Assembly (NCBI GenBank): GCA_026710655.1
Contig: JAPOQN010000005.1
Span: 62,001 to 126,000, forward strand
Direction: 5' to 3'
Origin: Chloroflexota bacterium
Lineage (GTDB): Bacteria; Chloroflexota; Dehalococcoidia; Tepidiformales; Tepidiformaceae
DNA length: 64,000 nucleotides
Both the position numbers and the translations under genes were made by a program. Positions 1 to 64,000 of this stretch are shown piece by piece (within the stretch, counting starts at the first letter, position 1; each line of letters opens with the position of its first letter). The notes under the pieces were generated by a model. That model saw only the letters and a list, made by a program, of their open reading frames with translations. It was not told the DNA's origin and did no database searches.

Positions 1-1
1 C

Positions 2-964
2 TCGACGGTGCCGCCACGCTCGATCGAGGAGCTGGAGGCGGACTTCCGCACGCGAGGGCTCGACGCCGTGGAGGCGGGCTTCCTGCAGGCGCAGGAGCTG
101 AAGTCGCGGCTTCCCGACCTGCGCGAGGCGCGGACGGCGGTGGCGCGGTTCTACGGCATGCGGTTCCTCTCGGCGTTCCCTCCATACGACGACCCCCGGT
201 TGCGGCGGGCGCTGACGGTCGCGCTCGACCGGCGGGAGATGCTGGAGCGCTTCTTCCACGGCAGCGGCACGCTGAACCCGTGGATCAGCGCGGCGGTGCG
301 GCAGTGGTCGCTCCCGCAGGAGGAGCTCCAGCGCCAGCCGGGCTACCGGCCGGGATCGGGGGGCCGCCAGGTGGACGTACAGGAAGCCCGGAGCAGCCTG
401 GAGTCGTACCTGGCCGATCAGGCGCCGGAGGGCGAGGAAGGGGCGGAGGGGGAAGTGGAGCTGCCGGAGCTCGAGCTGCTGGTCACGACAAACCTGGAGG
501 AGAGCCTCGGCATGGGCGGACTCATCTCGGGGCAGCTGCGAGACACGCTGGGGCTGAACGTGAGGGTTCAACCGCTCAGCATCGATGAGCTGGCGCGACG
601 GCTCAGTGCGGGCGAAGCGCCGTGGGCGGTGGGGGTCGACAACGGCTGGATCGAACTAGACGACTGGCTCCATCCCTACTTCCACAGCGCGGGGAGCGGG
701 AACACGTTCGTGCTGCGGGACGAGGAGATGGATGCGCTCATCGACGAACAGCGCGCCGAGATGTCATCCGGACGACGGCAGGAGATCGCGTACGACGTCC
801 AGCGCCGCCTGCTGGACCTGAACGTTGGGGCGAACTTCGTGAGCGAGGACGTGGTCACGTTGTTCTGGCCGTACGTCCAGCTCTTCCCGGTCGATGCGGG
901 CGAGGCCTACCAGGATCGCTTCGCCGGGACGTGGATCGACCGGACGCACCCGACCTACCTGTAG
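2..964 (+). CDS. ABC transporter solute-binding protein, family 5 (5' partial)
   Basis: C-terminal part of a family 5 (peptide/nickel/opine class) extracytoplasmic binding protein that captures a solute for an ABC importer. The frame is open to the left edge, so the start and any lipoprotein signal lie outside the window; the GTG at 8 is internal. The stretch around residues 55-85 (FPPYDDPRLRRALTVALDRR) is the usual 'RRA...AIDR' block of the family, and the C-terminal half has the typical 'DW.HPYFHS.GSGNTF' substrate-lobe segment. No permease or ATPase gene follows. A second member of the family is at 9558-11462. The family is clear; the ligand is unknown. Confidence 0.85.
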   Translation, partial: STVPPRSIEELEADFRTRGLDAVEAGFLQAQELKSRLPDLREARTAVARFYGMRFLSAFPPYDDPRLRRALTVALDRREMLERFFHGSGTLNPWISAAVRQWSLPQEELQRQPGYRPGSGGRQVDVQEARSSLESYLADQAPEGEEGAEGEVELPELELLVTTNLEESLGMGGLISGQLRDTLGLNVRVQPLSIDELARRLSAGEAPWAVGVDNGWIELDDWLHPYFHSAGSGNTFVLRDEEMDALIDEQRAEMSSGRRQEIAYDVQRRLLDLNVGANFVSEDVVTLFWPYVQLFPVDAGEAYQDRFAGTWIDRTHPTYL

Positions 965-990
965 CGCTCCGCGGCGGCCTCGCGGGGAGG

Positions 991-1782
991 CTAGTCGTTG
1001 TAGTTGGGCTCGCGTTTCTCGCGGAAGGCGGCGACCGCCTCCTTGAACTCCGGGCCCTGGAGGAGGTCGCGCTGGAGGGGCCACTCGAACTCGAGCTGCT
1101 GCTCGATCGTGGCCGACTGGGAGTGCTGCAACATGCGCCGCGTGAAGGCGAGGGCCGTGGGGGGCTGGTTGGCGACCTGGGTGGCGAACTCGAGGGACTC
1201 CTCGACGAGCTGGTCGTGGGGGACGACGCGGGAGACGATGCCGAGCTGCAGGGCCTCTTCGGCATCGACGATGCGTCCGGTATAGAAGAGCTCGGTAGCG
1301 CGCTCGTGACCGACCATCCGCGGGAGGAAGTAGGAGAGGCCGAAGTCGGAGGCGAGGGCGCGCTTGATGAAGATGGTGCCGAAACGGGCGCGGTCGCTGG
1401 CGATGCGGATGTCGAAGGCGCTGCAGAGGCCGAAGCCGCCACCGACGGCGACACCGTTGACGGCGGCGATCATGGGCTTGCCGCTCTTGTAGATAGCGAG
1501 GATGGAGCGGCCCGGGCCCATCGTGTCCAGGCTCTGGGAGCGGCGCTGGGGGACGTCGCTGCTCTCCTGGCGCTGACCGGCAGCCTCGAGGTCGGCGCCG
1601 GCGCACCAGGCGCGACCTTCCCCGGTGACAACGATGGCGCCCACGCGGTCGTCCTTCGTGCCCTCCTCAAGGGCGGCCGCAAACTCGGGCATGAGCGTTC
1701 CGCCCATGGCGTTCATGCGCTCGGGGCGGTTGAAACGCATCAGCATCACGCGGTCGTGGCGCTCGACGATGACATCCGGCAT
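991..1782 (-). CDS. Enoyl-CoA hydratase/isomerase family protein
   Basis: Crotonase-fold protein of 263 residues, the usual length, expected to hydrate or isomerise enoyl-CoA thioesters in the cytoplasm. The start is the ATG at 1782 (MPDVIVERHD), with GGAGG about six bases upstream; longer in-frame extensions are proline-rich shadow sequence. Visible landmarks are AWCAGADLE (first oxyanion-hole strand) and the AAVNGVAVGGGFGLCSAFDIRIAS block (second oxyanion hole and CoA pocket), followed by the LPRMVGHERATEL helix. The usual catalytic glutamate position is not clear in ALASDFGLSY, so the exact reaction is uncertain. It is transcribed divergently from the quinone oxidoreductase gene at 1872. 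Confidence 0.88.
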   Translation of the reverse strand: MPDVIVERHDRVMLMRFNRPERMNAMGGTLMPEFAAALEEGTKDDRVGAIVVTGEGRAWCAGADLEAAGQRQESSDVPQRRSQSLDTMGPGRSILAIYKSGKPMIAAVNGVAVGGGFGLCSAFDIRIASDRARFGTIFIKRALASDFGLSYFLPRMVGHERATELFYTGRIVDAEEALQLGIVSRVVPHDQLVEESLEFATQVANQPPTALAFTRRMLQHSQSATIEQQLEFEWPLQRDLLQGPEFKEAVAAFREKREPNYND

Positions 1783-1871
1783 GGGAATCCTCCGCAGGCC
1801 CCGAATGATACGCGGCCTCCGGTTACCGGCCCGATTCTCGGGTGGGGTAGGGTTCGGTGTTGGGAGGCGTG

Positions 1872-2843
1872 ATGCGCGCGGTCGTTTGCAGTGAACTGGG
1901 GGACTTCGAGGCCCTTCGAGTCGACGAGCTGCCGGAGCCGCCGGTGGGGCCGGGAGAGGTGGGGATCGCGGTGGAGGCGGCGGGGGTCTCGTTTGCGGAT
2001 GTGCTGTTCGTGCAGGGCCGGCACCAGACGGAACACACGCCGCCCTTCGCGCCGGGCATGGAGGTGGCGGGGCGGGTGGCCGAGGTGGGGCCAGGGGTGG
2101 AGGGGTTCCGGGAGGGGGACGCGGTGGCGGCGCTGCTCCACGACGGCGGGTACGCGGAGCGGGCGACAGCGCTCGCGAGCGAGTGCTTTCCGGTCCCGGA
2201 AGGGCTGACCGCCGAGGTGGTGGCGGGGGCGCTCTCGGTGTACCTGACGGCGCACATCTGCCTGACCTGGGAGGCGCGTCTGGAGGAGGGAGAGCGGGTA
2301 CTCGTGCTGGGAGCGGGAAGCGGCGTGGGGCTGGCGGGAGTGGCGGTGGCGGCGGCGCTCGGCGGGGAGGTGGTGGCGGCGGCCAGCAGCGCCGAGAAGC
2401 TCGCAACCGCGGAGGCGGCGGGGGCGAAGCACCTCGTGAACTACCGGGACGAGGACCTACGCGAAGCGACGCTGGCGGCGACGGGCGGGAGCGGGGTGGA
2501 CGTGGTGGTCGACCCGGTAGGGGCACAGGGGGAGGCCGCGTTCCGGTCGCTGGACTGGGGCGGGCGTTATGTCGTGGCGGGGTTCGCGGGCGGGTCGGTG
2601 CCGCAGTTCAAGGGGAACCACCTGCTGATCAAGAACCGGAGCGCGGTGGGGATGGTGCTGATGCACTATCGCGGCCGCCGCGTGGAGCGCATGCAGCAGT
2701 CGGCTGCGGCGGTCTTCGCGATGCTGGCGGACGGGAGCCTGGCGCCGCCTGCGATGGAGGTGGGGGGACTCGCGGACGGACCGCGGTTCCTGCAGAAGGT
2801 GCTGAACCGGGACGTTGTGGGGAAGCTGGTGCTGCGCGTCTGA
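1872..2843 (+). CDS. NADPH:quinone oxidoreductase, zinc-free MDR family
   Basis: Medium-chain dehydrogenase/reductase of 323 residues, of the zinc-free quinone reductase (QOR) branch. It likely reduces quinones or enones with NADPH in the cytosol. The N-terminal GroES-like domain runs to about residue 120; the Rossmann motif GAGSGVGLAGVAVAAALGG follows near residue 150, then the AEKLATAEAAGAKHLVNYRDED segment typical of NADPH-binding QORs. The start at the ATG 1872 has GGGAGG four bases upstream; a GTG at 1857 is less likely. It is the first gene of a same-strand run that continues through 7247. Confidence 0.88.
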   Translation: MRAVVCSELGDFEALRVDELPEPPVGPGEVGIAVEAAGVSFADVLFVQGRHQTEHTPPFAPGMEVAGRVAEVGPGVEGFREGDAVAALLHDGGYAERATALASECFPVPEGLTAEVVAGALSVYLTAHICLTWEARLEEGERVLVLGAGSGVGLAGVAVAAALGGEVVAAASSAEKLATAEAAGAKHLVNYRDEDLREATLAATGGSGVDVVVDPVGAQGEAAFRSLDWGGRYVVAGFAGGSVPQFKGNHLLIKNRSAVGMVLMHYRGRRVERMQQSAAAVFAMLADGSLAPPAMEVGGLADGPRFLQKVLNRDVVGKLVLRV

Positions 2844-2909
2844 GGGTGCGGTGAGGGGGCGGGCGCGCTACGCTGCCGCGGCCGGCAACGAGCCGGGCGG
2901 AGGATGTGC

Positions 2910-3752
2910 ATGAAGTTCGGCATCACGATGTTCCCCACCGACTACGCGATCGGGCCGGGCGAGCTGGCGCGGGAGGTGGAGGCGCACGGCTTCGAGTCGC
3001 TCTTCTTTCCGGAGCACACCCACATCCCCGCAAGCCGCAGGTCGCCCTGGCCGGGCGGTCCCGATCTGCCAACCGAGTACTCGCACACGCTCGACCTGTT
3101 CGTGGCGATGACAGCAGCGGCCGCGGCCACCGAGCGGCTGCTGGTGGGGAGCGGCATCTGCCTCGTCATCGAGCGCGACCCGATCACGCTCGCGAAGGAA
3201 GTCGCGAGCCTGGACTTCGTGTCCGGGGGGCGGGCGCTGCTGGGCATCGGCGCGGGCTGGAACCTGGAAGAGATGGAGAACCACGGGACGGACCCGGCGC
3301 GTCGCTGGAGGCGGATGCGCGAGACGATCGAGGCGATGCGAGCGATCTGGGGGAACGACGAGGCCGAGTACCACGGCGAACTGGTCGACTTCGACCCGAT
3401 CTGGCAGTGGCCGAAGCCCATCCAGGAGGCCGGTCCGCCGGTGATCATCGGGGGCGACGGACCGACCACGCTGAAGCGCGTGGCTCGCTACGGCGACGGC
3501 TGGATGCCGATCGACGGGCGCAACCGGGAGGACTTCGCCCCGGCGATCGCGGAGCTGAACGACCTCGCGGCGGAGGAGGGGCGCGGGCCGATGACGGTGT
3601 CGCTGTTCGGTGCGGGCAGCAACCCAGCACGGCTCGAGAAACACGCAAAGGCGGGAGTCGACCGCATCGTGTTCCTGGTGCCTCCGGCGCCGGCGGACGT
3701 GGTGCTTCCGAAGCTGGAGGCGAACGCACGCCTCGCCGAGCAGTTCGCGTAG
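2910..3752 (+). CDS. LLM-class (luciferase-like) F420-dependent oxidoreductase
   Basis: A 280-residue TIM-barrel flavin/F420 enzyme of the luciferase-like monooxygenase superfamily. The sequence opens MKFGITMFPTDYAIGPGELA and carries the family blocks ESLFFPEHTHIP, ERDPITLAKEVASLDFVSGGR, GIGAGWNLEEMENHGTDP and PVIIGGDGPTTLKRVARYGDGW. Members of this branch usually use F420 rather than FMN, but the cofactor cannot be read from sequence. The ATG at 2910 is preferred over 2904 because GGAGG lies at 2899-2903, six bases before 2910 and directly against 2904. The next gene starts 11 bases after the stop, so they are probably co-transcribed. Confidence 0.9.
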   Translation: MKFGITMFPTDYAIGPGELAREVEAHGFESLFFPEHTHIPASRRSPWPGGPDLPTEYSHTLDLFVAMTAAAAATERLLVGSGICLVIERDPITLAKEVASLDFVSGGRALLGIGAGWNLEEMENHGTDPARRWRRMRETIEAMRAIWGNDEAEYHGELVDFDPIWQWPKPIQEAGPPVIIGGDGPTTLKRVARYGDGWMPIDGRNREDFAPAIAELNDLAAEEGRGPMTVSLFGAGSNPARLEKHAKAGVDRIVFLVPPAPADVVLPKLEANARLAEQFA

Positions 3753-3763
3753 GGAGGGAAGCG

Positions 3764-4228
3764 ATGGCCGAGATTCAACCGCCGGTCGAAGAGATACGGG
3801 CGCTCGTGGGGCACGAGTTCCCGGGCGGCAAGTACACGGTGGCGCACTGGGAAAACTTCCTGCTGACGGAGTGCACGGGCGCCGAGCCCCTTCCGGACGG
3901 GCAGGTGCATCCGGTGGTGCTGTTCCACATGCCGATCCTGGGGGCGAACACCTCCATCGGGGGGATGTTTGCGCTGGGGCAGGCCGAGTCGGACTTCTCC
4001 ATCGGCATCGAGAGCTACGACTGGGAGATCGAGCGTCCCCTGCACGAGGACGTCGAGTACACCGTGACCGGCAAGGTGACGGAGGCAGACCGGATGGAGG
4101 GTTCGCTGCGCGGCGCATCGCGGGGCGTGTACGACCGCATCCAGTTCCGCTTCGAGCTTCACGAGCCGGGCGGCGATTTCGCCGCCAGCTCGACGATCAC
4201 GTGGACGTACCGGAGGTCGAGGTCATGA
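3764..4228 (+). CDS. Hotdog-fold (FAS1-type/MaoC-like) dehydratase subunit, N-terminal type
   Basis: A 154-residue protein opening MAEIQPPVEEIRALVGHEFPG, resembling the N-terminal FAS1-like dehydratase halves of two-subunit MaoC enoyl-CoA hydratases. The block HPVVLFHMPILGANTSIGGMF fits the central hotdog helix, and the later EDVEYTVTGKVTEADRMEGS fits the strands. GGGAGGGAA lies just before the ATG. Its stop overlaps the next gene's ATG (ATGA at 4225-4228), so translation of the two is coupled. The likely job is hydration of an acyl-CoA, possibly with a steroid- or terpenoid-like side chain. Assignment to the fold is good; the substrate is inferred. Confidence 0.7.
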   Translation: MAEIQPPVEEIRALVGHEFPGGKYTVAHWENFLLTECTGAEPLPDGQVHPVVLFHMPILGANTSIGGMFALGQAESDFSIGIESYDWEIERPLHEDVEYTVTGKVTEADRMEGSLRGASRGVYDRIQFRFELHEPGGDFAASSTITWTYRRSRS

Positions 4229-4641
4229 ACGTGCAGGTCGGCGATTCAATACCGGAGTGGGTGATGGAGAGCGTGCGTCCGGAGCGGATGCGCACGATGG
4301 CCGCCATCCTGCGCGACCCGAACCCCGTGCACTGGGACCGCAAGGCCGTAGCGGCGCTGCCATTCGGGCTGGGGGAGCGGACGATCAACCAGGGGCCGCT
4401 GGGTCTGAGCTACATGCTGAACATGCTGATGGACTGGGCGGGACCGACGAGCGTGCAGCGCATCACGATGCGCTTCCCCAACGTGGTCCTCGACGGGGAC
4501 CGCATGGTCGCGAACGGAACGGTAACGGCCGTCCGCGAGGAGGACGGTGTTCGCCTGGCGGATTGCGACGTCTGGCTGGCGCGTGAGGGCGAGCAGCCCT
4601 GCCTGGAGGGCACGGCGACGGTCGCGCTACCGGAGGACTAG
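4225..4641 (+). CDS. MaoC-like dehydratase (hotdog) subunit
   Basis: A 138-residue MaoC-type hotdog protein. The segment AAILRDPNPVHWDRKAVAALPFG is the MaoC hydratase-2 motif, with D-x-N-P-x-H supplying the catalytic Asp and His; GERTINQGPLGLSYMLNMLMDW is the following hotdog helix. It begins at the ATG overlapping the stop of the preceding hotdog gene, so the two probably form a heteromeric enoyl-CoA hydratase with this one as the catalytic subunit. No signal peptide or membrane segment is present. Confidence 0.82.
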   Translation: MNVQVGDSIPEWVMESVRPERMRTMAAILRDPNPVHWDRKAVAALPFGLGERTINQGPLGLSYMLNMLMDWAGPTSVQRITMRFPNVVLDGDRMVANGTVTAVREEDGVRLADCDVWLAREGEQPCLEGTATVALPED

Positions 4642-4687
4642 GGCGCTGACCAACGGCGGCCCACCGACGAGCTCGCTCTGGGGGCGG

Positions 4688-5968
4688 GTGCGGCACGCCT
4701 ACTACGGGTGGTGGGTACTGGCCGCTTCGGTGGTGTCGGTCGCGCTGGCGGCGGGGCTCTCGTTCTGGTCGTTCGGGCTGTACATCGACCCTCTGGAGCG
4801 CGAGTTCGGCTGGTCGCGCTGGGAGATATCGGGCGGGTTCTCGATTGCCCTGCTCGTGGGCGCCCTCGCATCGCCGCTCATCGGGCGGGGAATCGACCGC
4901 TTCGGCCCACGGCGGGTGGTTGTCCTGGGGGCGGTGCTGACGGGGGGCAGTTTCCTGCTGCTGGCGACCACGACCGAGCTCTGGCAGTGGTTCGCCTACC
5001 AGTCCATCACAGCCGTGTTCCGCAACATGATGTTCTTCATCCCCTTCCAGACGCTGGTCTCGCGGTGGTTCGACCGGAAACGGGGGCTGGCGGTGGGGAT
5101 ACTCGGGACGGGCTTCTCGATGGGCGGGTTCATCGTCGTGCCCATCCTGCGGGCCGTCATCGACGCCGTGCAGTGGCAGGGTTCGTTCGTCGTTTCCGCG
5201 ATCGTGACGGTGGCCGTTGTCGCGCCGCTGGCTCTGCTGCTGATCCGCAACCAACCATCAGACAAGGGGTTGCAGGTGGATGGGGACGCGCAGCCGGAGG
5301 GGGAGGCTCCGAGGCCCGCGGTCCTGACCGGGCTGACAGACCGGCAGGCGCTGCGGACACCCCTGTTCTGGGTGATCGCGTTCGCCCTGATGGTGTTCTT
5401 CTTCGGGATGTTCGGCTGGACGGCGCACGCGGTGCCCTACTACGAATCGGTGGGGTACTCCAAGTGGTGGGCGGCGCAGCTGCTCGCGATCGCAGCGGGG
5501 AGCGGCATCATCACGCGGCTGATCTTCGGCTACATCGCCGACCGCATCTCGCGGATCGAGGTGGCGGCCATGGCGCTCTGTGCGTGCCTGACGCTGTCGA
5601 TGGTCGCGCTGCTGGTCACCGGTGGGAGCGTCGTGGGGGTGCTCATCTTCCTTGGCTTCTGGTTCGTGGGGTCGAGCGGGGGACCGATGATCGAGCCGCT
5701 GCTGACGGCGCGCACGTTCGGCATGGCCCACTTCGCCTCGATCCTGGGGGCGCTGGCGATCGTCTCGCAGAGCGGGCAGATCGTGAGCCCCATCATCGCG
5801 GGCGCGATCTTCGACGCGACAGGGGAGTACGACTGGGCGATCGTGATGTTCGCGTGTTCGATGGGGCTCTCGCTGCTGCTGTACTGGTTGGCGTGGAAGC
5901 TGCCCCGACCGGAGCTGCCGGTCGTACCCGTCGTGACGCGCCAGCCGAGTGCACCGCCGGGGGCATAG
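4688..5968 (+). CDS. MFS transporter (tandem copy 1)
   Basis: Major facilitator of about 426 residues with twelve predicted hydrophobic helices. It opens with HAYYGWWVLAASVVSVAL and has the loop 2-3 motif GRGIDRFGPRRVVVLGA, as in the monocarboxylate/oxalate-formate antiporter-like branch. The start is uncertain: GTG at 4688 (MRHAYYGWW) is chosen, while an in-frame CTG at 4646, five bases after the previous stop, would add 14 residues. It is strongly similar along its whole length to the next gene (5994-7247). Position after the acyl-CoA genes suggests uptake or export of an organic acid, which is inference. Confidence 0.85.
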   Translation: MRHAYYGWWVLAASVVSVALAAGLSFWSFGLYIDPLEREFGWSRWEISGGFSIALLVGALASPLIGRGIDRFGPRRVVVLGAVLTGGSFLLLATTTELWQWFAYQSITAVFRNMMFFIPFQTLVSRWFDRKRGLAVGILGTGFSMGGFIVVPILRAVIDAVQWQGSFVVSAIVTVAVVAPLALLLIRNQPSDKGLQVDGDAQPEGEAPRPAVLTGLTDRQALRTPLFWVIAFALMVFFFGMFGWTAHAVPYYESVGYSKWWAAQLLAIAAGSGIITRLIFGYIADRISRIEVAAMALCACLTLSMVALLVTGGSVVGVLIFLGFWFVGSSGGPMIEPLLTARTFGMAHFASILGALAIVSQSGQIVSPIIAGAIFDATGEYDWAIVMFACSMGLSLLLYWLAWKLPRPELPVVPVVTRQPSAPPGA

Positions 5969-5993
5969 CGCCCGCACGCCTAGAATCGCGGGG

Positions 5994-7247
5994 ATGACCC
6001 GGTACTGGCGGCGGCTGCGGCATGCCTACTACGGCTGGTGGCTGCTGGCGGGTTCGGTCGTCGCGGTGGCGCTGGCGGCGGGCATCTCGTTCTGGTCGTT
6101 CGGACTTTATGTCGACCCACTGGAGCAGGAGTTCGGCTGGTCGCGGGCTCAGGTCGCCGGGGGCTTCTCCATCGCACAGCTGGGGGCCGGCTTCGCGGCG
6201 CCGCTGGTGGGGCGGTGGATCGACCGGTACGGCCCGCGGCGGATCATCCTTATCGGGGCGGTGCTGACGGGGGCGAGCTACCTGCTCCTTGCGACCACGA
6301 GCGAGCTGTGGCAGTGGTTTGTCTACCAATCCATCAACGCCGTGTTCCGGCAGATGATGTTCTTCATCCCCTTCCAAACGCTGATCTCGCGCTGGTTCGA
6401 CCGGCGGCGGGGGCTGGCAGTAGGGATCCTGGGAACGGGGTTTGCCCTGGGCGGACTTGTGCTGGTGCCGATCATGCGGGCGGTCATCGACGCGGTGCAG
6501 TGGGAGGGATCGTTCGTGGTGGCGGGGATCGTGACGGTGGCCATCTTCACGCCCCTCTGCATACTCCTCATCCGCGACAACCCGTCGGACATCGGCGCCG
6601 AGGTAGATGGGGCAGCCCCACCCGCGGGCGAGCCGCGGACGGACCCGGCCCTGACCGGGGTGACGGTACAGGTGGCGCTGCGCACACCGCTGTTCTGGGT
6701 GATCGCGGCAGCGCTGACCGCCTTCTTCTTCGGGATGGTGGCCTGGATGGTGCACGGCATCCCCTACTTCGAGGCGGCGGGCTATTCGACCGAGCGGGCG
6801 GCGCTGTTGTTCTCGATCGCGGCGGGCGGCGGCGTGGTCACGCGGCTGGGATTCGGCTACCTGGCGGACCGCATCCCCCGCATGGAGGCAGCGGCGATGG
6901 TGGTCGCGGGGTTCATCGTCTGCGCGTTCGCGACACTGCTGATCACCGAAGGGAGTGTCGTCGGCGTCGCCATCTTCCTGGTGCTCTGGGTGGTGGGGGC
7001 AAGCGGCGGGCCGATGGTGGAGCCGCTGCTGCTGACGCGCTCGTTCGGGCTGGTCGCGTTCGCCTCGTTGCTCGGGATCGTGCAGGTGGTCGGGAGCCTG
7101 CACCTCGCGAGCCCCATTATCGCCGGGGCCATCTTCGATGCGACCGGAGGCTACGAGTGGGCGCTCGTGATGTTGATGGGCTCAATGGGGCTCTCGGCGG
7201 CGCTTTTCTGGGTGGCCTGGCGGCTGCCGCGACCGCACTACGGCTAG
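5994..7247 (+). CDS. MFS transporter (tandem copy 2)
   Basis: A 417-residue major facilitator paralogous to the gene just upstream. Shared blocks include RHAYYGWW, FWSFGLYVDPLEQEFGWSR, GRWIDRYGPRRIILIGAVLTG, MMFFIPFQTLISRWFDRRRG and ALRTPLFWVIAAALTAFFFGM. The ATG at 5994 (MTRYWRRLRHAYY) follows the previous stop by 25 bases. The stop at 7245-7247 lies in a CTAG shared with the convergent selenoprotein-like gene on the other strand. Tandem duplication followed by divergence is the simplest reading; two specificities or a heterodimer are possible. Confidence 0.88.
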   Translation: MTRYWRRLRHAYYGWWLLAGSVVAVALAAGISFWSFGLYVDPLEQEFGWSRAQVAGGFSIAQLGAGFAAPLVGRWIDRYGPRRIILIGAVLTGASYLLLATTSELWQWFVYQSINAVFRQMMFFIPFQTLISRWFDRRRGLAVGILGTGFALGGLVLVPIMRAVIDAVQWEGSFVVAGIVTVAIFTPLCILLIRDNPSDIGAEVDGAAPPAGEPRTDPALTGVTVQVALRTPLFWVIAAALTAFFFGMVAWMVHGIPYFEAAGYSTERAALLFSIAAGGGVVTRLGFGYLADRIPRMEAAAMVVAGFIVCAFATLLITEGSVVGVAIFLVLWVVGASGGPMVEPLLLTRSFGLVAFASLLGIVQVVGSLHLASPIIAGAIFDATGGYEWALVMLMGSMGLSAALFWVAWRLPRPHYG

Positions 7248-7807
7248 CGGGCAGGCTGGTCGGCCGCGACGAAGGGCGCCATCATCGTGGGACCCCAGAC
7301 GACGGCGCCGCCATCGTCGAAGTCGAAGAGGCTGAGGCGATCGGAGTCGATGGGATCGTCGGTGCCGAGAGCGACGGGGAGCTTCTGGGTGCTCCACTTC
7401 GACATGTCGAGCATGAGCTCGACGATCTGGGACTCGGTGAAGTGGCTGCGGAGCTGCTCACGGAGCTCATCGCTGATGGCGCCAGGGGCGGTCACGAAGG
7501 CGTCGGTGAGGCGGAGGGCGACCTTCTGGTGTTCGGGCAGATCACTGTCTTCGTAGTGGTCGATCTTCTCGGCCATGGTCTCGTCGAGGCCTGCATCCCG
7601 GGCAACGCCCAGGCGTAGGGACATTCAGGTGTAGCACTGGTGCTGGCGGGCGCATCGCAACCGCACCAGCTCAGTCGTGACGGGATCGAGGCCGCTGAGG
7701 CGGACGACGGCATCCTGGTAGGCGCCGATAGCGGCGCCCAGTCCCGGGGCGACCGGGGCGGTTGGGGCGGCGGGTTCGGGCAGGCGGCGTTCTCGTACGG
7801 ACGTCAT
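7244..7807 (-). CDS. AhpD-like carboxymuconolactone decarboxylase family protein, probable selenoprotein (CxxU)
   Basis: Read through an in-frame TGA (7627-7625), this is a 187-residue protein. Residues 1-60 end ELVRLRCARQHQCYT, the TGA is codon 61, and translation continues MSLRLGVARDAGLDE in the same frame. In AhpD/CMD proteins this position is the CxxC redox pair next to 'L.R...A', so C58-x-x-U61 replaces it. Neither half alone is a complete CMD domain: the helices before and after the redox pair are split exactly at the TGA. A compact hairpin with a GUU loop follows 18 bases after the TGA (see 7597-7613). The ATG overlaps the stop of the upstream paralog (ATGA), so the two are coupled. 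Expected role: peroxidase/disulfide-type thiol chemistry. Alternative: a nonsense-disrupted gene. Confidence 0.75.
7597..7613 (-). promoter_or_regulatory. Putative bacterial SECIS hairpin
   Basis: On the minus strand, CCUGGGC-GUU-GCCCGGG can form seven base pairs (one U-G) closed by a three-base loop that begins with G. The loop starts 18 bases after the UGA at 7627-7625. Known bacterial SECIS elements sit immediately 3' of the UGA with the apical loop about 16-37 bases away and a G early in the loop, GU being the SelB contact in E. coli fdhF. This fits on position, stem and loop. It lies inside the coding sequence of the AhpD-like gene. Confidence 0.6.
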
Positions 7808-8277
7808 GCTGGCTCCTCCTGGGGCGCGAGGACCGTTCGCAGGCCCAGCGCCAGTCGCTGGTGTTGATCGAGAGCGAGGAGGGCGCTGACGAAGGCCTGC
7901 ACCTCTCCGGGGCTGAAGTGGGCGAGCAGGGCGTCGATGTCGCCCTGGCTAACGCCGGCGACGTCGCCGACGAATTGCTCGGTGAAGGCGAGGCAGGCGC
8001 GCTCGCGCTCGTTGAAGAGGGGGGAATCGGGCCAGTCGCTGATGGCGGCGGCCTTTTCGGGGGGGACAGGGGCGCCGGGGGCGGCGCGGGCGGCCTCGCG
8101 TTCGTCGGCCTGGAGGCTGGCGATGCGAAGCCGGCAGAGCTCGAGGACTTCGGGGTCGAGCGCTTGCCAGAGCTCGCCGTGGAGAGTGCTGATGACGTCG
8201 CGGACCTCGGGTGCGAAGCGCGCGAGGCGTTCTTCGAGGTCGGGGGCAAGAAGACTGGCGTCCTCGGCAGGGGGCAT
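7804..8277 (-). CDS. Carboxymuconolactone decarboxylase/AhpD-like family protein without CxxC
   Basis: A 157-residue helical protein that looks like a CMD-domain relative of the downstream gene. LEERLARFAPEVRDVISTLHGELWQALDPEVLELCRLRIASLQ matches the helix before the usual redox pair, and NERERACLAFTEQFVGDVAGVSQGDIDALLAHFSPGEVQAFV matches the second half. The redox position reads RIASLQADERE and has no CxxC. The chosen start is the ATG at 8277 (MPPAEDASLL); longer extensions run into the divergent promoter region. The stop overlaps the ATG of the probable selenoprotein, so the pair is translationally coupled and may form a heteromer. Confidence 0.75.
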   Translation of the reverse strand: MPPAEDASLLAPDLEERLARFAPEVRDVISTLHGELWQALDPEVLELCRLRIASLQADEREAARAAPGAPVPPEKAAAISDWPDSPLFNERERACLAFTEQFVGDVAGVSQGDIDALLAHFSPGEVQAFVSALLALDQHQRLALGLRTVLAPQEEPA

Positions 8278-8347
8278 GGATGCAAGGTACGAACGCGCCG
8301 GAGCCACGTCAATGCCTCTGAGGGCGTGGCCGGTAGGATAGGCGGCT

Positions 8348-8896
8348 ATGTCGGAGAACGAACGCATCCCCGCGGCGCTGATCGTGGAGGCTCTGAAAGC
8401 CGCGTTTCGCGGGCAGCGGAAGGCCCCGCCGGTCGACGGCGAGCCACTGGGCTGGGTGCTCTCCGTGCCGGACACGCACCAGCGCAGCGTAATCGCGGAG
8501 CTCGAGGGCGACGCCGACCTGCGGCTGTTGACTTGCTCAACGGAAGACGAGGCGAACGCGATCGCAGCGGGGCTCTACATCGGAGGGGCGGAGGTGGCGC
8601 TGATGATCCAGCACGCGGGGCTGTACGCCTCCGTGAATACGATGCGCGGGGTGGGGCTGGACGGGGGCGTGCCGCTGTTCGCGCTGGTGGGGCTGCTGAG
8701 CCGCGAGCCGGAGCTTGAACCAGCCGAATCGCCACGCTCGATGGTGCGCTTCGCGGGGCCACTGATGGACACGTTCGAGGTGCCGCACGCCCTGCTGGAG
8801 ACACGCAACGACCTCGGCCTCATTCCCGAGTACTACGCGCTCAGCCGGGAACGCTCGGGACCGGCGGTTGTCTTCGTCGGGCGGGAGACGGGCTGA
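8348..8896 (+). CDS. TPP-dependent decarboxylase, PYR-domain subunit (sulfopyruvate decarboxylase alpha-like)
   Basis: A 182-residue stand-alone pyrimidine-binding domain of a thiamine diphosphate enzyme. Residues around 60-75 (LTCSTEDEANAIAAGLYIGG) hold the conserved glutamate that activates TPP, and the following QHAGLYASVNTMRGVGLDGGVPLFALVG block is typical of sulfopyruvate/phosphonopyruvate decarboxylase-like proteins. It ends in TGATG, overlapping the start of the PP-domain gene by one base, so the active site is built from two subunits. The substrate is a 2-oxo acid; its exact nature is not determinable here. Confidence 0.8.
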   Translation: MSENERIPAALIVEALKAAFRGQRKAPPVDGEPLGWVLSVPDTHQRSVIAELEGDADLRLLTCSTEDEANAIAAGLYIGGAEVALMIQHAGLYASVNTMRGVGLDGGVPLFALVGLLSREPELEPAESPRSMVRFAGPLMDTFEVPHALLETRNDLGLIPEYYALSRERSGPAVVFVGRETG

Positions 8897-9465
8897 TGCG
8901 TCCCGAAGACGTGCTGCGAGCGATCAACGAGGCGCGGGGCGATGCGCTCGTCGTGCCGACGATGACGGCGGTGCCGGAGTGGCGCACGATCGCGCCGGAC
9001 GCGCCCAGCGTGGCCTGCATCGGCTTCATGGGAGGGGCGTCGTCGCTGGGGCTGGGACTGGCGCTGGCGCAGCCGGAACGCCGCGTGATCGTGCTCGATG
9101 GGGATGGGTCGCTGCTGATGCAGCTTGGGTCGCTGGCGACGGTGGCGGGGGCGGCCCCGGCGAACTACACGCACGTGCTGTTCGCGAACGGTGTCTACCA
9201 GACCTCCGGGAGCCAGGCGATCCCGGGGGCGGGGGCGGTCGACTTTGCGGGGATGGCGGAGGCGGCGGGGTACGCGTTCACGACGCGCATCGACACGCTG
9301 GAGGAGCTGCGCATACGGCTGCCGGAGCTGCTCAGCGTGAAGGGGCCGGTGCTGGTGGAGCTGGCGGTGCAGGAAGCGGAGCTCACGCCGATGACGGCGC
9401 CGGGGGGCGATCCCCTGCGCGTGCAGGTGGAGCGCCTGCGGGGACGGCTGGCGGACGGGGACTAA
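8896..9465 (+). CDS. TPP-dependent decarboxylase, PP-domain subunit (sulfopyruvate decarboxylase beta-like)
   Basis: A 189-residue diphosphate-binding partner of the preceding gene. GDG at residues 69-71 with Asn at about 98 (VLFANGVYQTSG) forms the Mg-TPP motif GDGx(24-27)N. FMGGASSLGLGLALAQPERRVIVLDGDG is the standard lead-in. The ATG overlaps the previous stop by one base. Length and the split arrangement match ComD/ComE-type enzymes rather than the fused acetolactate synthase class. A decarboxylase acting on a sulfonated, phosphonated or plain 2-oxo acid is inferred. Confidence 0.85.
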   Translation: MRPEDVLRAINEARGDALVVPTMTAVPEWRTIAPDAPSVACIGFMGGASSLGLGLALAQPERRVIVLDGDGSLLMQLGSLATVAGAAPANYTHVLFANGVYQTSGSQAIPGAGAVDFAGMAEAAGYAFTTRIDTLEELRIRLPELLSVKGPVLVELAVQEAELTPMTAPGGDPLRVQVERLRGRLADGD

Positions 9466-9557
9466 CGATCGGTTAGCTGGCTCACCGTCTGCTGGAGGAT
9501 GGGCCTCTAGAGTGGTACCTCGTATCGTTTCACGAAAGCACTTCCGGAGAGAGCACC

Positions 9558-11462
9558 TTGAACGCTTCCACAACGACGAAGCTTGAACGACCTCGATTCC
9601 CCTGGCTGGTCATGGCGCTGCTGGCACTGGTCAGCATGGCGCTGGTGACGGCCTGCGGGGACGACGACGACGAAGTCGTCCCTGCCACGGAAGAGGCGAC
9701 GGCAGCGGCGACACCCGAGGCAACCGCCGAGGCGACGGCAGAGCCCAGGGCCGAGGACGGACGGCTGGAGCAGTTGCAGGCCAACGCATCGGCTTTCGGG
9801 TACCAGATCGGGAAGCGCGGCGGAACATTGACGTCTGCGATCCTCTCGGACCCCCTGACCTTCAACCTCGCCATCGCAACGGATGCGACCTCATCGGGCG
9901 TCGTGGGCTACCTGTTCGAGGGCCTGACCGAGGTCTCGTGGCTCACCAACGAGGTTGAGCCCGGGCTGGCGGAGTCGTGGGAGAACTCGGACGACGGGCT
10001 GAGCTGGACGTTCCGGCTGCGCGAGGACGTGCGCTGGCATGACGGGGAGCCGTTCACCGCACAGGACGTGGCGTTCACCTTCGACCGGATCATCTACAAC
10101 GACGACATCCCCGCGAGCAGCCGGCCAGCCTTCACGTTCCGCTACCTGAACGACGAAGGCGCGTGGGAAGAGGCGGGGATGTCGGTCGAGCTGATCGACG
10201 ACTACACGGTGCGCTTCGTACTGCCGGTTCCCTTCGCCCCGTTCCTGCGCGCGATGGGCACGGCGATCTACCCGAAGCACATCCTCGAGCAGGCGGTGTC
10301 GGACGGAGTATTCGCAGAGACGTGGGGCATCGAGACGCCGCCGGAAGAGATCATCGGGACGGGGCCGTTCACGATCGAGACGTACGAGCCGGGGGAGCGG
10401 GTTGTGCTGCGTCGCAACCCCAACTACTGGCTGACGGACGGCGAGGGGGAGCAGCTTCCCTACCTCGACTCCCTGGTGCACATCATCGTCCCGGACATCG
10501 AGGCGGCCCTGGCAGCCTTCCGGGCAGGGGAAACCGATGTCTTCGGGTTGCCGGGGAGGGATTACGCGGAGGTCTATTCGTTCCAGCAGGAGGAGAACTT
10601 CACGATTCACCGGCGGGGTCCGGGGTTTGGGACGACCTTCCTCACCTTCAACCAGAATCCGGGGACGAACCCGGAGACGGGCGAGCCGTACGTGGCCCCG
10701 GAGAAGCTGGCGTGGTTCCAGAACGCGGAGTTCCGCCGGGCCGTCTCCCACGCGATTAACCGCGACGTGATCATCGAGGAGGCGTTCGACGGGCTGGGGT
10801 ACCCGCAGTGGGGCCCGATCAGCCCCTCAGCGGGGGACTTCCATAACCCCGAGGTGCGGCGCTACGAGTACGACCCGGCCGCGGCCATGGCCATGCTTGA
10901 TGACCTCGGCTGGATGGACCAGAACGGCGACGGCTTCCGTGAGGACGCCGACGGCAACGCGATCACCTTCACCATCGTGACCAATGAGGAGAACTCCATC
11001 CGCACGGAAGTGCTGGCGCTGATCCGCGAGGACCTTCACGTGATCGGCATCGACGCACGGGCGGCCGCGCGGCCGTTCGGGGAGATGGTGGGCCAGTTGA
11101 CCGCCACCTACGACTGGGAAGCGGTCATCATCGGGTTTACCGGCAGTTCCGAGCCGCACGGGGGGATCAGCATGTGGCACAGCAGCGGGCCGTTCCACCT
11201 GTGGCACCCGAATCAGCCCGAGCCGGCGACGGAGTGGGAAGCGGAGATCGATCGCCTCTACATCGAGGGCAGCCAGGAGTTGGACTCCGAGCGGCGAGCG
11301 CAGCACTACCATCGCGCGCAAGCGATCGCGGGCGAGAACCTTCCGCTGATCTACACGGCCCTGGGGGAGCGGCTGAGCGCTGTGCGGAACGCGTTCGGCA
11401 ACACGACGCCGACGCTGTACGGCGTGTTCGATATCCGCTACCTGTACCGGCTGGACCAGTAG
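9558..11462 (+). CDS. ABC transporter solute-binding lipoprotein, family 5
   Basis: A 634-residue lipoprotein opening with a hydrophobic signal (residues 16-33) and lipobox LVTAC, then a Thr/Ala/Glu linker and a family 5 binding domain. Diagnostic blocks are LFEGLTEVSW, GLAESWENSDDGLSWTFRLREDVRWHDGEPFTAQDVAFTFDRI, GTGPFTIETYEPGERVVLRRNPNYW and NAEFRRAVSHAINRD. The start is TTG at 9558 with GGAGAG 6-11 bases upstream. It is an orphan: no permease or ATPase genes adjoin it. Such proteins take up peptides, opines, sugars or metal chelates. The last codons lie in a 25-base tandem duplication. Confidence 0.93.
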   Translation: MNASTTTKLERPRFPWLVMALLALVSMALVTACGDDDDEVVPATEEATAAATPEATAEATAEPRAEDGRLEQLQANASAFGYQIGKRGGTLTSAILSDPLTFNLAIATDATSSGVVGYLFEGLTEVSWLTNEVEPGLAESWENSDDGLSWTFRLREDVRWHDGEPFTAQDVAFTFDRIIYNDDIPASSRPAFTFRYLNDEGAWEEAGMSVELIDDYTVRFVLPVPFAPFLRAMGTAIYPKHILEQAVSDGVFAETWGIETPPEEIIGTGPFTIETYEPGERVVLRRNPNYWLTDGEGEQLPYLDSLVHIIVPDIEAALAAFRAGETDVFGLPGRDYAEVYSFQQEENFTIHRRGPGFGTTFLTFNQNPGTNPETGEPYVAPEKLAWFQNAEFRRAVSHAINRDVIIEEAFDGLGYPQWGPISPSAGDFHNPEVRRYEYDPAAAMAMLDDLGWMDQNGDGFREDADGNAITFTIVTNEENSIRTEVLALIREDLHVIGIDARAAARPFGEMVGQLTATYDWEAVIIGFTGSSEPHGGISMWHSSGPFHLWHPNQPEPATEWEAEIDRLYIEGSQELDSERRAQHYHRAQAIAGENLPLIYTALGERLSAVRNAFGNTTPTLYGVFDIRYLYRLDQ

Positions 11463-11493
11463 CGGCGGGTACCGGCTGGACCAGTAGCGGCGG
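11444..11493. repeat. 25-bp perfect tandem duplication spanning a stop codon
   Basis: Two identical 25-base units, 11444-11468 and 11469-11493, each containing the final codons and TAG stop of the solute-binding protein gene. The second copy is therefore a non-coding echo between that stop and the convergent enoyl-CoA hydratase gene, whose stop is at 11497. It looks like a recent slippage or unequal-exchange event. Confidence 0.95.
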
Positions 11494-11496
11494 GGG

Positions 11497-12324
11497 CTAC
11501 TCCCGGGGGATACCGAGGGCGTCGTACGAGTCCATGCCGGCGTCGTACTTCTCCTGGGCGGCGTTCATGATCTCGATGGCGTCGGCGCGACGGGCGGTTT
11601 GGCCGAATATGGACTGCTCGTGGCGGCGGGCGTCGTAGATGTCGCGGTCGCGGCCGCCCATGAAGCTGCGCTTGCAGGCGTCAAGGCTGAAGGCGGGCCA
11701 CTGGGCAATGTGGGCGGCCCAGGCGATGGCCTCCTCGCGCAGCTGGTCGTCGGGGACGACCTTGTTGATGGCGCCGAGGTTGAGGGCCTCCCGGGCGGTG
11801 ATGGGGCGGCCATCGAGGATCATCTCAAGGCACTTGGTGGGCCCGATGAGGCGGGCGAGGCGGGTGCAGCCGCCAGCTCCAGGCGGGATGCCGATGGCGA
11901 CCTCGGGCTGGCCGTAGGTGGCCGACTCGGCGGCGATGCGGAGGTCGCAGCCCCAGGAAAGCTCGGCGCCGCCGCCCCAGGCCTGGCCGTTGTTGGCGGC
12001 GATGGAGATAAGAGGGCTATCGCCGACTCGCTCGAAGATGCTGCGATCGGCGCCGTAAGGCGTCTTCGGAGGGGGCACCTTATTGCCGATTGCGGCCATG
12101 CCCTCCATCGCCTCGACGATGCCGCCGAGGTGCCAGTGGGCGATGAAGTAGCCGGGCGTATCGGAGGCGAGGACGAAGACCTTCGCGCCGGACTGCTCGA
12201 TCTCGTCGATAGCCTCGAGGATGCCGGCGCCGAGCTCGCCGCCACCGAAGTTCATGGGGGGATCGGAGAAGGCGATGAGGCCGACGCCATCGGCGGGGTA
12301 GGTCACATTCACGGTTACTGCCAC
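11497..12324 (-). CDS. Enoyl-CoA hydratase/isomerase family protein
   Basis: A 275-residue crotonase-superfamily protein. SIAANNGQAWGGGAELSWGCDLRIAAESATYGQPEVAIGIPPGAGGCTRLARLIG contains the second oxyanion-hole strand, the usual catalytic Glu (QPE) and the glycine turn after it. The first oxyanion strand (ASDTPGYFIAHWHLG) is aberrant, so it may act on an unusual acyl-CoA or be an isomerase. The start is taken as GTG 12324 (MAVTVNVTYPADG), with GGGAG about nine bases upstream. It is divergent from the P450 gene at 12471. Confidence 0.85.
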   Translation of the reverse strand: MAVTVNVTYPADGVGLIAFSDPPMNFGGGELGAGILEAIDEIEQSGAKVFVLASDTPGYFIAHWHLGGIVEAMEGMAAIGNKVPPPKTPYGADRSIFERVGDSPLISIAANNGQAWGGGAELSWGCDLRIAAESATYGQPEVAIGIPPGAGGCTRLARLIGPTKCLEMILDGRPITAREALNLGAINKVVPDDQLREEAIAWAAHIAQWPAFSLDACKRSFMGGRDRDIYDARRHEQSIFGQTARRADAIEIMNAAQEKYDAGMDSYDALGIPRE

Positions 12325-12470
12325 TGATTTCGCTCCCGGGACTGGATGGGCGCAGTGTGGGGGAGCGAGCGCGGCTTCGCCAGCGTCGAACGCGCCTGGG
12401 CCTGGCAGCCCCACCAACCTTCCGAACGTGGCAGAATTCCCCGCAACACCTCATCGAGGAGAGCCGTCCG

Positions 12471-13823
12471 ATGACGACAACCGAAGCAAGCGACTACACG
12501 GAGATGATCAACGCGGTGGCGCAGTGCCCCGTGAACCTGGAGGAGGTCGACCTGTTCGAGCCTGGCGCCCAGGAGCACTGGGGCGAGGCCTACAAAATCC
12601 TCCACGCGGAATCGCCCGTGCAGCGCATTCCAGGTGAGGGCAGCACGCCCGACACCGACGGCTTCGTGATCACGAAGTACCAGGACATCTACGACATCGT
12701 GCGCGATCCGTGGACGTTCCCGCAGCCCGGCTTCGCCGGGGCGGAGGGGAACAGCACCGCCGGCATGAGCACCGAGGACGGCGAGGCCAGCGCGCTGGCC
12801 GACGCGATGGCGCTGAACACGCTGCGGCCCAACCTGGAGCTGCACAAGGCGCACCGCATTGAGCTGACCGATCCGTGGGTAGGGGCCACGGGCGCACCGC
12901 GCCACCGCCCGATGGTCGAGAAGTTCGTCGACCAGCTCATCGACGAGTGGATCGACCGCGACCCGGCCGAGATCGAGTTCGTCGAGGACTTCGCGGCGCC
13001 GCTGCCCCAGCTGGTGATGACGACGATTCTCGGGTGGCCGCTTGAGGACCTCGAAATGCTGCGGAAGTGGGGCCAGGCGCAGGTGCGCCGCTTCGTCTAC
13101 GGCAAGGGCCACCGCAACATCATGTCGGACGAGGAGGAGCTCGAGAACGCGAAGGACCTCGGCGACTTCATGGCGTACGTGCAGGAGCAGGTGACGCACA
13201 AGCGGGAAAACCCCGGCGACGACATGACCAGCTTCCTGACGCAGGTCACCTACGAAGCGATGAACCGCAAGCTGACCGACAACGAGGTCATCGGCGTCCT
13301 CTTCGGGATGCACATCGGCGGCCTGGAGACGACGCAGTACGCGATCGCGGCCGAAGCACAGCTGCTGGCGGAGAAGCCCGAGCTCTTCCAGGAGTTGAAG
13401 GCTGACCCCTCGAAGGTTCGCTTCTTCGCCGAGGAGGGGATGCGCATCCACGCGCCCACGCAGGGTCTCTCGACGCGCATGGCGGCGAAGGACGTGGAGA
13501 TCCGGGGCACGCCCATCCCCAAGGGCTCGATCCTGCACCTGCGCTACGGCGCCGCGAACCTCGACGACGAGGAGTTTGGCTGTCCCGCCGACGTGGACCT
13601 GGCTCGCCCGAACACGGGCCGTCACATGACGTTCTCGCAGGGCATCCGCGTTTGCCCGGGCGCGGGCATCTCGCGCCTCGAGCAGAACATCGCCTGGGAG
13701 CGGCTGACGCAGCGGCTGGACACGCTCGAGTTCGTGCCCGGCAAGAACGACTTCCGCCACCAGCCCGGCATCATGCTCGGCCTCTGGGAGCTGCACATGC
13801 AGTTCACGAAGGCCACCAGCTAG
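12471..13823 (+). CDS. Cytochrome P450 (type A of the cluster)
   Basis: A 450-residue soluble bacterial P450 that would hydroxylate an organic substrate using electrons from a small ferredoxin. The I-helix reads GMHIGGLETTQYAI with the acid-Thr pair, the K-helix ExxR is EEGMR, and the haem loop is FSQGIRVCPGAG with the axial thiolate at about C395. The ATG at 12471 has GAGGAGA a few bases upstream. It is most similar to the P450 at 18581 in the phrases CPVNLEEVDLFEPGAQEHW and KNDFRHQPGIMLGLWELHMQF. It is followed after 12 bases by a small unknown gene and then two further P450s. Confidence 0.95.
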   Translation: MTTTEASDYTEMINAVAQCPVNLEEVDLFEPGAQEHWGEAYKILHAESPVQRIPGEGSTPDTDGFVITKYQDIYDIVRDPWTFPQPGFAGAEGNSTAGMSTEDGEASALADAMALNTLRPNLELHKAHRIELTDPWVGATGAPRHRPMVEKFVDQLIDEWIDRDPAEIEFVEDFAAPLPQLVMTTILGWPLEDLEMLRKWGQAQVRRFVYGKGHRNIMSDEEELENAKDLGDFMAYVQEQVTHKRENPGDDMTSFLTQVTYEAMNRKLTDNEVIGVLFGMHIGGLETTQYAIAAEAQLLAEKPELFQELKADPSKVRFFAEEGMRIHAPTQGLSTRMAAKDVEIRGTPIPKGSILHLRYGAANLDDEEFGCPADVDLARPNTGRHMTFSQGIRVCPGAGISRLEQNIAWERLTQRLDTLEFVPGKNDFRHQPGIMLGLWELHMQFTKATS

Positions 13824-13835
13824 GAGGGCATCGCA

Positions 13836-14132
13836 GTGCGCGACGAGGGCGATCATTCCAGGTACTCCCGGACGGGGGAGGCGCTCGCGCCGGCTCCCGA
13901 AAGGGAACGGGCTTTCCGCAAGCCCCCGCCCCTGCACGGCCGCGAGTCGCACATCCGCATCTTCGACGCCGATAACGAGGCGCGGAGGGTGTACGGGGAG
14001 ACGCAGCGGTCGCGGGACGGGTCGCTTCCGAAGGAAGAGCACGGCCCGAGCGCGGTCCTGAAGGCGCTCGACCCGTTCTGGACGCGGGGCATCATCCCCG
14101 AGGACGAGCGCGAGGGCGACGAGCAGGACTAG
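13836..14132 (+). CDS. Unrecognised small charged protein between P450 genes
   Basis: A 98-residue hydrophilic protein with no cysteine, no membrane segment and no family that I recognise. It is rich in Arg, Glu and Pro, with an ESHIRIFDADNEARRVYGE middle and an acidic end (EDEREGDEQD). The start is GTG 13836 with AGGAGGG at 13822-13828, overlapping the P450 stop, and the next P450 starts 27 bases after its stop. Tight spacing and a good ribosome site argue that it is a real gene of the P450 operon, perhaps an accessory or redox-partner docking protein; that role is inference. Confidence 0.65.
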   Translation: MRDEGDHSRYSRTGEALAPAPERERAFRKPPPLHGRESHIRIFDADNEARRVYGETQRSRDGSLPKEEHGPSAVLKALDPFWTRGIIPEDEREGDEQD

Positions 14133-14159
14133 GACAGGCCACCCACCAGGAGGATCGCA

Positions 14160-15512
14160 ATGACGGCGACGGACGAATCCACGGCGATGGCCGACGCCAT
14201 CCGGGCGCAGCTGGCGCTGGCGATCGAGCCGCAGGAGTTCGACACGGATGAGTACCGCCGGGATCCGTTCCCGGTGTACAAGCGGCTACGCGACCACCAT
14301 CCGATCTACCAGGACCTGTTCCACAACCACTGGGTGGTGAGCCGCTACGACGACATTGTCGAGGTCTTCCAGAACAACGACGACTTCGACCGGGCGGCGT
14401 ACGACCCGAAGGGGGAGTACGAGTTCGGGAAGAAGCAGGTCTTCGGCCCGAATATCCTCGAGTACGGCAACAGCGACGAGCACCGCTTCCTGCGCAACGT
14501 CGTGGCCGACCAGTTCGTCGGGAACCGGCTGCAGGGGTTCCTGCCCTTCATCGAGCAGATCGCGCGCGAGCTGATGGGGCAGATCTGGGCGAAGTCGGCG
14601 GACGACATCACCAAGGGGTTCTCCGACACGGGCGAGGTGGAGCTGGTGAGCCAGTTCACCAGCCAGTTCCCGATCCGCGTCATCTCCAACATGCTGGGGC
14701 TGCCGCGGGAGGACGAGGACACGTTCGTGCGCTGGTACCAGCACCTGATCGAGGGGCTGGGGTACGGCGGAGAGCACTTCGCCAAAGGGATGCAGGCGCG
14801 GAACGAGATGTGGGAGTACCTCGACCCACTGATCCGCAAGGCGGAGGACGCCCCCGGCGAGGACCTGATCTCGCGCATCGTGCACGCGGAGTTCCGCGGG
14901 CAGCGGATGAATGTGGACGAGATCAAGGGGTTCATCGCCTTGCTGCTGGCGGCGGGCGGGGACACGACCGACAAGGCGATCGCGAACATGTGGTACCACA
15001 TGCTCTACACGCGCCCGGACCAGTTCGAGAACGAGGTTCAGCGGGATCCGAGCCTCTGGACGAACGTGTTCACGGAGATGATGCGCTACGACCCCGTGGT
15101 ACACGGCCAGGCACGGCACACGACCCACGAGATCAAGATCCACGGCGAGGTTATCCCGGAGCGGGCGGTGGTCTCGCTCTTCCTCGGGGCGGGGAACCGC
15201 GATGAGCGAGTGTTCAAGGACCCGGACACCTTCGACATGCTGCGGGACGACCTGCACATGGGCCGCGAGCTGCGCTCGGGGCGCTACCCGGACGGAAAGC
15301 ACGGGCACCTCGGCTTCGGCATGGGGCAGCACTTCTGCATGGGCTACGCGATGGCGCGCCAGGAGGCGATCATCGCCTGCACACGGCTGGCGGAGGCGAT
15401 GAAGAACCCGCGGCCGAAGTTTCCGACGCATCCGGGCATCACGTCGCCGGTGACGGGCTCCGGGGGCTTCCGCGCGCCGGAAGAGCTCTGGATCCAGTTC
15501 GACGTGAACTAG
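14160..15512 (+). CDS. Cytochrome P450 (type B, tandem copy 1)
   Basis: A 450-residue P450 with I-helix LLLAAGGDTTDKAIA, K-helix EMMRYDP and haem loop FGMGQHFCMGYAMARQE, with axial C393. AGGAGG at about 14149-14154 precedes the ATG. It is nearly co-linear with the next gene: the first 27 residues and most of the body are identical, while substrate-recognition stretches (TDEYRRDPFPV against GPEFRKDPFPL; GQARHTTH against TQGRRTTH) differ. Recent tandem duplication with specificity drift is the likely history. Electron supply probably comes from the ferredoxin at 16952. Confidence 0.95.
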   Translation: MTATDESTAMADAIRAQLALAIEPQEFDTDEYRRDPFPVYKRLRDHHPIYQDLFHNHWVVSRYDDIVEVFQNNDDFDRAAYDPKGEYEFGKKQVFGPNILEYGNSDEHRFLRNVVADQFVGNRLQGFLPFIEQIARELMGQIWAKSADDITKGFSDTGEVELVSQFTSQFPIRVISNMLGLPREDEDTFVRWYQHLIEGLGYGGEHFAKGMQARNEMWEYLDPLIRKAEDAPGEDLISRIVHAEFRGQRMNVDEIKGFIALLLAAGGDTTDKAIANMWYHMLYTRPDQFENEVQRDPSLWTNVFTEMMRYDPVVHGQARHTTHEIKIHGEVIPERAVVSLFLGAGNRDERVFKDPDTFDMLRDDLHMGRELRSGRYPDGKHGHLGFGMGQHFCMGYAMARQEAIIACTRLAEAMKNPRPKFPTHPGITSPVTGSGGFRAPEELWIQFDVN

Positions 15513-15584
15513 GGGCCGGACCAAAGCGCTTCGCGTTCGGGATGTCGTAGGCTACGCAGACTCACTCTCAGCAGGAGTTGGCCG

Positions 15585-16937
15585 ATGACGGCAACCGATG
15601 AATCCACCGCGATGGCGGACGCCATCAGGGCGCAGTTGGCGCTCGCGATCGAGCCGCAGGAGTTCGACGGGCCGGAGTTCCGCAAGGACCCCTTCCCGCT
15701 CTACAAGCGGCTGCGCGACCACCACCCCATCTACCAGGACCTGTTCCACAAGAACTGGGTGGTGAGCCGCTACGACGACATCGTGGACGTGTTCCAGAAC
15801 AACGACGACTTCAACCGCGCCCAATACGACCCGAAGGGGGAGTACGAGTTCGGGAAGAAGCACGTGTTCGGGCCGAACATCCTCGAGTACGGCAACAGCG
15901 ACGAGCACCGCTTCCTGCGCAACGTCGTGGCCGACCAGTTCGTAGGGAACCGGCTGCAGGGGTTCCTGCCCTTCATCGAGCAGATCGCGCGCGAGCTGAT
16001 GGGACAGATCTGGGCGAAGTCGGCAGACGACATCGCCCAGGGCTTCTCCGACACGGGCGAGGTCGAGCTGGTCAGCCAGTTCACCAACCAGTTCCCGATC
16101 CGCGTCATCTCCAACATGCTTGGGCTTCCGCGCGAGGACGAGGACATGTTCGTGCGCTGGTACCAGCACCTGATCGAGGGGCTGGGCTTCGGCGGGGAGC
16201 ACTTCGCGAAGGGCATGCAGGCGCGCAACGAGATGTGGGAGTACCTCGATCCACTGATTCTTCGCGCCGAGGATGCGCCCGGAGAGGACCTCGTCTCGCG
16301 CATCGTGCACGCGGAGTTCCGCGGTCAGCGCATGAACGCAGACGAGATCAAGGGGTTCATCGCGCTGCTGCTGGCGGCAGGGGGCGACACGACCGACAAG
16401 GCGATCGCGAACATGTGGTACCACATGCTCTACACGCGCCCGGACCAGTTCGAGAACGAGGTCCAGCGCGACCCCAGCCTCTGGACGAACGTCTTCACCG
16501 AGATGATGCGCTACGACCCGGTGGTCCATACGCAGGGGCGGCGCACGACGCACGAGATCAAGATTCACGGCGAGGTGATCCCGGAGCGGGCCAACATCAT
16601 CATGTACCTGGCCGCGGGGAACCGGGACGAGCGCGTTTTCAAGGATCCAGACACGTTCGACATCCTGCGGGACGACCTGCACATGGGCCGCGAGCTTCGC
16701 TCGGGGCGCTACCCGGACGGGAAGCACGGCCATCTCGGCTTCGGCATGGGCCAGCACTTCTGCATGGGCTACGCGATGGCGCGCCAGGAGGCAATCATCG
16801 CGAGCACGCGCCTGGCGGAGGCGATGAAGAACCCGCGGCCGAAGTTCCCGGACCATCCGGGCATCACATCGCCGGTCATGGGCTCCGGAGGCTTCCGCGC
16901 GCCGGAAGAGCTCTGGATCCAGTTCGACGTCAACTAG
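15585..16937 (+). CDS. Cytochrome P450 (type B, tandem copy 2)
   Basis: A 450-residue paralog of the preceding gene, with the same I-helix GGDTTDK, ExxR helix and haem loop FGMGQHFCMGYAMARQE (C393). Differences cluster after the I-helix (VIPERANIIMYLAAGN against VIPERAVVSLFLGAGN) and in the N-terminal substrate region. The ATG at 15585 begins the same MTATDESTAMADAIRAQL sequence as copy 1. The ferredoxin gene starts 14 bases after its stop, a classical bacterial P450-ferredoxin arrangement. Confidence 0.95.
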   Translation: MTATDESTAMADAIRAQLALAIEPQEFDGPEFRKDPFPLYKRLRDHHPIYQDLFHKNWVVSRYDDIVDVFQNNDDFNRAQYDPKGEYEFGKKHVFGPNILEYGNSDEHRFLRNVVADQFVGNRLQGFLPFIEQIARELMGQIWAKSADDIAQGFSDTGEVELVSQFTNQFPIRVISNMLGLPREDEDMFVRWYQHLIEGLGFGGEHFAKGMQARNEMWEYLDPLILRAEDAPGEDLVSRIVHAEFRGQRMNADEIKGFIALLLAAGGDTTDKAIANMWYHMLYTRPDQFENEVQRDPSLWTNVFTEMMRYDPVVHTQGRRTTHEIKIHGEVIPERANIIMYLAAGNRDERVFKDPDTFDILRDDLHMGRELRSGRYPDGKHGHLGFGMGQHFCMGYAMARQEAIIASTRLAEAMKNPRPKFPDHPGITSPVMGSGGFRAPEELWIQFDVN

Positions 16938-16951
16938 GACGGGGGGAAACG

Positions 16952-17149
16952 ATGCGAGTCAAGGTCGACCTGAAGAAGTGCACGAAGAGCGGGGAGTGCT
17001 ACTACAACCACCCCGCGCTCTTCAAAGTCGACAGCGAAGGCTTCCCCGTCGTGCAGATGGACCCGCTAGAGGGCGAGGACATGAAGATCGAGGCGCAGCA
17101 GGCCTCGGAGGTCTGTCCGGTCGAGGCGATCATCGTCGAGGGCGAGTAG
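16952..17149 (+). CDS. 3Fe-4S type ferredoxin (P450 redox partner)
   Basis: A 65-residue ferredoxin with three ligand-type cysteines: C10 and C16 (KKCTKSGECYYN) and C55 in the CPVEAI motif. The missing second ligand of the usual CxxCxxC set points to a 3Fe-4S cluster, as in ferredoxins that serve class I P450s. It follows the P450 gene at 15585-16937 by 14 bases. GGGGGGAAAC precedes the ATG. A partner ferredoxin reductase is not encoded here. A second homolog lies at 20247-20447 on the other strand. Confidence 0.93.
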   Translation: MRVKVDLKKCTKSGECYYNHPALFKVDSEGFPVVQMDPLEGEDMKIEAQQASEVCPVEAIIVEGE

Positions 17150-17171
17150 CCAGCCCTCGGAGTCCCCTGGC

Positions 17172-17975
17172 CTAGTAGTGGATGGCGTTGCCGACGCCGC
17201 CGCCGGCCGCGACCGCATCGCCCGTGATAGCGACCGACTTCGGGGAGGCGAGGAAGGCCACCACGTAGGCAACCTCCGAGGCGTCGATGAAGCGCCCGAT
17301 GGAGTTGCCGCGGGCGGCGCGCTCCGTGACCTCCTCGACGGAGATGCCCTGCTCGGCGGCGCGGGTCTCCATCAGTTCGGGCATGCGCTCGGTCCAGGTC
17401 GCGCCGGGGTGGACAACGGTGACGTTGATGCCGTTGGGCCCGAGCTCGTCGGCGAGGTTCTTGGTAAGGGCGGAGACGGCGACGTTTCGCATGCTGCCGA
17501 TGGCCGTGCCCGCCTGGCGCGCGCCCATGCCGCTGATATTGATGATCCGCCCCCAGCCGTTCGCCTTGAGGTGGGGAGCGGCGGAGCGGGCGCAGCGGAG
17601 ATAGCCGAGCACCTTCGTGTTCATCTCCTCCTCGAACCTTGCATCGGTGATGCCTTCGAGGCCGGGAACCGGGCCGGGGCCGCCTCCGGGGCGGGCGGCG
17701 TTGTTCACGAGGATATCGAGGCGGCCGAACTGTTCGACGACGCCCGCGACCATGGCCTCGACGGCGGGGGGGCTGCCCGTGTCGCAGACGATGGGGATGA
17801 TGCGGCGGCCGGTCTCGGCGGCGAGCTCGGCGGCGGTCTCCTCGAGTGTCTCGCGAGTGCGGGCGGCGATGGCGACATCGACGCCCTCCCCGGCGAGGGC
17901 GCGTGCGATGGCCTTGCCGATGCCCTTGCTGCCACCGGTGACGAGTGCGGCTTTGCCTTCGAGTTCAAGGTCCAT
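17172..17975 (-). CDS. SDR-fold oxidoreductase lacking the usual YxxxK catalytic pair
   Basis: A 267-residue short-chain dehydrogenase/reductase. The cofactor motif is GGSKGIGKAIA (TGxxxGxG), the NAA(R) motif is NNAARPGGG, and the active-site serine segment is INISGMGARQ. Where Y-x-x-x-K should follow, the sequence reads GSMRNVAVSALTKNLADELG: Tyr is replaced by Gly (or Ser) and Lys by Asn. The remainder (GINVTVVHPGATWTERM) is normal SDR. The start is the ATG at 17975 (MDLELEGKAALVTGG). It follows the ABM-like gene by two bases. It may be a non-catalytic or unusual SDR; homologs with the same RN-A substitution should be sought. Confidence 0.85.
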   Translation of the reverse strand: MDLELEGKAALVTGGSKGIGKAIARALAGEGVDVAIAARTRETLEETAAELAAETGRRIIPIVCDTGSPPAVEAMVAGVVEQFGRLDILVNNAARPGGGPGPVPGLEGITDARFEEEMNTKVLGYLRCARSAAPHLKANGWGRIINISGMGARQAGTAIGSMRNVAVSALTKNLADELGPNGINVTVVHPGATWTERMPELMETRAAEQGISVEEVTERAARGNSIGRFIDASEVAYVVAFLASPKSVAITGDAVAAGGGVGNAIHY

Positions 17976-17977
17976 GG

Positions 17978-18385
17978 CTAGCGGAGGGCCGCCCACCAGT
18001 CGGGCACTGCCACCCGCAGGATCTCGTCATAGGTCTTCGCGATCTCAGGGGCGTCGTCGGGAACGTCCTGCTGGTTGGTGGAGGGCAGGGGGGAGGCGCC
18101 CTGGATGGGGTCGACCCACTCGATGCCCTCTTCCTCGATGACCTCCATCAGGGGCGGGGTGGCGTCCTCGTGGTGGTCGCTGATCTGGTGCTTGATGAGG
18201 AAGGTGTTGTAGTCAGGGAAGGAGAGGATGCAGTAGTAGCTGCGGGGCTCCTGGCCACGCCACATCTCGTAGCGAAGGACGTCGCTTTCGAGCGAATGCG
18301 TCTTCTCGTAGAGGTCCTTCTGGATCTCCTCGTAGCGGGCCTCCATGCCCTCCTTGACCTTGAGGGTGATAAGCACGGTCGCCAT
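17978..18385 (-). CDS. ABM-like (antibiotic biosynthesis monooxygenase/dimeric alpha-beta barrel) protein
   Basis: A 135-residue protein opening MATVLITLKVKEGMEARYEEI, the pattern of ferredoxin-like alpha/beta barrel monooxygenases (YgiN/ABM class). It contains the strand-helix block YYCILSFPDYNTFLIKHQISDHHEDA. A C-terminal tail of about 45 residues is longer than usual. The start has GGAGGAGCACCCAC just upstream. The stop is two bases from the SDR start, so the two genes are co-transcribed. The assignment of fold is reasonable; the reaction is unknown. Confidence 0.65.
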   Translation of the reverse strand: MATVLITLKVKEGMEARYEEIQKDLYEKTHSLESDVLRYEMWRGQEPRSYYCILSFPDYNTFLIKHQISDHHEDATPPLMEVIEEEGIEWVDPIQGASPLPSTNQQDVPDDAPEIAKTYDEILRVAVPDWWAALR

Positions 18386-18580
18386 GTGGGTGCTCCTCCG
18401 GGGGTTGGGATTGGCAGGCGGCACGATACGGCGGGGGGAAGGGGGGCGGCAAGGGTGGGGCGGGGTCAGGGGCGGCGAATTAACCCGTCTGTTTGGTGCT
18501 GATCGACCGGCGCCGATGCGGGTAGGATTGGCGGCACAAAATCCGGACTCAGGCGGCGAGCGCCGCACGGGAGAACAGCC

Positions 18581-19924
18581 ATGCAGCGAGCGACCTCAGA
18601 CGCCCCTCACGCAACAGGCCATCGACAGGAACAGGTCACGGGGTGTCCCGTGAATCTCGACGATGTCGACCTCTTCTCGCCGGGGGCGCAGGAGTACTGG
18701 TTCGACTCCTACAAAATCCTCCACGAGGAGGCGCCGATTCACAAAATCCCGGGCGAGGGAGCAATCCCCGGCGCGGATGCCTACATCCTGAGCAAGTACG
18801 ACGACATCGCGATGGTCGTGCGCGATCCGGAGACCTTCGAGTTCTACAACGCCGCGGAAGGCGACGAGGCTGCACAGGAGATCTTCCGAGAGAAGGGCTT
18901 CGGCACGATCACCGACACGTGGGACACGCTCCGCCCCAACATCGAGGAGCACAAGCGCCACCGCATGGAGCTGACGGACCCGTGGGTGGCTCTGCCCGCG
19001 GCCGAACGCCACACGCCGATGATCACACAGGCCGCGAACGACCTGATGGACAAGTGGATCGAGCAGGGCAGCGTGGAGTTCGTGAAGGGCTTCGCGGCGC
19101 CGCTGCCGCAGATCGTGATCACGACGATCCTCGGCTTCCCCCTGGATGACATGCCGAAGACGCGCATCTGGGAAGAGGAGCAGGTCAAGCGGTTCGTGTT
19201 TGGCTTCAGCCACAAGAACCTGCTGACCCCCGAGCAGGAGAAGGCGAACGCGGAGGCGCTGGTCGCCTTCCAGCACTACATCGGGGAGCAGATCGCGGAC
19301 AAGCGGCAGAACCCCAAGGACGACATGATCACGTTCCTGATCAACGTCGAGTACGGGCCCGAGAAGCGCCGCCTGACCGACCCGGAGATCGCGAGCGTCG
19401 TTTACGGGATGCACATCGGCGGGAACGAGACGACCCAGTACGCCCTCACGGCCGAGGCGATGATGCTGGCGCAGCAGCCGGAGCTGGTCGAGGAGCTGCG
19501 GGCGGACCGCTCGAAGGTGCGCTTCTTCGTGGAGGAGGCGTTGCGGTTGTACGCGCCAACTCAGGGGCTCTCGACGCGCGTGGTGATGAAGGACATCGAG
19601 CTGCGCGGGGTCGAGATTCCGCGCGGGTCGATGCTGCACCTGCGCTACGGCGCGGCGAACCGCGACCCGGACCTCTGTCCGGCGACCGACTCGGTCGACC
19701 TGACGCGGAAGAACCCGGGGCGGCACCTGACGTTCTCGATGGGTCCGCGTGTGTGTCCGGGAGCGGGGCTCTCGCGGCTGGAGCAGAACATCGCGGTGAA
19801 CGTGATGCTCGACCGGCTGGACAACCTGCGGCTAGCCCCCGGCAAGAACGACCTGACGCATCAGCCCGGTATCATGCTGGGGCTCTGGCAGCTGAACCTC
19901 GAGTTCGACGAGCGCACCGGCTAG
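18581..19924 (+). CDS. Cytochrome P450 (type A, second copy)
   Basis: A 447-residue P450 with I-helix YGMHIGGNETTQYAL, K-helix EEALRLYAP and haem loop FSMGPRVCPGAGLSRLEQ, axial C392. It is closest to the P450 at 12471: both share CPVNL-DVDLF-PGAQEYW near the N terminus and KNDLTHQPGIMLGLWQL near the end. The I-helix carries Asn-Glu-Thr-Thr. Its stop TAG overlaps the GTG start of the next gene by one base, so an unrecognised small protein is translated immediately after it. Confidence 0.95.
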   Translation: MQRATSDAPHATGHRQEQVTGCPVNLDDVDLFSPGAQEYWFDSYKILHEEAPIHKIPGEGAIPGADAYILSKYDDIAMVVRDPETFEFYNAAEGDEAAQEIFREKGFGTITDTWDTLRPNIEEHKRHRMELTDPWVALPAAERHTPMITQAANDLMDKWIEQGSVEFVKGFAAPLPQIVITTILGFPLDDMPKTRIWEEEQVKRFVFGFSHKNLLTPEQEKANAEALVAFQHYIGEQIADKRQNPKDDMITFLINVEYGPEKRRLTDPEIASVVYGMHIGGNETTQYALTAEAMMLAQQPELVEELRADRSKVRFFVEEALRLYAPTQGLSTRVVMKDIELRGVEIPRGSMLHLRYGAANRDPDLCPATDSVDLTRKNPGRHLTFSMGPRVCPGAGLSRLEQNIAVNVMLDRLDNLRLAPGKNDLTHQPGIMLGLWQLNLEFDERTG

Positions 19925-20250
19925 TGGCGGAACGGGCACTGGAGGCGACTCGCCGGCGCGCGGCCGATGCGCTGGAGCGGGGCGAGTCGCTCGACCTCGT
20001 CGCCATCCTGCGGGAGGAGTACGCGCTGGAGCCGCGCGGGTCGTACGAGCGCGCCGTGCGCGCCATCGCAGAGACGGCGGCGAGCGCGGTGCGGCGACGT
20101 TCGGACGAGGGTGAGGAAGCGATCGAACGCTGGGCCCGCGGGGTGCGGGCGAGTGGCTCGCTCTACCTGGCGCTGGGGGATGCTATCGCCTGGCTCCAGG
20201 ACAACGCCTCGGAGAGCGGGAGCGAAGCACAGGCCTCGATGCTGTTCTAG
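19924..20250 (+). CDS. Unrecognised small helical protein, coupled to P450
   Basis: A 108-residue Ala/Arg/Glu-rich protein with no family that I recognise. GTG 19924 overlaps the P450 stop as TAGTG, an arrangement that forces translational coupling. It has two long amphipathic stretches (EATRRRAADALERGESLDLVAI and ERAVRAIAETAASAVRRRSD) and no cysteine or membrane segment. It ends four bases inside the convergent ferredoxin gene. Its position suggests a P450 accessory, which is inference only. Confidence 0.6.
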   Translation: MAERALEATRRRAADALERGESLDLVAILREEYALEPRGSYERAVRAIAETAASAVRRRSDEGEEAIERWARGVRASGSLYLALGDAIAWLQDNASESGSEAQASMLF

Positions 20251-20447
20251 TCGTCGTCCCTGCTGAGGGCGATAGCGTTTCCGGGGCAGACGCGGACGGC
20301 ATCCTCGGCGTCTTCGACCTGGTCGCCCTCCGGTTCCTCGACGATGACGGTGGGGAAGCCATCCTCGCGCGCTGCAAACAGCTCGGCGTGGTAGGTCGAG
20401 CACTCTGCGGCCTTGATGCAGCGGTCGAGATTCACGGAGAGTTTCAT
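20247..20447 (-). CDS. 3Fe-4S type ferredoxin
   Basis: A 66-residue ferredoxin homologous to that at 16952, with C10 and C16 (DRCIKAAECST) and C54 in VCPGNAI; three ligands, so probably a 3Fe-4S cluster. The C-terminal end is acidic (RDDD). A GGAGGAAGCG site sits just before the ATG. It is convergent with the small gene after the P450 at 18581 and overlaps it by four bases. Role: electron carrier to one of the cluster P450s. Confidence 0.92.
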   Translation of the reverse strand: MKLSVNLDRCIKAAECSTYHAELFAAREDGFPTVIVEEPEGDQVEDAEDAVRVCPGNAIALSRDDD

Positions 20448-20612
20448 CGCTTCCTCCCGGGGGTTGCGAGCTTGCGAGGGTTTGCGGGCAGATTATCGGG
20501 CAGTGGCGGCGCGAGTACCAGCGAGGACGCTTGACGCGCCTCTCGCAGGCTCCCACGATGCGAGCCAATCGCGGATGCGCCAGGCCGGAAGCGCCGGCCG
20601 AGGGAGGACAGC

Positions 20613-21998
20613 ATGGAGCGGGACTACGACGTTGTCGTCATCGGTTCGGGAGCAGCGGGACTGGCCGCGGCGGTAACTGCCGCAGACTCGGGATCGAGCG
20701 TGATCGTGCTGGAGGCGGACGACAAGGTGGGCGGCTCCTCGCGGCTCTCCGGTGGCCACTTCTACGCGGCGGGCACGAGCGTGCAGCGCGAGGCGGGCAT
20801 CCTCAATGACACGCCGGACGACATGTTCAGCTACTACATGACGCTCAACCAGTGGAACGTGGAGCCGGCGGTCGCCCGCAGATACTGCGACGACGCGGCG
20901 CCGACGTTCGAGTGGCTGCGCAGCCTGGGTGTCGAGTACAAGCCGGAGCGGGTCTACATCTCGGGGATCGACACGGTGCCCCGGGGCCACCCGCCCGAGG
21001 GCGAGGGGCTGGCGGTGGTGCGGGTGCTCGACTCCGAGCGCATCAAGCGGGGGGTGGACATGGCCCTCATGACGCGCGCGGACAAGCTCATCGAGGAGGA
21101 CGGCGAGGTCGTGGGCGTGGCCGCCGGGGACCAGGAGGTGCGCTGCGGGGCGGTTGTGATCGCCTCGGGTGGGTTCGGGCACAACAAGGAGTTCATCGAG
21201 AAGTACTGGCCCGACGCGCACGAGCAGGGCGACGGGGTCTGGGCGATCTCGGGGCCGAAGGCGATGGGCGACGGGATCGTCCTCGGGGAGCAGGTGGGAG
21301 CGACGCTGGGCGGCCATAACCGCGGGCTGCTGCTCGTCACGCCGGGGTTCAACAGGGACCTTGAGCTGGGAGTGCCACCCTGGACCATCCTGGTGAGCCG
21401 CGAGGGGCGGCGATTCGCCAACGAGATGGCGCCATACACGGTGATGGCGGGGCTTTACAAGCGGAACGGCGGGATGGCGTACGCGATCTTCGACGAGCCG
21501 GCCCGGCTCGACGCCGACTCGATGCCGGCGGGCCCGAGCTGGACCTCAGAGAGCCTGCTGGCGCGCGCAGAGAGCGGGGACGTCCTGCGAGCGGACACCC
21601 TCGATGAGCTGGCCGCGCTGTGCAAGATCAACCCGGCGCCGCTGGCGGGCACGGTGCAGAAGTACAACGAGGACTGCGCGAAGGGCGTCGACACCGCCTA
21701 CTTCAAGCCGATGGGGCTGCGCCCGATCGAGACGCCGCCGTTCTATGCGGTGGAGACGCGTCCGGCGATCATCGCCTGGACGGGGTGCGGGCTGCGGGTC
21801 GACTCCGAGACGCACGTGATCGCGAACACCGAGCTGCCGATCGACAACCTGTTCGCCGCGGGCGAGGCGATGGGCACGCTGCACGGCGACCGCTACATCG
21901 GCGGGGGCGGGTCGTACGGGCCAGCGGTCACGTTCGGGCGCATCGCGGGCCGGAACGCGGCAACGGCGGCGGCCAAGGGCGCGGGTCTGATGGAGTAG
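20613..21998 (+). CDS. FAD-dependent dehydrogenase (fumarate reductase/ketosteroid dehydrogenase-like flavoprotein)
   Basis: A 461-residue flavoprotein with the N-terminal dinucleotide motif VVIGSGAAGLAAAV at residues 8-21 and the following SSRLSGGHFYAAG FAD block. The C-terminal FAD region is LFAAGEAMGTLHGDRYIGGGGSYGPAVTFGRIAGRNAA. This is the fumarate reductase/3-ketosteroid-1-dehydrogenase fold; such enzymes desaturate steroid or acyl rings beside P450s in catabolic clusters. GGAGGACAGC precedes the ATG. It stands alone on the strand between the P450 block and the Fic gene. Confidence 0.88.
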   Translation: MERDYDVVVIGSGAAGLAAAVTAADSGSSVIVLEADDKVGGSSRLSGGHFYAAGTSVQREAGILNDTPDDMFSYYMTLNQWNVEPAVARRYCDDAAPTFEWLRSLGVEYKPERVYISGIDTVPRGHPPEGEGLAVVRVLDSERIKRGVDMALMTRADKLIEEDGEVVGVAAGDQEVRCGAVVIASGGFGHNKEFIEKYWPDAHEQGDGVWAISGPKAMGDGIVLGEQVGATLGGHNRGLLLVTPGFNRDLELGVPPWTILVSREGRRFANEMAPYTVMAGLYKRNGGMAYAIFDEPARLDADSMPAGPSWTSESLLARAESGDVLRADTLDELAALCKINPAPLAGTVQKYNEDCAKGVDTAYFKPMGLRPIETPPFYAVETRPAIIAWTGCGLRVDSETHVIANTELPIDNLFAAGEAMGTLHGDRYIGGGGSYGPAVTFGRIAGRNAATAAAKGAGLME

Positions 21999-22017
21999 GC
22001 CCCGTCGTCCCTGCTCC

Positions 22018-23394
22018 CTACTCTGCGAAATTACGTGCTACTACTTGTCCAACGAAATCAGTAACGACATCGGCCACTTGTCTCTCACTCACATACTCCG
22101 TGCCAAGCCTGCAAACGAATCGTTCTGCAGCTTCGTCATATGAAACTTCCCTAAGTTCGGGAAGGTCATGCTTACCGCCAAGGGCAAGGTCATCAAGCGA
22201 GGTGTAGTAGTGTCCGGCGGGTGGCTCTTCTCTTGATATCAAGAGTGAGACCGCAGCAGGTTCGGACGATCCCCCGAACATGCTTTGCGTAGCCTTAATA
22301 TACCAGAACAAGTATCTCGCGCTGGACCTTCCCCTCCGAAAATCTACCCGGAATGCCCACGTCCGCTTTGCCCGTCCCGTTCGTTTCAATTGGAGGTATT
22401 TTTCAGGAAGAAGCGGGTCAAACGGCTTGAAATAAACCTGCGCACCCAGACCCCTCAAGTCATTTACCGTCCTCTGGAAATGTGACATTAGAAGATCCAT
22501 AGCAGCGGTAAAGACTGCAACTTCCTGCGATTCCCTTTCTCCATCAGGCTTGACTAGCTGAGAAACAAATTTTTCGTAGGATTCCCTGTCTTTAATCCTT
22601 CTCGTGGCGTTAGCCTCGTAGACCTCTATCGACTCAAGCACGTTGTCGTACACTAGCGAGAGGAAGGGAGTTAGGTCCGAAGACTGGCTCTCTTCAAGCA
22701 CATCGTAGTAACGCTGCCGTTCGTCTAAGGAGATGACAGTGATTGGATACCCGTAGCGCATTAGTACCAGATTAAGCAGAATGCGAGCGGTTCTCCCATT
22801 ACCGTCAATAAAAGGGTGGATTTGGACAAACCAAGCGTGTGCAGCCGCCGCAAGCACCACCGGGTGGAAGTCGACTTCTTTTGTTGAAATTTTCTGGAAC
22901 CAATTCCCAAACTCTTGCATCTCGGGCCGCACACTCTCATATGGTGTAGGCTGGTATTCTGAGCCCCCAACTTCAACATCACCGGTTCGATAAGAGCCGG
23001 CGTTTATGTCATCTATGCCTTTTAGAATCGCTGAATGTACCTGCCGAATATCGACTTCAGATATCGGCTCATGGCTAACGGCCAAGTCCTCAAAATAATC
23101 CAGCGCATCCGCTAGGTTATGAGCTTCTGCATGGTCTTTCAAGGATCGCCCTGCTATTGTTATTCCTTGCTCAACAACCCGCCGTGTCTCCCCCTCGCTA
23201 AGAGCGTTTCCTTCGATGGCATTGGAGTTGTATATGGTCCGCACCCTAAAGAAGCTACTGAGGTCCTTCAAGGCTTTGGAGTCGAGCTTTCCCACCTTAC
23301 GAAAGGACTGCACGCGGTCTTCAAGTTCGGCTAGCTGAGGCTGGAAGGCAGAGTCGTAGGAAAAGAGGCCGCCCGGAACTTCAATTCTGGCCAC
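22018..23394 (-). CDS. Fic family protein, self-inhibited (class II-like), likely AMPylator
   Basis: A 458-residue Fic protein that would transfer AMP (or another nucleotide-linked moiety) to a target protein. The core motif HPFIDGNGRTAR spans residues 193-204 with catalytic His193. An N-terminal inhibitory helix motif SNAIEG at residues 57-62, (S/T)xxxE(G/N), indicates an intramolecularly inhibited, class II-like arrangement with Glu61 blocking ATP. The long C-terminal part is unassigned. Base composition is visibly more AT-rich than both flanks, and codons such as AGA and AAT are common, so acquisition by transfer is likely. No antitoxin or defence neighbour is seen. Confidence 0.92.
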   Translation of the reverse strand: MARIEVPGGLFSYDSAFQPQLAELEDRVQSFRKVGKLDSKALKDLSSFFRVRTIYNSNAIEGNALSEGETRRVVEQGITIAGRSLKDHAEAHNLADALDYFEDLAVSHEPISEVDIRQVHSAILKGIDDINAGSYRTGDVEVGGSEYQPTPYESVRPEMQEFGNWFQKISTKEVDFHPVVLAAAAHAWFVQIHPFIDGNGRTARILLNLVLMRYGYPITVISLDERQRYYDVLEESQSSDLTPFLSLVYDNVLESIEVYEANATRRIKDRESYEKFVSQLVKPDGERESQEVAVFTAAMDLLMSHFQRTVNDLRGLGAQVYFKPFDPLLPEKYLQLKRTGRAKRTWAFRVDFRRGRSSARYLFWYIKATQSMFGGSSEPAAVSLLISREEPPAGHYYTSLDDLALGGKHDLPELREVSYDEAAERFVCRLGTEYVSERQVADVVTDFVGQVVARNFAE

Positions 23395-23505
23395 GTCTGC
23401 ACGAGTCTACGGCCAATCCCGCAAGCCTGTCAGCCCTCAGGAAGGCGCTATCCGTCGCCAGGGGGCGGTAGGATGGTGGGGCGCCCAGCGCAGGAGGTTA
23501 CCCCC

Positions 23506-24684
23506 ATGACGCCACCGCTCACCGTCCACGGCGTGCCTGTGATCGACATCGACAGCCACTACACGGAGCCGCCCGAGCTCTGGACCTCGCGAGCGCCGGC
23601 GGCCTACAAGGATCGCGTGCCCCAGGTGGTGCGCGACGAGGAGGGGCGCGAGCGGTGGGTGGTCGACGGGGATGTGGACTTCGGGCCGATGGGCTTCACG
23701 GTGGTGAAGAAGGACGGCGAGAAGGCGTACGGGATGATCAGCCTGACGGACTTCGACGAGATGAGCGACGCGGCCAGCTACCCGGAGCCGCGGCTGGATC
23801 TGCTCGACCGGCTTGGCATCTCCCAGCAAATCATCTACCCGAACGTGGCGGGCTTCGGGAGCAACCGCTTCATGTCGCTGGAGGACAGCGAGCTTCGGAA
23901 CATCTGCGCGCGGGTCTACAACGATGCCATCATCGACCTGCAGGCGGCGGGGAACGGGCGTCTCTTTCCGCAGGCGCTGACGCCGTTCTGGGACATCGAC
24001 GAGTGCGTGCGCGAGGTGCGGCGCGTGAAGGACGCGGGTATCACGGGCATCACGATGACGGACACGCCGGAGGCGTTCGAGCTGCCGCACCTGCACGACC
24101 CGCACTGGGATCCGCTGTGGTCGACGTGCCAGGAGATGGGCATCCCGGTGAACTTCCACGTGGGCTCGGGGAACAACCTTGGCGGGCAGATGATCTGGGA
24201 CGGGTACGGACCCCAGCGCTTCCTCGCCACGATTAGCGTTTCGCTATTCATGGTGCAGTGCAAGACGATCATGAACCTGATCTTCAGCGGACTGCTGGAC
24301 CGCTACCCGAACCTGAACTTCGTCTCCGTGGAGAGCGGCATCGGCTGGATCCCGTTCCTGCTCGAAGCGATGGAGTGGCAGTACGACGAGACCATCCCGA
24401 CGGAGCGTGAGGGCCTGAGCCTGCGTCCGAAGGAGTACTTCAAGCGGCAGGTGTACGCCTCGTTCTGGTTCGAGCAGTGGGGGCCGCTGCACGCGATCGA
24501 GGAGCTGGGGGAGGACAACGTGATGTTCGAGACCGACTTCCCCCACCCCACGTGCCTCTACCCGGAGACGCACACGCGCATCTCGAAGACGCTGGACCAG
24601 CTCGACCCGACAGTGCGGCGCAAGGTGCTGCACGACACGGCAGCGAGGGTCTACAACCTGCCTCCGGTCGGGCAGGGCGGCTAG
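23506..24684 (+). CDS. Amidohydrolase family protein (amidohydrolase-2/ACMSD-like)
   Basis: A 392-residue TIM-barrel metalloenzyme. Segment IDIDSHYTEPPELW near residue 15 carries the D-x-H-type metal ligands of amidohydrolase-2 (ACMSD-like) proteins; METDFPHPTCLYPE near residue 340 carries the C-terminal Asp; NFHVGSGNN supplies another ligand His. The reaction may be decarboxylation or hydrolysis of an aromatic or ring-cleaved acid. The start at ATG 23506 is preferred over 23473 because AGGAGG lies at 23491-23496. The stop is three bases before the convergent helicase stop. Confidence 0.87.
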   Translation: MTPPLTVHGVPVIDIDSHYTEPPELWTSRAPAAYKDRVPQVVRDEEGRERWVVDGDVDFGPMGFTVVKKDGEKAYGMISLTDFDEMSDAASYPEPRLDLLDRLGISQQIIYPNVAGFGSNRFMSLEDSELRNICARVYNDAIIDLQAAGNGRLFPQALTPFWDIDECVREVRRVKDAGITGITMTDTPEAFELPHLHDPHWDPLWSTCQEMGIPVNFHVGSGNNLGGQMIWDGYGPQRFLATISVSLFMVQCKTIMNLIFSGLLDRYPNLNFVSVESGIGWIPFLLEAMEWQYDETIPTEREGLSLRPKEYFKRQVYASFWFEQWGPLHAIEELGEDNVMFETDFPHPTCLYPETHTRISKTLDQLDPTVRRKVLHDTAARVYNLPPVGQGG

Positions 24685-24687
24685 GGA

Positions 24688-27600
24688 CTAGCGGCGGTCG
24701 GCGCCCGCGAAGGCCTCGGCGGCCTTCGCCTCCTCCTCCGGCACACCATCGACCAGGACCAGGGAGTGCCCGGAGTATGCGGGCACTCGTGGTCCAGGAA
24801 GGACCGTGCCGGTCAGATTCACCGGGTCGACGGCGCTGACGACCACGCGCTCGCCGCCGGGCGGCTCGTTGCGCGTGCGGCGGAGCTGCTCGACCGCGTC
24901 GATGAGGGCGTACTGCTCGCCGACCACGCCGGAGACGAAGCGCCCGCCGCGGACGTCGCCGCGAGCCTCCATCGTGCGGAGGGCGCGCAGGACGGAACGC
25001 CAGGGCAGGGCGAAGCGTTCGTGGGTGGCGAGGTCGCGGAAGACGACGCCGTAACGTTCGAGGAGGACGCTGGCGACGAGGGTGGCAAGCTCGTCCTGGC
25101 GGGCGGGGTCGAGGGGGGGCGCCTCGACGAGTGACCAGCGGCCCGGGGGGCCGCCAAGGACGAGTCCGAGGCGGTAGCTGGCGACGGGGCGGCGGGCAGC
25201 GGTTCGGCGGCGGCCGGAGGAGGAGCGGGCGAAAATCTTGCGGACGCCCTCGAAGCCGTCGGAGGCGACGAGGCCGGTGGCGATGAGCTCGCGGAGGGTG
25301 TCCTCGGTCTGGCTCGTGAGCTGGCCCGTCTCGCGCACGAGCTCCTCGAAGAAGAGGGCGCCGCGCTCGCGCAGGAGCTGGACGACAGCGGAGGCGGCAC
25401 CGGGCGGGGCAGGGATCCCGTTGGGGCGGTCGTAGCGGGCGGCGGCGAGGAGGTCGGGGAAGGCGCGGCGCGCGACGAGGGGGATGGGGGTGGCGCGGGT
25501 GGCGGGAGCGGGGCGGGCGGGGGCGTCGTCGGGGGAGGGGGGCCGGCGGGCGCTGAGGCGAGCCCAGGCGATCTCGCCGGCGAGGCAGAGCTCGTCGAGC
25601 CAGGCGGGGTCGTAGTCGCGGACGCGGGCACGGAGGAGGTCATCCTCCCAGGAGCCGGCAGGCGCCTCGAAGCCCTGCAGCCGTTCGAGGGCGCGGCGGA
25701 GGCCGGGGCGGCCGCCGTAGACAGCGCCGGGGGCGAGTCCCTGCCAGCGGGTGAGGAAGCGCATGTAATCGGCGCGGGAGACAGGGGCGACCGCTTTGCG
25801 CAGCCCCTCGAGGGTGTAGCGGTGGATGCGGGCGAGGAGGCGGCGATCGCAAAGCTCGTCCTCGGGGGCGTTGGGCGTGAAGCGCCCGCGGACGAGGTAG
25901 CCGGCGCCCTCGGCGGCGCGTAGGCCATAGCCGGCGTCCTTCTCGGTCAGGCCGGTGCGGCGGGCGAGGTCGGCGGCGGTGAGGGGGCCGAGACACTCGG
26001 TGTGGCCGCGGACGAGGGTGAGGCGGGCGGCCTCGCGGTCCTCCATCTCCAGCAGGGCGTGGGCGGGAACGGCGGGGGAAGGCGTATCCGCGTCGGGGAA
26101 GAGGAGGCGGATGGAGGGGAGGTTCTCGACGGCGAACCAGAAGGCGCGCCCATCGACGCTCAGGCGGGCGGCCCGACCACCAGCTTCCATCTCCGCGAGC
26201 CACCCGGCCCAGCCCGCGGCGTGCTCCTCGGCGAGCACGGTGAAGCCGAGGAGGGCGTCGTGGGCCTCTTCGGCATCGCGGGGCTCGGGCCAGGCTTCCT
26301 CGCGGACGCGGGCGATGGCGTCGGGGCTGAGGGCGGCGAGGTCGCGGGCGGAGTCGGGGAGGGTGCGGCGGAGGGTGACGGCGCGGGTGCGGCGCTCCTC
26401 GATGGGGGCATCGTCGAGGTAGGTGTAGGGGCGGCCGCTGACGATCTCGTGGGCCATGGGGGAGGGCTCGACGGTATCGACGGCGTGCAGGCGTACGCCG
26501 CCGTCCTCGATGCGGGTGAGCACGTCTTCGAGGCCGCGCACGTCCATGGCCTCGTAGAGGCAGTCGTCGCGGGTCTGGCGCATGAGGGGGTGGTCGGGGA
26601 GGGAGAGGGGGGCGTCGAGGTGCTCCTGGCAGCCGACCTGGGCGGGGAAGATAGCCGCCATCAGGTCATCGCCGCGCATGCGCTGGAGGAAGGGGGGCAC
26701 GCGTTTGCCGTTGCGCTGGCGAGCGATGGCGAGGGAGCGAGAGGCGTTCCATCGCCACCGCGTGGGGAAGAGGGGGATGTAGAAGATCGACTTCTCGACG
26801 AGGGTGGAGGCGTTGCGGGGGTTCACCCAGGAGAAGGCCTCGGCGAGGGGCCAGGAGTGCTGGGGGCCAGCGGAGAGGAGGATCGCGTCGTCGTTGGCGG
26901 CGGCCTGGAGCTCGAAATCGAAGGTGGTGCAGAACTGCTTGCGGAGGGCGAGACCCCAGGCGCGGTTGACGCGGGCGCCAAAGGGGGCGTGGACGACGAG
27001 CTGCATGCCGCCGGAGTCATCGAAAAAGCGCTCGAAGACGACGTCGGTGTCGGAGGGGACGACGCCGAGGCCGTCGCGGGTGGCGCGGACGTAATCGACC
27101 ATCTGGCGGGCGCCGCTCTCGACGAGGCTGCACTCCTGCTGGAGGCGAGCGACGAGCGCCTCCGGGTCGTCGAGGCCGCCGGCGATTTCGCGGCGGAGAC
27201 GGCCGGCCTCCTCGGAGAGCTCGATCGTGCGTCCCGGGGCCTCGCCCAGCCAGAAGGGGACGGTCGGGGGCGCGCCGTGGGCGTCGATGACACGGACGGT
27301 GCTCTGCTCGACGCGGGTGATGCGCCAGGAGGTGGAGCCAAGGAGGAAGATGTCGCCGGCGGCGCTCTCCATGGCGAAGTCCTCGTTGACGGTGCCGACG
27401 GGGATGTCCTCGGGTTCGGCGACGACGCGGTAGTCGCCCATCTCGGGGATGACGCCACCGTTGTTGAGGGCGGCGAGGCGCGCCCCGCGCCGCCCGCGGA
27501 CGATGCCATTGATGCGGTCGCGGTGGATGAGAGGGGACGCGGAACCGGGGCCATCGCCGATTCCGGTCGCGAGCATGTCGATAATCTCGTCGAAGGGCCC

Positions 27601-28968
27601 GCGCTCGAGGTTCTCGAAGGGCGATGCCTCCCGCACGAGGTCGTAGAGGTCGTCCTCGGACCAGGGCTCGCAGGCGGTCTCCGCCACGATCTGCTGGGCG
27701 AGCACATCAAGGGGCGCAGTCAGGGGGTTGATCCGGTCGAGGCGGCCGCCATTGACGGCGCGGACAAGGGCGGAGCACTCGATCAGCTCGTCGCGGGTGG
27801 TGGGGAAGAGGCGTCCGTGGGGGCGAAGGCCGAGGGCGTGGCCGGAGCGCCCGATGCGCTGCAGCAGCGTCGCGATGCTGCGCGGGGATCCGACCTGGCA
27901 AACAAGGTCGATGGCGCCGATGTCGATGCCGAGCTCGAGGGAGGCGGTGGCGACGAGGGCGCGCAGGTCGCCGGCCTTGAGGCGCTGCTCGACCTGGAGG
28001 CGTCGTTCCTTGGCGATGCTGCCGTGGTGGCTGGCGACGGCTTCCTCGCCGAGGCGCTCGGCAAGCTCCTTGGCGACGCGCTCGGAAAGGGAGCGCGTGT
28101 TGACGAAGATGAGGGTGGTGCGGTGCTCGCGGATGAGCTCGGAGAGGCGGTTGAAGATGTCGCCCCACTGCTCCTTGGGGGGCACGGCCTCAAGGTCGCT
28201 GGGTGGCGTTTCGACGTGGAGCTCGATGTCGCGCTGGTGGCCGCAGTCGACGATGGAGGCGGAGCGGCCAGCGCCGGCCAGGAAGCGAGCGATCAGCTCG
28301 ATGGGGCGCTGGGTGGCGGAGAGACCGATGCGAACGGGGGGAGTTTCGTTGAGACGGTCGAGGCGGGCCAGGCTGAGGGCCAGGTGGCTGCCGCGGCGGT
28401 CGCGGGCGAGGGCGTGTATCTCGTCGACGATGACGGTGCGGACGCCGCGCAGGTTCTCGCGGCTGCGCTGGGCGGTGACGAGAAGGAAGAGCGACTCGGG
28501 GGTGGTGACGAGGATGTGGGGCGGGCGGCGCACCATGGTCTGGCGGGCGGAGGGGGGCGTATCGCCTGTACGCACGGCGCTGGTGATGGGGGGCAGCTCG
28601 TAGCCCATCTCCCGAGCGAGGGCGCGGATCTCGGCGAGGGGCTCCTCAAGGTTGCGCTGAATGTCGTTGCTGAGCGCCTTGAGCGGGGAGACGTAGACGA
28701 TGCGGGTGGCGTCGTCGAGTTCGCCGGCCTCGGCCTCGCGGATGAGCTGGTCGATGCCGACGAGGAAGGCGGCGAGCGTCTTACCGGAGCCTGTGGGGGC
28801 GGCGATGAGGGTGGTCTCGCCGGCGTGGATGCGGGGCCAGCCCCCGGCCTGTGCGTCGGTGGGGTGGGCGAAGCGTCGCTCGAACCAGGCGCGCACGACG
28901 GGGTGGAAGGCGGCGAGGGGGTCGCCGGCGGGCGGGGGCGGGGCGGCTGCGGGCTCGCGCTCGAACAT
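24688..28968 (-). CDS. Lhr-type superfamily 2 DNA helicase
   Basis: A 1426-residue (from ATG 28968) ATP-dependent helicase of the Lhr family, which in bacteria unwinds DNA or DNA/RNA hybrids. The first 200 residues hold Walker A APTGSGKTLAAF, motif Ia SPLKALSNDI and the Walker B box VDEIHAL (DEIH). The second RecA domain ends GRSGH (LLQRIGRSGHALG), with SLELGIDIGAIDLVCQVGSPRS before it. The remainder is the WH and Lhr C-terminal domains, and the total length is typical of full-length bacterial Lhr. It is followed by the surface-protein gene's terminator-like stem on the same strand. Confidence 0.93.
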   Translation of the reverse strand: MFEREPAAAPPPPAGDPLAAFHPVVRAWFERRFAHPTDAQAGGWPRIHAGETTLIAAPTGSGKTLAAFLVGIDQLIREAEAGELDDATRIVYVSPLKALSNDIQRNLEEPLAEIRALAREMGYELPPITSAVRTGDTPPSARQTMVRRPPHILVTTPESLFLLVTAQRSRENLRGVRTVIVDEIHALARDRRGSHLALSLARLDRLNETPPVRIGLSATQRPIELIARFLAGAGRSASIVDCGHQRDIELHVETPPSDLEAVPPKEQWGDIFNRLSELIREHRTTLIFVNTRSLSERVAKELAERLGEEAVASHHGSIAKERRLQVEQRLKAGDLRALVATASLELGIDIGAIDLVCQVGSPRSIATLLQRIGRSGHALGLRPHGRLFPTTRDELIECSALVRAVNGGRLDRINPLTAPLDVLAQQIVAETACEPWSEDDLYDLVREASPFENLERGPFDEIIDMLATGIGDGPGSASPLIHRDRINGIVRGRRGARLAALNNGGVIPEMGDYRVVAEPEDIPVGTVNEDFAMESAAGDIFLLGSTSWRITRVEQSTVRVIDAHGAPPTVPFWLGEAPGRTIELSEEAGRLRREIAGGLDDPEALVARLQQECSLVESGARQMVDYVRATRDGLGVVPSDTDVVFERFFDDSGGMQLVVHAPFGARVNRAWGLALRKQFCTTFDFELQAAANDDAILLSAGPQHSWPLAEAFSWVNPRNASTLVEKSIFYIPLFPTRWRWNASRSLAIARQRNGKRVPPFLQRMRGDDLMAAIFPAQVGCQEHLDAPLSLPDHPLMRQTRDDCLYEAMDVRGLEDVLTRIEDGGVRLHAVDTVEPSPMAHEIVSGRPYTYLDDAPIEERRTRAVTLRRTLPDSARDLAALSPDAIARVREEAWPEPRDAEEAHDALLGFTVLAEEHAAGWAGWLAEMEAGGRAARLSVDGRAFWFAVENLPSIRLLFPDADTPSPAVPAHALLEMEDREAARLTLVRGHTECLGPLTAADLARRTGLTEKDAGYGLRAAEGAGYLVRGRFTPNAPEDELCDRRLLARIHRYTLEGLRKAVAPVSRADYMRFLTRWQGLAPGAVYGGRPGLRRALERLQGFEAPAGSWEDDLLRARVRDYDPAWLDELCLAGEIAWARLSARRPPSPDDAPARPAPATRATPIPLVARRAFPDLLAAARYDRPNGIPAPPGAASAVVQLLRERGALFFEELVRETGQLTSQTEDTLRELIATGLVASDGFEGVRKIFARSSSGRRRTAARRPVASYRLGLVLGGPPGRWSLVEAPPLDPARQDELATLVASVLLERYGVVFRDLATHERFALPWRSVLRALRTMEARGDVRGGRFVSGVVGEQYALIDAVEQLRRTRNEPPGGERVVVSAVDPVNLTGTVLPGPRVPAYSGHSLVLVDGVPEEEAKAAEAFAGADRR

Positions 28969-29020
28969 GCGTGCGGGTGATAGTAGCGGACCGGACTGTT
29001 TCTCGCTTGTCGGGGCGAAC

Positions 29021-29045
29021 CGGCGCCCCACAGAACGGGGCGCCG
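29021..29045 (-). terminator. GC-rich stem-loop after surface-protein gene (no U tract)
   Basis: Nine paired bases (CGGCGCCCC against GGGGCGCCG) around a seven-base loop, 24 bases after the stop of the LRR/Calx-beta gene. It is duplicated almost exactly at 32895-32919, after the stop of the paralogous gene. A run of U is missing on either strand, so it may be a rho-assisted stem or a 3'-end stabiliser. Confidence 0.45.
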
Positions 29046-29069
29046 GGGGAGTGCGGGGCGGCCCGGGGG

Positions 29070-32000
29070 CTAGCGTCGCCGGTACGAGAGGGCGAGCCCG
29101 GCTCCGACGAGCAGGACGACGAGCAGGAAGGCAGAGACCGTGACCTGGTCGGAGCGGAGGCCAGTGCCCGCGTCGGGCTCGTCGGCGCCCTTGCCGGTGT
29201 CGGTTTCTGGCTCCTGCGGTTCTTCAGGCTCTTGTGGTTCTTCAGGCTCTTGTGGTTCCTCGGGCTCCTCCGGCTCTTCAGGCTCTTGCGGTTCCTCGGG
29301 CTCCTCCGGCTCTTCAGGCTCTTGCGGTTCCTCGGGCTCCTCCGGCTCTTCAGGCTCTTTGGGCTCTTTGGGCTCTCGCGGTTCTTCGGAGTCCCGCGGC
29401 TCGGGCGGCTCCTCGTCGGGGGTGGGCTCGTCGTCGTCGGCGATGCTGACCGTGGCCTCGTCGGTCGTGCCTGCGGAGACTCGCTCAGGCAGGGAGCCGA
29501 AGACGAACTTCACGCTCTCGCCGTCGTCATCCTCGGTGTCCTGGGTAGCGGCGAAGGTGAACGACTTCTCCGTGTCGCCTTCCTGGAACATGAGGTTGGA
29601 GGGGACGCCAGAGTAGTCGTCGGACCCGGCGCCACCCTGGAGTGTGGCCCTGAGAGGAATAGTCACCAGCCGTTCCGGATCAGCGCTGAGGATCACCTTG
29701 ACCGTGACGTTCGAGCCCTCGTCCACCGCGTACGAGCCCTGCTCGAAGCTGACAGTGACCTCTGGCACGTCGTCGTCGGTGATCCTGAACTCTGTCTCGG
29801 CGGGCGTGCCGGCGGTCACCCTCGCGGGCAACTCGCCGAAGGCGATCGCCACGCTCTCGCCGTCGTCATCCTCGGTGTCCAGGGCAGCAGCAAAGGTGAA
29901 CGACGCCTCGGTCTCGCCCCTTTCGAAGGTCACCTCTGCGGGGACACCTGAGTAGTCACGCGCGCTCGCGCCATGCGGTGTGACCTCCAGCGGGATGATG
30001 ACGGAGCGCTCGGGGTCGGCGCTGAGCATGACCTTGACCGTCACGCTGGAGCCCTCGGGAACCGTGTACCTCATCTGTTCGAAACTGACCGACACCTTCG
30101 GGTCGTCGTCGTCAACGATGTTGACGGTTGCCGCGCTGGGCGCACCGGCGGTGACCTTCGCCGGCAGCCCGCCAAGCTCAATCCTCACGCTCTCACCGTC
30201 GTCGTCAATGGTGTCGTGTGTTGCCGTGAGGTCGAATGACGCTTCGGTTTCGCCACTGCTAAAGCTGACGCTCTGGGGGACACCGGAGTAGTCCGACCTG
30301 CCCGCGCCGTGTTGGCCCGCGGCCCTCAGCGGGATAGTCACGCTCCGCTCGGGGTCGGCGGAGAGCGTCAACGTCACCTTGACGCTGCTGCCCTCCGTCA
30401 CGGCGTAGGTGTGCTGCGCGAAACGGACCGATACGTCGGGGTCGGGGGTATTCGTGACAGGTGGGGTGACAGGGGGCGTGACGGGCGGGGTGACGGGATC
30501 GGGGGTGTTGCCGTCGTCGTCGGTAATGCTGACGACCGTCTCGGACGGACTTCCACTGCTAACTCGATCCGGCAGGGTACTGCCGAAGGCGATCTTCACG
30601 CTCTCGCCGTCGTCATCGTCGGTATCGTCGACGGCGGTGATCGTGAACGACGCTTCCCTGTCGCCGCTGTTGAAGACAACGCTCGCCGGCACACCCGAGT
30701 AGTCGCCCGGACTCGACGCGCCGTTCTGGTCCGCCGCCGTCAGAAGAATCGTGACAGTGCGTTCGGGGTCGGCGCTCAGCTCAACCGTGACCGTTACCGT
30801 GGACCCCTCGTCTACGGAGTAGGCGCCCTGCTCGAAGCTCACGGACACCTGCGGGTCGTCGTCGTCGTCGATGGTGACCGTCGCTGCGGGGGTGGCGCCC
30901 CTCGACACGCCTTCCGGCAAGGCGTTGAAGGCGAGCGCCACACTCTCCCCGTCGTCATCCTCAGTGTCCTCGGTCGCGGTGAAGGTAAACGACTTCTCGG
31001 TTTCGCCGCTGTCGAAGGTGACGTTCGCCTGGATGGGCGAGTAGTCGGAATTGGATGCGCCATCCTGGTTGGTTACGTTGAGCGAGATCGAGACCTCGCG
31101 TTCGGGGTCCTCGCTGAGGATCACCTTCACCGTGACGCTGCTTCCCTCGGCCACGGTGTAGGCGGCCTTCTCGAAGCTCACGGACACCTGGACCGGCGGG
31201 TCGACCGGATCGGGGTCGACGTCGGGGTCGACGGGGTCGGTGACAGTAGGAGGGGGGGTGACGACGGAGGGCGTGCCCACATTCGGTGGGTTCACGGTCG
31301 TCCCGCAGGCGGAAAGGAGGTTCGCGGGGAGGGGGGGATCTGCGTCGGGGTTTGCGTGGTAGTTGACATGCTGCATGTCGTTGTAGGTGACGTTGGAGAG
31401 GCCGTCGGGGATGCAGCCAATGAATTCATTGGCCTCGAGGTAGAGGGTCGTGAGGGGTAGATCCTCAAGTTCGTTCGGGATATAGCCGGTCAGCGCGTTA
31501 GCGCGCAGATCCAATGTATGCAGCGCCGGGAGTTTTCCCAGGGCATCGGGGATTGAGCCCGTGAGCAGGTTATATCTCAGGTTCACTTTCTTGAGGTGGG
31601 ACAGTGCCGGGGTGCCGTCACTCTTCTGCGCCGCAAGCCATGCAGGGAAGGTTCCGTCCAGGTCGTTGTTGTAGAGGGATAGTTCTTGCAGCTTCTCCAG
31701 GGCCGAGAGGTCGGGGATGGAGCCGGAGAAGCTATTGTTGTGCAGGTACAAAACCGTCAGGGCGGTGAGGTTCCCCATCTCAGCGGGAATCGGGCCCGTG
31801 AAACCCGTTTCGTGAGCATCGAGGACCTTGCCATTGCTGTGGATACGCAACCGTTGGAGGGTCGTGAGCTCACCGATTTCGGCGGGAAGGGGGCCGGAAA
31901 GGCGGTTGTTGGAAAGGTCCATCTCCACGATCGAGGCCAGGCCCTTCACCGCAGCCGGGATTGAGCCGCCAAGAGAGTTGCTGTCGAGTTGCAGGCTGGT

Positions 32001-32498
32001 GAGTTCGCCAAGGCCCCAGATGCTGCTGGGGATGTCCCCGCCGAGGTAGTTCCAGGAGAGGTCCAGGTAGGTGAGTTCCGAGAGATTTCCCAGTTCCGGG
32101 GGAATCCTTCCACGCAGCTTTGAGGAATTGGGGTTGCGGTTGAGGTCCAGTCTTGTGACGCGGGGCGGGGTGCCGCCCACGGTGACCCCCTTCCAGGTGG
32201 AGAGCTCCCTGCTTCCGCCCCAGTTGGGGACATAGCGCGAGTTGGTGGTGTTGGTTCTCCAGTGGTTGACCGCAGCGACAAGGTTTTCGCAGTCGGCGAC
32301 AAGCTCTGGTTGGTCGGCGTGGTCGGTAATAACTGTGCCATTCGTGCAGAGGGCGTCGTCCAGCGGGGTCCCGTTTTCCTGCGCGGACACTTGCGCCGGC
32401 CCTCGTGTGAGGACCGCGACAACCAGAGCCACGGTGGCAATCAGCAAGAGGGTGGACGCGAGCCCGAGCTTGCCCCATGTCATGAGGCCGAACCCCAT
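29070..32498 (-). CDS. LRR/Calx-beta repeat surface protein with C-terminal membrane anchor
   Basis: A 1142-residue exported protein. Residues 1-40 are a signal/transmembrane segment (ASTLLLIATVALVVAVLT). Then comes a plant-type leucine-rich repeat region (units such as L-x-L-x-x-N-x-L-G-x-IP) to about residue 400, a Pro/Asp linker, five Calx-beta-like domains of about 100 residues (openings SVSFE-Y-VAEGS, endings DDDGE), a Glu/Pro repeat spacer, and an end SDQVTVSAFLLVVLLVGAGLAL-SYRRR, a membrane anchor closed by Arg. The start at 32498 has no obvious ribosome site; the internal ATG 32483 overlaps the stop of the upstream small frame (ATGA). Likely role: cell-surface adhesion or calcium-binding. 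The paralog is at 32944. Confidence 0.88.
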   Translation of the reverse strand: MGFGLMTWGKLGLASTLLLIATVALVVAVLTRGPAQVSAQENGTPLDDALCTNGTVITDHADQPELVADCENLVAAVNHWRTNTTNSRYVPNWGGSRELSTWKGVTVGGTPPRVTRLDLNRNPNSSKLRGRIPPELGNLSELTYLDLSWNYLGGDIPSSIWGLGELTSLQLDSNSLGGSIPAAVKGLASIVEMDLSNNRLSGPLPAEIGELTTLQRLRIHSNGKVLDAHETGFTGPIPAEMGNLTALTVLYLHNNSFSGSIPDLSALEKLQELSLYNNDLDGTFPAWLAAQKSDGTPALSHLKKVNLRYNLLTGSIPDALGKLPALHTLDLRANALTGYIPNELEDLPLTTLYLEANEFIGCIPDGLSNVTYNDMQHVNYHANPDADPPLPANLLSACGTTVNPPNVGTPSVVTPPPTVTDPVDPDVDPDPVDPPVQVSVSFEKAAYTVAEGSSVTVKVILSEDPEREVSISLNVTNQDGASNSDYSPIQANVTFDSGETEKSFTFTATEDTEDDDGESVALAFNALPEGVSRGATPAATVTIDDDDDPQVSVSFEQGAYSVDEGSTVTVTVELSADPERTVTILLTAADQNGASSPGDYSGVPASVVFNSGDREASFTITAVDDTDDDDGESVKIAFGSTLPDRVSSGSPSETVVSITDDDGNTPDPVTPPVTPPVTPPVTNTPDPDVSVRFAQHTYAVTEGSSVKVTLTLSADPERSVTIPLRAAGQHGAGRSDYSGVPQSVSFSSGETEASFDLTATHDTIDDDGESVRIELGGLPAKVTAGAPSAATVNIVDDDDPKVSVSFEQMRYTVPEGSSVTVKVMLSADPERSVIIPLEVTPHGASARDYSGVPAEVTFERGETEASFTFAAALDTEDDDGESVAIAFGELPARVTAGTPAETEFRITDDDVPEVTVSFEQGSYAVDEGSNVTVKVILSADPERLVTIPLRATLQGGAGSDDYSGVPSNLMFQEGDTEKSFTFAATQDTEDDDGESVKFVFGSLPERVSAGTTDEATVSIADDDEPTPDEEPPEPRDSEEPREPKEPKEPEEPEEPEEPQEPEEPEEPEEPQEPEEPEEPEEPQEPEEPQEPEEPQEPETDTGKGADEPDAGTGLRSDQVTVSAFLLVVLLVGAGLALSYRRR
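29245..29352. repeat. 36-bp tandem repeat coding Glu/Pro spacer
   Basis: Three units of 36 bases (29245-29280, 29281-29316, 29317-29352) with few mismatches, preceded by shorter 18-base units from about 29223. They encode the EEPQEPEEPEEP-type spacer before the membrane anchor of the surface protein. Period is in frame, so unit number can vary without disrupting translation. Confidence 0.85.
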
Positions 32499-32725
32499 GC
32501 TTCACGAATGTTGAGGGCCTGGCGATTCCCAGGACTAGTCCAGCTACGCAGGTTAGCCGGGGCAAGAGTCTGACGTGCTCGGCCCAGGGACTCTTTCAGA
32601 CCGGGGTCGCAGGGTTCTTCTTGCGCGAGAAGGTGGAGAGCGAAGCGCGAACGAGTCGCGGTTGTGAGGGTAGGGGAAGCCAAGGCTGGCCTCTTGGCCA
32701 CCGCCAGCGTCGTGCCCAAACGCAT
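32480..32725 (-). CDS. Possible leader or coupled upstream ORF of the surface-protein gene
   Basis: An 81-residue frame opening MRLGTTLAVAKRPALASPTL. It aligns with the first residues of the paralogous surface protein (MNWRTNLTVATRPASVFPTL), starts at the same point relative to the duplicated leader, and has the same ribosome site (GGGGGAGAGCGACC). Its TGA overlaps the internal ATG at 32483 of the LRR gene as ATGA, so it may drive that gene by coupling. In the paralog the same residues are fused in frame to the signal segment. It could be a coupled leader, or the result of a frameshift between N terminus and body. Confidence 0.4.
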   Translation of the reverse strand: MRLGTTLAVAKRPALASPTLTTATRSRFALHLLAQEEPCDPGLKESLGRARQTLAPANLRSWTSPGNRQALNIREAWGSAS

Positions 32726-32726
32726 G

Positions 32727-32769
32727 GGTCGCTCTCCCCCGCGACCCCGCCAGGGGACATGTTAAGGGA
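32727..32769 (-). promoter_or_regulatory. Conserved 5' leader with hairpin enclosing the Shine-Dalgarno (copy 1)
   Basis: The 20 bases at 32727-32746 read GGTCGC-tctccccc-GCGACC on the plus strand. On the minus-strand transcript the loop holds GGGGGAGA, the ribosome site for the ATG at 32725. The same element, with a following gttaaggga block, is at 33641-33683 before the paralog. A hairpin that sequesters the SD suggests translational control. Confidence 0.5.
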
Positions 32770-32894
32770 CGAAAGGACTTTATGGGTAGTGTGCTTATAC
32801 AGATTCGCAGAAGATTCGCGGCACTGCCCTTTAGCGCGGAGCGCTACGCAGGTACCTTGGCCGACGGGGCGGTTTCTCGCTTGCCGGAACGAAC

Positions 32895-32919
32895 CGGCGC
32901 CCCGCAGAACGGGGCGCCG
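32895..32919 (-). terminator. GC-rich stem-loop after second surface-protein gene
   Basis: Nine base pairs (CGGCGCCCC/GGGGCGCCG) around a seven-base loop, 24 bases past the stop of the gene at 32944, and the same in sequence as the stem at 29021-29045. It has no U tract. The surrounding bases on both sides are duplicated as well. Confidence 0.45.
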
Positions 32920-32943
32920 GGGGAGTGCGGGGCGGCCAGGAGG

Positions 32944-33639
32944 CTAGCGCCGCCGGTAGGAGAAGGCGAGCCCGGCTCCCACGAGCAGGACCACCAGCAG
33001 GAAGGCTGACACCGTGACCTGGTCGGAGCCGAGGCCCGTGCCCGTGTCGGGCTCGGCGGCGGCCTCACCGGTATCGGCTGCTGACTCGGGCTCTGCTTCC
33101 CGCTCGGATTCGGGCGAGGGTTCCACCGGTTCTTCAGGCTCTTGCGATTCCTGCGATTCCTCCGACTCCTCAGGCTCCCGCGGTTCCTCCGGCTCCACAG
33201 GATCCTCAGGATCCTCAGACCCTTGAGGCTCGGGCGGCTCTTCCTCGGGAGTGGGGGTGGCCGTGGGTTCGGCCTGGGGCTGCGGCCGGGGATTGGGATT
33301 GACGGGGTCCGAGTTGGTCTGGATCAGCGTGCGCAGGTGACCGCTATCCCTCACCGCGACGCTGACGCTGTCGGCGGTGATGCCCGAGTAGTCGCCGTCC
33401 GTAGACGTGACCGGATTTGTGATCGTCGCGGTGTCCGCGGACACGGGGGCCGGCCCGTGGGTGAGCACCGTGGCAATCAGGACCACGGTCGCGAAAAGCA
33501 GGAGGGTGGAAGCGCGCGCAAGCCTTCCCCATTTCGCTGGCGCGAGAGTCAATGCAATTGGTGAGGGTCGCGCAGCGAGAAGGGTAGGAAACACAGAGGC
33601 TGGCCTTGTGGCCACCGTCAAGTTCGTACGCCAGTTCAT
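32944..33639 (-). CDS. Short paralogous membrane-anchored surface protein
   Basis: A 231-residue exported protein that shares ends with the LRR/Calx-beta protein but lacks both repeat regions. An N-terminal segment (about 45 residues before the hydrophobic ASTLLLFATVVLIATVLT) is followed by a short unknown domain (DGDYSGITADSVSVAVRDSG), a Glu/Pro-rich spacer (EPQGSEDPEDPVEP-type), and the anchor SDQVTVSAFLLVVLLVGAGLAFSYRRR, almost identical to the paralog. The start follows the duplicated leader hairpin. It probably arose by duplication and internal deletion and may be a minor surface component or a decoy. Confidence 0.75.
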   Translation of the reverse strand: MNWRTNLTVATRPASVFPTLLAARPSPIALTLAPAKWGRLARASTLLLFATVVLIATVLTHGPAPVSADTATITNPVTSTDGDYSGITADSVSVAVRDSGHLRTLIQTNSDPVNPNPRPQPQAEPTATPTPEEEPPEPQGSEDPEDPVEPEEPREPEESEESQESQEPEEPVEPSPESEREAEPESAADTGEAAAEPDTGTGLGSDQVTVSAFLLVVLLVGAGLAFSYRRR

Positions 33640-33640
33640 A

Positions 33641-33683
33641 GGTCGCTCTCCCCCGCGACCCCGCCGGAGAGAATGTTAAGGGA
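33641..33683 (-). promoter_or_regulatory. Conserved 5' leader with hairpin enclosing the Shine-Dalgarno (copy 2)
   Basis: GGTCGC-tctccccc-GCGACC at 33641-33660, identical to copy 1 over these 20 bases and similar beyond, including gttaaggga at 33675-33683. On the transcript the loop presents GGGGGAGA, about eight bases before the ATG at 33639. A TATAAG/CATAAG-type -10 sequence lies further upstream in both copies, so promoter and leader were duplicated together. Confidence 0.5.
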
Positions 33684-33781
33684 TTGACAGCGTTACCGCT
33701 AGGTTGCTTATGCAGATATACAGAAAACCTGGATAGTCGACCCGACTGGGACAGCCCAAACGCCCCACACAGTTTCCGAGG

Positions 33782-34630
33782 CTAGGCGGAGGGTTCCTCG
33801 AAGAGCTGGAAGAGGACGCCGTTGGTATCGCGCGGGGAGAGGAAGATGTTGCGCTTCCAGCGCTCGCCGCCGACGCCGCCGGGGGGCTCGATGCCGTCGG
33901 CGGCGAAGGCCTCGAGAGCGAGGTCGAGGGACTCGACTTCGCAGGAGACGTGGTGCAGGCCCTTCCCGCGCTTCGCGAGGAAGTCCTGGAGAAAGCCCTC
34001 ATCGCCCAGCGGTTCGAGGATCTCAAACTTGATCTCGCTGTTGGGGATGCGCATGAGGCAACCCTTGTAGCCCTGGTCGGGCACTTCCCAGGGCTCCTCG
34101 ACCTCCATGCCGAAGACGCGCTTCTGCCAGGCCGCCTGCGCCTCAAGATCGGGGGAGCCAAGGGCGATGTGGTCGAGGCGGCGGAAGCCGATCTCGCCGG
34201 CCTCGCCCTGAGTGCCGTTCATCGAGGTACCCGGCCGGGGTTGGTAGAGCTGCCAGAGCACACCGCCGCTGTCGCGGGGGTGGATGTAGGCCATCCACCA
34301 CATGGTGTCCTCGCTGATGCCGCCGAAGGGAGTTATGCCGAGGCGCTCCAACTCCGCCACCGCCTCCTCGATGTCAGGCACCTCGACGGCCAGGTGGTGG
34401 AGGCCGGGGCCGCGCTCGTCGAGGAACTTCTGGACGAAGCTCGCGGGGCCGTCTGGCTGCAGGAACTCCCACTCGGTGGGGGTGTTGCGAATGCGTGAGA
34501 CACAGCCCTCGATAGGGGTTCCCGGCTGGGCTGTGAACAGGCGCAGGGAGCGAAAGCCAAAGAGGCGCTCGAAGCGCTCGCGCTGCAGGCGCCAGTCCTG
34601 CGCGGCCATGCTGATGTGGTTGAAGCTCAT
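33782..34630 (-). CDS. VOC-family (glyoxalase-like) protein, two-domain
   Basis: A 282-residue vicinal-oxygen-chelate protein with two domains, about residues 1-130 and 148-282. Recurring metal-pocket features are GFRSLRLF..., FLDERGPGLHHLAVEVPDI, FRRLDHIALGSPD and FLAKRGKGLHHVSCEVES, so each half has a His and the pair GLHH. It resembles methylmalonyl-CoA epimerase or 4-hydroxyphenylpyruvate dioxygenase-like proteins; the substrate is unknown. The chosen start is the ATG at 34630 (MSFNHISMAAQDW). Confidence 0.8.
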   Translation of the reverse strand: MSFNHISMAAQDWRLQRERFERLFGFRSLRLFTAQPGTPIEGCVSRIRNTPTEWEFLQPDGPASFVQKFLDERGPGLHHLAVEVPDIEEAVAELERLGITPFGGISEDTMWWMAYIHPRDSGGVLWQLYQPRPGTSMNGTQGEAGEIGFRRLDHIALGSPDLEAQAAWQKRVFGMEVEEPWEVPDQGYKGCLMRIPNSEIKFEILEPLGDEGFLQDFLAKRGKGLHHVSCEVESLDLALEAFAADGIEPPGGVGGERWKRNIFLSPRDTNGVLFQLFEEPSA

Positions 34631-34709
34631 GAGGCTGAGCACGGGACCCCCGATCGGGAGCGGAACGGATTCGGCGGTATGGTAGGGAGCAGGGAGCCGC
34701 CGGGCAACG

Positions 34710-35615
34710 ATGGGAGCGATGAGCGCCACGATCGTGGCGAACCCGCGGGCACGGGGGATGCGCCGCTTCGATGCGGAGCGGGCGTTGCGCCGGCTCGGGG
34801 AGCGGGGGCTGGAGGGGCGACTGGAGCTGCCCGACTCGCCGGCGGGGACGGCGGAGGCCGCGGCTCGCGCGGCCGAGCGGGGCGACGCCTTCGTTTTCGT
34901 GCTGGGCGGGGACGGGACGGTGCGGCTGGCGGCGGGGGCGATGGCAGGGTCGGAGTCGGCGCTGGCGGTCCTGCCGGGGGGCACGGCCAACGTCTGGGCA
35001 AAGGAGGCGGGAATCCCGCGGAACCTGCACCGGGCACTCGACGCGCACCTGGACGGCCAGCAGGTGGCCATGGACCTGGGGCGGGCGAACGGGGAGCCTT
35101 TCCTCTTAATGGCAGGCATCGGGTGGGACGCCCAGATAGCAGCGACGGTTACGCCTCCACTCAAACGAAGGCTGGGCGTCCTCGCCTACGTCTTACACGG
35201 GTTGCCAATGCTCCACCGGCTGCGGACAACGAAGACGGCGTGGTTGGCGGAGAGCGAGGCAGCAGTAGAAGAAGTCGGGCTGATGGTGGTGAGCAACACG
35301 CGGCTGTACGGGGGCATCCTCATGTTCTCGCTGGAGGCGAACGCCCGCGACGGGCAGCTCGACGCCTGCATCTTCACGCCACGGAACGCACCTGAAGCGC
35401 TTCGCCACTCGCTCAAGGTGGTGGCGCGCCGGCATCCGGGCGATGCGGGCGTGCGCGAGCTGCGCACATCGCGGTTCGAGGTGTCGACGCCGGGCATCCC
35501 GGTCCAGCTGGACGGGGACGTGGTGGGAGAGACGCCGCTGACGCTCACGGTCGAGCAAGGGGCGCTGAAGATGAGCGTGCCCGCAGGTCCGCTGACGCCG
35601 GTGCTGCGCGGGTAA
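34710..35615 (+). CDS. Diacylglycerol kinase-like lipid kinase
   Basis: A 301-residue lipid kinase of the DAGK catalytic family, which phosphorylates diacylglycerol or a related lipid at the inner membrane. The nucleotide motif FVLGGDGTVRLAAGAM spans residues 63-78 (GGDGT at 66-70) and LPGGTANVWAKEAGIPRNL follows. The C-terminal beta region has the usual VQLDGDVVGETPLTLTV. It begins after the divergent VOC gene and ends two bases before the convergent recF stop. Confidence 0.92.
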   Translation: MGAMSATIVANPRARGMRRFDAERALRRLGERGLEGRLELPDSPAGTAEAAARAAERGDAFVFVLGGDGTVRLAAGAMAGSESALAVLPGGTANVWAKEAGIPRNLHRALDAHLDGQQVAMDLGRANGEPFLLMAGIGWDAQIAATVTPPLKRRLGVLAYVLHGLPMLHRLRTTKTAWLAESEAAVEEVGLMVVSNTRLYGGILMFSLEANARDGQLDACIFTPRNAPEALRHSLKVVARRHPGDAGVRELRTSRFEVSTPGIPVQLDGDVVGETPLTLTVEQGALKMSVPAGPLTPVLRG

Positions 35616-35617
35616 GG

Positions 35618-36784
35618 CTATTCGCCCTCGAAGCGGCCGATGGCGCCGCCAGCGACGACGAAGCGTCCGGCGGCACTCGTGAGGACATCGCGCACACGGT
35701 CGGGGTCGGCGGTGGTGACGATGACCTGCTGGAAGATCTCGAAGGAATCGAGGACGCCGCGGCGGCGCTGTTCGTCGAGCTCGCTCAGCACGTCGTCGAG
35801 GAGGACGACGGGTTCGTCGCCGAGGCAGGTCTGGAGGTAGGCGGCCTCGGCGAAGCGGAGGGAGAGGGCGGCGGTGCGAAGCTGGGCGCGGGAGGCGAAG
35901 GATGCCGCCGAGAAACCGTCGATGAGCACCTCGACATCGTCGCGGTGGGGCCCGGAGAGGGTGACGCCGGCGCCGATCTCGCGGGGGCGGCCGTCGTTGA
36001 GGGCCTGCAGCATGCGGTTCGTCCACTCGGCCTCGTCGATGGGCAGGCCGTCCTCGACGGCCTCGCCGAGAGCGGGCTTGTACGTGAGGTTGATGGTCTC
36101 AGCGTCGTCGCTGAGGCGGCCCATCTGCTCGCTGGCGTAGGGCACGAGCAGGCCGAGGGCATCGGCGCGGCCCTTCATGATGATGCCGCCGGCGTGGGCA
36201 AGCTCCTGGTTCCAGAAGCCGAGCTCGGAGGGGGCGGCCTCGCGGGCCTGGATGCGCTTGAGCAGCCCGTTTCGCTGCTGCAGGACGCGCTGGTAGCGCT
36301 GCATGGCGCGCAGATACCCGCGGTCGACCTGAGAGGCCATCATGTCGAGGTAGCGGCGGCGGAGGATGGGGGGGCCGGCCACGACCTCGATGTCGAGCGT
36401 GGTGAAGAGGACGGCGGCGAGCTCGCCGACGGCATCGGAGGTGCGCTTGGCGAGCCCGTTCACGCGGACGCGTTTGCCGGCTCGCTGGCCCTCGCCGCCG
36501 CGCCCGACGACGGCGACCTCAAGATTGAGGCGGCCGGCGGCGCGCTGGACCTCGGTCTGCAAGCGGGCGACGGGGAACTCGGAATCGAAGATGTCGCGCC
36601 GGACGAGGTCGGAGTCGCTGCTGGCGCGGCTGGAACGGAGGGGGGAGAGCAGGTAGATGGCCTCGAGCAGATTGCTCTTGCCCTGCGCGTTCTCGCCGAC
36701 GAAGAGGTTGAGCCCGCGGTCGAGAGCCAGGTCGACCTGGGCATAGTTGCGGAAGTTCGTGAGGTTGAGGCTGTTGATGTACAC
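35618..36784 (-). CDS. recF: DNA replication and repair protein RecF
   Basis: A 388-residue SMC-like ATPase that loads RecA at gaps with RecO and RecR. N terminus MYINSLNLTNFRNYAQVDL, Walker A VGENAQGKSNLLEAIYLLSPLRS near residues 34-56, signature LSGPHRDDVEVLIDG near 270, and Walker B VVLLDDVLSELDEQRR near 335 are all present. The start is GTG 36784. It is divergent from dnaN at 36971 rather than in the common dnaN-recF order. Confidence 0.97.
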   Translation of the reverse strand: MYINSLNLTNFRNYAQVDLALDRGLNLFVGENAQGKSNLLEAIYLLSPLRSSRASSDSDLVRRDIFDSEFPVARLQTEVQRAAGRLNLEVAVVGRGGEGQRAGKRVRVNGLAKRTSDAVGELAAVLFTTLDIEVVAGPPILRRRYLDMMASQVDRGYLRAMQRYQRVLQQRNGLLKRIQAREAAPSELGFWNQELAHAGGIIMKGRADALGLLVPYASEQMGRLSDDAETINLTYKPALGEAVEDGLPIDEAEWTNRMLQALNDGRPREIGAGVTLSGPHRDDVEVLIDGFSAASFASRAQLRTAALSLRFAEAAYLQTCLGDEPVVLLDDVLSELDEQRRRGVLDSFEIFQQVIVTTADPDRVRDVLTSAAGRFVVAGGAIGRFEGE

Positions 36785-36910
36785 GCAGCGTCCAGGCGGC
36801 GCCCCGCCAGAGCGCCAGAACGCGAATTATAGAGCCCTTGACGTTATGGGGTTATGTTCCATCCGGCGGAAGTATGGGGCTGGAACTGCTCAGGCGCCTA
36901 TACATTCGCC

Positions 36911-36939
36911 TTGTGGGGGGGTAGGGAGCTTCCTATAAT
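36911..36939 (+). promoter_or_regulatory. Predicted sigma-70-like promoter for dnaN
   Basis: TTGTGG (36911-36916), a 17-base spacer, then a perfect TATAAT (36934-36939), about 32 bases before the dnaN ATG. A further TATAAT at 36831-36826 on the other strand, about 42 bases upstream of the recF start, could serve recF. Confidence 0.6.
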
Positions 36940-36970
36940 CGCGCCACAACAAGAACAAGCGAGTAATCGA

Positions 36971-38110
36971 ATGAAGGTTCAGGTCCTGCAGGAGAACCTC
37001 CAGCGGGGGCTGGCGATCGTGGGGCGAGCGGTCGCCACGCGTTCGACCCTGCCCATCACCTCAAACATCCTGATGGCGACGGACGGGGGGCGGCTGCGCC
37101 TCTCGGCGACCGACCTCGACATTTCCATCAGCACCTGGATCGGGGCCAAGATCGAGGAAGAGGGCGCGACGACGATCCCGGCGCGGCTGATCACGGACTT
37201 CGTGGGACAGCTCCCGCCGGCGACCGTTTCCGTGGAGGTTCCGGAGCGCACGCGTCAGGCGAAGCTGGAGTGCGCACGCACGGAGTCGACCATCAACACG
37301 ATGGACGCGGAGGACTTCCCCCGCATCTCGACGATTGACGAGGGGCCCTCGATCGAGCTGGACGCGGCTACGCTGCGGCGCACGATCGATCGGGTGGAGT
37401 TCGCAGCAGCGACAGACGACTCGCGTCCGGTGATCACGGGCGTGAGCATCAAGGGTGAAGAAAGCAAGCTGACGTTCGCGGCCTCGGACGGCTTCCGCCT
37501 GGCGGTCTCGGACATCGAGTTGGGAGCCAAGCAGGCGTTCCCGGTGACGGACCTGAACCTGATCGTTCCGTCGCGGGCCCTGCGCGAGGTGGGGCGGCTG
37601 ATCGGAGATGGCTCGGCGCCGGTGGAGCTGCGCGTGAACGACAAGCAGACGCAGGTGCAGTTCTCGATGACGGACGTGGAGCTGGTGGCACAGTTGATCC
37701 AGGGCACGTTCCCCAACTACAACCAGCTGATCCCGGGCGAGTACAACACCTCGACGGTGGTGGACGTGGACGACTTCATGCGCAGTGCGCGCATCGCGGC
37801 CATCTTTGCGCGGGACGGGAGCGGCATCGTGCGGCTCCAGGTGCAGCCGACCGGCGACGGCGCCTCCGGGAAGCTGGTGATCAGCGCACGGGCGGACGAG
37901 GTAGGGGACAACGAGGGCGAGATCGACGTGAAGGTGGAGGGCGAGGCGGCGAAGATCGCGTTCAACAGCCGCTACCTGGCGGACGTCCTGGGCGTGCTCG
38001 ACGGCGAAGTGCGCCTGGAAACAACGAGCCCCTCAAGCCAGGGCGTGTTCCGCCCGGCGGAGGAAGACGGCTACGTGCACGTCGTCATGCCGATGTTTGT
38101 TCAATGGTGA
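36971..38110 (+). CDS. dnaN: DNA polymerase III beta sliding clamp
   Basis: A 379-residue processivity clamp that encircles DNA as a dimer. MKVQVLQENLQRGLAIVGRAVATRSTLPITSNILMATDGGRLRLSATDLD is the standard N-terminal domain start; DFVGQLPPATVSVEVPE and ALREVGRLIGD mark the middle, and HVVMPMFVQW is close to the consensus end (M-P-M-R-L). The ATG at 36971 has a weak ribosome site but lies in the right place after the TATAAT box. No dnaA gene or DnaA-box cluster was found nearby. Confidence 0.97.
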   Translation: MKVQVLQENLQRGLAIVGRAVATRSTLPITSNILMATDGGRLRLSATDLDISISTWIGAKIEEEGATTIPARLITDFVGQLPPATVSVEVPERTRQAKLECARTESTINTMDAEDFPRISTIDEGPSIELDAATLRRTIDRVEFAAATDDSRPVITGVSIKGEESKLTFAASDGFRLAVSDIELGAKQAFPVTDLNLIVPSRALREVGRLIGDGSAPVELRVNDKQTQVQFSMTDVELVAQLIQGTFPNYNQLIPGEYNTSTVVDVDDFMRSARIAAIFARDGSGIVRLQVQPTGDGASGKLVISARADEVGDNEGEIDVKVEGEAAKIAFNSRYLADVLGVLDGEVRLETTSPSSQGVFRPAEEDGYVHVVMPMFVQW

Positions 38111-38256
38111 TAGACCGGCGTCAGAATCTATGCATTCTGGCGGGCAATCGGGAGATTCGGAAGATTCTGGAGGTTCGGTCGGGAGCATCCCCTCGACCGT
38201 GACATCGTCCCGGGTGGCCGCCACGCTCAGCTGAACGGCCTCCATCACAGGCTCGC

Positions 38257-39305
38257 CTAGTTCGCTCCAAGGGTCTCGACGAGGCTATTGATCGCGGCCA
38301 GCTCATCCTCATTCAGGCACTCGAACAACTCGAAGCCGACCTCGGCCGTCTGGACGAACTCGTCCGGTGAGAGCGTCGACGGGCCGTTGAGGTGGCTCGC
38401 GACGAACGGGACGTACGTCGGACGGGCTGCCACGACCCCGCCGACACACGCGGCAGACTCATCGCTGAGCGGTCCGAGCAACGCCTCGGTGGCGGCAACC
38501 AGGAACGTGGCTGCGCTCTCGATCGCAAGGCAGGCGGCTGCCTCGAAGCCAATGCTCGTCGCCACCAGCGGAGTTGCGGCCTCCATCGCCGCGTAGGACT
38601 CCGCGGAGAGCGTCTCACGCACGCACGTCGCCTGGGACTCGGGCAGCAGGGCGATGAGATCGGCGCCCGTTAACGGGGAGACAGCGTCGATGGCAGTGAA
38701 AGTCTCGATGAGCCAGACGGCCTTCTCGGTGTCTGTCAGGCAGTCGTAGAAGGCGAGGATCGCGGTGTACGTCTCCGTTGGAGGAGTCCGGTTCTCCCCG
38801 GTCCACTCGAGTCCCAGTCGCGCGTAGATGATCTCGGGATGGTTCAGCGCAAGGTCGGTGATACACACCCGGCTCTCCTCGCTGTAGCCCCCGGCGGCCG
38901 CGTTCAGGAACGCGGCACCGGCGAGCACGACGTTCTCCTCCGTCAGGCAGGCGAAGAGGGCGCCGACGCCGAGCTATCGCCACCGCTGCCAGTGGCTGCC
39001 AGCAGGGGTGTGGCGCGCAGGATCTCGTAGACGGCCTCGCCGAAGGCGGCCTTGATGCAGTCGTTCTCCTCCTCGGAGAGCCGGTCCAGGAGGTCTTGTC
39101 CGGTGGTCGACTCGTCGACGACGAAGTCACGCATCGAGGGAGCCGGCTGGACGGCCTCGGGGGTCGCCGTTGGGGTCGCCGGGGCAGGGGACGGGGTGGC
39201 GGTGGCCGGGGGCGGCGTCGGGGTGCTATCGGGCTCGTCCTCCCCGCCGCACGCTACCGCGATGGCGAAGATGGCCAGCAACCCGAAGATGATGCGCACC
39301 ATCAA
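38257..39305 (-). pseudogene. Frameshifted lipoprotein gene of unknown function
   Basis: The first frame (39305 to 38943) gives a lipoprotein start with lipobox AVACGG, a Thr/Pro-rich spacer, then a helical region RLSEEENDCIKAAFGEAVYEIL ending in a premature stop. The second frame (to 38257) takes up the same kind of sequence, LGVGALFACLTEENVVLAGAAFLNAA, without a start of its own. Joining them by one base near 38958-38975 gives a full lipoprotein built of repeated (C)L(T/S)-x-x-E-helical units with paired cysteines. Either a real frameshift or an assembly error. Function not recognised. Confidence 0.7.
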
Positions 39306-39978
39306 CCGCTCCCTCTCGCCTGCCGGGGCAGACGCACAGGCAGTATGCCAGCACGATCGCTACCATTACATGACTTTTGCGGAACTTTCTGTAATTTACT
39401 GTAACTATCCGGGAGACCGCCGGGGAAACGACTGTTCTCGGCAGGGAGGCAAGGGGCAGATCGACTGCGGTTGACGCCCACTCTGTCGCCTCACCCCCCT
39501 CCGTAATGGCGTTCGCTGCCCTGTCGAGCGTGTCAACATCGAACCTGTCGAGGGCCGGGATCACGAGACCGGGCACCCCGCAGCGCCCGGTCTCGTACCC
39601 CCGCTCGCACGGGGGGATGGAAACAAAGGGGCGCCCCGCCGTCCCACCCCGTGCACCGTCAGCCTCGCGGCCGGATCCGGACGCCGCCCCACACTGAACG
39701 TCTACACGTGCCCGGTTATGCCACTGAAGATGTAACTAAGGCGTGATGTCTAGAATGTCACAAGAACTTGTAGCCGCTCGAACAATTTGGCACGATTTGC
39801 CCCTGTTGACGCCGACTCCCGCAGCCCGCCCCCACGTCACGGCCAGCCACCGGGGTCCACTGTGCGATGCGCGGGCGCCTACCGGTGGGCAGGGCCTCCT
39901 GAGAGCGACGTCCAACGCGAGAACGACCCTGCCTCACAGGATGCGTTCTCAGTAACCTCGTCAGCGGTTGGTGCGCTC
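39306..39978. other. Gene-less stretch between two divergent lipoprotein genes
   Basis: No convincing gene was found here. It contains the presumed divergent promoters of the flanking genes (an AT-richer part near 39360-39420), a strong inverted repeat at 39563-39596, and an AT-rich patch around 39710-39790. Frames through it have poor codon bias and no recognisable domains. Confidence 0.6.
39563..39615. terminator. Tandem hairpins (12-bp perfect inverted repeat plus a C5/G5 stem)
   Basis: ACGAGACCGGGC (39563-39574) and GCCCGGTCTCGT (39585-39596) pair perfectly over 12 bases with a ten-base loop. A second, smaller hairpin CCCCC/GGGGG follows at 39598-39615. No U tract follows on either strand, so a plain intrinsic terminator is unlikely; a recombination site or an RNA structure is possible. 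Confidence 0.4.
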
Positions 39979-41115
39979 ATGTTCCGGATGTTTCGGACCT
40001 CAATCGAGATCCTTTTTCTGGTGACGGGATTGCTAGCCATCGCACTTCTGCTTGCCTGCGGCGATGAGCAGTCGTCATCTCCCACCCCGGAAACCCTCTC
40101 CGGCAGCCCTGCCCCTACCAGTGACACAACTACGGAATCCAGCGGCAGTGTGAGCCGCCTGGACGAAGTACGCCGTCGCGGTTACCTCATATGCGCTGGC
40201 AGCGACGCCATTCCCGGTTTCGGTTACCTGGCCGGCGGCGAGAATGCCGGGTTCGACATCGACCTTTGCCGAGCAGTCGCGGCCGCAGTCCTCGGTGACC
40301 CAGGTGCCGTGGAGGTCCGCGTCAGCATTCCCACGGGACTGGGAGACGACCTCCGGTCCGGCGAAGTCGACATGGCGGCGCGCGTGATAACCGCCACCGC
40401 CACCCGTGAGTCCCAGTGGGGAAACTTCGTGCAGACCATGTACTACGACGGTCAGGGCTTTGTCGTTCGGCGCAGCCTCGGAGTGGCCGCCGCACGGGAA
40501 CTTACCGGAGCCTCAGTCTGCGTCACTGCGAACACCACCACCGAGTTGAACATGGCGGACTTCTCCAGGCTGCATGGCTTGGGCCTTCGTGCCGTTGCCT
40601 ACGAAAGAACTGCCGATGCCGTGGACGCCTATCTCGACGGCCATTGCGCCGCGTTCACGACGGACCATTCCGGCCTCTACGCCTACCTGAGCTCCTTTCC
40701 CAATCCGGAAGACCACCTCGTGCTCCCGGACGTCATCTCTGAAGAACCCCTGACTCCAATGGTTCCCCACGGGGATGACCAGTGGCATGACATCGTTTCG
40801 ACGGTGATGGCCATCTTGATCTACGCCGAGGCATACGGGGTGGCGTCCGACAGCGTCCCCACATCAGCTACCGGCGACGCGAAGGTGGACCGGCTATTCG
40901 GCTTCGAAGGATCCTTCGGTCAGGATGGCCTCGGTCTGTCAAGGACCGTAGCCCAGGACGTCATCCGCGGTGTCGGCAACTATGGCGAGATTTACGAACG
41001 GCATCTTGCACCGTTGGGCCTGGAACGCCGTGGGAGCCGCAACGCCCTCTGGGCTGACGCTCCATGCTCCGACTGTCCTCGCGGCGGCCAGATTTACGCA
41101 TTCCCCCTGCGATGA
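39979..41115 (+). CDS. Amino-acid-type ABC solute-binding lipoprotein (SBP family 3)
   Basis: A 378-residue lipoprotein opening with a hydrophobic segment and LLACGDEQ lipobox, then a Ser/Thr linker and an SBP_bac_3 domain. Key blocks are LDEVRRRGYLICAGSDAIPGFGYLAGGENAGFDIDLCRAVAAAVLGD, DDLRSGEVDMAARVITATATRESQWGNF and VDAYLDGHCAAFTTDHSGLYAYLSSF. No permease follows; the gene ends against transposon debris, so the transport operon may have been broken. The ATG at 39979 (MFRMFRTSIEIL) is chosen because the upstream extension is not exported-protein-like. Ligand: probably an amino acid. Confidence 0.88.
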   Translation: MFRMFRTSIEILFLVTGLLAIALLLACGDEQSSSPTPETLSGSPAPTSDTTTESSGSVSRLDEVRRRGYLICAGSDAIPGFGYLAGGENAGFDIDLCRAVAAAVLGDPGAVEVRVSIPTGLGDDLRSGEVDMAARVITATATRESQWGNFVQTMYYDGQGFVVRRSLGVAAARELTGASVCVTANTTTELNMADFSRLHGLGLRAVAYERTADAVDAYLDGHCAAFTTDHSGLYAYLSSFPNPEDHLVLPDVISEEPLTPMVPHGDDQWHDIVSTVMAILIYAEAYGVASDSVPTSATGDAKVDRLFGFEGSFGQDGLGLSRTVAQDVIRGVGNYGEIYERHLAPLGLERRGSRNALWADAPCSDCPRGGQIYAFPLR

Positions 41116-41116
41116 C

Positions 41117-41257
41117 ACCCCGCGGCTGCCCGGGTCCGTCGACCTGCTCACGAACGCGGCCCGTAACTCCGCGGAGTCGTCGGTCATCGGCGTAAGCGCC
41201 GTGCGCGAGGATGTCCATGCAGCCGTCTCGGTATCGGACCGAGGGCGAGGCATTCCG
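41117..41257 (+). pseudogene. Histidine kinase ATPase-domain fragment
   Basis: A short stretch reading DLLTNAARNSAESSVIGVSAVREDVHAAVSVSDRGRGIP. This is the N box (LLTNA-x-x-S) through the G1 box (VSDRGRGIP) of a histidine kinase HATPase_c domain, with no start, no phosphoacceptor domain and no kinase end. At GIP it is joined directly to transposase sequence. It is a remnant of an inserted-into gene. Confidence 0.75.
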
Positions 41258-41263
41258 CATCGC

Positions 41264-41531
41264 ACGCCCGCGATCCAGCGACGGCTGCAACGCCACCCGC
41301 GGTCCACGTTTCACTACACCCCGATCTACAGTTCATGGATGAATCTGGTCGAGCGCTGGTTCGCCGAACTCACCACCAAGTGGCTCAGGGCGCGGCGCCC
41401 ACCACAGCGTTGCCGACCTCGTCAGTTCGCTCCACAGTTGGATCGCCAACTGGAACGAGCATCCGCGCCCCTTCATCTGGCACAAGACCGCTGACCAGAT
41501 ATTCGACAACCCCACCAGCTATCTCAACCGC
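41264..41531 (+). mobile_element. IS630-family transposase 3' remnant, frameshifted
   Basis: The sequence first reads HYTPIYSSWMNLVERWFAEL, which is the IS630 DDE region (SW-N-VER-F). After a one-base slip near 41395 another frame continues HHSVADLVSSLHSWIANWNEHPRPFIWHKTADQI, the standard C-terminal end. No 5' half, inverted repeats or target duplication are seen, so it is a decayed copy fused to a histidine kinase fragment. Confidence 0.85.
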
Positions 41532-41613
41532 GCTCCCGCGGGCTTCGCAGGTCGCGACAGAGTCCTCGGTGTTCTTCGTGTCCGGGGGGGCAGCGGGACC
41601 GGCGGGAGCGGTG

Positions 41614-41859
41614 CTACTCGGCGACGAACAGGGCATAGAAGTCGGCTATGCCGAGCACGCGCTGCAGGCGTCGCCGCAGCTGCGGGGAGGGGTTTGCCCT
41701 GCCGCTGATCAGCCGGGAGAGGTGGCCCGAGGAGACTCCTACCTGGCGGGCCAACTCGTTCTGGGAGATGTCTTGCTCCTCGAGAAACGCCCACACCGGC
41801 GCCGGGTTGAGCCTGACCCGCAGCGGGCTGAGCGTGTATTTCGCTTTGCCTCCACTCAC
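41614..41859 (-). CDS. XRE-family helix-turn-helix protein
   Basis: An 81-residue DNA-binding protein. LEEQDISQNELARQVGVSSGHLSRLISGRANPSPQLRRRLQRVLGI is a typical Cro/C1-type HTH with the recognition helix SSGHLSRLISGR. Its length is minimal for a stand-alone regulator. The start is GTG 41859 without a strong ribosome site, six bases after the stop of a possible small membrane protein. Its neighbours are decayed mobile DNA, so it may be a leftover of an element or toxin-antitoxin module. Confidence 0.8.
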   Translation of the reverse strand: MSGGKAKYTLSPLRVRLNPAPVWAFLEEQDISQNELARQVGVSSGHLSRLISGRANPSPQLRRRLQRVLGIADFYALFVAE

Positions 41860-41865
41860 CCGGCG

Positions 41866-42000
41866 CTACCCGTACTCACCGTCAGCAGCGGACAGGGCCG
41901 CGAAGAGGACGGCCGCGAGGGCGTAGATGAGCAGCGCCACGGGGCGGCCGGAGAGCCGCCCGCGCGGCGCCGAGTCCGGGGCCGGGTGCCCGCTGCTCAA
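41866..42000 (-). CDS. Possible small membrane protein upstream of the HTH gene
   Basis: A 44-codon frame (TTG start at 42000) with one hydrophobic segment, VALLIYALAAVLFAALSAA, then ADGEYG and the stop. The ribosome site is poor and no family is recognised. It stops six bases before the HTH start, the arrangement expected of a co-transcribed pair. Frame length alone could be chance in GC-rich DNA. Confidence 0.3.
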   Translation of the reverse strand: MSSGHPAPDSAPRGRLSGRPVALLIYALAAVLFAALSAADGEYG

Positions 42001-42806
42001 TGCGTCAGCCCCCGCGGGTCGCAAGCGGCGCGACCGGAGGCGGCGTGGTGCAGGGGAGGGGGTTCCAGCACGTTACCGCTCACCAATCTGCCTACGCCGA
42101 CCTGCGCTGTGAACGCACCGCTGGCGGCGCGCAAGACTCAAGGCCGAGTATACCGCCAGGTAACGGCAGCATGTGTGTGTTAATCGTGTTAAGGAATCTA
42201 TGTTTCGTATTTTTCTTGTGTGGTTGAACGAAACCAGCCCCACCTACGCGGCCTAGCGACGGCGGGGCGGGAGTGGCAGCGGTCGGGACGGGAGGCGGGG
42301 CGACCGACCCGCACCATTTGAGCGATCGACAGGGGATGCACGATGATCAGGCAGAACGCCACCCTGTGGCTGGTCTTCTGTTGAGCAGGCGGGCCGCTCC
42401 GCTCCCGGGACTGGCGGTCCCTACACGGGGCGCAGGAACTGTTCCCGCACGCAGGACGTGACTCCGTCGTCTGCCCGCACCCGCAGCCAGCCCGCGCAGC
42501 GAGGGTGCGGCCGGGCGCTGAGGGGACGGCAACACAAGGTACTCAAGCCCCCTCCCGCAGCTCTTTCGTCGTTCGGTGGCCAACAGGGCGACCTTCAGTC
42601 CCCAGGGCGACCGTCTCGCTCTCGGGGTGACCGGTTTCCGGCCGTGGTGGGCAACCAGCGGTCGAGAGCCTCGACCACGCGAGCTCCGCGGAACGTCGCT
42701 TGAACCGTCTTCGAGGCGACCTGGCGCTCACTCCCCCGCCGCAGTCTGTATTCTTCAGCAACGCCGTGGGCGGTCGGGCAGCGCTGCGCGGCGACGGGGG
42801 GAACCG
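42001..42806. other. Gene-less region after mobile-element debris
   Basis: About 0.8 kb with no frame that I can support. An AT-richer patch lies near 42170-42230. Frames here are arginine/proline-rich shadows. It joins the remnants on the left to the DUF35 gene on the right and probably holds that gene's promoter, which I cannot place. Confidence 0.6.
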
Positions 42807-43220
42807 ATGACCAAGCAAGGCGTGGTGCCGGACAGCTTCAGCGAGCCTTTCTGGGACGCGGCGAATGAAGAGCGCCTCGTGATCCAGAACTGCCGGGACT
42901 GCGATCGGTTGCAGCATCCGCCGGCGGAGGCGTGCCGCGAGTGCGGCGCCGGCGATTCCCTCGAGTGGAAGCCCGTCAGCGGGCGCGGCACGATTTATAA
43001 CTACGGCGTCGTGCATGACTGTCCCGTGCGGCTGCTCCAGAAAGATCAGCCCTTCAACCTGGCCGTGATCACGCTGGACGACGATCCGGGCATCCAGATG
43101 TTTTCGCACCTTCCCGGCACGCCGGTGGACGACGTGCCTGTCGGCGCGGCCGTGGAGGTGATCTTCGAGCCCACGGCGAATGGTCAGCTTGTGCCCGAGT
43201 GGCGCGTGATTGCTGACTGA
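42807..43220 (+). CDS. DUF35 (Zn-ribbon plus OB-fold) acyl-CoA-associated protein
   Basis: A 137-residue protein with a rubredoxin-like zinc ribbon formed by CRDC and CREC (QNCRDCDRLQHPPAEACRECG, residues about 28-47) followed by an OB domain beginning EWKPVSGRGTIYNYGVVH. DUF35 proteins pair with thiolase-like partners to bind or transfer acyl groups, including steroid side-chain aldolases such as Ltp2. The thiolase-like partner follows 42 bases downstream (43263-44585). GGGGGGAACCG precedes the ATG. Confidence 0.88.
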   Translation: MTKQGVVPDSFSEPFWDAANEERLVIQNCRDCDRLQHPPAEACRECGAGDSLEWKPVSGRGTIYNYGVVHDCPVRLLQKDQPFNLAVITLDDDPGIQMFSHLPGTPVDDVPVGAAVEVIFEPTANGQLVPEWRVIAD

Positions 43221-43262
43221 TCCCGATCGACCTGACGGCCCGTACGGCAAGGAGTGCGCGAA

Positions 43263-44585
43263 ATGAACACACCAACTGCACCGGATGCGATGTACCGCAA
43301 CGACGAAGGGCTGGGCCTCTGGGAGCACCGTGGCAAAGTCGCCGCGGTCGGCGTTGGCCACGCGCCAACGGCCCGGCGCTGGGACGGCCGCCCCGAGACG
43401 TGCGTGGGCGCCATCAGTATCCAGGCGCTCAGGCAGGCCATCGACGACGCCGGGGTCGCACCCGAGCAGATCGATGGCCTGGTGGTCGTGCCCGTAACCA
43501 CGACCGGCGCGTTCTGGGAGGAGGGCAAGCCCCTTCCCATGGACGTGATCGAGAGCTTCCAGCAGACGGACGACCCGCTCGACGGCGTCGCGAAGCTCAG
43601 CGCCGAATGGCTGCTGGCGAACATGCCGGAACTCACCAACGTCAAGTTCACGATGTACGGCCCGGGCTGCATGTCGAACGCGCTCAATGTGGCGGCCCAG
43701 GCGGTGGGCGACGGTCTGACCCACACCTGCCTCGTCGTCAAGAGCTGGCACAACTTCGAGGGCCGCTACTACCAGAGTGGGGCCAACGCCGAGGAGGCCC
43801 TTCCCGGCACGGCCGCCATGACCCGGCTGTGGGGCGGTCCCGCTTCGTACGGCACGGCCCTGCAATTCGCGGAGTATTGCCGGAAGTACGGCAAGACCCA
43901 CGAAATGATGGCGCCGTTCATGGAGAATTCGCGTCGCAACGGGCTGATGTTCCCGGAGGGCTACTGGGCGCAGCACCGGCCCGAGGAACTGGGACGCGAG
44001 GACTATCTCGCGGCGCGCTGGATCGCGAAGCCGGCCAACCTGTTCGACAACGACATCCCCATCATGATGTCGGGCGCCTATCTCTTTTCCACGGCCGAGC
44101 GCGCGGCGGACATGAAACAGAAGCCGGTCTACATCCTCAATCACGCATCCAGCAACGCCCGGCCCCGCAGCCTGACTCCCACGCTCGATGAGGTTGAAGC
44201 GGAAACGGCGCGCACCGCGCGCAAGATCTACGAGGGCGCGGGGATAACGGCCGACGATCTCTCCTTCGAGAACATGTACGACGGCTTCTCCCTCTTCCAC
44301 CAGTTCCACCTGGAAGGCCTGGGCTATCGCGGGATCAAGTTCGGGGAAGCGCTGGACTTCTACCAGACCGACATCAGTATCGAAGGCCCCAACCCGGTTT
44401 CTCCCAGCGGGGGCAACGTCGGTAGTGGCCGCAGCCGGGTCTGGATGCACACGGATTGCATTCAACAGCTGCAGGGCCGCGCCGGCCCGAGACAGGTCAC
44501 CGGCGTCACGCCAGAGGTGGCGGTCTCGGGCGGGCCCATGCCCCTCGGGGGGAACTTCACCGTCTGGAGCGCCAGCCCCGACTAG
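43263..44585 (+). CDS. Thiolase-like protein (SCP-x/lipid-transfer type, possible aldolase)
   Basis: A 440-residue thiolase-fold protein that lacks full thiolase catalysis by sequence. The nucleophile block is MYGPGCMSNALNVAAQAV (C136), but the usual C-terminal His motif (GGGHP-x-G) is replaced by SPSGGNVGSGRSRVWMHTD. It ends with QLQGRAGPRQVTG as in SCP-x/Ltp2 proteins. Paired with DUF35 upstream, it most likely cleaves an aldol-type bond in a CoA-activated side chain, which is inference. The ATG at 43263 has AAGGAG about ten bases before it; a GTG at 43254 is less likely. Confidence 0.8.
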   Translation: MNTPTAPDAMYRNDEGLGLWEHRGKVAAVGVGHAPTARRWDGRPETCVGAISIQALRQAIDDAGVAPEQIDGLVVVPVTTTGAFWEEGKPLPMDVIESFQQTDDPLDGVAKLSAEWLLANMPELTNVKFTMYGPGCMSNALNVAAQAVGDGLTHTCLVVKSWHNFEGRYYQSGANAEEALPGTAAMTRLWGGPASYGTALQFAEYCRKYGKTHEMMAPFMENSRRNGLMFPEGYWAQHRPEELGREDYLAARWIAKPANLFDNDIPIMMSGAYLFSTAERAADMKQKPVYILNHASSNARPRSLTPTLDEVEAETARTARKIYEGAGITADDLSFENMYDGFSLFHQFHLEGLGYRGIKFGEALDFYQTDISIEGPNPVSPSGGNVGSGRSRVWMHTDCIQQLQGRAGPRQVTGVTPEVAVSGGPMPLGGNFTVWSASPD

Positions 44586-44605
44586 TCACGGACGAGGAGT
44601 AGCCC

Positions 44606-44959
44606 GTGGTTGTTCTGATCAGCTTCGATATCGACGGCACGCTGGACGTGGGGGACCCGCCTGGCCCCCTGACGATGGACATGGTCAGACGGGTACGCGA
44701 CAAGGGCTATCTGATCGGCAGCTGTTCCGATCGCACGCTCAGCGGCCAACGGGCTATCTGGGCCGCGCACGATATCGAGGTCGACTTTGTCGTCTCCAAG
44801 CACATGCTGCCGGACGTGAAAGCCCGGTTCGAGGCGGACGTGTATGTGCATATCGGCGACCGCGAGGACCTTGACCGCCGGTACGCGCTCGCAGCGGGAT
44901 TCGACTTCCTGTGGCCCGATGAAGCCGTGGCTCACTCGCACTTCCAGCCGGAGTCCTGA
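44606..44959 (+). CDS. HAD-like hydrolase, small
   Basis: A 117-residue HAD-fold protein. Motif I is ISFDIDGTLDVGDPPG (DxDGT), motif II is SCSDRT, and motif IV is DVYVHIGDRED. The cap is very small, and length is well under a typical HAD. The start GTG 44606 follows the thiolase stop by 20 bases, with GAGGAG between, so it may be co-transcribed. Phosphatase or a related hydrolase; substrate unknown. Confidence 0.75.
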   Translation: MVVLISFDIDGTLDVGDPPGPLTMDMVRRVRDKGYLIGSCSDRTLSGQRAIWAAHDIEVDFVVSKHMLPDVKARFEADVYVHIGDREDLDRRYALAAGFDFLWPDEAVAHSHFQPES

Positions 44960-45015
44960 CCGGCCGGCCGGCCGCGCCTCGGGGAGCCCGGCGGCCCGAA
45001 AGGGGGTCGCCGAGG

Positions 45016-45228
45016 CTACGACTTGTCCGGAATGGGGTCGTCCCAATCGATGCCGCACTTCGAGCACCATCGCCTGAGCCAGACATCTCCGGTCGCGTTT
45101 TCGTCGCCGAGCTCCGCGTGGATCTGGCCGCCGCATCGACACGGCCGGGGAAACGCGGTCCAGCAGCCACCGCAACGCGCATCGAGCGAATGCTCCTGGA
45201 GGAACTGGGGGTGCGTGGACAAGCTCAT
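45016..45228 (-). CDS. Small zinc-ribbon protein
   Basis: A 70-residue protein with paired cysteine motifs CGGC (residues about 19-22), CRC near 30, and CSKC near 55, enough for one or two zinc ribbons. It has no membrane segment. A GGGGAGG lies upstream of the ATG at 45228, which supports it as a real gene. Possibly a regulator or a metal-binding partner; no family is recognised. Confidence 0.65.
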   Translation of the reverse strand: MSLSTHPQFLQEHSLDARCGGCWTAFPRPCRCGGQIHAELGDENATGDVWLRRWCSKCGIDWDDPIPDKS

Positions 45229-45370
45229 CGCCGAACACCTCCCCGACCGCGGCGCGTCCGGGGCGCACAGTGTAGTACGCGGTCTCCGGCGGCCATGTTC
45301 CTACTGTCCATGACATCCTCGGGGTGACCTGGGGGCGTAGGCTGGACACCCGAGGTCAGGGGAGGTCGTC

Positions 45371-46780
45371 ATGGCGCAGGCTGCCGCCACGGGGTACGAC
45401 CCGCGGACATACGAGCCATTGACGTTCCACGACGCGGCGGGGCGGTTCCGAATGGGCGATGACACGCCCCGCGACTTCCTCGAGCGCTGCCTGGCGACGA
45501 TCGAGGAGCGGGAGCCGGTGGTCCAGGCCTTCGCCCACCTGGACCGGAACCAGGCCCGCGCCGCGGCTGACGCGAGCACGGAGCGCTGGGCCGCGGGGGA
45601 GCCACTGTCGCCCATCGACGGCATGCCGGTGGGGATTAAGGACCTGCTCGAAACGAAGGACATGCCAACCGAGTACGGCTGCGAGGCCTTCCGCGGGAAC
45701 TTCCCCCGGCGCGACAACGCGGCCGTCTGGGCGCTCCGGCAGGCGGGGGCGGTGATCCTCGGCAAGACCGTCACGGCGGAGCTCGGGGGCTCGCACCCCG
45801 GACCCACGACCAATCCGTTCGACCCGCGGCGGTCGCCCGGCGGGTCCTCGTCGGGTTCCGCAGCCGGAGTGGCGGCGCGCATGTTCCCGGCGGCGCTTGG
45901 CACGCAGGTCGGCGGTTCGATCATCAGGCCCGCCGGCTACTGCGGGAACGTCGCACTGAAGCCGACGCAGGGAGGCATCAACCGCGGCGAGCGGCAGACG
46001 ACGAGTATGAGCACGCACGGCGTCCATGCGGGCTGCATCGAGGACATGTGGCAGGTCGCCATCGAGATCGCGAAGCGCGCCGGAGGGGACCGGGGATGGC
46101 CCGGCTTGCAGGGGCCCTCCACTACCCCCGAGCCGCGCACACCAGAGCGACTGATCGTGCTGGAGACGCAGGGCTGGGATGACCTGGACGAAGGCAGCAA
46201 GGAGGGGTTCGCGGCGGTGCTCGCGCAGTTGCGCGAGCTCGGTATCCAGCTTCTGCGGCGACGGGACGACCCGCTGGTCGAGACGCTCGAGGGCGTCATC
46301 AGCAATGCCCGCGACGTGTGCAACACGATCACGGACTGGGAGAACCAGTGGGCCACGCGGAACCTCGTCGACCAGCACCCCGACGGGGTCAGCGAGCGGG
46401 CGAAGGCGGCCCTTGCTCACGCAGAAGCCATGTCGGTGGACGACTACCGGGCGGCACTGATCGTGCGTGAGGTCGCCCAGGAGGCGCACGCGGCCCTGGC
46501 AGGGTCCGCCGACGCCATCATCACGCTCTCGTGTCCGGGCCCGGCCCACGTCTGGCTCGGCGACGAGCCGGGGGCTCCGCTTGCCCCCCGGCCGACCGGC
46601 GACCCGGTGTTCAACTTCCCCAGCTCGATGCTGTTCGCCCCGGCCGTGAGCATGCCGCTCATGAGCGTCGGAGGCATGCCCGTCGGCGTACAGGTCTTCG
46701 GCCAGCCGCACGAGGATGCCGGGATGACGGCGATCGCGCGCTGGCTACTCGGAGCGGTCGAACCGGTCGTGGTCGGCTAG
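45371..46780 (+). CDS. Amidase signature-family hydrolase
   Basis: A 469-residue serine hydrolase of the amidase signature family. The triad is Lys90 (PVGIKDLLETKD), cis-Ser in SPGGSSSGSAAGVAAR (about residue 160) and nucleophile Ser183 in LGTQVGGSIIRPAGYCGN. It would cleave an amide such as a substrate nitrile degradation product, or a glutamyl amide. The start has AGGGGAGG nearby. It is followed on the opposite strand by the epoxide hydrolase gene. Confidence 0.92.
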   Translation: MAQAAATGYDPRTYEPLTFHDAAGRFRMGDDTPRDFLERCLATIEEREPVVQAFAHLDRNQARAAADASTERWAAGEPLSPIDGMPVGIKDLLETKDMPTEYGCEAFRGNFPRRDNAAVWALRQAGAVILGKTVTAELGGSHPGPTTNPFDPRRSPGGSSSGSAAGVAARMFPAALGTQVGGSIIRPAGYCGNVALKPTQGGINRGERQTTSMSTHGVHAGCIEDMWQVAIEIAKRAGGDRGWPGLQGPSTTPEPRTPERLIVLETQGWDDLDEGSKEGFAAVLAQLRELGIQLLRRRDDPLVETLEGVISNARDVCNTITDWENQWATRNLVDQHPDGVSERAKAALAHAEAMSVDDYRAALIVREVAQEAHAALAGSADAIITLSCPGPAHVWLGDEPGAPLAPRPTGDPVFNFPSSMLFAPAVSMPLMSVGGMPVGVQVFGQPHEDAGMTAIARWLLGAVEPVVVG

Positions 46781-46826
46781 CGCTGCATCCCTCGTCGCGA
46801 CTCCTGGCCGGCTGGGCCGTAACCCC

Positions 46827-48053
46827 TCAGCGCAGGGGGCGGAAGAACTGAACGAGGTCCTCCACAAACAGGTCCGGCTCCTCTGCCGCGGGGAAGTGAC
46901 CGCCACGCTCCTGCTTGCCCCAGTGGGCGAGGTTGTTGTTCGCCTCGACCATCTTGCGGGGGGCGAACACCATCTCGCGGGGAAAGCCGGGGACGCCGAC
47001 CGGGACTTCGATGGCGGGAGTGCGCTCGTGCGCGCGGTCCCAGGGTGTGCGAAAGACGTGCCAGTACCATCGCGCGGACGTGACGTAGCTCTCGGTGAAC
47101 CAGTAGATGCTCACGAGATCGAGCAGGAACTTCCGTGACGGCACCTTCTCGATGCCGCCGCGATTGTCGCTCCAGTTGTAGCGCTTCTCGATGAGCCAGG
47201 CGGCGAGTCCGACCGGGGAGTCGTGGAGGGCGTAGGCGAACGTCTGCGGATCGGTCGTGTGCACGGCGACGTGGGCGAGGGCGGTGGTCCAGCGGTCGTC
47301 CATCATGTCCCACGACCACTGCTCGTCAGGCTCGAAGTCGTCCCGGCTCAGCCGTGACGTTGGTCCGTCAAGGGTCCGCCGCAAGCCAAGGAGGCTGCCG
47401 GGCTCCTGGTTGCCGGTGCCGGAACCTCCTGCGCCTCCCAGCATCGGGGCGATACTGACGTGGATGCCGACGACGCGGTCGCCGTACTTGTGGCCGAGCT
47501 GGGCGCTGATCCCGGCACCGAAGTCGCCTCCCGCCGCGGCGAAACGGTCGTAGCCGAGCACGTCCGTCATGAGCGTGGCCCAGAGGTCGGCCGTCCACTG
47601 CGTCTGGACGCCATCGACCGTGAGGGGCGTGGAGAAGCCGAAGCCGGGAAGGGAGGGCGCGATCACATCGAAGGAGTCGGCCGGATCTCCGCCAAAAGCG
47701 GCGGGGTCCGTGAGCCTGCGCATCGCTTCCTTCCAGTCCCAGAAGGTCCACGGCCAGCCGTGCGTGAGGATGATGGGAAGGGGGTTCGGCCCCTTCCCCC
47801 GCTCGTACAGGAAGTGAATCGGGATCCCGTCCAGGTCGACGCGGTAGTTGCCGAAGCTGTTGATCTCGGCCTCGGTCTCGCGCCAGTCGTACTCCTTCCA
47901 CGACTCCACGAATGACTCCAGGTACGTGCGCGGCACTCCGTAGCGCCAGTCCTCGTTGTTGAAGTCGGCGGGCCAGCGGATGCGTCGCAGGCGGGCCTGA
48001 AGGTCGTCTATCGCCTCGTCCGGGATTGCGACCGTGAACGTCTCAAGCGCCAT
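46827..48053 (-). CDS. Epoxide hydrolase (EHN-domain)
   Basis: A 408-residue alpha/beta hydrolase. The N-terminal EHN domain is typical of microsomal-type epoxide hydrolases. HGWPW spans residues 98-102 (oxyanion), the nucleophile is Asp177 in GGDFGAG, and the last quarter has GGHFPAAEEPD with the base His. It would open an epoxide made by P450 or dioxygenase action to a diol. The ATG follows the convergent dehydrogenase gene on the same strand by 15 bases. Confidence 0.92.
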   Translation of the reverse strand: MALETFTVAIPDEAIDDLQARLRRIRWPADFNNEDWRYGVPRTYLESFVESWKEYDWRETEAEINSFGNYRVDLDGIPIHFLYERGKGPNPLPIILTHGWPWTFWDWKEAMRRLTDPAAFGGDPADSFDVIAPSLPGFGFSTPLTVDGVQTQWTADLWATLMTDVLGYDRFAAAGGDFGAGISAQLGHKYGDRVVGIHVSIAPMLGGAGGSGTGNQEPGSLLGLRRTLDGPTSRLSRDDFEPDEQWSWDMMDDRWTTALAHVAVHTTDPQTFAYALHDSPVGLAAWLIEKRYNWSDNRGGIEKVPSRKFLLDLVSIYWFTESYVTSARWYWHVFRTPWDRAHERTPAIEVPVGVPGFPREMVFAPRKMVEANNNLAHWGKQERGGHFPAAEEPDLFVEDLVQFFRPLR

Positions 48054-48068
48054 ACCGTCTCTCCTGAC

Positions 48069-49121
48069 TTAACCGTCGCTCGCGTCGACAGCGGAACTGA
48101 CGAGAACCTTGCAGTCGGCCTGCGCGCCGCCGGCCATCCGGTCGAACTCGGCCGGCAGGTCCCCGAGGTCCACGGTGCGCGACACCAGCGGGGTCGTGTC
48201 GACGGCACCGCTGCTGAAGGCGGCGAGCGTCTCCTCGAACTCGGCGCGGGTATAGGCGACCGAGAACGTGATGGTGAGCGCCTTGTTGATCCCGACGAAG
48301 GGGAGGAAGCGGTCTTCTTCCATGCAGACGCCGACAACGATGACCCTGCCGGCGGGCCTCACGGCGTCCATGGCCTGGCGGATGATGCCGGGGATGCCGA
48401 CGCAGTCGAAGACGACGTCCGGGCCCGCACCGAATGCGGCTTCGAGGTCGGATGCGAAGGCGGGGTCGGAGGGGTCGAGGACGAGATCGGCGCCGAGGTC
48501 GGCAGCAAGCTCGCGACGCTCGGCCACAGGGTCGCTGATGGCGACGAGTTCGACGCCGTCGTGCTTCAGCCACAGCAGCGCCATGAGCCCGATCGGACCG
48601 GCGCCCATGATGAGCGCGCGCTCGCCCTTCTCGATTTTGGCCTCGTGGGTGGCGTGGCGCGCGACGGAGCAGGGCTCAGTGGTGGCACCTACCTCGACGC
48701 TGATGTTGTCGGGGACGGCGAGAAGGACCGGCTCCCAGAGCACCATGTGGTCGGCGAAGGCGCCGTTAAGTTCGGAGCTGTAGGCGCTCGCCATGCGCGG
48801 GGGGAGGGGGCGCGCGGTCTCCCGGGGGGGCGCCTTGACGACGCGGTCGCCGGGGGACCACTCGGCAACGTCAGGCCCAACCTCGACGACCTCGGCGACG
48901 AACTCGTGGCCCATGACCACGCCCTGCGTCAGGTCCACCTTTGCGTACCAGGAGGTCGGTCCCGTCTCCGCCATCATGGCCTCAAGGTGGCTTGCCGCGT
49001 GAATGTCGGAGCCGCAGATTCCCGCCGCCAGCACCCGCACGAGCACCTCACCGGAGCCAGGAGTTGGGCGGGGCCATTCCTCCACCGTCAGGGAAGTGCC
49101 TCTCAATACCATTGCCTGCAT
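48069..49121 (-). CDS. Zinc-binding alcohol dehydrogenase-like protein
   Basis: A 350-residue MDR dehydrogenase. Catalytic zinc ligands appear as GICGSDIH and GHEFVAEVVEVG; the structural-zinc cysteine cluster is absent, with RETARPLPPRMASAYS in its place. NAD(P)-binding is LIMGAGPIGLMALLWLKHDG. It would oxidise an alcohol or diol. It lies upstream of the epoxide hydrolase on the same strand, so epoxide to diol to ketone is a plausible shared pathway. The start at 49121 may instead be the ATG at 49112. Confidence 0.9.
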   Translation of the reverse strand: MQAMVLRGTSLTVEEWPRPTPGSGEVLVRVLAAGICGSDIHAASHLEAMMAETGPTSWYAKVDLTQGVVMGHEFVAEVVEVGPDVAEWSPGDRVVKAPPRETARPLPPRMASAYSSELNGAFADHMVLWEPVLLAVPDNISVEVGATTEPCSVARHATHEAKIEKGERALIMGAGPIGLMALLWLKHDGVELVAISDPVAERRELAADLGADLVLDPSDPAFASDLEAAFGAGPDVVFDCVGIPGIIRQAMDAVRPAGRVIVVGVCMEEDRFLPFVGINKALTITFSVAYTRAEFEETLAAFSSGAVDTTPLVSRTVDLGDLPAEFDRMAGGAQADCKVLVSSAVDASDG

Positions 49122-49264
49122 GTTGTCGAGACCTCCTCAGTCGCGCCGCGGTTGGACCGGGCGGTAAGCCTAGTCCCTTCGCGAAGGGCGTGTGGATGAG
49201 GGGTGGGCGCAGCCATCCGGGCAGGCGCGCCAGCCAGTAGACTGCGCGCACTCTGGGAGGGCGC

Positions 49265-50497
49265 GTGACGACCGACCTGTTCAGCAACCCGAAGCGGTTC
49301 GGAGACATGACCTCGTGGCGCGAAGAGGCGCTCGCGCTTCACGCCAGGGGCGTGTTCCACGCGATCGAAGCCGAGGGCTTCGGTTCCTTCCGGGCGGTCA
49401 TCGGCCGGGAGGAGATCCTCGAGATCGAGGCCCAGCCCGATCTGTTCACGAATGGCCCCGAACCGATCCTGACGCTCGATGCGATCCTGGAGATGCGGAC
49501 GCAGGGGGGACCACGGGCGAAGACGCTCATCCACATGGACGATCCAGAGCACCGCAAGTACCGCATGCTCACCAACGACTGGTTCAAGCCCGGAAGCGTG
49601 CGCCAGCTGCAGCCGCGGCTGGATGAGTTGAGCCGAAAGGCTCTCGCGACGCTGGAGGAAGGCGGCGGCGAGATCGACTTCAACACGGAAGTCGCCCTGC
49701 CCTTCCCCCTTGAGGTGATCCTCGCGATTCTGGGGCTGCCGGAAGAGGACTACCCCCGAATGCTCCAGCTCACCCAGGAGATGTTCGGCGCCAGCGATCC
49801 CGACCTCGTTCCGAAGGATCGCGACCCGGAGGACGTCCTGGCGGTCCTGCGGGACTTCTTCCAGTATTTCGCCACCCTGAGCGCAAACCGCCGGGCGAAC
49901 CCGACCGACGACCTCGCCACTTGCATCGCCAACGGCCTCATCGACGGCGCACCCATGCCGGACCTGGAGACGATGGGGTACTACCTGATCGTGGCCACCG
50001 CCGGCCACGACACGACGTCCGCCTCGATAGCCGAGGGGATGCGCCTCCTCGCGGAGAACCCTGACCAGCTGGCGCTCCTCAGGAGCAAGCCGGAGCTCAT
50101 ACCGAACGCCGTCGAGGAGCTGGTGCGCGTCGCCTCGCCGGTACGGCACTTCATGCGCACCGCCCAGGACGACACGGAAATAGCAGGGGAGCCAATCGCG
50201 AAGGGGGAGTGGCTGATGCTGTCGTACGCCGCCGCCAACCTGGATCCGCGCGCGTTCGAGGACCCGCTGCGGTTCGATGTGGCGCGGGAGAGTGCGGACC
50301 GCCAGATCGCCTTCGGCTATGGCATCCACTACTGCCTCGGCGCACACCTCGCGCGGCTCGAAATGGAGACGCTGTTCGGCTACCTGCTGCCGAGGATCGA
50401 GTCGGTCGAGCTGGCGGGCGAGGTCACAACCTCGACGGCCACGTTCGTGAGCGGCATCAAGAGCCTGCCGATCCGTTACACATTAACTGCCGCGTAG
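49265..50497 (+). CDS. Cytochrome P450
   Basis: A 410-residue P450 with I-helix IVATAGHDTTSASIAEG, K-helix EELVRVASP and haem loop FGYGIHYCLGAHLARLEME (axial C357), the standard class I bacterial pattern. It differs in sequence from the four in the 12-20 kb block. The start is GTG 49265. It precedes the dienoyl-CoA reductase-like gene at 50517 by 19 bases. No ferredoxin adjoins it. Confidence 0.95.
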   Translation: MTTDLFSNPKRFGDMTSWREEALALHARGVFHAIEAEGFGSFRAVIGREEILEIEAQPDLFTNGPEPILTLDAILEMRTQGGPRAKTLIHMDDPEHRKYRMLTNDWFKPGSVRQLQPRLDELSRKALATLEEGGGEIDFNTEVALPFPLEVILAILGLPEEDYPRMLQLTQEMFGASDPDLVPKDRDPEDVLAVLRDFFQYFATLSANRRANPTDDLATCIANGLIDGAPMPDLETMGYYLIVATAGHDTTSASIAEGMRLLAENPDQLALLRSKPELIPNAVEELVRVASPVRHFMRTAQDDTEIAGEPIAKGEWLMLSYAAANLDPRAFEDPLRFDVARESADRQIAFGYGIHYCLGAHLARLEMETLFGYLLPRIESVELAGEVTTSTATFVSGIKSLPIRYTLTAA

Positions 50498-50516
50498 GTC
50501 CCACAGGGAGGGCGAG

Positions 50517-52471
50517 ATGTACGAGAAGCTGTTCGAGCCGATCACTGTCGGCGGGGTCACCATCAAGAACCGGATCGTGCGCTCGCCGCACGGCACGGGC
50601 CTCTTTGGCGACGACTTCATCGCCTACCACGTGGCGCGGGCGAAGGGCGGGGTGGGCATGTCCACCGTGTCCGCCACGAGCGTCCACCCCAACGCCCCGG
50701 GGGCGATCGCCCTCTGGGACGACAGCTGCAAGCCGTACCTGTCGAAGCTGGCGAACGCCGTGCACGAGCACGGCATGAAGATGTTCCACCAGATCTATCA
50801 CCGGGGGCGTCGCAGGGGGAGATGGTCGGGGGGGCGGAGGCCTGGTCGGCCAGCGAGATTCCGAACTTCCTGGGCGGCGCGGTGGTGCCCCTCGCCATCA
50901 GCAAGGGGCAGATCGACGACCTCGTGGAGCACTACGCCAACGCGGCCAGGCGCATCTACGAAGCGGGTCTCGACGGCGTCGACATCCACGCATCGAGTGG
51001 GTACCTGGTACACGAGTTCCTCTCGCCGGCACTCAACCAGCGCGACGACGAGTACGGCGGTTCACCGGAGAACCGGATGCGGCTCCTGCTCGAGATCATC
51101 GACGCCATTCGCGGGGAAGTCGGTGAGGGCGACTTCGCGGTGGGGGTGCGCCTGCCGAACGAGGACTACGTGCCCGGCGGGCTCACCGCGGACCTGAACC
51201 GCCAGATCGCCGAGACCGTCGACCCGCTCGTCGACTACGTCTCACTGCACATGGGCTCGTACTGGCGCTTCCACAAGCTGATCGCGCCGACGGACGACCC
51301 GCTGGGCGTGGAGATGTCGCCGAACGCGACGATTCGCCCCGTGATCACAAAGCCGAGCATCGTTGTCGGGCGCATCCTGACGATGGACCACGCCCACGCG
51401 CTCGTGGATTCGGGGCAGGCAGACATGGTGTCGATGGTGCGAGCGCTGATCGCCGATCCGGAGCTGGTCAACAAGGCGCATCGCGGTGACGAGGACCTGA
51501 TCCGGCCCTGCATCGGAACGAACATGGGGTGTGTCGGGCGGCTCATGAGCGGCCAGGGATTGAGCTGCGTCGTCAACGTCGCCGCCGGCCAGGAGGCGAC
51601 GGTTACGCAGGAGCCCGAGATTCCCGCGGAGGAGTCGAAGCGGGTTCTCGTGGTCGGGGGCGGCCCGGCGGGGATGGAGTTTGCGCGGACGGCGGCCATT
51701 CGCGGGCACCACGTGCAGCTGCACGAGGCGACGCAGAAGCTGGGCGGCCAGGTCAACATCGCGGCGAGCGCTCCCAGGCGGGGCGACGTGGGCGCCATCA
51801 CCCACTGGCTGGGCGAGGAGCTGAAGCGCCTGCACGTGGACGTACACCTGAACTCGCTGGTGGACCTCGAGACAGTCATGGAGGCAGATGCGGACGTGGT
51901 GGCGCTGGCCACGGGCGGCAGTCCGCGGGCGGATGGGTTCCAGGTCTCGACCCCGTCGGTCCCGCTCCCGGGCCACGACCTCCCGCACGTGTACAACGCG
52001 CAGGACCTGATGGGATACGGCGATCCGGTCAACATCCAGGGGCCGGCGGTCGTGTTCGACGACACGGGCTCGTTCGAGGCGATCTCGGCCGCGGACGTGC
52101 TGCTGGAGGCGGGCGTTCAGGTGACGCTGGTCTCGCGCCTGAAGGACCTGGGCGAGAACCTGCCCTACCCGCCGGTGACCGTAGGCGCGGCGCGCGAGCG
52201 GCTGATGTCGGGGGACTTCGACCTGATCGGGGGGCACTACCTGCGCGAGATCCGTCCGGGCGAGGTCGATATCGGCGTCCTGCACACGGACCGCGTGCGC
52301 ACGATCCCGGCCAACACGGTGATCATGGTGACCCACCACGAACCCAACCGGTATCTCGCCGACGAGCTCGAGGCAGAGGGCATCGAAGTACACGCGATCG
52401 GCGACGCACAGGGTCGCAACAGCATCCGCAACGCGATCCACGAAGGGGCGTTCCTGGGGAGGAAGGTGTAG
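50517..52471 (+). pseudogene. NADH:flavin oxidoreductase/2,4-dienoyl-CoA reductase-like gene with one-base frameshift
   Basis: Old Yellow Enzyme/dienoyl-CoA reductase of about 650 residues. The first part reads MYEKLFEPITVGGVTIKNRI... to HQIYHRGRRR, then leaves the frame; the second begins MVGGAEAWSASEIPNF and continues with IHASSGYLVHEFLSPALNQRDDEYGGS (FMN barrel active-site block) and, later, VLVVGGGPAGMEFARTAAIRG (FAD/NAD domain). Restoring one C near 50812 makes a continuous HRGRRQGEMVGG sequence. The Fe-S cysteine cluster region is partly readable (CIGTNMGC). Either a true mutation or an assembly error. Confidence 0.85.
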
Positions 52472-52517
52472 CCGGGTCAGCGGCGATGCCGCCGACAGCG
52501 GGAGCACCACGAAGCCC

Positions 52518-54032
52518 GTGACCAGCGTTGAATTCGTCCTGCCCGATCCCGAGCTCGCGGAGTACACGTGGGTGTACGAGAACGAGCACGGTCCAGCTTC
52601 GCAGCCTCCGCTCACCAGGGGCGGGTCGTTCGGGCGGCCGGCGGAGGAGAGCTGGCCACCGGCTCGCCTCGTCATCAATGGCTACAGCTACTACCGCGCG
52701 GGACCGGCAGGCGAGATGCCGATGCCGGGCACGATGCCCGATCTCGGGGATGCGACCGCCTTCGAGACCTGGGAGAGGAGGTGGCTTCCCGAGGTGAACG
52801 CCCTGTTCGATGCGCTCACCAGTTTCGATGCGGCCTCCGTTCCGGAGGGGGAGTGGCGCGAGACGCTGGACCGCCAGGCAACCGAGTTCGGGCGGGTGTT
52901 CGCGGGGGTGCACGGCGAGTGTGTCCTCACCTCGGGACACCTCGCCCAGGACTTCGTCGACGGGTACTGCGAGGCTCTCGGCGAAGCGCGGCGAGCCGAC
53001 GCCCACGCCCTCCTGCAGGGCTTCCCCAATCAGACTCTCGACCGCGCGATCGCGCTCTGGGAGTTGGGCCGCGAGGTTCGGGGCAACCCCGGGATGCAGG
53101 CCGCTTTGCGCGATGCAGCAGCAACCGGGACGGGCCTCACAGGACACGCCGACTTCGACGAGCGGTTCGCCGGCTTTCTCGAGGAGTTTGGCCACACGAT
53201 CGATGCCCAGGTGCCGGACGCACCCACCTGGCGCGAAGACACACGACCGGCGCTCGCCCTCGTGCTTCGCTACGCGAACGAGCCGGAGGATGCGGCACCC
53301 GCGCAGGCCGCGGCGGAGCAGGTCGCCCGGCGGGAGCGGCTCGAGCAGGAGTTACGCGCGCTGGCCGAAAGCGACGAACGCGCCCGAGAACTGCTGAAAG
53401 GGCTCCCGGGGGCGCAGGAGCTACTGCCCGTTCGCGAGGACCACAACACGCTCTGCGACCAGCGGCTGGGGGCAGCCTCCCGCTATCGCTGGCTGGGCAT
53501 CGGCAGGCTCCTGATGGATCGAAGACTCGCGGAGGCAGAGGGGGACGTCTTCTATTTCGCGCTCGAGGAGCTGACCGAGACACTCGAAGGGGGCACGCCG
53601 CTGGGGACGCAGGCGATCGAGGAGCGGCGGCGAGAGCAGGCGGCCTACCGGTCGACCCAGCCACCCCCCGTCCTCGGCCAGCCACTGGCCGCGGAAGCGA
53701 GCACGACGGGCATGCTGCGCGGGACGGGCGCCTCACCGGGCGTCTACCGGGGTCGCGCGCGGGTGATCCGCTCGCTGGCGGAGGCGGACCGCCTGGGGCA
53801 CGGCGAGGCCCTGGTCTGTGGGGTGACGGCGCCAACGTGGACGCCCTACTTCGCCGTCGCCGGCGCGGTGGTAACGGACGCGGGAGGAGCGCTTTCGCAC
53901 ACGGCCGTGGTCGCGCGTGAATACGGCATCCCCGCGGTCGTGGGCACGCGGACGGGTACGCGAGCGATCGAGGACGGGACGCTCATCGAGGTGGACGGCT
54001 CGGAGGGCACCGTCCGGTTCCTCCAGGGATAG
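52518..54032 (+). CDS. PEP-utilizing enzyme with C-terminal phosphohistidine swivel domain, no ATP-grasp
   Basis: A 504-residue protein. The last 120 residues (GMLRGTGASPGVYRGRARVI to the end) are a PEP-utilizers mobile domain with phosphohistidine H461 in TDAGGALSHTAVVAREYGIPAVVG. The first 380 residues lack an ATP-grasp or PEP-binding barrel and match none that I recognise in detail, but hold an aromatic opening (EYTWVYENEHG) like phenylphosphate synthase/rifampin phosphotransferase middle subunits. The partner nucleotide-binding subunit is not here. Start is GTG 52518. Confidence 0.8.
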   Translation: MTSVEFVLPDPELAEYTWVYENEHGPASQPPLTRGGSFGRPAEESWPPARLVINGYSYYRAGPAGEMPMPGTMPDLGDATAFETWERRWLPEVNALFDALTSFDAASVPEGEWRETLDRQATEFGRVFAGVHGECVLTSGHLAQDFVDGYCEALGEARRADAHALLQGFPNQTLDRAIALWELGREVRGNPGMQAALRDAAATGTGLTGHADFDERFAGFLEEFGHTIDAQVPDAPTWREDTRPALALVLRYANEPEDAAPAQAAAEQVARRERLEQELRALAESDERARELLKGLPGAQELLPVREDHNTLCDQRLGAASRYRWLGIGRLLMDRRLAEAEGDVFYFALEELTETLEGGTPLGTQAIEERRREQAAYRSTQPPPVLGQPLAAEASTTGMLRGTGASPGVYRGRARVIRSLAEADRLGHGEALVCGVTAPTWTPYFAVAGAVVTDAGGALSHTAVVAREYGIPAVVGTRTGTRAIEDGTLIEVDGSEGTVRFLQG

Positions 54033-54124
54033 CGGGGCGGCGGGTCGCGGGCGGTGCGCGGGACGGGGATACTGGGGCTCGAACCGGCCGTTTCAATACA
54101 CGCCGGTGAAGGCTGGAGTTGACC

Positions 54125-55003
54125 ATGGCATTCGCGCACCCGGAGTTCCTCGTTTCGACCGACTGGCTGGCGGACCACCTGGCGGACGACGACGTCCGCG
54201 TCTTCGAGTCAACGGTCTTCCTGCGCCCCGGCGACCGCGGATTTCGCGTCGAGTCGGGGCGGTCGGAGTACGAGTCGGGGCACATTCCCGGCGCGGGTTT
54301 CCTGGACCTGCAGGCGGACTTCTCCGACAACGAGCAACGGCTGCGCTTCATGATGCCCTCGGCGGAGGCGTTCGCCGAGGCAGCGGGGCGGCACGGGATC
54401 TCGGAGTCCTCGAAGCTGGTTCTCTACGACCGTTCGGGCTCGATGTGGGCGGCGAGGCTGTGGTGGATGTTCCGGTCGATGGGGTGCACGGGGGCGGCGG
54501 TGCTGGACGGCGGCTGGAACCGCTGGAACGCCGAGGGGCGGCCAATCTCGACGGACGAGGCGACGTACGCGCCCACGACATTCGCGCCGGTTGCCGACCC
54601 GGCCCGCTTCGCCGACCTGGACGAGGTGCTGGCGTTCACCGCGCCAGGGGACGGGGGCGGGAGCTGCCTGATCAACGCCCTGGGGCGGGACCAGCACTCG
54701 GGTGCCGACGGCGGGCAGCGGTACGGGCGCGCCGGACACATCCCGGGCTCGACCAATGTGCCGGCGATGGAGCTGACCGATCCCGAGACGGGCCTCTACC
54801 GCCCGGCGGAGGAGCTGGCGGCGCTGTTCGAAGAGGCGGGCGCGGACCGGACGCAGCGCGTGGTCACGTACTGTGGGGGCGGCATCGCGGCGTCCAACGA
54901 TGCACTCGTGCTGTCGCTGCTGGGGTTCGACAACGTGGCGGTCTACGACGCGTCGATGTCGGAGTACGCGGCCGATCCGTCGCTGCCGCTGGAAGTCGAC
55001 TGA
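54125..55003 (+). CDS. Sulfurtransferase (two-domain rhodanese/MST-like)
   Basis: A 292-residue tandem rhodanese protein. The first domain has FESTVFLRPGDRGFRVESGRSEYESGHIPGA and RLWWMFRSMGCTGAAVLDGGWNRW; the second ends in VTYCGGGIAASNDALVLSLLGFDNVAVYDASMSEY with the persulfide Cys250. The loop CGGGIAA is closer to rhodanese-like mercaptopyruvate sulfurtransferases than to thiosulfate types. ATG 54125 has GGAG six bases upstream. It transfers sulfur to cyanide or a thiol acceptor. Confidence 0.92.
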   Translation: MAFAHPEFLVSTDWLADHLADDDVRVFESTVFLRPGDRGFRVESGRSEYESGHIPGAGFLDLQADFSDNEQRLRFMMPSAEAFAEAAGRHGISESSKLVLYDRSGSMWAARLWWMFRSMGCTGAAVLDGGWNRWNAEGRPISTDEATYAPTTFAPVADPARFADLDEVLAFTAPGDGGGSCLINALGRDQHSGADGGQRYGRAGHIPGSTNVPAMELTDPETGLYRPAEELAALFEEAGADRTQRVVTYCGGGIAASNDALVLSLLGFDNVAVYDASMSEYAADPSLPLEVD

Positions 55004-55054
55004 GGGGACGGGGCCTGACCCCGCGCTACCTTCTCCGGCGCCGGCGGGTGAACC

Positions 55055-55579
55055 CTAGTGCGTGCCCTGGGCGGCCATGACGGTGGGCATGCCCTGCATG
55101 CCGCGAAGGGTGTTGATCTCGCCGCGGTGGCCGTTGAAGTGGCCCATCATGTGGAGGGAGATGGCCTCGCCGACGGACTCGGTGCCGTTGCGGGCGGGGA
55201 TTTCGCGCTCGAGGTCTTCATCGGTGGCGTTGGCGAGGAACCGGGCAGTTCGCTCGAAGACGGCGTCCTGGTAGCCGCTGAGAGCGGCGATGTCGGCGAC
55301 GTGAACCTGCCGGGCGTCTTCGTCGGACATGCCGGTACCGAAGCCCTCATAGGGGAGGCCGGTGCGCTCGGCCCACTCCTCGCTCCAGACCCCGGGCTGG
55401 GCGGCGACGCGGCTGATAATGAGGTCCTCGACACGGGCGGTGTGCCAGAGGCACCAGGCGATGGAGTGGCTGCCCTGCTCGGGGACGAAGTGGAGTTGCT
55501 CGTCGGTGCCGTTGCGGGCATCGACGAGGGCAGCGTGCGTGAACTCGAGGCTGCGCTGGATGAAGGCGACGGTGCTCAT
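55055..55579 (-). CDS. DinB-family protein
   Basis: A 174-residue four-helix metal-binding protein of the DinB/YfiT superfamily. LEFTHAALVDARNGTDEQLHFVPEQGSHSIAWCLWHTARVEDLII contains the first metal His (AWCLWHTARVED), and ISLHMMGHFNGHRGEINTLRGMQG holds the other two. Such proteins transfer thiol groups (bacillithiol, mycothiol) or act as nickel-dependent hydrolases. It ends 52 bases from the convergent rhodanese gene. Confidence 0.85.
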   Translation of the reverse strand: MSTVAFIQRSLEFTHAALVDARNGTDEQLHFVPEQGSHSIAWCLWHTARVEDLIISRVAAQPGVWSEEWAERTGLPYEGFGTGMSDEDARQVHVADIAALSGYQDAVFERTARFLANATDEDLEREIPARNGTESVGEAISLHMMGHFNGHRGEINTLRGMQGMPTVMAAQGTH

Positions 55580-55659
55580 GGCTCCCCCTGTATTGAGGAC
55601 GCGATCCTACGCTCGCACACCCGCCGCTGGGAGGGCCGCGAAGGGCATGGGCGGACGGG

Positions 55660-56829
55660 TCAGGATCCGGGCAAGAGGTAGCGCAGCGACCCCCAGGTGA
55701 CTCGTTGGCCGACGATGCGCGAACGCTGCAAGAGGTGGTCGACGTGGTGGTCCTCGTCGCAGCCGTTCACGGACTCCTCCATCTGGATAGTGACGTGGGC
55801 GATGCCGAATTCTTCGTGGGCGATGCGCTTCATGGCGGTGAGGAGGGCGTCCTTGTCGCCGCCATAGGTGGGATCGATGAGGACGTGCGCGGTGAAGGCG
55901 TCACTCTGGGAGGTGATGGTCCAGGCGTGGACATCGTGGACGAGGGTGACGCCTTCAAGTTCCTCGATGTCGTTGCAGAGCTTGTAGACGTCAATGTTCT
56001 CCGGTGTGCCCTCGAGCAGGACGTGGACGACGCTGGTCATGAGGCCCCAGGAGCTGACGAGAATGAGGAGGCCGATAACGATGCTGATGATCGGGTCGGC
56101 GACGTGCCAGCCGAGGGTGATGATGAGGACGGAGGAGATAACGACGCCGACGGAACCGAGGAGATCGGCCATGACGTGCTGGAAGGCGCCCTCGGCGTTG
56201 AGGCTGTGCTCGGAAGAGCGGTGGAGGATGAAGGCGGCGGCGATGTTGACGGCGAGACCACCGAGGCCCACCCAGAGGACGGGCCAGCCATCGACATGAG
56301 CGCCTTCGGCGCCGAAGCGGTGGTAGGCCTCGAAACAGATCCAGGCGACGATGATCCAGAGGGCGATGGCGTTGAGAAGAGCGGCGAGGACCTCGGTGCG
56401 GTAGAAGCCGAAGGTGCGCTCGGCGGAGGCGGCGCGCTCGGCGATCCACATGGCGAGCAGGGCGAGCCCGATGGCGGCGGCGTCGGTGGCCATGTGGCCG
56501 GCATCGGCGAGGAGGGCGAGGCTGCCTGAGAGTACTCCGCCAATGATCTCGGCGACCATGTAGCCGGCGATCAGGACGAAAGCGAAGCTCAGGCTGCGGC
56601 GGCTCAGTCCTCGCAGGTCGTGGGCGTGATCGTGGCCGCTGTGATCGTGGCCGGCGTGATCGTCGTGATCGTCGTGCCCGTGGTCGTCATGGTCGTGCTC
56701 GTCGTGAGCGTGGGCTTCGTGGCCATGTTCGTCGTGGTCATGCTCGTCATGATCGTGGGCATCGTGGTCGTGAGCGTCGTGGTCGTGGGCGCTGGCGCCC
56801 TCACCGGCGGAACCTGACGTTGAAGACAT
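55660..56829 (-). CDS. Cation diffusion facilitator (zinc-type) with His/Asp-rich N terminus
   Basis: A 389-residue inner-membrane cation/proton antiporter exporting zinc (or cobalt/cadmium). The first 75 residues are a His/Asp-rich metal-sensing tail (HDHDAHDHDE-type repeats) before helix 1. Helix 2 carries ADAGHMATDAAA (HxxxD) and helix 5 FQHVMADLLGSVG (HxxxD), the zinc-type site. The C-terminal cytoplasmic domain (YKLCNDIEELEGVTLVHDVHAWTI) is standard. It lies next to the His/Cys repeat gene at 56998 on the same strand. Confidence 0.93.
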   Translation of the reverse strand: MSSTSGSAGEGASAHDHDAHDHDAHDHDEHDHDEHGHEAHAHDEHDHDDHGHDDHDDHAGHDHSGHDHAHDLRGLSRRSLSFAFVLIAGYMVAEIIGGVLSGSLALLADAGHMATDAAAIGLALLAMWIAERAASAERTFGFYRTEVLAALLNAIALWIIVAWICFEAYHRFGAEGAHVDGWPVLWVGLGGLAVNIAAAFILHRSSEHSLNAEGAFQHVMADLLGSVGVVISSVLIITLGWHVADPIISIVIGLLILVSSWGLMTSVVHVLLEGTPENIDVYKLCNDIEELEGVTLVHDVHAWTITSQSDAFTAHVLIDPTYGGDKDALLTAMKRIAHEEFGIAHVTIQMEESVNGCDEDHHVDHLLQRSRIVGQRVTWGSLRYLLPGS

Positions 56830-56915
56830 CTACGCTCACCCCCAGGGTTACGGTCGGAAGTCAGTTGGACCCTTTGCAGCGGAGGGCCGCTCGACAAGCT
56901 TGAGAGGAAGACACA

Positions 56916-56945
56916 AGAGGCGCATCCCTTGGGGAGTGCGCCTCT
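56916..56945 (-). terminator. Stem-loop terminator after the His-rich gene
   Basis: AGAGGCGCA (56916-56924) and TGCGCCTCT (56937-56945) pair over nine bases with a 12-base loop; on the minus strand it is followed by TTGTGTCTT, a loose U-rich tail. A second stem TCCGCAC/GTGCGGA lies at 56949-56965, nearer the gene's stop. Together they could separate the His-rich gene from the CDF gene. Confidence 0.5.
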
Positions 56946-56997
56946 GAATCCGCACGATGTGCGGACGGCCTTCGAATGCCTCTAGCGAGGCGAGTGC

Positions 56998-57207
56998 CTA
57001 GCTCGCGGCGTGGTGCTCGTGCTCGTCGCACTCGTGCACGTCATGCACATGACCCGGCTCACCGTGGTGCTCGTGCTCATCGCACTCGTGCGTGTCGTGC
57101 TCGTGGTGGCCATGATGCTCATGGTCGTCGCACTCGTGCGGGTCATGGACGTGGCCGGGGCCGCCGTGGTGCTCGTGCTCGTCGCATTCGTGGGTGTCGT
57201 GTGCCAT
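56998..57207 (-). CDS. Small His/Cys-repeat metal-binding protein
   Basis: A 69-residue protein with 24 His and 4 Cys. It has four copies of HECDEHEHH-type units at residues 6-14, 24-32, 40-48 and 58-66, linked by GGPGHVHDP-type spacers. There is no signal peptide or membrane segment, so it is likely a cytosolic metal buffer or chaperone. AGAGGAGAG lies upstream of the ATG at 57207. It adjoins the zinc-type CDF exporter, which also carries a His-rich tail. I recognise no named family. Confidence 0.8.
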   Translation of the reverse strand: MAHDTHECDEHEHHGGPGHVHDPHECDDHEHHGHHEHDTHECDEHEHHGEPGHVHDVHECDEHEHHAAS

Positions 57208-57589
57208 AAGGACTCTCCTCTAATCGATTGCTGAGTCTTTTTATACACAAGGGCTTGAACCGGATTCGAGAGTCGATCTCAGTAGAGGGACGGAGCCTGT
57301 GAGCACGCTTGCGACGGGGCGGCCAGGGCGCGCCGCCAGCGAGAAACCGGCCACGGGCAGGCTCCCCCCTGGCGCTTGCGCGACAACCGGACTGCCCCGA
57401 TCGCGTTATGGCGCGACCATGCGTCGTGTATACTCGCGGCCCACAGCGCGCGGGCTTGCCTTGCGCGGTGCGAAGCCGGTCAGACCGGCTCTCCGTCGGG
57501 TCGATGCCCGAGGAGCGCGGGACGCGACACCGAGTACGTCGTACACTGCGCGGGCACGATTCGAAAGCACGGTTGAGGAGACACAGCAC
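57208..57589. other. Intergenic region upstream of STAS gene
   Basis: Divergent promoter region of about 380 bases with no credible gene. On the plus strand TTATGG (57406-57411) and TATACT (57429-57434) are 17 bases apart, a weak sigma-70-like pair that could drive the STAS operon. The minus side has a TATAAA patch before the His-rich gene. I see no clear metal-regulator operator. Confidence 0.4.
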
Positions 57590-57928
57590 ATGGCAATCAG
57601 CGCCGAAAGGGAAAGCGGCACCGTCATCGCGAAGGCCGACGGGCGCATCGATGGCTCCAACGCCAGCGAGTTTCAGGCGGACCTGCAGGGAGTGATCGAG
57701 GATAGCGACAAGGCGCTCATCCTGGACTTTGAGAGTGTCTCCTACATCAGCAGCGCCGGACTGAGAGTCCTGCTGCTCACCGCCAAGACCCTCGAGGGAA
57801 ACGGGGCGAAGCTGGCGCTGTGCTCACTTTCCGAGCCGATTCGCGAGGTGTTCCGCATCAGCGGCTTCGACAACATCATCCCGATCCACGACTCCCAGGC
57901 CGAGGCAACGGCCGCCATCGGCGGGTAG
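57590..57928 (+). CDS. STAS-domain anti-sigma factor antagonist
   Basis: A 112-residue SpoIIAA/RsbV-like protein. The phosphorylatable serine region is SYISSAGLRVLLLTAKTLEGNGAKLAL, with SSAGL at residues 54-58. It would bind the anti-sigma kinase encoded at 59132 when dephosphorylated by the PP2C domain of the next gene. GAGGAG lies 9-14 bases before the ATG. First gene of the partner-switching operon. Confidence 0.92.
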   Translation: MAISAERESGTVIAKADGRIDGSNASEFQADLQGVIEDSDKALILDFESVSYISSAGLRVLLLTAKTLEGNGAKLALCSLSEPIREVFRISGFDNIIPIHDSQAEATAAIGG

Positions 57929-57976
57929 ACCGCACCGGAAACCGGTAGAAAGGGCTCGCCGAGGCGTGCGCGGTCG

Positions 57977-59128
57977 ATGACCTACAAGATTCTCGTAGTC
58001 GACGACGAACCTGACCTCGAACCACTGGTCTTGCAGCGCATGCGCCGGCACATCCGGCGTGGCCGCTACGAGTTCGTGTTCGCCCACAACGGGATCGAGG
58101 CGCTGGAGCAGCTCGAGGCCGACCCCAATATCGACATGGTCGTCTCCGACATCAACATGCCGCGCATGGACGGGCTGACGCTGCTGGAGCAGATTCCCAA
58201 CGTCAGCCCCGACATCCGCGCGATCATCGTCTCGGCCTACGGCGACATGGAGAATATCCGCACCGCCATGAACCGGGGCGCCTTCGACTTCGTGACCAAG
58301 CCGGTTGATTTCGACGACCTGCAATTCACGATCGACCGGACACTGGAACACATCGAGCAGTGGCGGGAAGCGCTCAGCACGAGGGACAAGCTGGTGGCGC
58401 TGCAAAACGAGCTGGACGTGGCCAGCAAGATGCAGCAGTCGATCCTGCCAACGTCGTTCCCCAGCAGCCCTTCCTACAAGACGTACGGCACGATGCACCC
58501 GGCGAAGGACGTGGGGGGGGATTTCTTCGACATCATCCGCCTGGAGAACGACCGGATCGGGCTGGCGATTGCGGACGTCTCGGACAAGGGCGTGCCTGCG
58601 GCCCTCTTCATGATGTCGAGCCGCACGCTGCTGAAGGGCTCGGCGATCGGCACCACCGGCGGTCCCGGCGCCGTGCTGACCGAGGTGAACAACCTTCTGA
58701 ACGAGGACGATACGACGGGCATGTTCGTGACGATGCTGTACGCCGTCTACGACCCGGCGACGGGCGTGCTGACCTACGCCAGCGGCGGTCACGATGCGCC
58801 CCTGGTCGTACACCCGGACGGAACCTCGGAGTTGCAGGATCTGACAGGGGGCATCGCCCTGGGAGTCCTGGGCGGTTTCGAGTACCGGCATGAGTCCATC
58901 CAGCTTGAGCCCGGGGATACGGTCTGCCTCTACACCGACGGGGTGACGGAGGCGACGAACCAGCAGGGTGAACTGATGGGCATCGAAGGCGTCCAGGTGC
59001 TCTTCGGCTCGGCGCCGCCCACGAGCGCAGAGCAGGCGGGCGTGGCCATAATGGAGCGGGTGCTGGAGTTCACCGGCGAGGCCCCACAGCACGACGACAT
59101 CACCTGCCTGACGCTTCGCCGGGACTGA
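57977..59128 (+). CDS. Response regulator with PP2C (SpoIIE-type) phosphatase output
   Basis: A 383-residue protein. Residues 1-125 are a receiver with DDEPDLEP (D9, D10), phospho-acceptor D58 in VVSDINMPRMDG and Lys in FVTKPVDF. A short coiled linker follows, then a SpoIIE/PP2C phosphatase from about 175, with GGDFFDIIRLENDRIGLAIADVSDKGVPAALFM and the C-terminal APQHDDITCLTLRR. It would dephosphorylate the STAS protein in response to the sensor kinase at 60807. It ends three bases before the anti-sigma kinase gene. Confidence 0.95.
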   Translation: MTYKILVVDDEPDLEPLVLQRMRRHIRRGRYEFVFAHNGIEALEQLEADPNIDMVVSDINMPRMDGLTLLEQIPNVSPDIRAIIVSAYGDMENIRTAMNRGAFDFVTKPVDFDDLQFTIDRTLEHIEQWREALSTRDKLVALQNELDVASKMQQSILPTSFPSSPSYKTYGTMHPAKDVGGDFFDIIRLENDRIGLAIADVSDKGVPAALFMMSSRTLLKGSAIGTTGGPGAVLTEVNNLLNEDDTTGMFVTMLYAVYDPATGVLTYASGGHDAPLVVHPDGTSELQDLTGGIALGVLGGFEYRHESIQLEPGDTVCLYTDGVTEATNQQGELMGIEGVQVLFGSAPPTSAEQAGVAIMERVLEFTGEAPQHDDITCLTLRRD

Positions 59129-59131
59129 CCA

Positions 59132-59551
59132 ATGGGCGCCACGCTCACCATGGCGATCGGAACAACGCGCGACGAGCTGGAACGCATTTCGTCGGCCATC
59201 GAGGAGTTGGGGCAGCGCGACGAGTGGCCGGACGACCTCGTGTTTCGCGTGAACCTGGTGCTCGAGGAACTGATCCTGAACATCATGGATTACGGGGCGG
59301 AGGACGACGATCCGGACATCTCCCTTGAGATCCAATCGAAGGACGACTCCATCTCGATCGACCTGAGTGACCGTGGCCGGGCTTTCGACCCGCTGACCGA
59401 GGCCCCCGAGCCGGACCTGACGGCCTCCGTAGGGGAGCGACGCGTGGGTGGACTGGGCGTCCACCTGACGAAGACGCTGATGGACGAGGTGCACTACTCG
59501 CGGGAAGCGGACCGGAACCGGCTGAGCATCGTCACGCGCAAGGTGCGATGA
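59132..59551 (+). CDS. Anti-sigma factor-type serine kinase (HATPase_c_2, RsbW-like)
   Basis: A 139-residue ATP-binding protein. VNLVLEELILNIMDYGA is the N box, ISIDLSDRGRAFDPLTE is the G1 box, and RRVGGLGVHLTKTLMDEV is the G2 box. It phosphorylates the STAS protein or holds a sigma factor. Its stop overlaps the start of the binding-protein gene (ATGA at 59548-59551), so the signal module and sensor are translated together. No sigma gene is in the window. Confidence 0.92.
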   Translation: MGATLTMAIGTTRDELERISSAIEELGQRDEWPDDLVFRVNLVLEELILNIMDYGAEDDDPDISLEIQSKDDSISIDLSDRGRAFDPLTEAPEPDLTASVGERRVGGLGVHLTKTLMDEVHYSREADRNRLSIVTRKVR

Positions 59552-60822
59552 AGCGGGGAAGGCCCGCGAGCGTCGCCTGGCTTTCCGGCATTGCGCTGGC
59601 AGCGGCGCTGCTCATGGCGAGCTGTACCGGGGGTGGGGGCGGCACGGGCGGGGTCGGGACCGCCACGCCATCGCCGACCCAGGCGCCCGACAGGGGCACG
59701 CCGGGGGTCTTCGAGGACAGGGTGCTCTTCGGGCAGTCGGCGGCGTTCAGCGGGCCGGCGCAAGAACTGGGCAAGAACATGCGGCTCGGGATCGAGGCCG
59801 CGTTCCACGAAGCGAACATGGCGGGTGGTGTACACGGGCGGCGTTTGGAACTGACCACGCTGGATGACGCGTACGAACCGGAAGCGGCGATCACCAATAC
59901 GCAGCAACTCATCGGGGAGGGCGTGTTCGCACTGATCGGGGCGGTGGGGACACCAACCTCACGATCCGCCACACCGGTGGCGGCGGAATCCGGGGTGCCC
60001 TACCTGACACCGTTCACGGGGGCGGCGTTCCTGCGTGATCCCGAGTGGACGAACATCATCAACCTGCGCGCCTCCTACGCGCAAGAGACCGAGGAGATGG
60101 TGGAGCGATTGACGGTGGACCTGGGCATCGAGCGGATCGCCATCCTCTACCAGGACGATTCGTACGGGCGCAGCGGCTACGACGGCGTGCAGCAGGCACT
60201 GGGGCGGCGGGGCAGCGAAGCAGTGGCGGTTGGACGCTACACGCGCAACACCTCGGCTGTGAAAGCAGCGGTACTGGACATCCAGGGCGGCAGCCCCGAG
60301 GCGGTCATCATGATCGGGGCGTACCAGCCGATGGCGGAGTTCATCAAGTGGGCGCGGAACCTGGGGATGGACGCGCTGTTCCTGAACGTCTCGTTCGTTG
60401 GCAGCAACGCCCTGGCGCAGGAACTGGGGCCGGAAGGGGTGGGGGTGCTGGTGACGCAGGTGGTGCCCTTCCCGGAGGATGATTCGCTGGCTGTGGTGTC
60501 CGCCTACCATCGGGCGCTTGCGGCCTACGCCCCCGACGCCACCCCCGGCTTTGTGTCGCTGGAGGGGTATCTGGCCGGCCGGCTCGCGATCGCGGGGCTG
60601 GAGATGTGCGGACGCGACCTGGACCGGGACTGCTTCCTCGCGAGCCTGCGAGAATCGGCAATGCTGGAGATCGAGGGGTTCCCGTTGCAGTACGGGGAGG
60701 ATGACAACCAGGGGTCGGACAAGGTATTCCTGACAGTCATCGGCCCCGGCGAGCAGTACCATGCGATTGAATCGCTCCGGGAGATTGAGACACTGCGGGA
60801 GACAGAGTGGCTGGGCGACTGA
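59548..60822 (+). CDS. Branched-chain amino acid-type ABC solute-binding lipoprotein
   Basis: A 424-residue lipoprotein with signal segment and lipobox LMASCTGG, then a Peripla_BP_6 domain. GQSAAFSGPAQELGKNMRLGIEAAFHEANMAGGVHGRRLELTTLDDAYEPEAAITN is the hallmark N-terminal lobe. No permease or ATPase genes adjoin it. It overlaps the sensor kinase start by 16 bases and the anti-sigma gene by four, so it likely presents an external ligand to the kinase rather than to a transporter. Confidence 0.9.
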   Translation: MKRGRPASVAWLSGIALAAALLMASCTGGGGGTGGVGTATPSPTQAPDRGTPGVFEDRVLFGQSAAFSGPAQELGKNMRLGIEAAFHEANMAGGVHGRRLELTTLDDAYEPEAAITNTQQLIGEGVFALIGAVGTPTSRSATPVAAESGVPYLTPFTGAAFLRDPEWTNIINLRASYAQETEEMVERLTVDLGIERIAILYQDDSYGRSGYDGVQQALGRRGSEAVAVGRYTRNTSAVKAAVLDIQGGSPEAVIMIGAYQPMAEFIKWARNLGMDALFLNVSFVGSNALAQELGPEGVGVLVTQVVPFPEDDSLAVVSAYHRALAAYAPDATPGFVSLEGYLAGRLAIAGLEMCGRDLDRDCFLASLRESAMLEIEGFPLQYGEDDNQGSDKVFLTVIGPGEQYHAIESLREIETLRETEWLGD

Positions 60823-62987
60823 GGCAACTGCTGGACAGCCGGTTCCGGATCTCGACCCAGCTCTACGGAGCGGTCGGGGGAGCGGTGGTGCTCACGCTGG
60901 CAGCCAGCCTGGTTGGCTGGTTCTCGTTCGACCGGGTGGGGACGGCGCAGAGCCGCGTCAACGATGGGAGCGTGCCGGAGCTGGCGGCCGCCTTCGGCGT
61001 GGCGCAGTACAGCGGCGTGCTGGTGGCGGCGGCGCCCAATCTGACTGCAGCGACGACGCCGGAGGAGTTCGATCAGGTCGTCCAGAGCATCGATGCGGCC
61101 TACGCCTCGTTCGAGGAGGAGCTGGCGACGCTGGAGGCCCGGCAGGACACCGACCAGGAGCGCGTGGGGCGCATCCGCGGGTACGCCGACACGCTCATCT
61201 CGAACATCAAGGAGCTCAGGAGCGAGACCTCCGGGGTGTTCGAGCTTCGGGACCGGCTGGAGGGGCTGCAGGAAGAGCTGACTCAAGTTCGCTTTGAACT
61301 GGATGACCTGCTCGCGCCGGCGATCGACGACCAGCTCTTCTACACCCTGACAGGGTTCCGGGACCTGGAGGAGTCGGCCGCCCCCCGCTCGGAGCACTTC
61401 GCCGAACGGGAGATCGTTCGCTACCGGCGACTGAGCGAGCTGCAGGGGGACGTGAATATCGCGACGGAGCTGCTGGCGAATGCGTTCACGCTCTCGGACG
61501 CCTCCCTGATCGAGCCGCTGCGCGAGCGCTTCGAAGCTGCGAGAAACCGCATCGAGCGCAACCTGGGGACGCTGGCAGGCTCGGATTTCCACGAAGCCGC
61601 CAACCCGCTCTTCGACCGGTTGTTTGCGCTGGGCGTGGGGGGCGAGAGCGTGTTCGGGCTGTTCGAGCGGGAACTTCGCATCGAAGCTCGCCAGGCGGAG
61701 CTGCTCGACAGCAACCGCGATCTCTCAGTCGACGTAGTGGCGGAGGTGGACGGGCTGGTGATGGCGGCACAAGCGAGCGCCGAGGACGCCACGGAGGCCT
61801 CCTCCTCGGCGATCTTCACGGGGCGGACGCTCCTGCTGGTGATCAGCGCGGTGAGCGTGGTCGGCGCGGTGCTCATCATCTGGCTGTACCTGGGGCGGAT
61901 CCTGCTGCGACGCCTCAACATGCTCTCGGACTGGATGCGGCGGATGGCCGGGGGCGACATCGAGACGAGCGTGGAGATGGAGGGGCAGGACGAGGTGGCG
62001 GACATGGCAGCCGCGCTTGAAGTGTTCCGGCGGCACGCGCTGGAGGTGCAGCGTTTGAACCTGGTGGAGGAGCTGGCAAACGAGCTGCAGGACAAGAACG
62101 TGGAGTTGGAGAGCACGCTGGGAGAGCTGAACAAGGCCCAGGACCAGATCGTGATGCGCGAGAAGCTGGCGGCGCTGGGAGAGTTGACGGCGGGGGGCGC
62201 CCACGAGATCCGGAACCCGCTGAACTTCGTGAACAACTTCTCCGAGGTCTCGGGCGAGCTCCTGACCGAGCTGCAGGAGGTGCTGGAAGAGGAGAGCGTG
62301 CAGCTGAGCGAGGACCAGCAGTCGTACATCGAGGAGATCACTGGGGACCTGACGAGCAACCTCGAGCGAATCCAGTCGCACGGAAAGCGGGCGAACCGGA
62401 TTGTCGAGAACATGCTGCGCATGGGACGGGAGTCGGGGGAGTGGCAGGTGTCGGACATCAACAACCTGTTGGACGAGCACGCCCGGCTGGCCTACCACAG
62501 CGCACGGGCGACGGACTCCGACTTCCAGCTGGATATCAAGGAGGACTACGACCCGACTACGGGCGAGATGGAGGTCATCCCGCAGGACCTGGGCCGCGTG
62601 TTCCTGAATATGGTGAGCAACGCCTGCTACGCCACCAACGAACGGCGTCGCGCGACGCCGGGGGCGGACGTGGTGGGCGGGCCCTATTCACCAACGATCT
62701 GGCTGAAGACGAAGCGGGAAGAGGACCACGTGGAGGTCCGCATCCGGGACAACGGGACGGGCATGCCGCCCGAGGTCGTCGAGAAGATATTCAACCCCTT
62801 CTTTACGACGAAGCCGACCGACCAGGGCACGGGCCTGGGGCTGTCGCTCTCAAGCGACATCGTGCGACGGCACGGCGGCCAGATCCGCGTGGACTCGGTA
62901 CCGGGTGAGTACACGGAGATGATTGTGGAGCTGCCATTGGAGCGTCCCGCCGAGACGGTGGCCGCGCCTGCGGAGGTTCCCGCCTAG
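60807..62987 (+). CDS. Sensor histidine kinase with HAMP domain
   Basis: A 726-residue membrane kinase. Transmembrane 1 is about residues 20-40 (GAVVLTLAASLVGWF), a periplasmic sensor of about 300 residues follows, transmembrane 2 is LLLVISAVSVVGAVLIIWLYLG (about 344-366), then HAMP, then a coiled coil. HisKA has H466 in GGAHEIRNPLNFVNNF, and the ATPase domain has N box VFLNMVSNACYATNE, G1 RIRDNGTGMPPE and G2 TDQGTGLGLSLSSD. GTG 60807 overlaps the binding-protein gene by 16 bases. Target: the receiver-PP2C protein upstream. Confidence 0.95.
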   Translation: MAGRLRQLLDSRFRISTQLYGAVGGAVVLTLAASLVGWFSFDRVGTAQSRVNDGSVPELAAAFGVAQYSGVLVAAAPNLTAATTPEEFDQVVQSIDAAYASFEEELATLEARQDTDQERVGRIRGYADTLISNIKELRSETSGVFELRDRLEGLQEELTQVRFELDDLLAPAIDDQLFYTLTGFRDLEESAAPRSEHFAEREIVRYRRLSELQGDVNIATELLANAFTLSDASLIEPLRERFEAARNRIERNLGTLAGSDFHEAANPLFDRLFALGVGGESVFGLFERELRIEARQAELLDSNRDLSVDVVAEVDGLVMAAQASAEDATEASSSAIFTGRTLLLVISAVSVVGAVLIIWLYLGRILLRRLNMLSDWMRRMAGGDIETSVEMEGQDEVADMAAALEVFRRHALEVQRLNLVEELANELQDKNVELESTLGELNKAQDQIVMREKLAALGELTAGGAHEIRNPLNFVNNFSEVSGELLTELQEVLEEESVQLSEDQQSYIEEITGDLTSNLERIQSHGKRANRIVENMLRMGRESGEWQVSDINNLLDEHARLAYHSARATDSDFQLDIKEDYDPTTGEMEVIPQDLGRVFLNMVSNACYATNERRRATPGADVVGGPYSPTIWLKTKREEDHVEVRIRDNGTGMPPEVVEKIFNPFFTTKPTDQGTGLGLSLSSDIVRRHGGQIRVDSVPGEYTEMIVELPLERPAETVAAPAEVPA

Positions 62988-63010
62988 AGCTGGGCGATAT
63001 TCACACAATC

Positions 63011-63043
63011 AACGCCCCTTCGGCCTGGCCGAAGGGGCGTTGT
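63011..63043. terminator. Strong bidirectional stem-loop
   Basis: CAACGCCCCTTCGGC and GCCGAAGGGGCGTTG pair perfectly over 15 bases around CTG; flanking ACACA and TGTGT add weak further pairing. It lies between the convergent sensor kinase and flotillin genes, so it is well placed to stop transcription from both sides. Confidence 0.85.
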
Positions 63044-63155
63044 GTATTCCCAGGAGGGACTGCGGGCGCTAGCCCGACAGCCCCGGGGCACCTCCCAATT
63101 GCCACGGGGGATGCTCGCACACAAGGCAGGGCATCTCCCCGCGGTCTGGCAGGGC

Positions 63156-64000
63156 CTACTGGGCGGGCGACTCGTCCGCCTGGCCGGCTTCGCCCTCAGG
63201 CTCAGCGGCGCCGGCGTCAGAGGCGGGTGCTTCGGCGGCGGCAGGGGCCGCCGGGGCAGCACTGCCGTTGCTCTGCCCATCGGTGTTAGCGACGCGCGGA
63301 AGGTTCTTGAGCGTCCCGAGAATGTCGATGCCGGTGAGGCTCTCGACGAGGTCGGGGAGCTGGGAGACGACCTTCGTGACGTCGTTGGTGAGCTTGCTGG
63401 CCCCGATGGAGCCGCTCTCGCCACCGCTGATCATGACGATGCGGTCGGTCTGGGCGAGCGGCTGGGCGACGGCCGACGCGACCTCGGGCAGTGACTCGAG
63501 GAGCGTGTCGATCATGGCCGCCTGGCCGTACTGCTTCCAGGCGTCGGCCTTCATGCGCATGGCCTCGGCTTCGGCCAGACCCTGGGCGCGGATGGCGTCG
63601 GCCTCGGCCTCACCGCGGGCGCGGATGGCGTTGGCTTCGCCGGTGCCGTTGAGGGTGAGCGACTCGGCTTCCGCCTCGGCCCCGGCCACGACCTGGGACT
63701 TCTCGCCAGCGGCGATGGTCTCGAGGCGGTAACGCTCGGCCTCGGCTGGACGCTTGATATTGGCCTCGAGCTCGCGCTCGCGGCGCAGGATCTCCTGCTG
63801 CTCGATCTCGATCTGCTTGGTGCGCTCGACGACCTCGATCTGGACTTCCTGTTCGCGGATCTCCTGGCGAGTCACGGCCTCCTGGAGGGCGTAGGCGAGC
63901 TCGGCCTCGGCCTGGCGAGCATTGGTCTCCTGCTGGTACCGCGCCTGCTCGACCTTGAAGTCTCGTTCGGACTCGGCGATGCGGGTCTCCGCATCGTACT
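63156..64000 (-). CDS. Flotillin/SPFH-family protein (5' partial)
   Basis: The C-terminal half of a flotillin-like membrane-scaffold protein, continuing past the right edge in the same frame. Readable are long heptad coiled coils (QEAVTRQEIREQEVQIEVVERTKQIEIEQQE), the flotillin block AEAERYRLETIAAGEKSQVVAGAEAEAESLTLNGTGEANAIRARGEAEADAIRAQGLAEAEAM, and an Ala/Glu-rich end. The SPFH head and membrane anchor lie outside. It stops after the bidirectional terminator. Confidence 0.92.
   Translation of the reverse strand, partial: YDAETRIAESERDFKVEQARYQQETNARQAEAELAYALQEAVTRQEIREQEVQIEVVERTKQIEIEQQEILRRERELEANIKRPAEAERYRLETIAAGEKSQVVAGAEAEAESLTLNGTGEANAIRARGEAEADAIRAQGLAEAEAMRMKADAWKQYGQAAMIDTLLESLPEVASAVAQPLAQTDRIVMISGGESGSIGASKLTNDVTKVVSQLPDLVESLTGIDILGTLKNLPRVANTDGQSNGSAAPAAPAAAEAPASDAGAAEPEGEAGQADESPAQ

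Follow-up and report, generated by a model that had tools for sequence, protein, structure and literature searches.

A two-gene unit on the minus strand of the 64,000-nucleotide Chloroflexota stretch analysed here (the window) probably constitutes a coupled operon in which a SECIS-recoded selenoprotein of the CMD/AhpD type is made together with a CMD-fold pseudo-enzyme subunit. To judge from its sequence and those of its relatives, the second gene, A, very probably reads an in-frame UGA as selenocysteine (Sec) and thereby encodes an AhpD-type redox protein; the partner that precedes it is termed pA. B and pB denote a sister operon in the same genome, and C, D and E stand for further Sec-CMD subfamilies. 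The features concerned are the following.

7244..7807, minus strand: A, Sec-CMD gene of 187 aa with C58-Y-T-U61 (ATG at 7807-7805, stop TAG at 7246-7244).
7625..7627, minus strand: in-frame UGA, predicted selenocysteine codon U61, TGA in 9 of 9 orthologs.
7634..7636, minus strand: codon for C58, which probably acts as the resolving Cys in the CxxU motif.
7598..7612, minus strand: SECIS-like hairpin CUGGGC-GUU-GCCCGG, nt 13-27 after the UGA.
7804..8277, minus strand: pA, partner CMD gene of 157 aa, ATGA overlap with A; it has no CxxC/U pair, and D58 and E61 face C58 and U61 of A.
7815..7820, minus strand: AGGAGG, seen directly within the end of pA, probable ribosome-binding site of A.

Read from 7807 to 7244 with the TGA taken as U, the frame of A yields 187 residues, with 126 codons beyond the UGA before the TAG. 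The Pfam CMD domain (PF02627) was recognised at residues 21-77 with 28.2 bits against a cut-off of 23, and the match spans the UGA; the 126-aa open reading frame downstream of the UGA, taken alone, matched no Pfam family. The initial annotation had given the right coordinates for the feature, which sits on the minus strand; the plus-strand frame of 7244-7807 is unrelated to A. Its description of the gene agrees with what we found: the TGA falls at the second Cys of the CxxC pair in a CMD/AhpD-like domain, the frame stays open for 126 further codons, a hairpin with a GUU loop lies 18 bases past the UGA, and an ATGA overlap couples A to a CMD relative without CxxC.

A is present in all nine same-genus genomes examined (its own and eight others) with TGA at the same codon in each, and the other eight orthologs are 76-93% identical to A at the protein level. 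The sequence beyond the UGA is under purifying selection: pN/pS was 0.187 before the TGA, 0.210 after it and 0.155 over the following 89 codons. Searching its own genome with A returned six CMD matches, five of which contain exactly one TGA (C-Y-T-U, C-G-Y-U, C-R-Y-U, C-D-F-U and C-D-F-U), while the sixth, the partner of the sister operon, has no stop. A hand count of 107 CMD rows from 60 related genomes gave 66 with a TGA inside (one of which also has a TAA, and one of which, in G022, has only the natural stop of the gene), one with a TAG alone and 40 without a stop. All 61 of the distinct CMD sequences with a UGA that were counted have Cys at -3 from it. Position 61 is Sec in the close orthologs (9/9) and Sec or Cys in the other subfamilies; a Cys replaces the UGA, for instance, in the B gene of genus g13 and the C gene of G012. 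TGA is only one base from TGC or TGT, and a misread Cys codon or a decaying pseudogene could in principle produce the same picture. A read error is excluded, however, because nine separate genomes carry the same TGA, and the five UGA-bearing CMD genes in a single genome, the selection past the TGA and the predominance of TGA over other stops in the 107 rows (66 versus one TAG and one TAA) leave either version of this explanation with a negligible probability. When the search was widened to 400 genomes of the phylum, the profile of A alone found matches at 1e-12 in only two, its own genome included, and a combined A/B profile matched 106 at 1e-10. One CMD match (G418:C1:529668-529979) has two in-frame TGA codons and is possibly a double selenoprotein, or possibly just shows a natural stop.

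The machinery for Sec insertion is encoded in the same genome (3.14 Mb, 71 contigs, 93% complete). Genes for selA (517 bits), selB (300 bits) and selD (345 bits) were found over their cut-offs, and a tRNA-Sec scored 71 bits against a cut-off of 47 and was assigned the anticodon UCA by ARAGORN. The initial annotation had named these four genes, the residue at position 61 in homologs and a possible corrected read of the TGA as the points on which its selenoprotein interpretation would turn; with all four genes present, Sec or Cys in the homologs and the TGA repeated in nine genomes, that interpretation is supported. The distribution of selA among relatives points the same way. With A as the query, 23 of the 60 related genomes have a CxxU CMD, and selA is over cut-off in 20 of them; the three in which it was not found are 81%, 72% and 54% complete. 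Among genomes at least 90% complete, selA was found in 14 of 14 with a CxxU CMD versus 10 of 23 without (Fisher p 3e-4, shared ancestry ignored), although a more distant CxxU CMD may be present in some of the latter 23, and the A/B profile points to one in G051. The Sec form of B was found in 12 genomes with selA and also in G037 (54% complete, selA not found); the Cys form (CxxC) was found in G020, G028, G032 and G034, all four without selA, and also in G448, whose selA status falls outside the test. An in-frame UGA also interrupts the SelD gene of the source genome (L024, G000:C8:54778-58713), at GCGG-U-ASK, a stretch that we take to be the known catalytic site; SelD is therefore very probably itself a selenoprotein.

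Counted from the UGA, the hairpin stem of A starts after 12 bases and its loop after 18. The codons that form it, +4 to +9 (CGC CTG GGC GTT GCC CGG), do not differ among the nine orthologs and make up the longest invariant run in the gene, in which 29 of 110 comparable codons are invariant overall. Stem length and energy were compared with those of 2000 synonymous recodings of the same peptide. For stem length, P was 0.03 for A, 0.86 for B, 0.001 for D and 0.014 for E, and for C none of the 2000 recodings did as well; the corresponding values for energy were 0.02 (A), 0.57 (B), 0 of 2000 (C), 0.001 (D) and 0.14 (E). The stem of A is thus just moderately better than its synonymous recodings and that of B is no better. 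Because this test is weak for A and negative for B, the case for a SECIS element rests on a comparison of Sec with Cys forms and on changes in the paired bases. In distinct stretches taken from Chloroflexota relatives, stems of 6 bp or longer with the loop centre at nt 17-23 occur in 65 of 76 post-UGA stretches versus none of 22 post-CxxC stretches, and the difference persists when the sequences are clustered at 80% identity (25 of 29 clusters with Sec versus 0 of 13 with CxxC; Fisher p 9e-8, shared ancestry ignored). The remaining 11 Sec stretches have no 6-bp stem at this distance, and at three other distances stems were seen in 5, 0 and 1 of the 76. In the commonest register (loop at nt 21-23, GGC in 21 of 29), which was chosen from the same sequences on which it was scored, 172 of 203 cells pair, whereas sliding one side leaves 74-112 paired, and two to five standard pair types occur at each of the seven positions. 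The loop of A lies two bases nearer the UGA than in this register. On these comparisons, the hairpin of A, invariant in 9/9 and at a fitting distance for a CxxU selenoprotein, is a predicted conserved bacterial SECIS-like element.

Two other ways of reading the UGA can be weighed against these data. The codon could be decoded as Cys, Trp or another standard residue through a code change or a suppressor, and the Cys at position 61 of relatives would fit such decoding. This is nevertheless extremely improbable given the full Sec pathway, the use of UGA as a normal stop in the same lineage (for instance by pA in 8 of 9 genomes), the hairpin that follows the UGA and was seen after none of the CxxC motifs, and the replacement of the UGA by a Cys codon in B of the four selA-less genomes. 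Alternatively, translation could end at the UGA and restart at the AUG right after it, giving a split protein with a separate 126-aa chain. That ATG is indeed kept in 9 of 9 A orthologs. The codons at the same place in B, C, D and E of the own genome are AAG, ATC, GCG and CAG, however, with no common start among them; the split would also cut right at the redox pair, would release a piece that by itself matches no Pfam family, and would leave the hairpin and the Sec machinery unexplained. We regard it as very improbable, and Sec insertion at the UGA stays the preferred reading.

pA matches the Pfam CMD family weakly (17.4 bits, below the cut-off of 23). It lies directly upstream of A in all nine same-genus genomes; the two genes overlap by ATGA in eight of them, whereas in the ninth pA ends two bases short of A. 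Read off the alignment, the residue of pA that faces C58 is Asp in 9/9 and that facing U61 is Glu in 8/9 and Gly in the other one; the CxxC/U pair is lost in pA. The sister operon (G000:C1, L002/L006) has the same order, a CMD partner without a CxxC/U pair followed by a CxxU catalytic gene. It differs from pA-A in three respects: pB retains the first Cys (within the genus mostly as C-E-x-E), the operon also occurs in other genera, and its catalytic gene has CxxC in the selA-less genomes. The pB-B pairing was present in 18 of 18 genomes (16 plus G037 and G448). In one further Chloroflexota family, f72, a second CMD match in which the redox stretch is missing lies just downstream of the CxxU CMD at six of six loci (L119, L120, L127, L129, L130 and L136). 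A tree, in which two partner rows have odd composition, unites pA and pB in one clade (100/100), to which the G037 partner is closest (96/93); the f72 partners fall elsewhere, inside an f72/f57 group (100/99); the branching of the catalytic genes does not resolve the relation of A to B. Because the f72 partners sit apart from pA and pB, the pairing of an active with an inactive CMD protein probably arose at least twice in Chloroflexota.

The initial annotation had called the two-gene arrangement apparently uncommon. A single CMD match without a partner was found at 45 of 45 Sec-CMD loci other than A and B, although at seven of them fewer than 800 bases were available on one side and a partner there could be missed. 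The pairing is fixed in the nine genomes examined of the genus, recurs in the sister operon of other genera and probably arose at least twice, and is therefore a repeated design, no one-off. An adjacent sister gene with a lost redox site is in turn a hint of a two-part selenium enzyme. Against this, A could be a selenoprotein that forms homo-oligomers, as PA0269 and its relatives do (PMC3141380), and pA the product of an adjacent gene with a role of its own, perhaps regulatory or as an enzyme in its own right, coupled to A for expression only. In favour of such an arrangement, C, D and E, three of the five Sec-CMD subfamilies of the own genome, have no linked partner, a single CMD match being present at each of the 45 loci. 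It fits less well with the single clade of pA and pB, still paired in the two operon lineages of A and B, with the separate pairing in f72 and with the AhpD-like fold predicted for pA, and we regard it as possible, if doubtful. A catalytic gene working together with its inactive partner remains our preferred interpretation.

The active site of A resembles that of AhpD in part. E46, 12 residues before the first Cys and present in 9 of 9 orthologs, matches the Glu of the AhpD relay and C58 its first Cys, and at the place of the relay His (+4 from the second Cys or Sec) all nine orthologs have Arg (R65). The +4 residue was R in 69, N in 6 and H in 5 of 80 distinct CxxU sequences, and H in 13 and R in 8 of 21 distinct CxxC sequences. 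Since this sample leans toward relatives of A and B, and since Cys forms with Arg exist, the Arg appears to mark lineage at least as much as it marks Sec. By sequence, A matched AhpD-like PDB chains at 9e-8 and the A/B profile matched chains of the same kind at 1e-14. The AlphaFold model of A, built from nine close sequences, reached a pLDDT of only 43 and was for this reason left out of the fold search and geometry. The model of pA (pLDDT 76.7) matches AhpD-like PA0269 and Atu0492 at E ~1e-4, suggesting an AhpD-like fold. Bmp8 is an AhpD-fold debrominase with debromination chemistry and a likeness to deiodinase. A could accordingly be imagined as a reductive dehalogenase of this type that acts on brominated metabolites with Sec used as in thyroid deiodinase; the pA model does match Bmp8 (6ohj, 6ohi; Foldseek E ~0.03-0.04), as does the A/B profile (E 0.91). 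Both matches are weak and rank below peroxidase-like members, and none of the neighbours examined could be recognised as a dehalogenation gene, which makes this role improbable; peroxidase or oxidoreductase chemistry is the assignment we favour.

The PDB entry closest in sequence to A is PA0269 (2ijc, 2o4d, 7xw1; 9e-8), which shares the Glu at -12 and the CxxC/U arrangement. It has Cys51 where A has Sec and His55 where A has Arg, whereas A belongs to a two-gene operon. His55 has been called invariant in the AhpD-like set, and PA0269 is described as weakly reducing H2O2 (PMC3141380). Human Sestrin2 combines a redox-active AhpD-like half (Sesn-A) with a half that has lost the motif cysteines (Sesn-C), and it reduces cumene hydroperoxide via the active half (PMC4674687). 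It resembles pA-A in that division, and differs in being a single chain with a single Cys, no Sec and the eukaryotic partner GATOR2 (PMC4674687). The resemblance would be one of design and not of membership, sestrin being one chain and pA-A two overlapping genes.

AhpD-like selenoproteins had been predicted in environmental data before, as the initial annotation stated: AhpD-like and CMD-like CxxU selenoproteins were described from the Sargasso Sea in 2005 (27 and 4 sequences; PMC1088965) and AhpD-like ones in the GOS survey of 2008 (299 and 70 sequences; PMC2398784), AhpD/CMD-like proteins are one of the more frequent kinds of selenoprotein in marine sequences (PMC2398784), and a 2026 review lists several (PMC13188914). 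In the accessible portions of these accounts they share with A the CMD-type domain, Sec as the second residue of a CxxC-like pair, a hairpin 3' of the UGA and Cys homologs. A differs in that it scores far below the cut-offs of the three NCBIfam models of such proteins which it matches (NF053654, 36.4 of 310 bits; TIGR01926, 21.3 of 81.8; NF041047, 19.4 of 110) and is paired with pA. The claim of a new selenoprotein accordingly holds only for a new member outside the curated NCBIfam models, because the motif family is already in print. In the accessible parts of the marine-survey literature we saw no functional test of AhpD/CMD-like selenoproteins, and published accounts of their neighbours, as far as available, mention Prx-like selenoprotein genes and no pair of active and inactive CMD genes. 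Likewise, within the accessible share of the open-access literature we found no description of Sec-CMDs from Tepidiformales or of any Sec-CMD with a partner CMD protein that has no CxxC/U. We judge A ordinary for a CxxU CMD and its fixed partner the interesting part; that pairing seems to be what is new.

As neighbours of the pair, the window contains two tandem MFS transporter genes (PF07690; 4547-7247, plus strand) and two overlapping genes at 8348-9465 (plus strand), the second with a TPP-enzyme C-terminal domain (PF02775) and the first with no Pfam match; the latter pair is presumably a split sulfopyruvate or phosphonopyruvate decarboxylase. In seven of eight relatives an MFS gene ends close to the pA-A pair and the TPP gene pair lies beside it; in L102 the former is ~0.8 kb off and the latter was not found, and therefore the neighbourhood suggests no clear function. 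Among 23 mechanically called ATG open reading frames of more than 400 aa in the window, some of them surely antisense shadows, the stops were 18 TAG, 4 TGA and 1 TAA, so that TAG seems unusually common as a stop there.

Taken as a working model, pA and A would be translated from a two-gene, translationally coupled operon in which SelB binds the hairpin 3' of the UGA and Sec is inserted at position 61. Sec61, second in the redox pair, would act as the nucleophile; C58 would be the resolving Cys and E46 the proton acceptor. Attack of Sec61 on a peroxide or disulfide would lead to a selenenylsulfide with C58, and a cellular thiol system would then reduce this form of A, or of an A-pA oligomer. 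Arg65, which stands where AhpD has its relay His, may hold the selenolate through its charge, as Sec requires little deprotonation. pA would serve as a CMD-fold pseudo-enzyme subunit that builds an oligomer with A or docks partners, making A-pA a hetero-oligomeric selenol/thiol peroxidase or oxidoreductase. By analogy with the family chemistry known from PA0269 and Sestrin2, on which this scheme is based, hydrophobic hydroperoxides or protein disulfides would be its likeliest substrates. Tentatively, and as a bolder idea that may well prove wrong, we further propose that a heteromer of a Sec-CMD and a CMD pseudo-enzyme, with Arg replacing the relay His, is a split bacterial counterpart of sestrin that evolved at least twice in Chloroflexota.

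This lineage has five predicted AhpD/CMD-like selenoproteins in one genome, two of them in fixed pairs with a partner that has no redox pair, and its selA-less relatives hold a Cys version of the sister pair. Two questions become open to test with small proteins: whether a pseudo-enzyme partner makes the enzyme, and what Sec gains over Cys when the relay His is an Arg.
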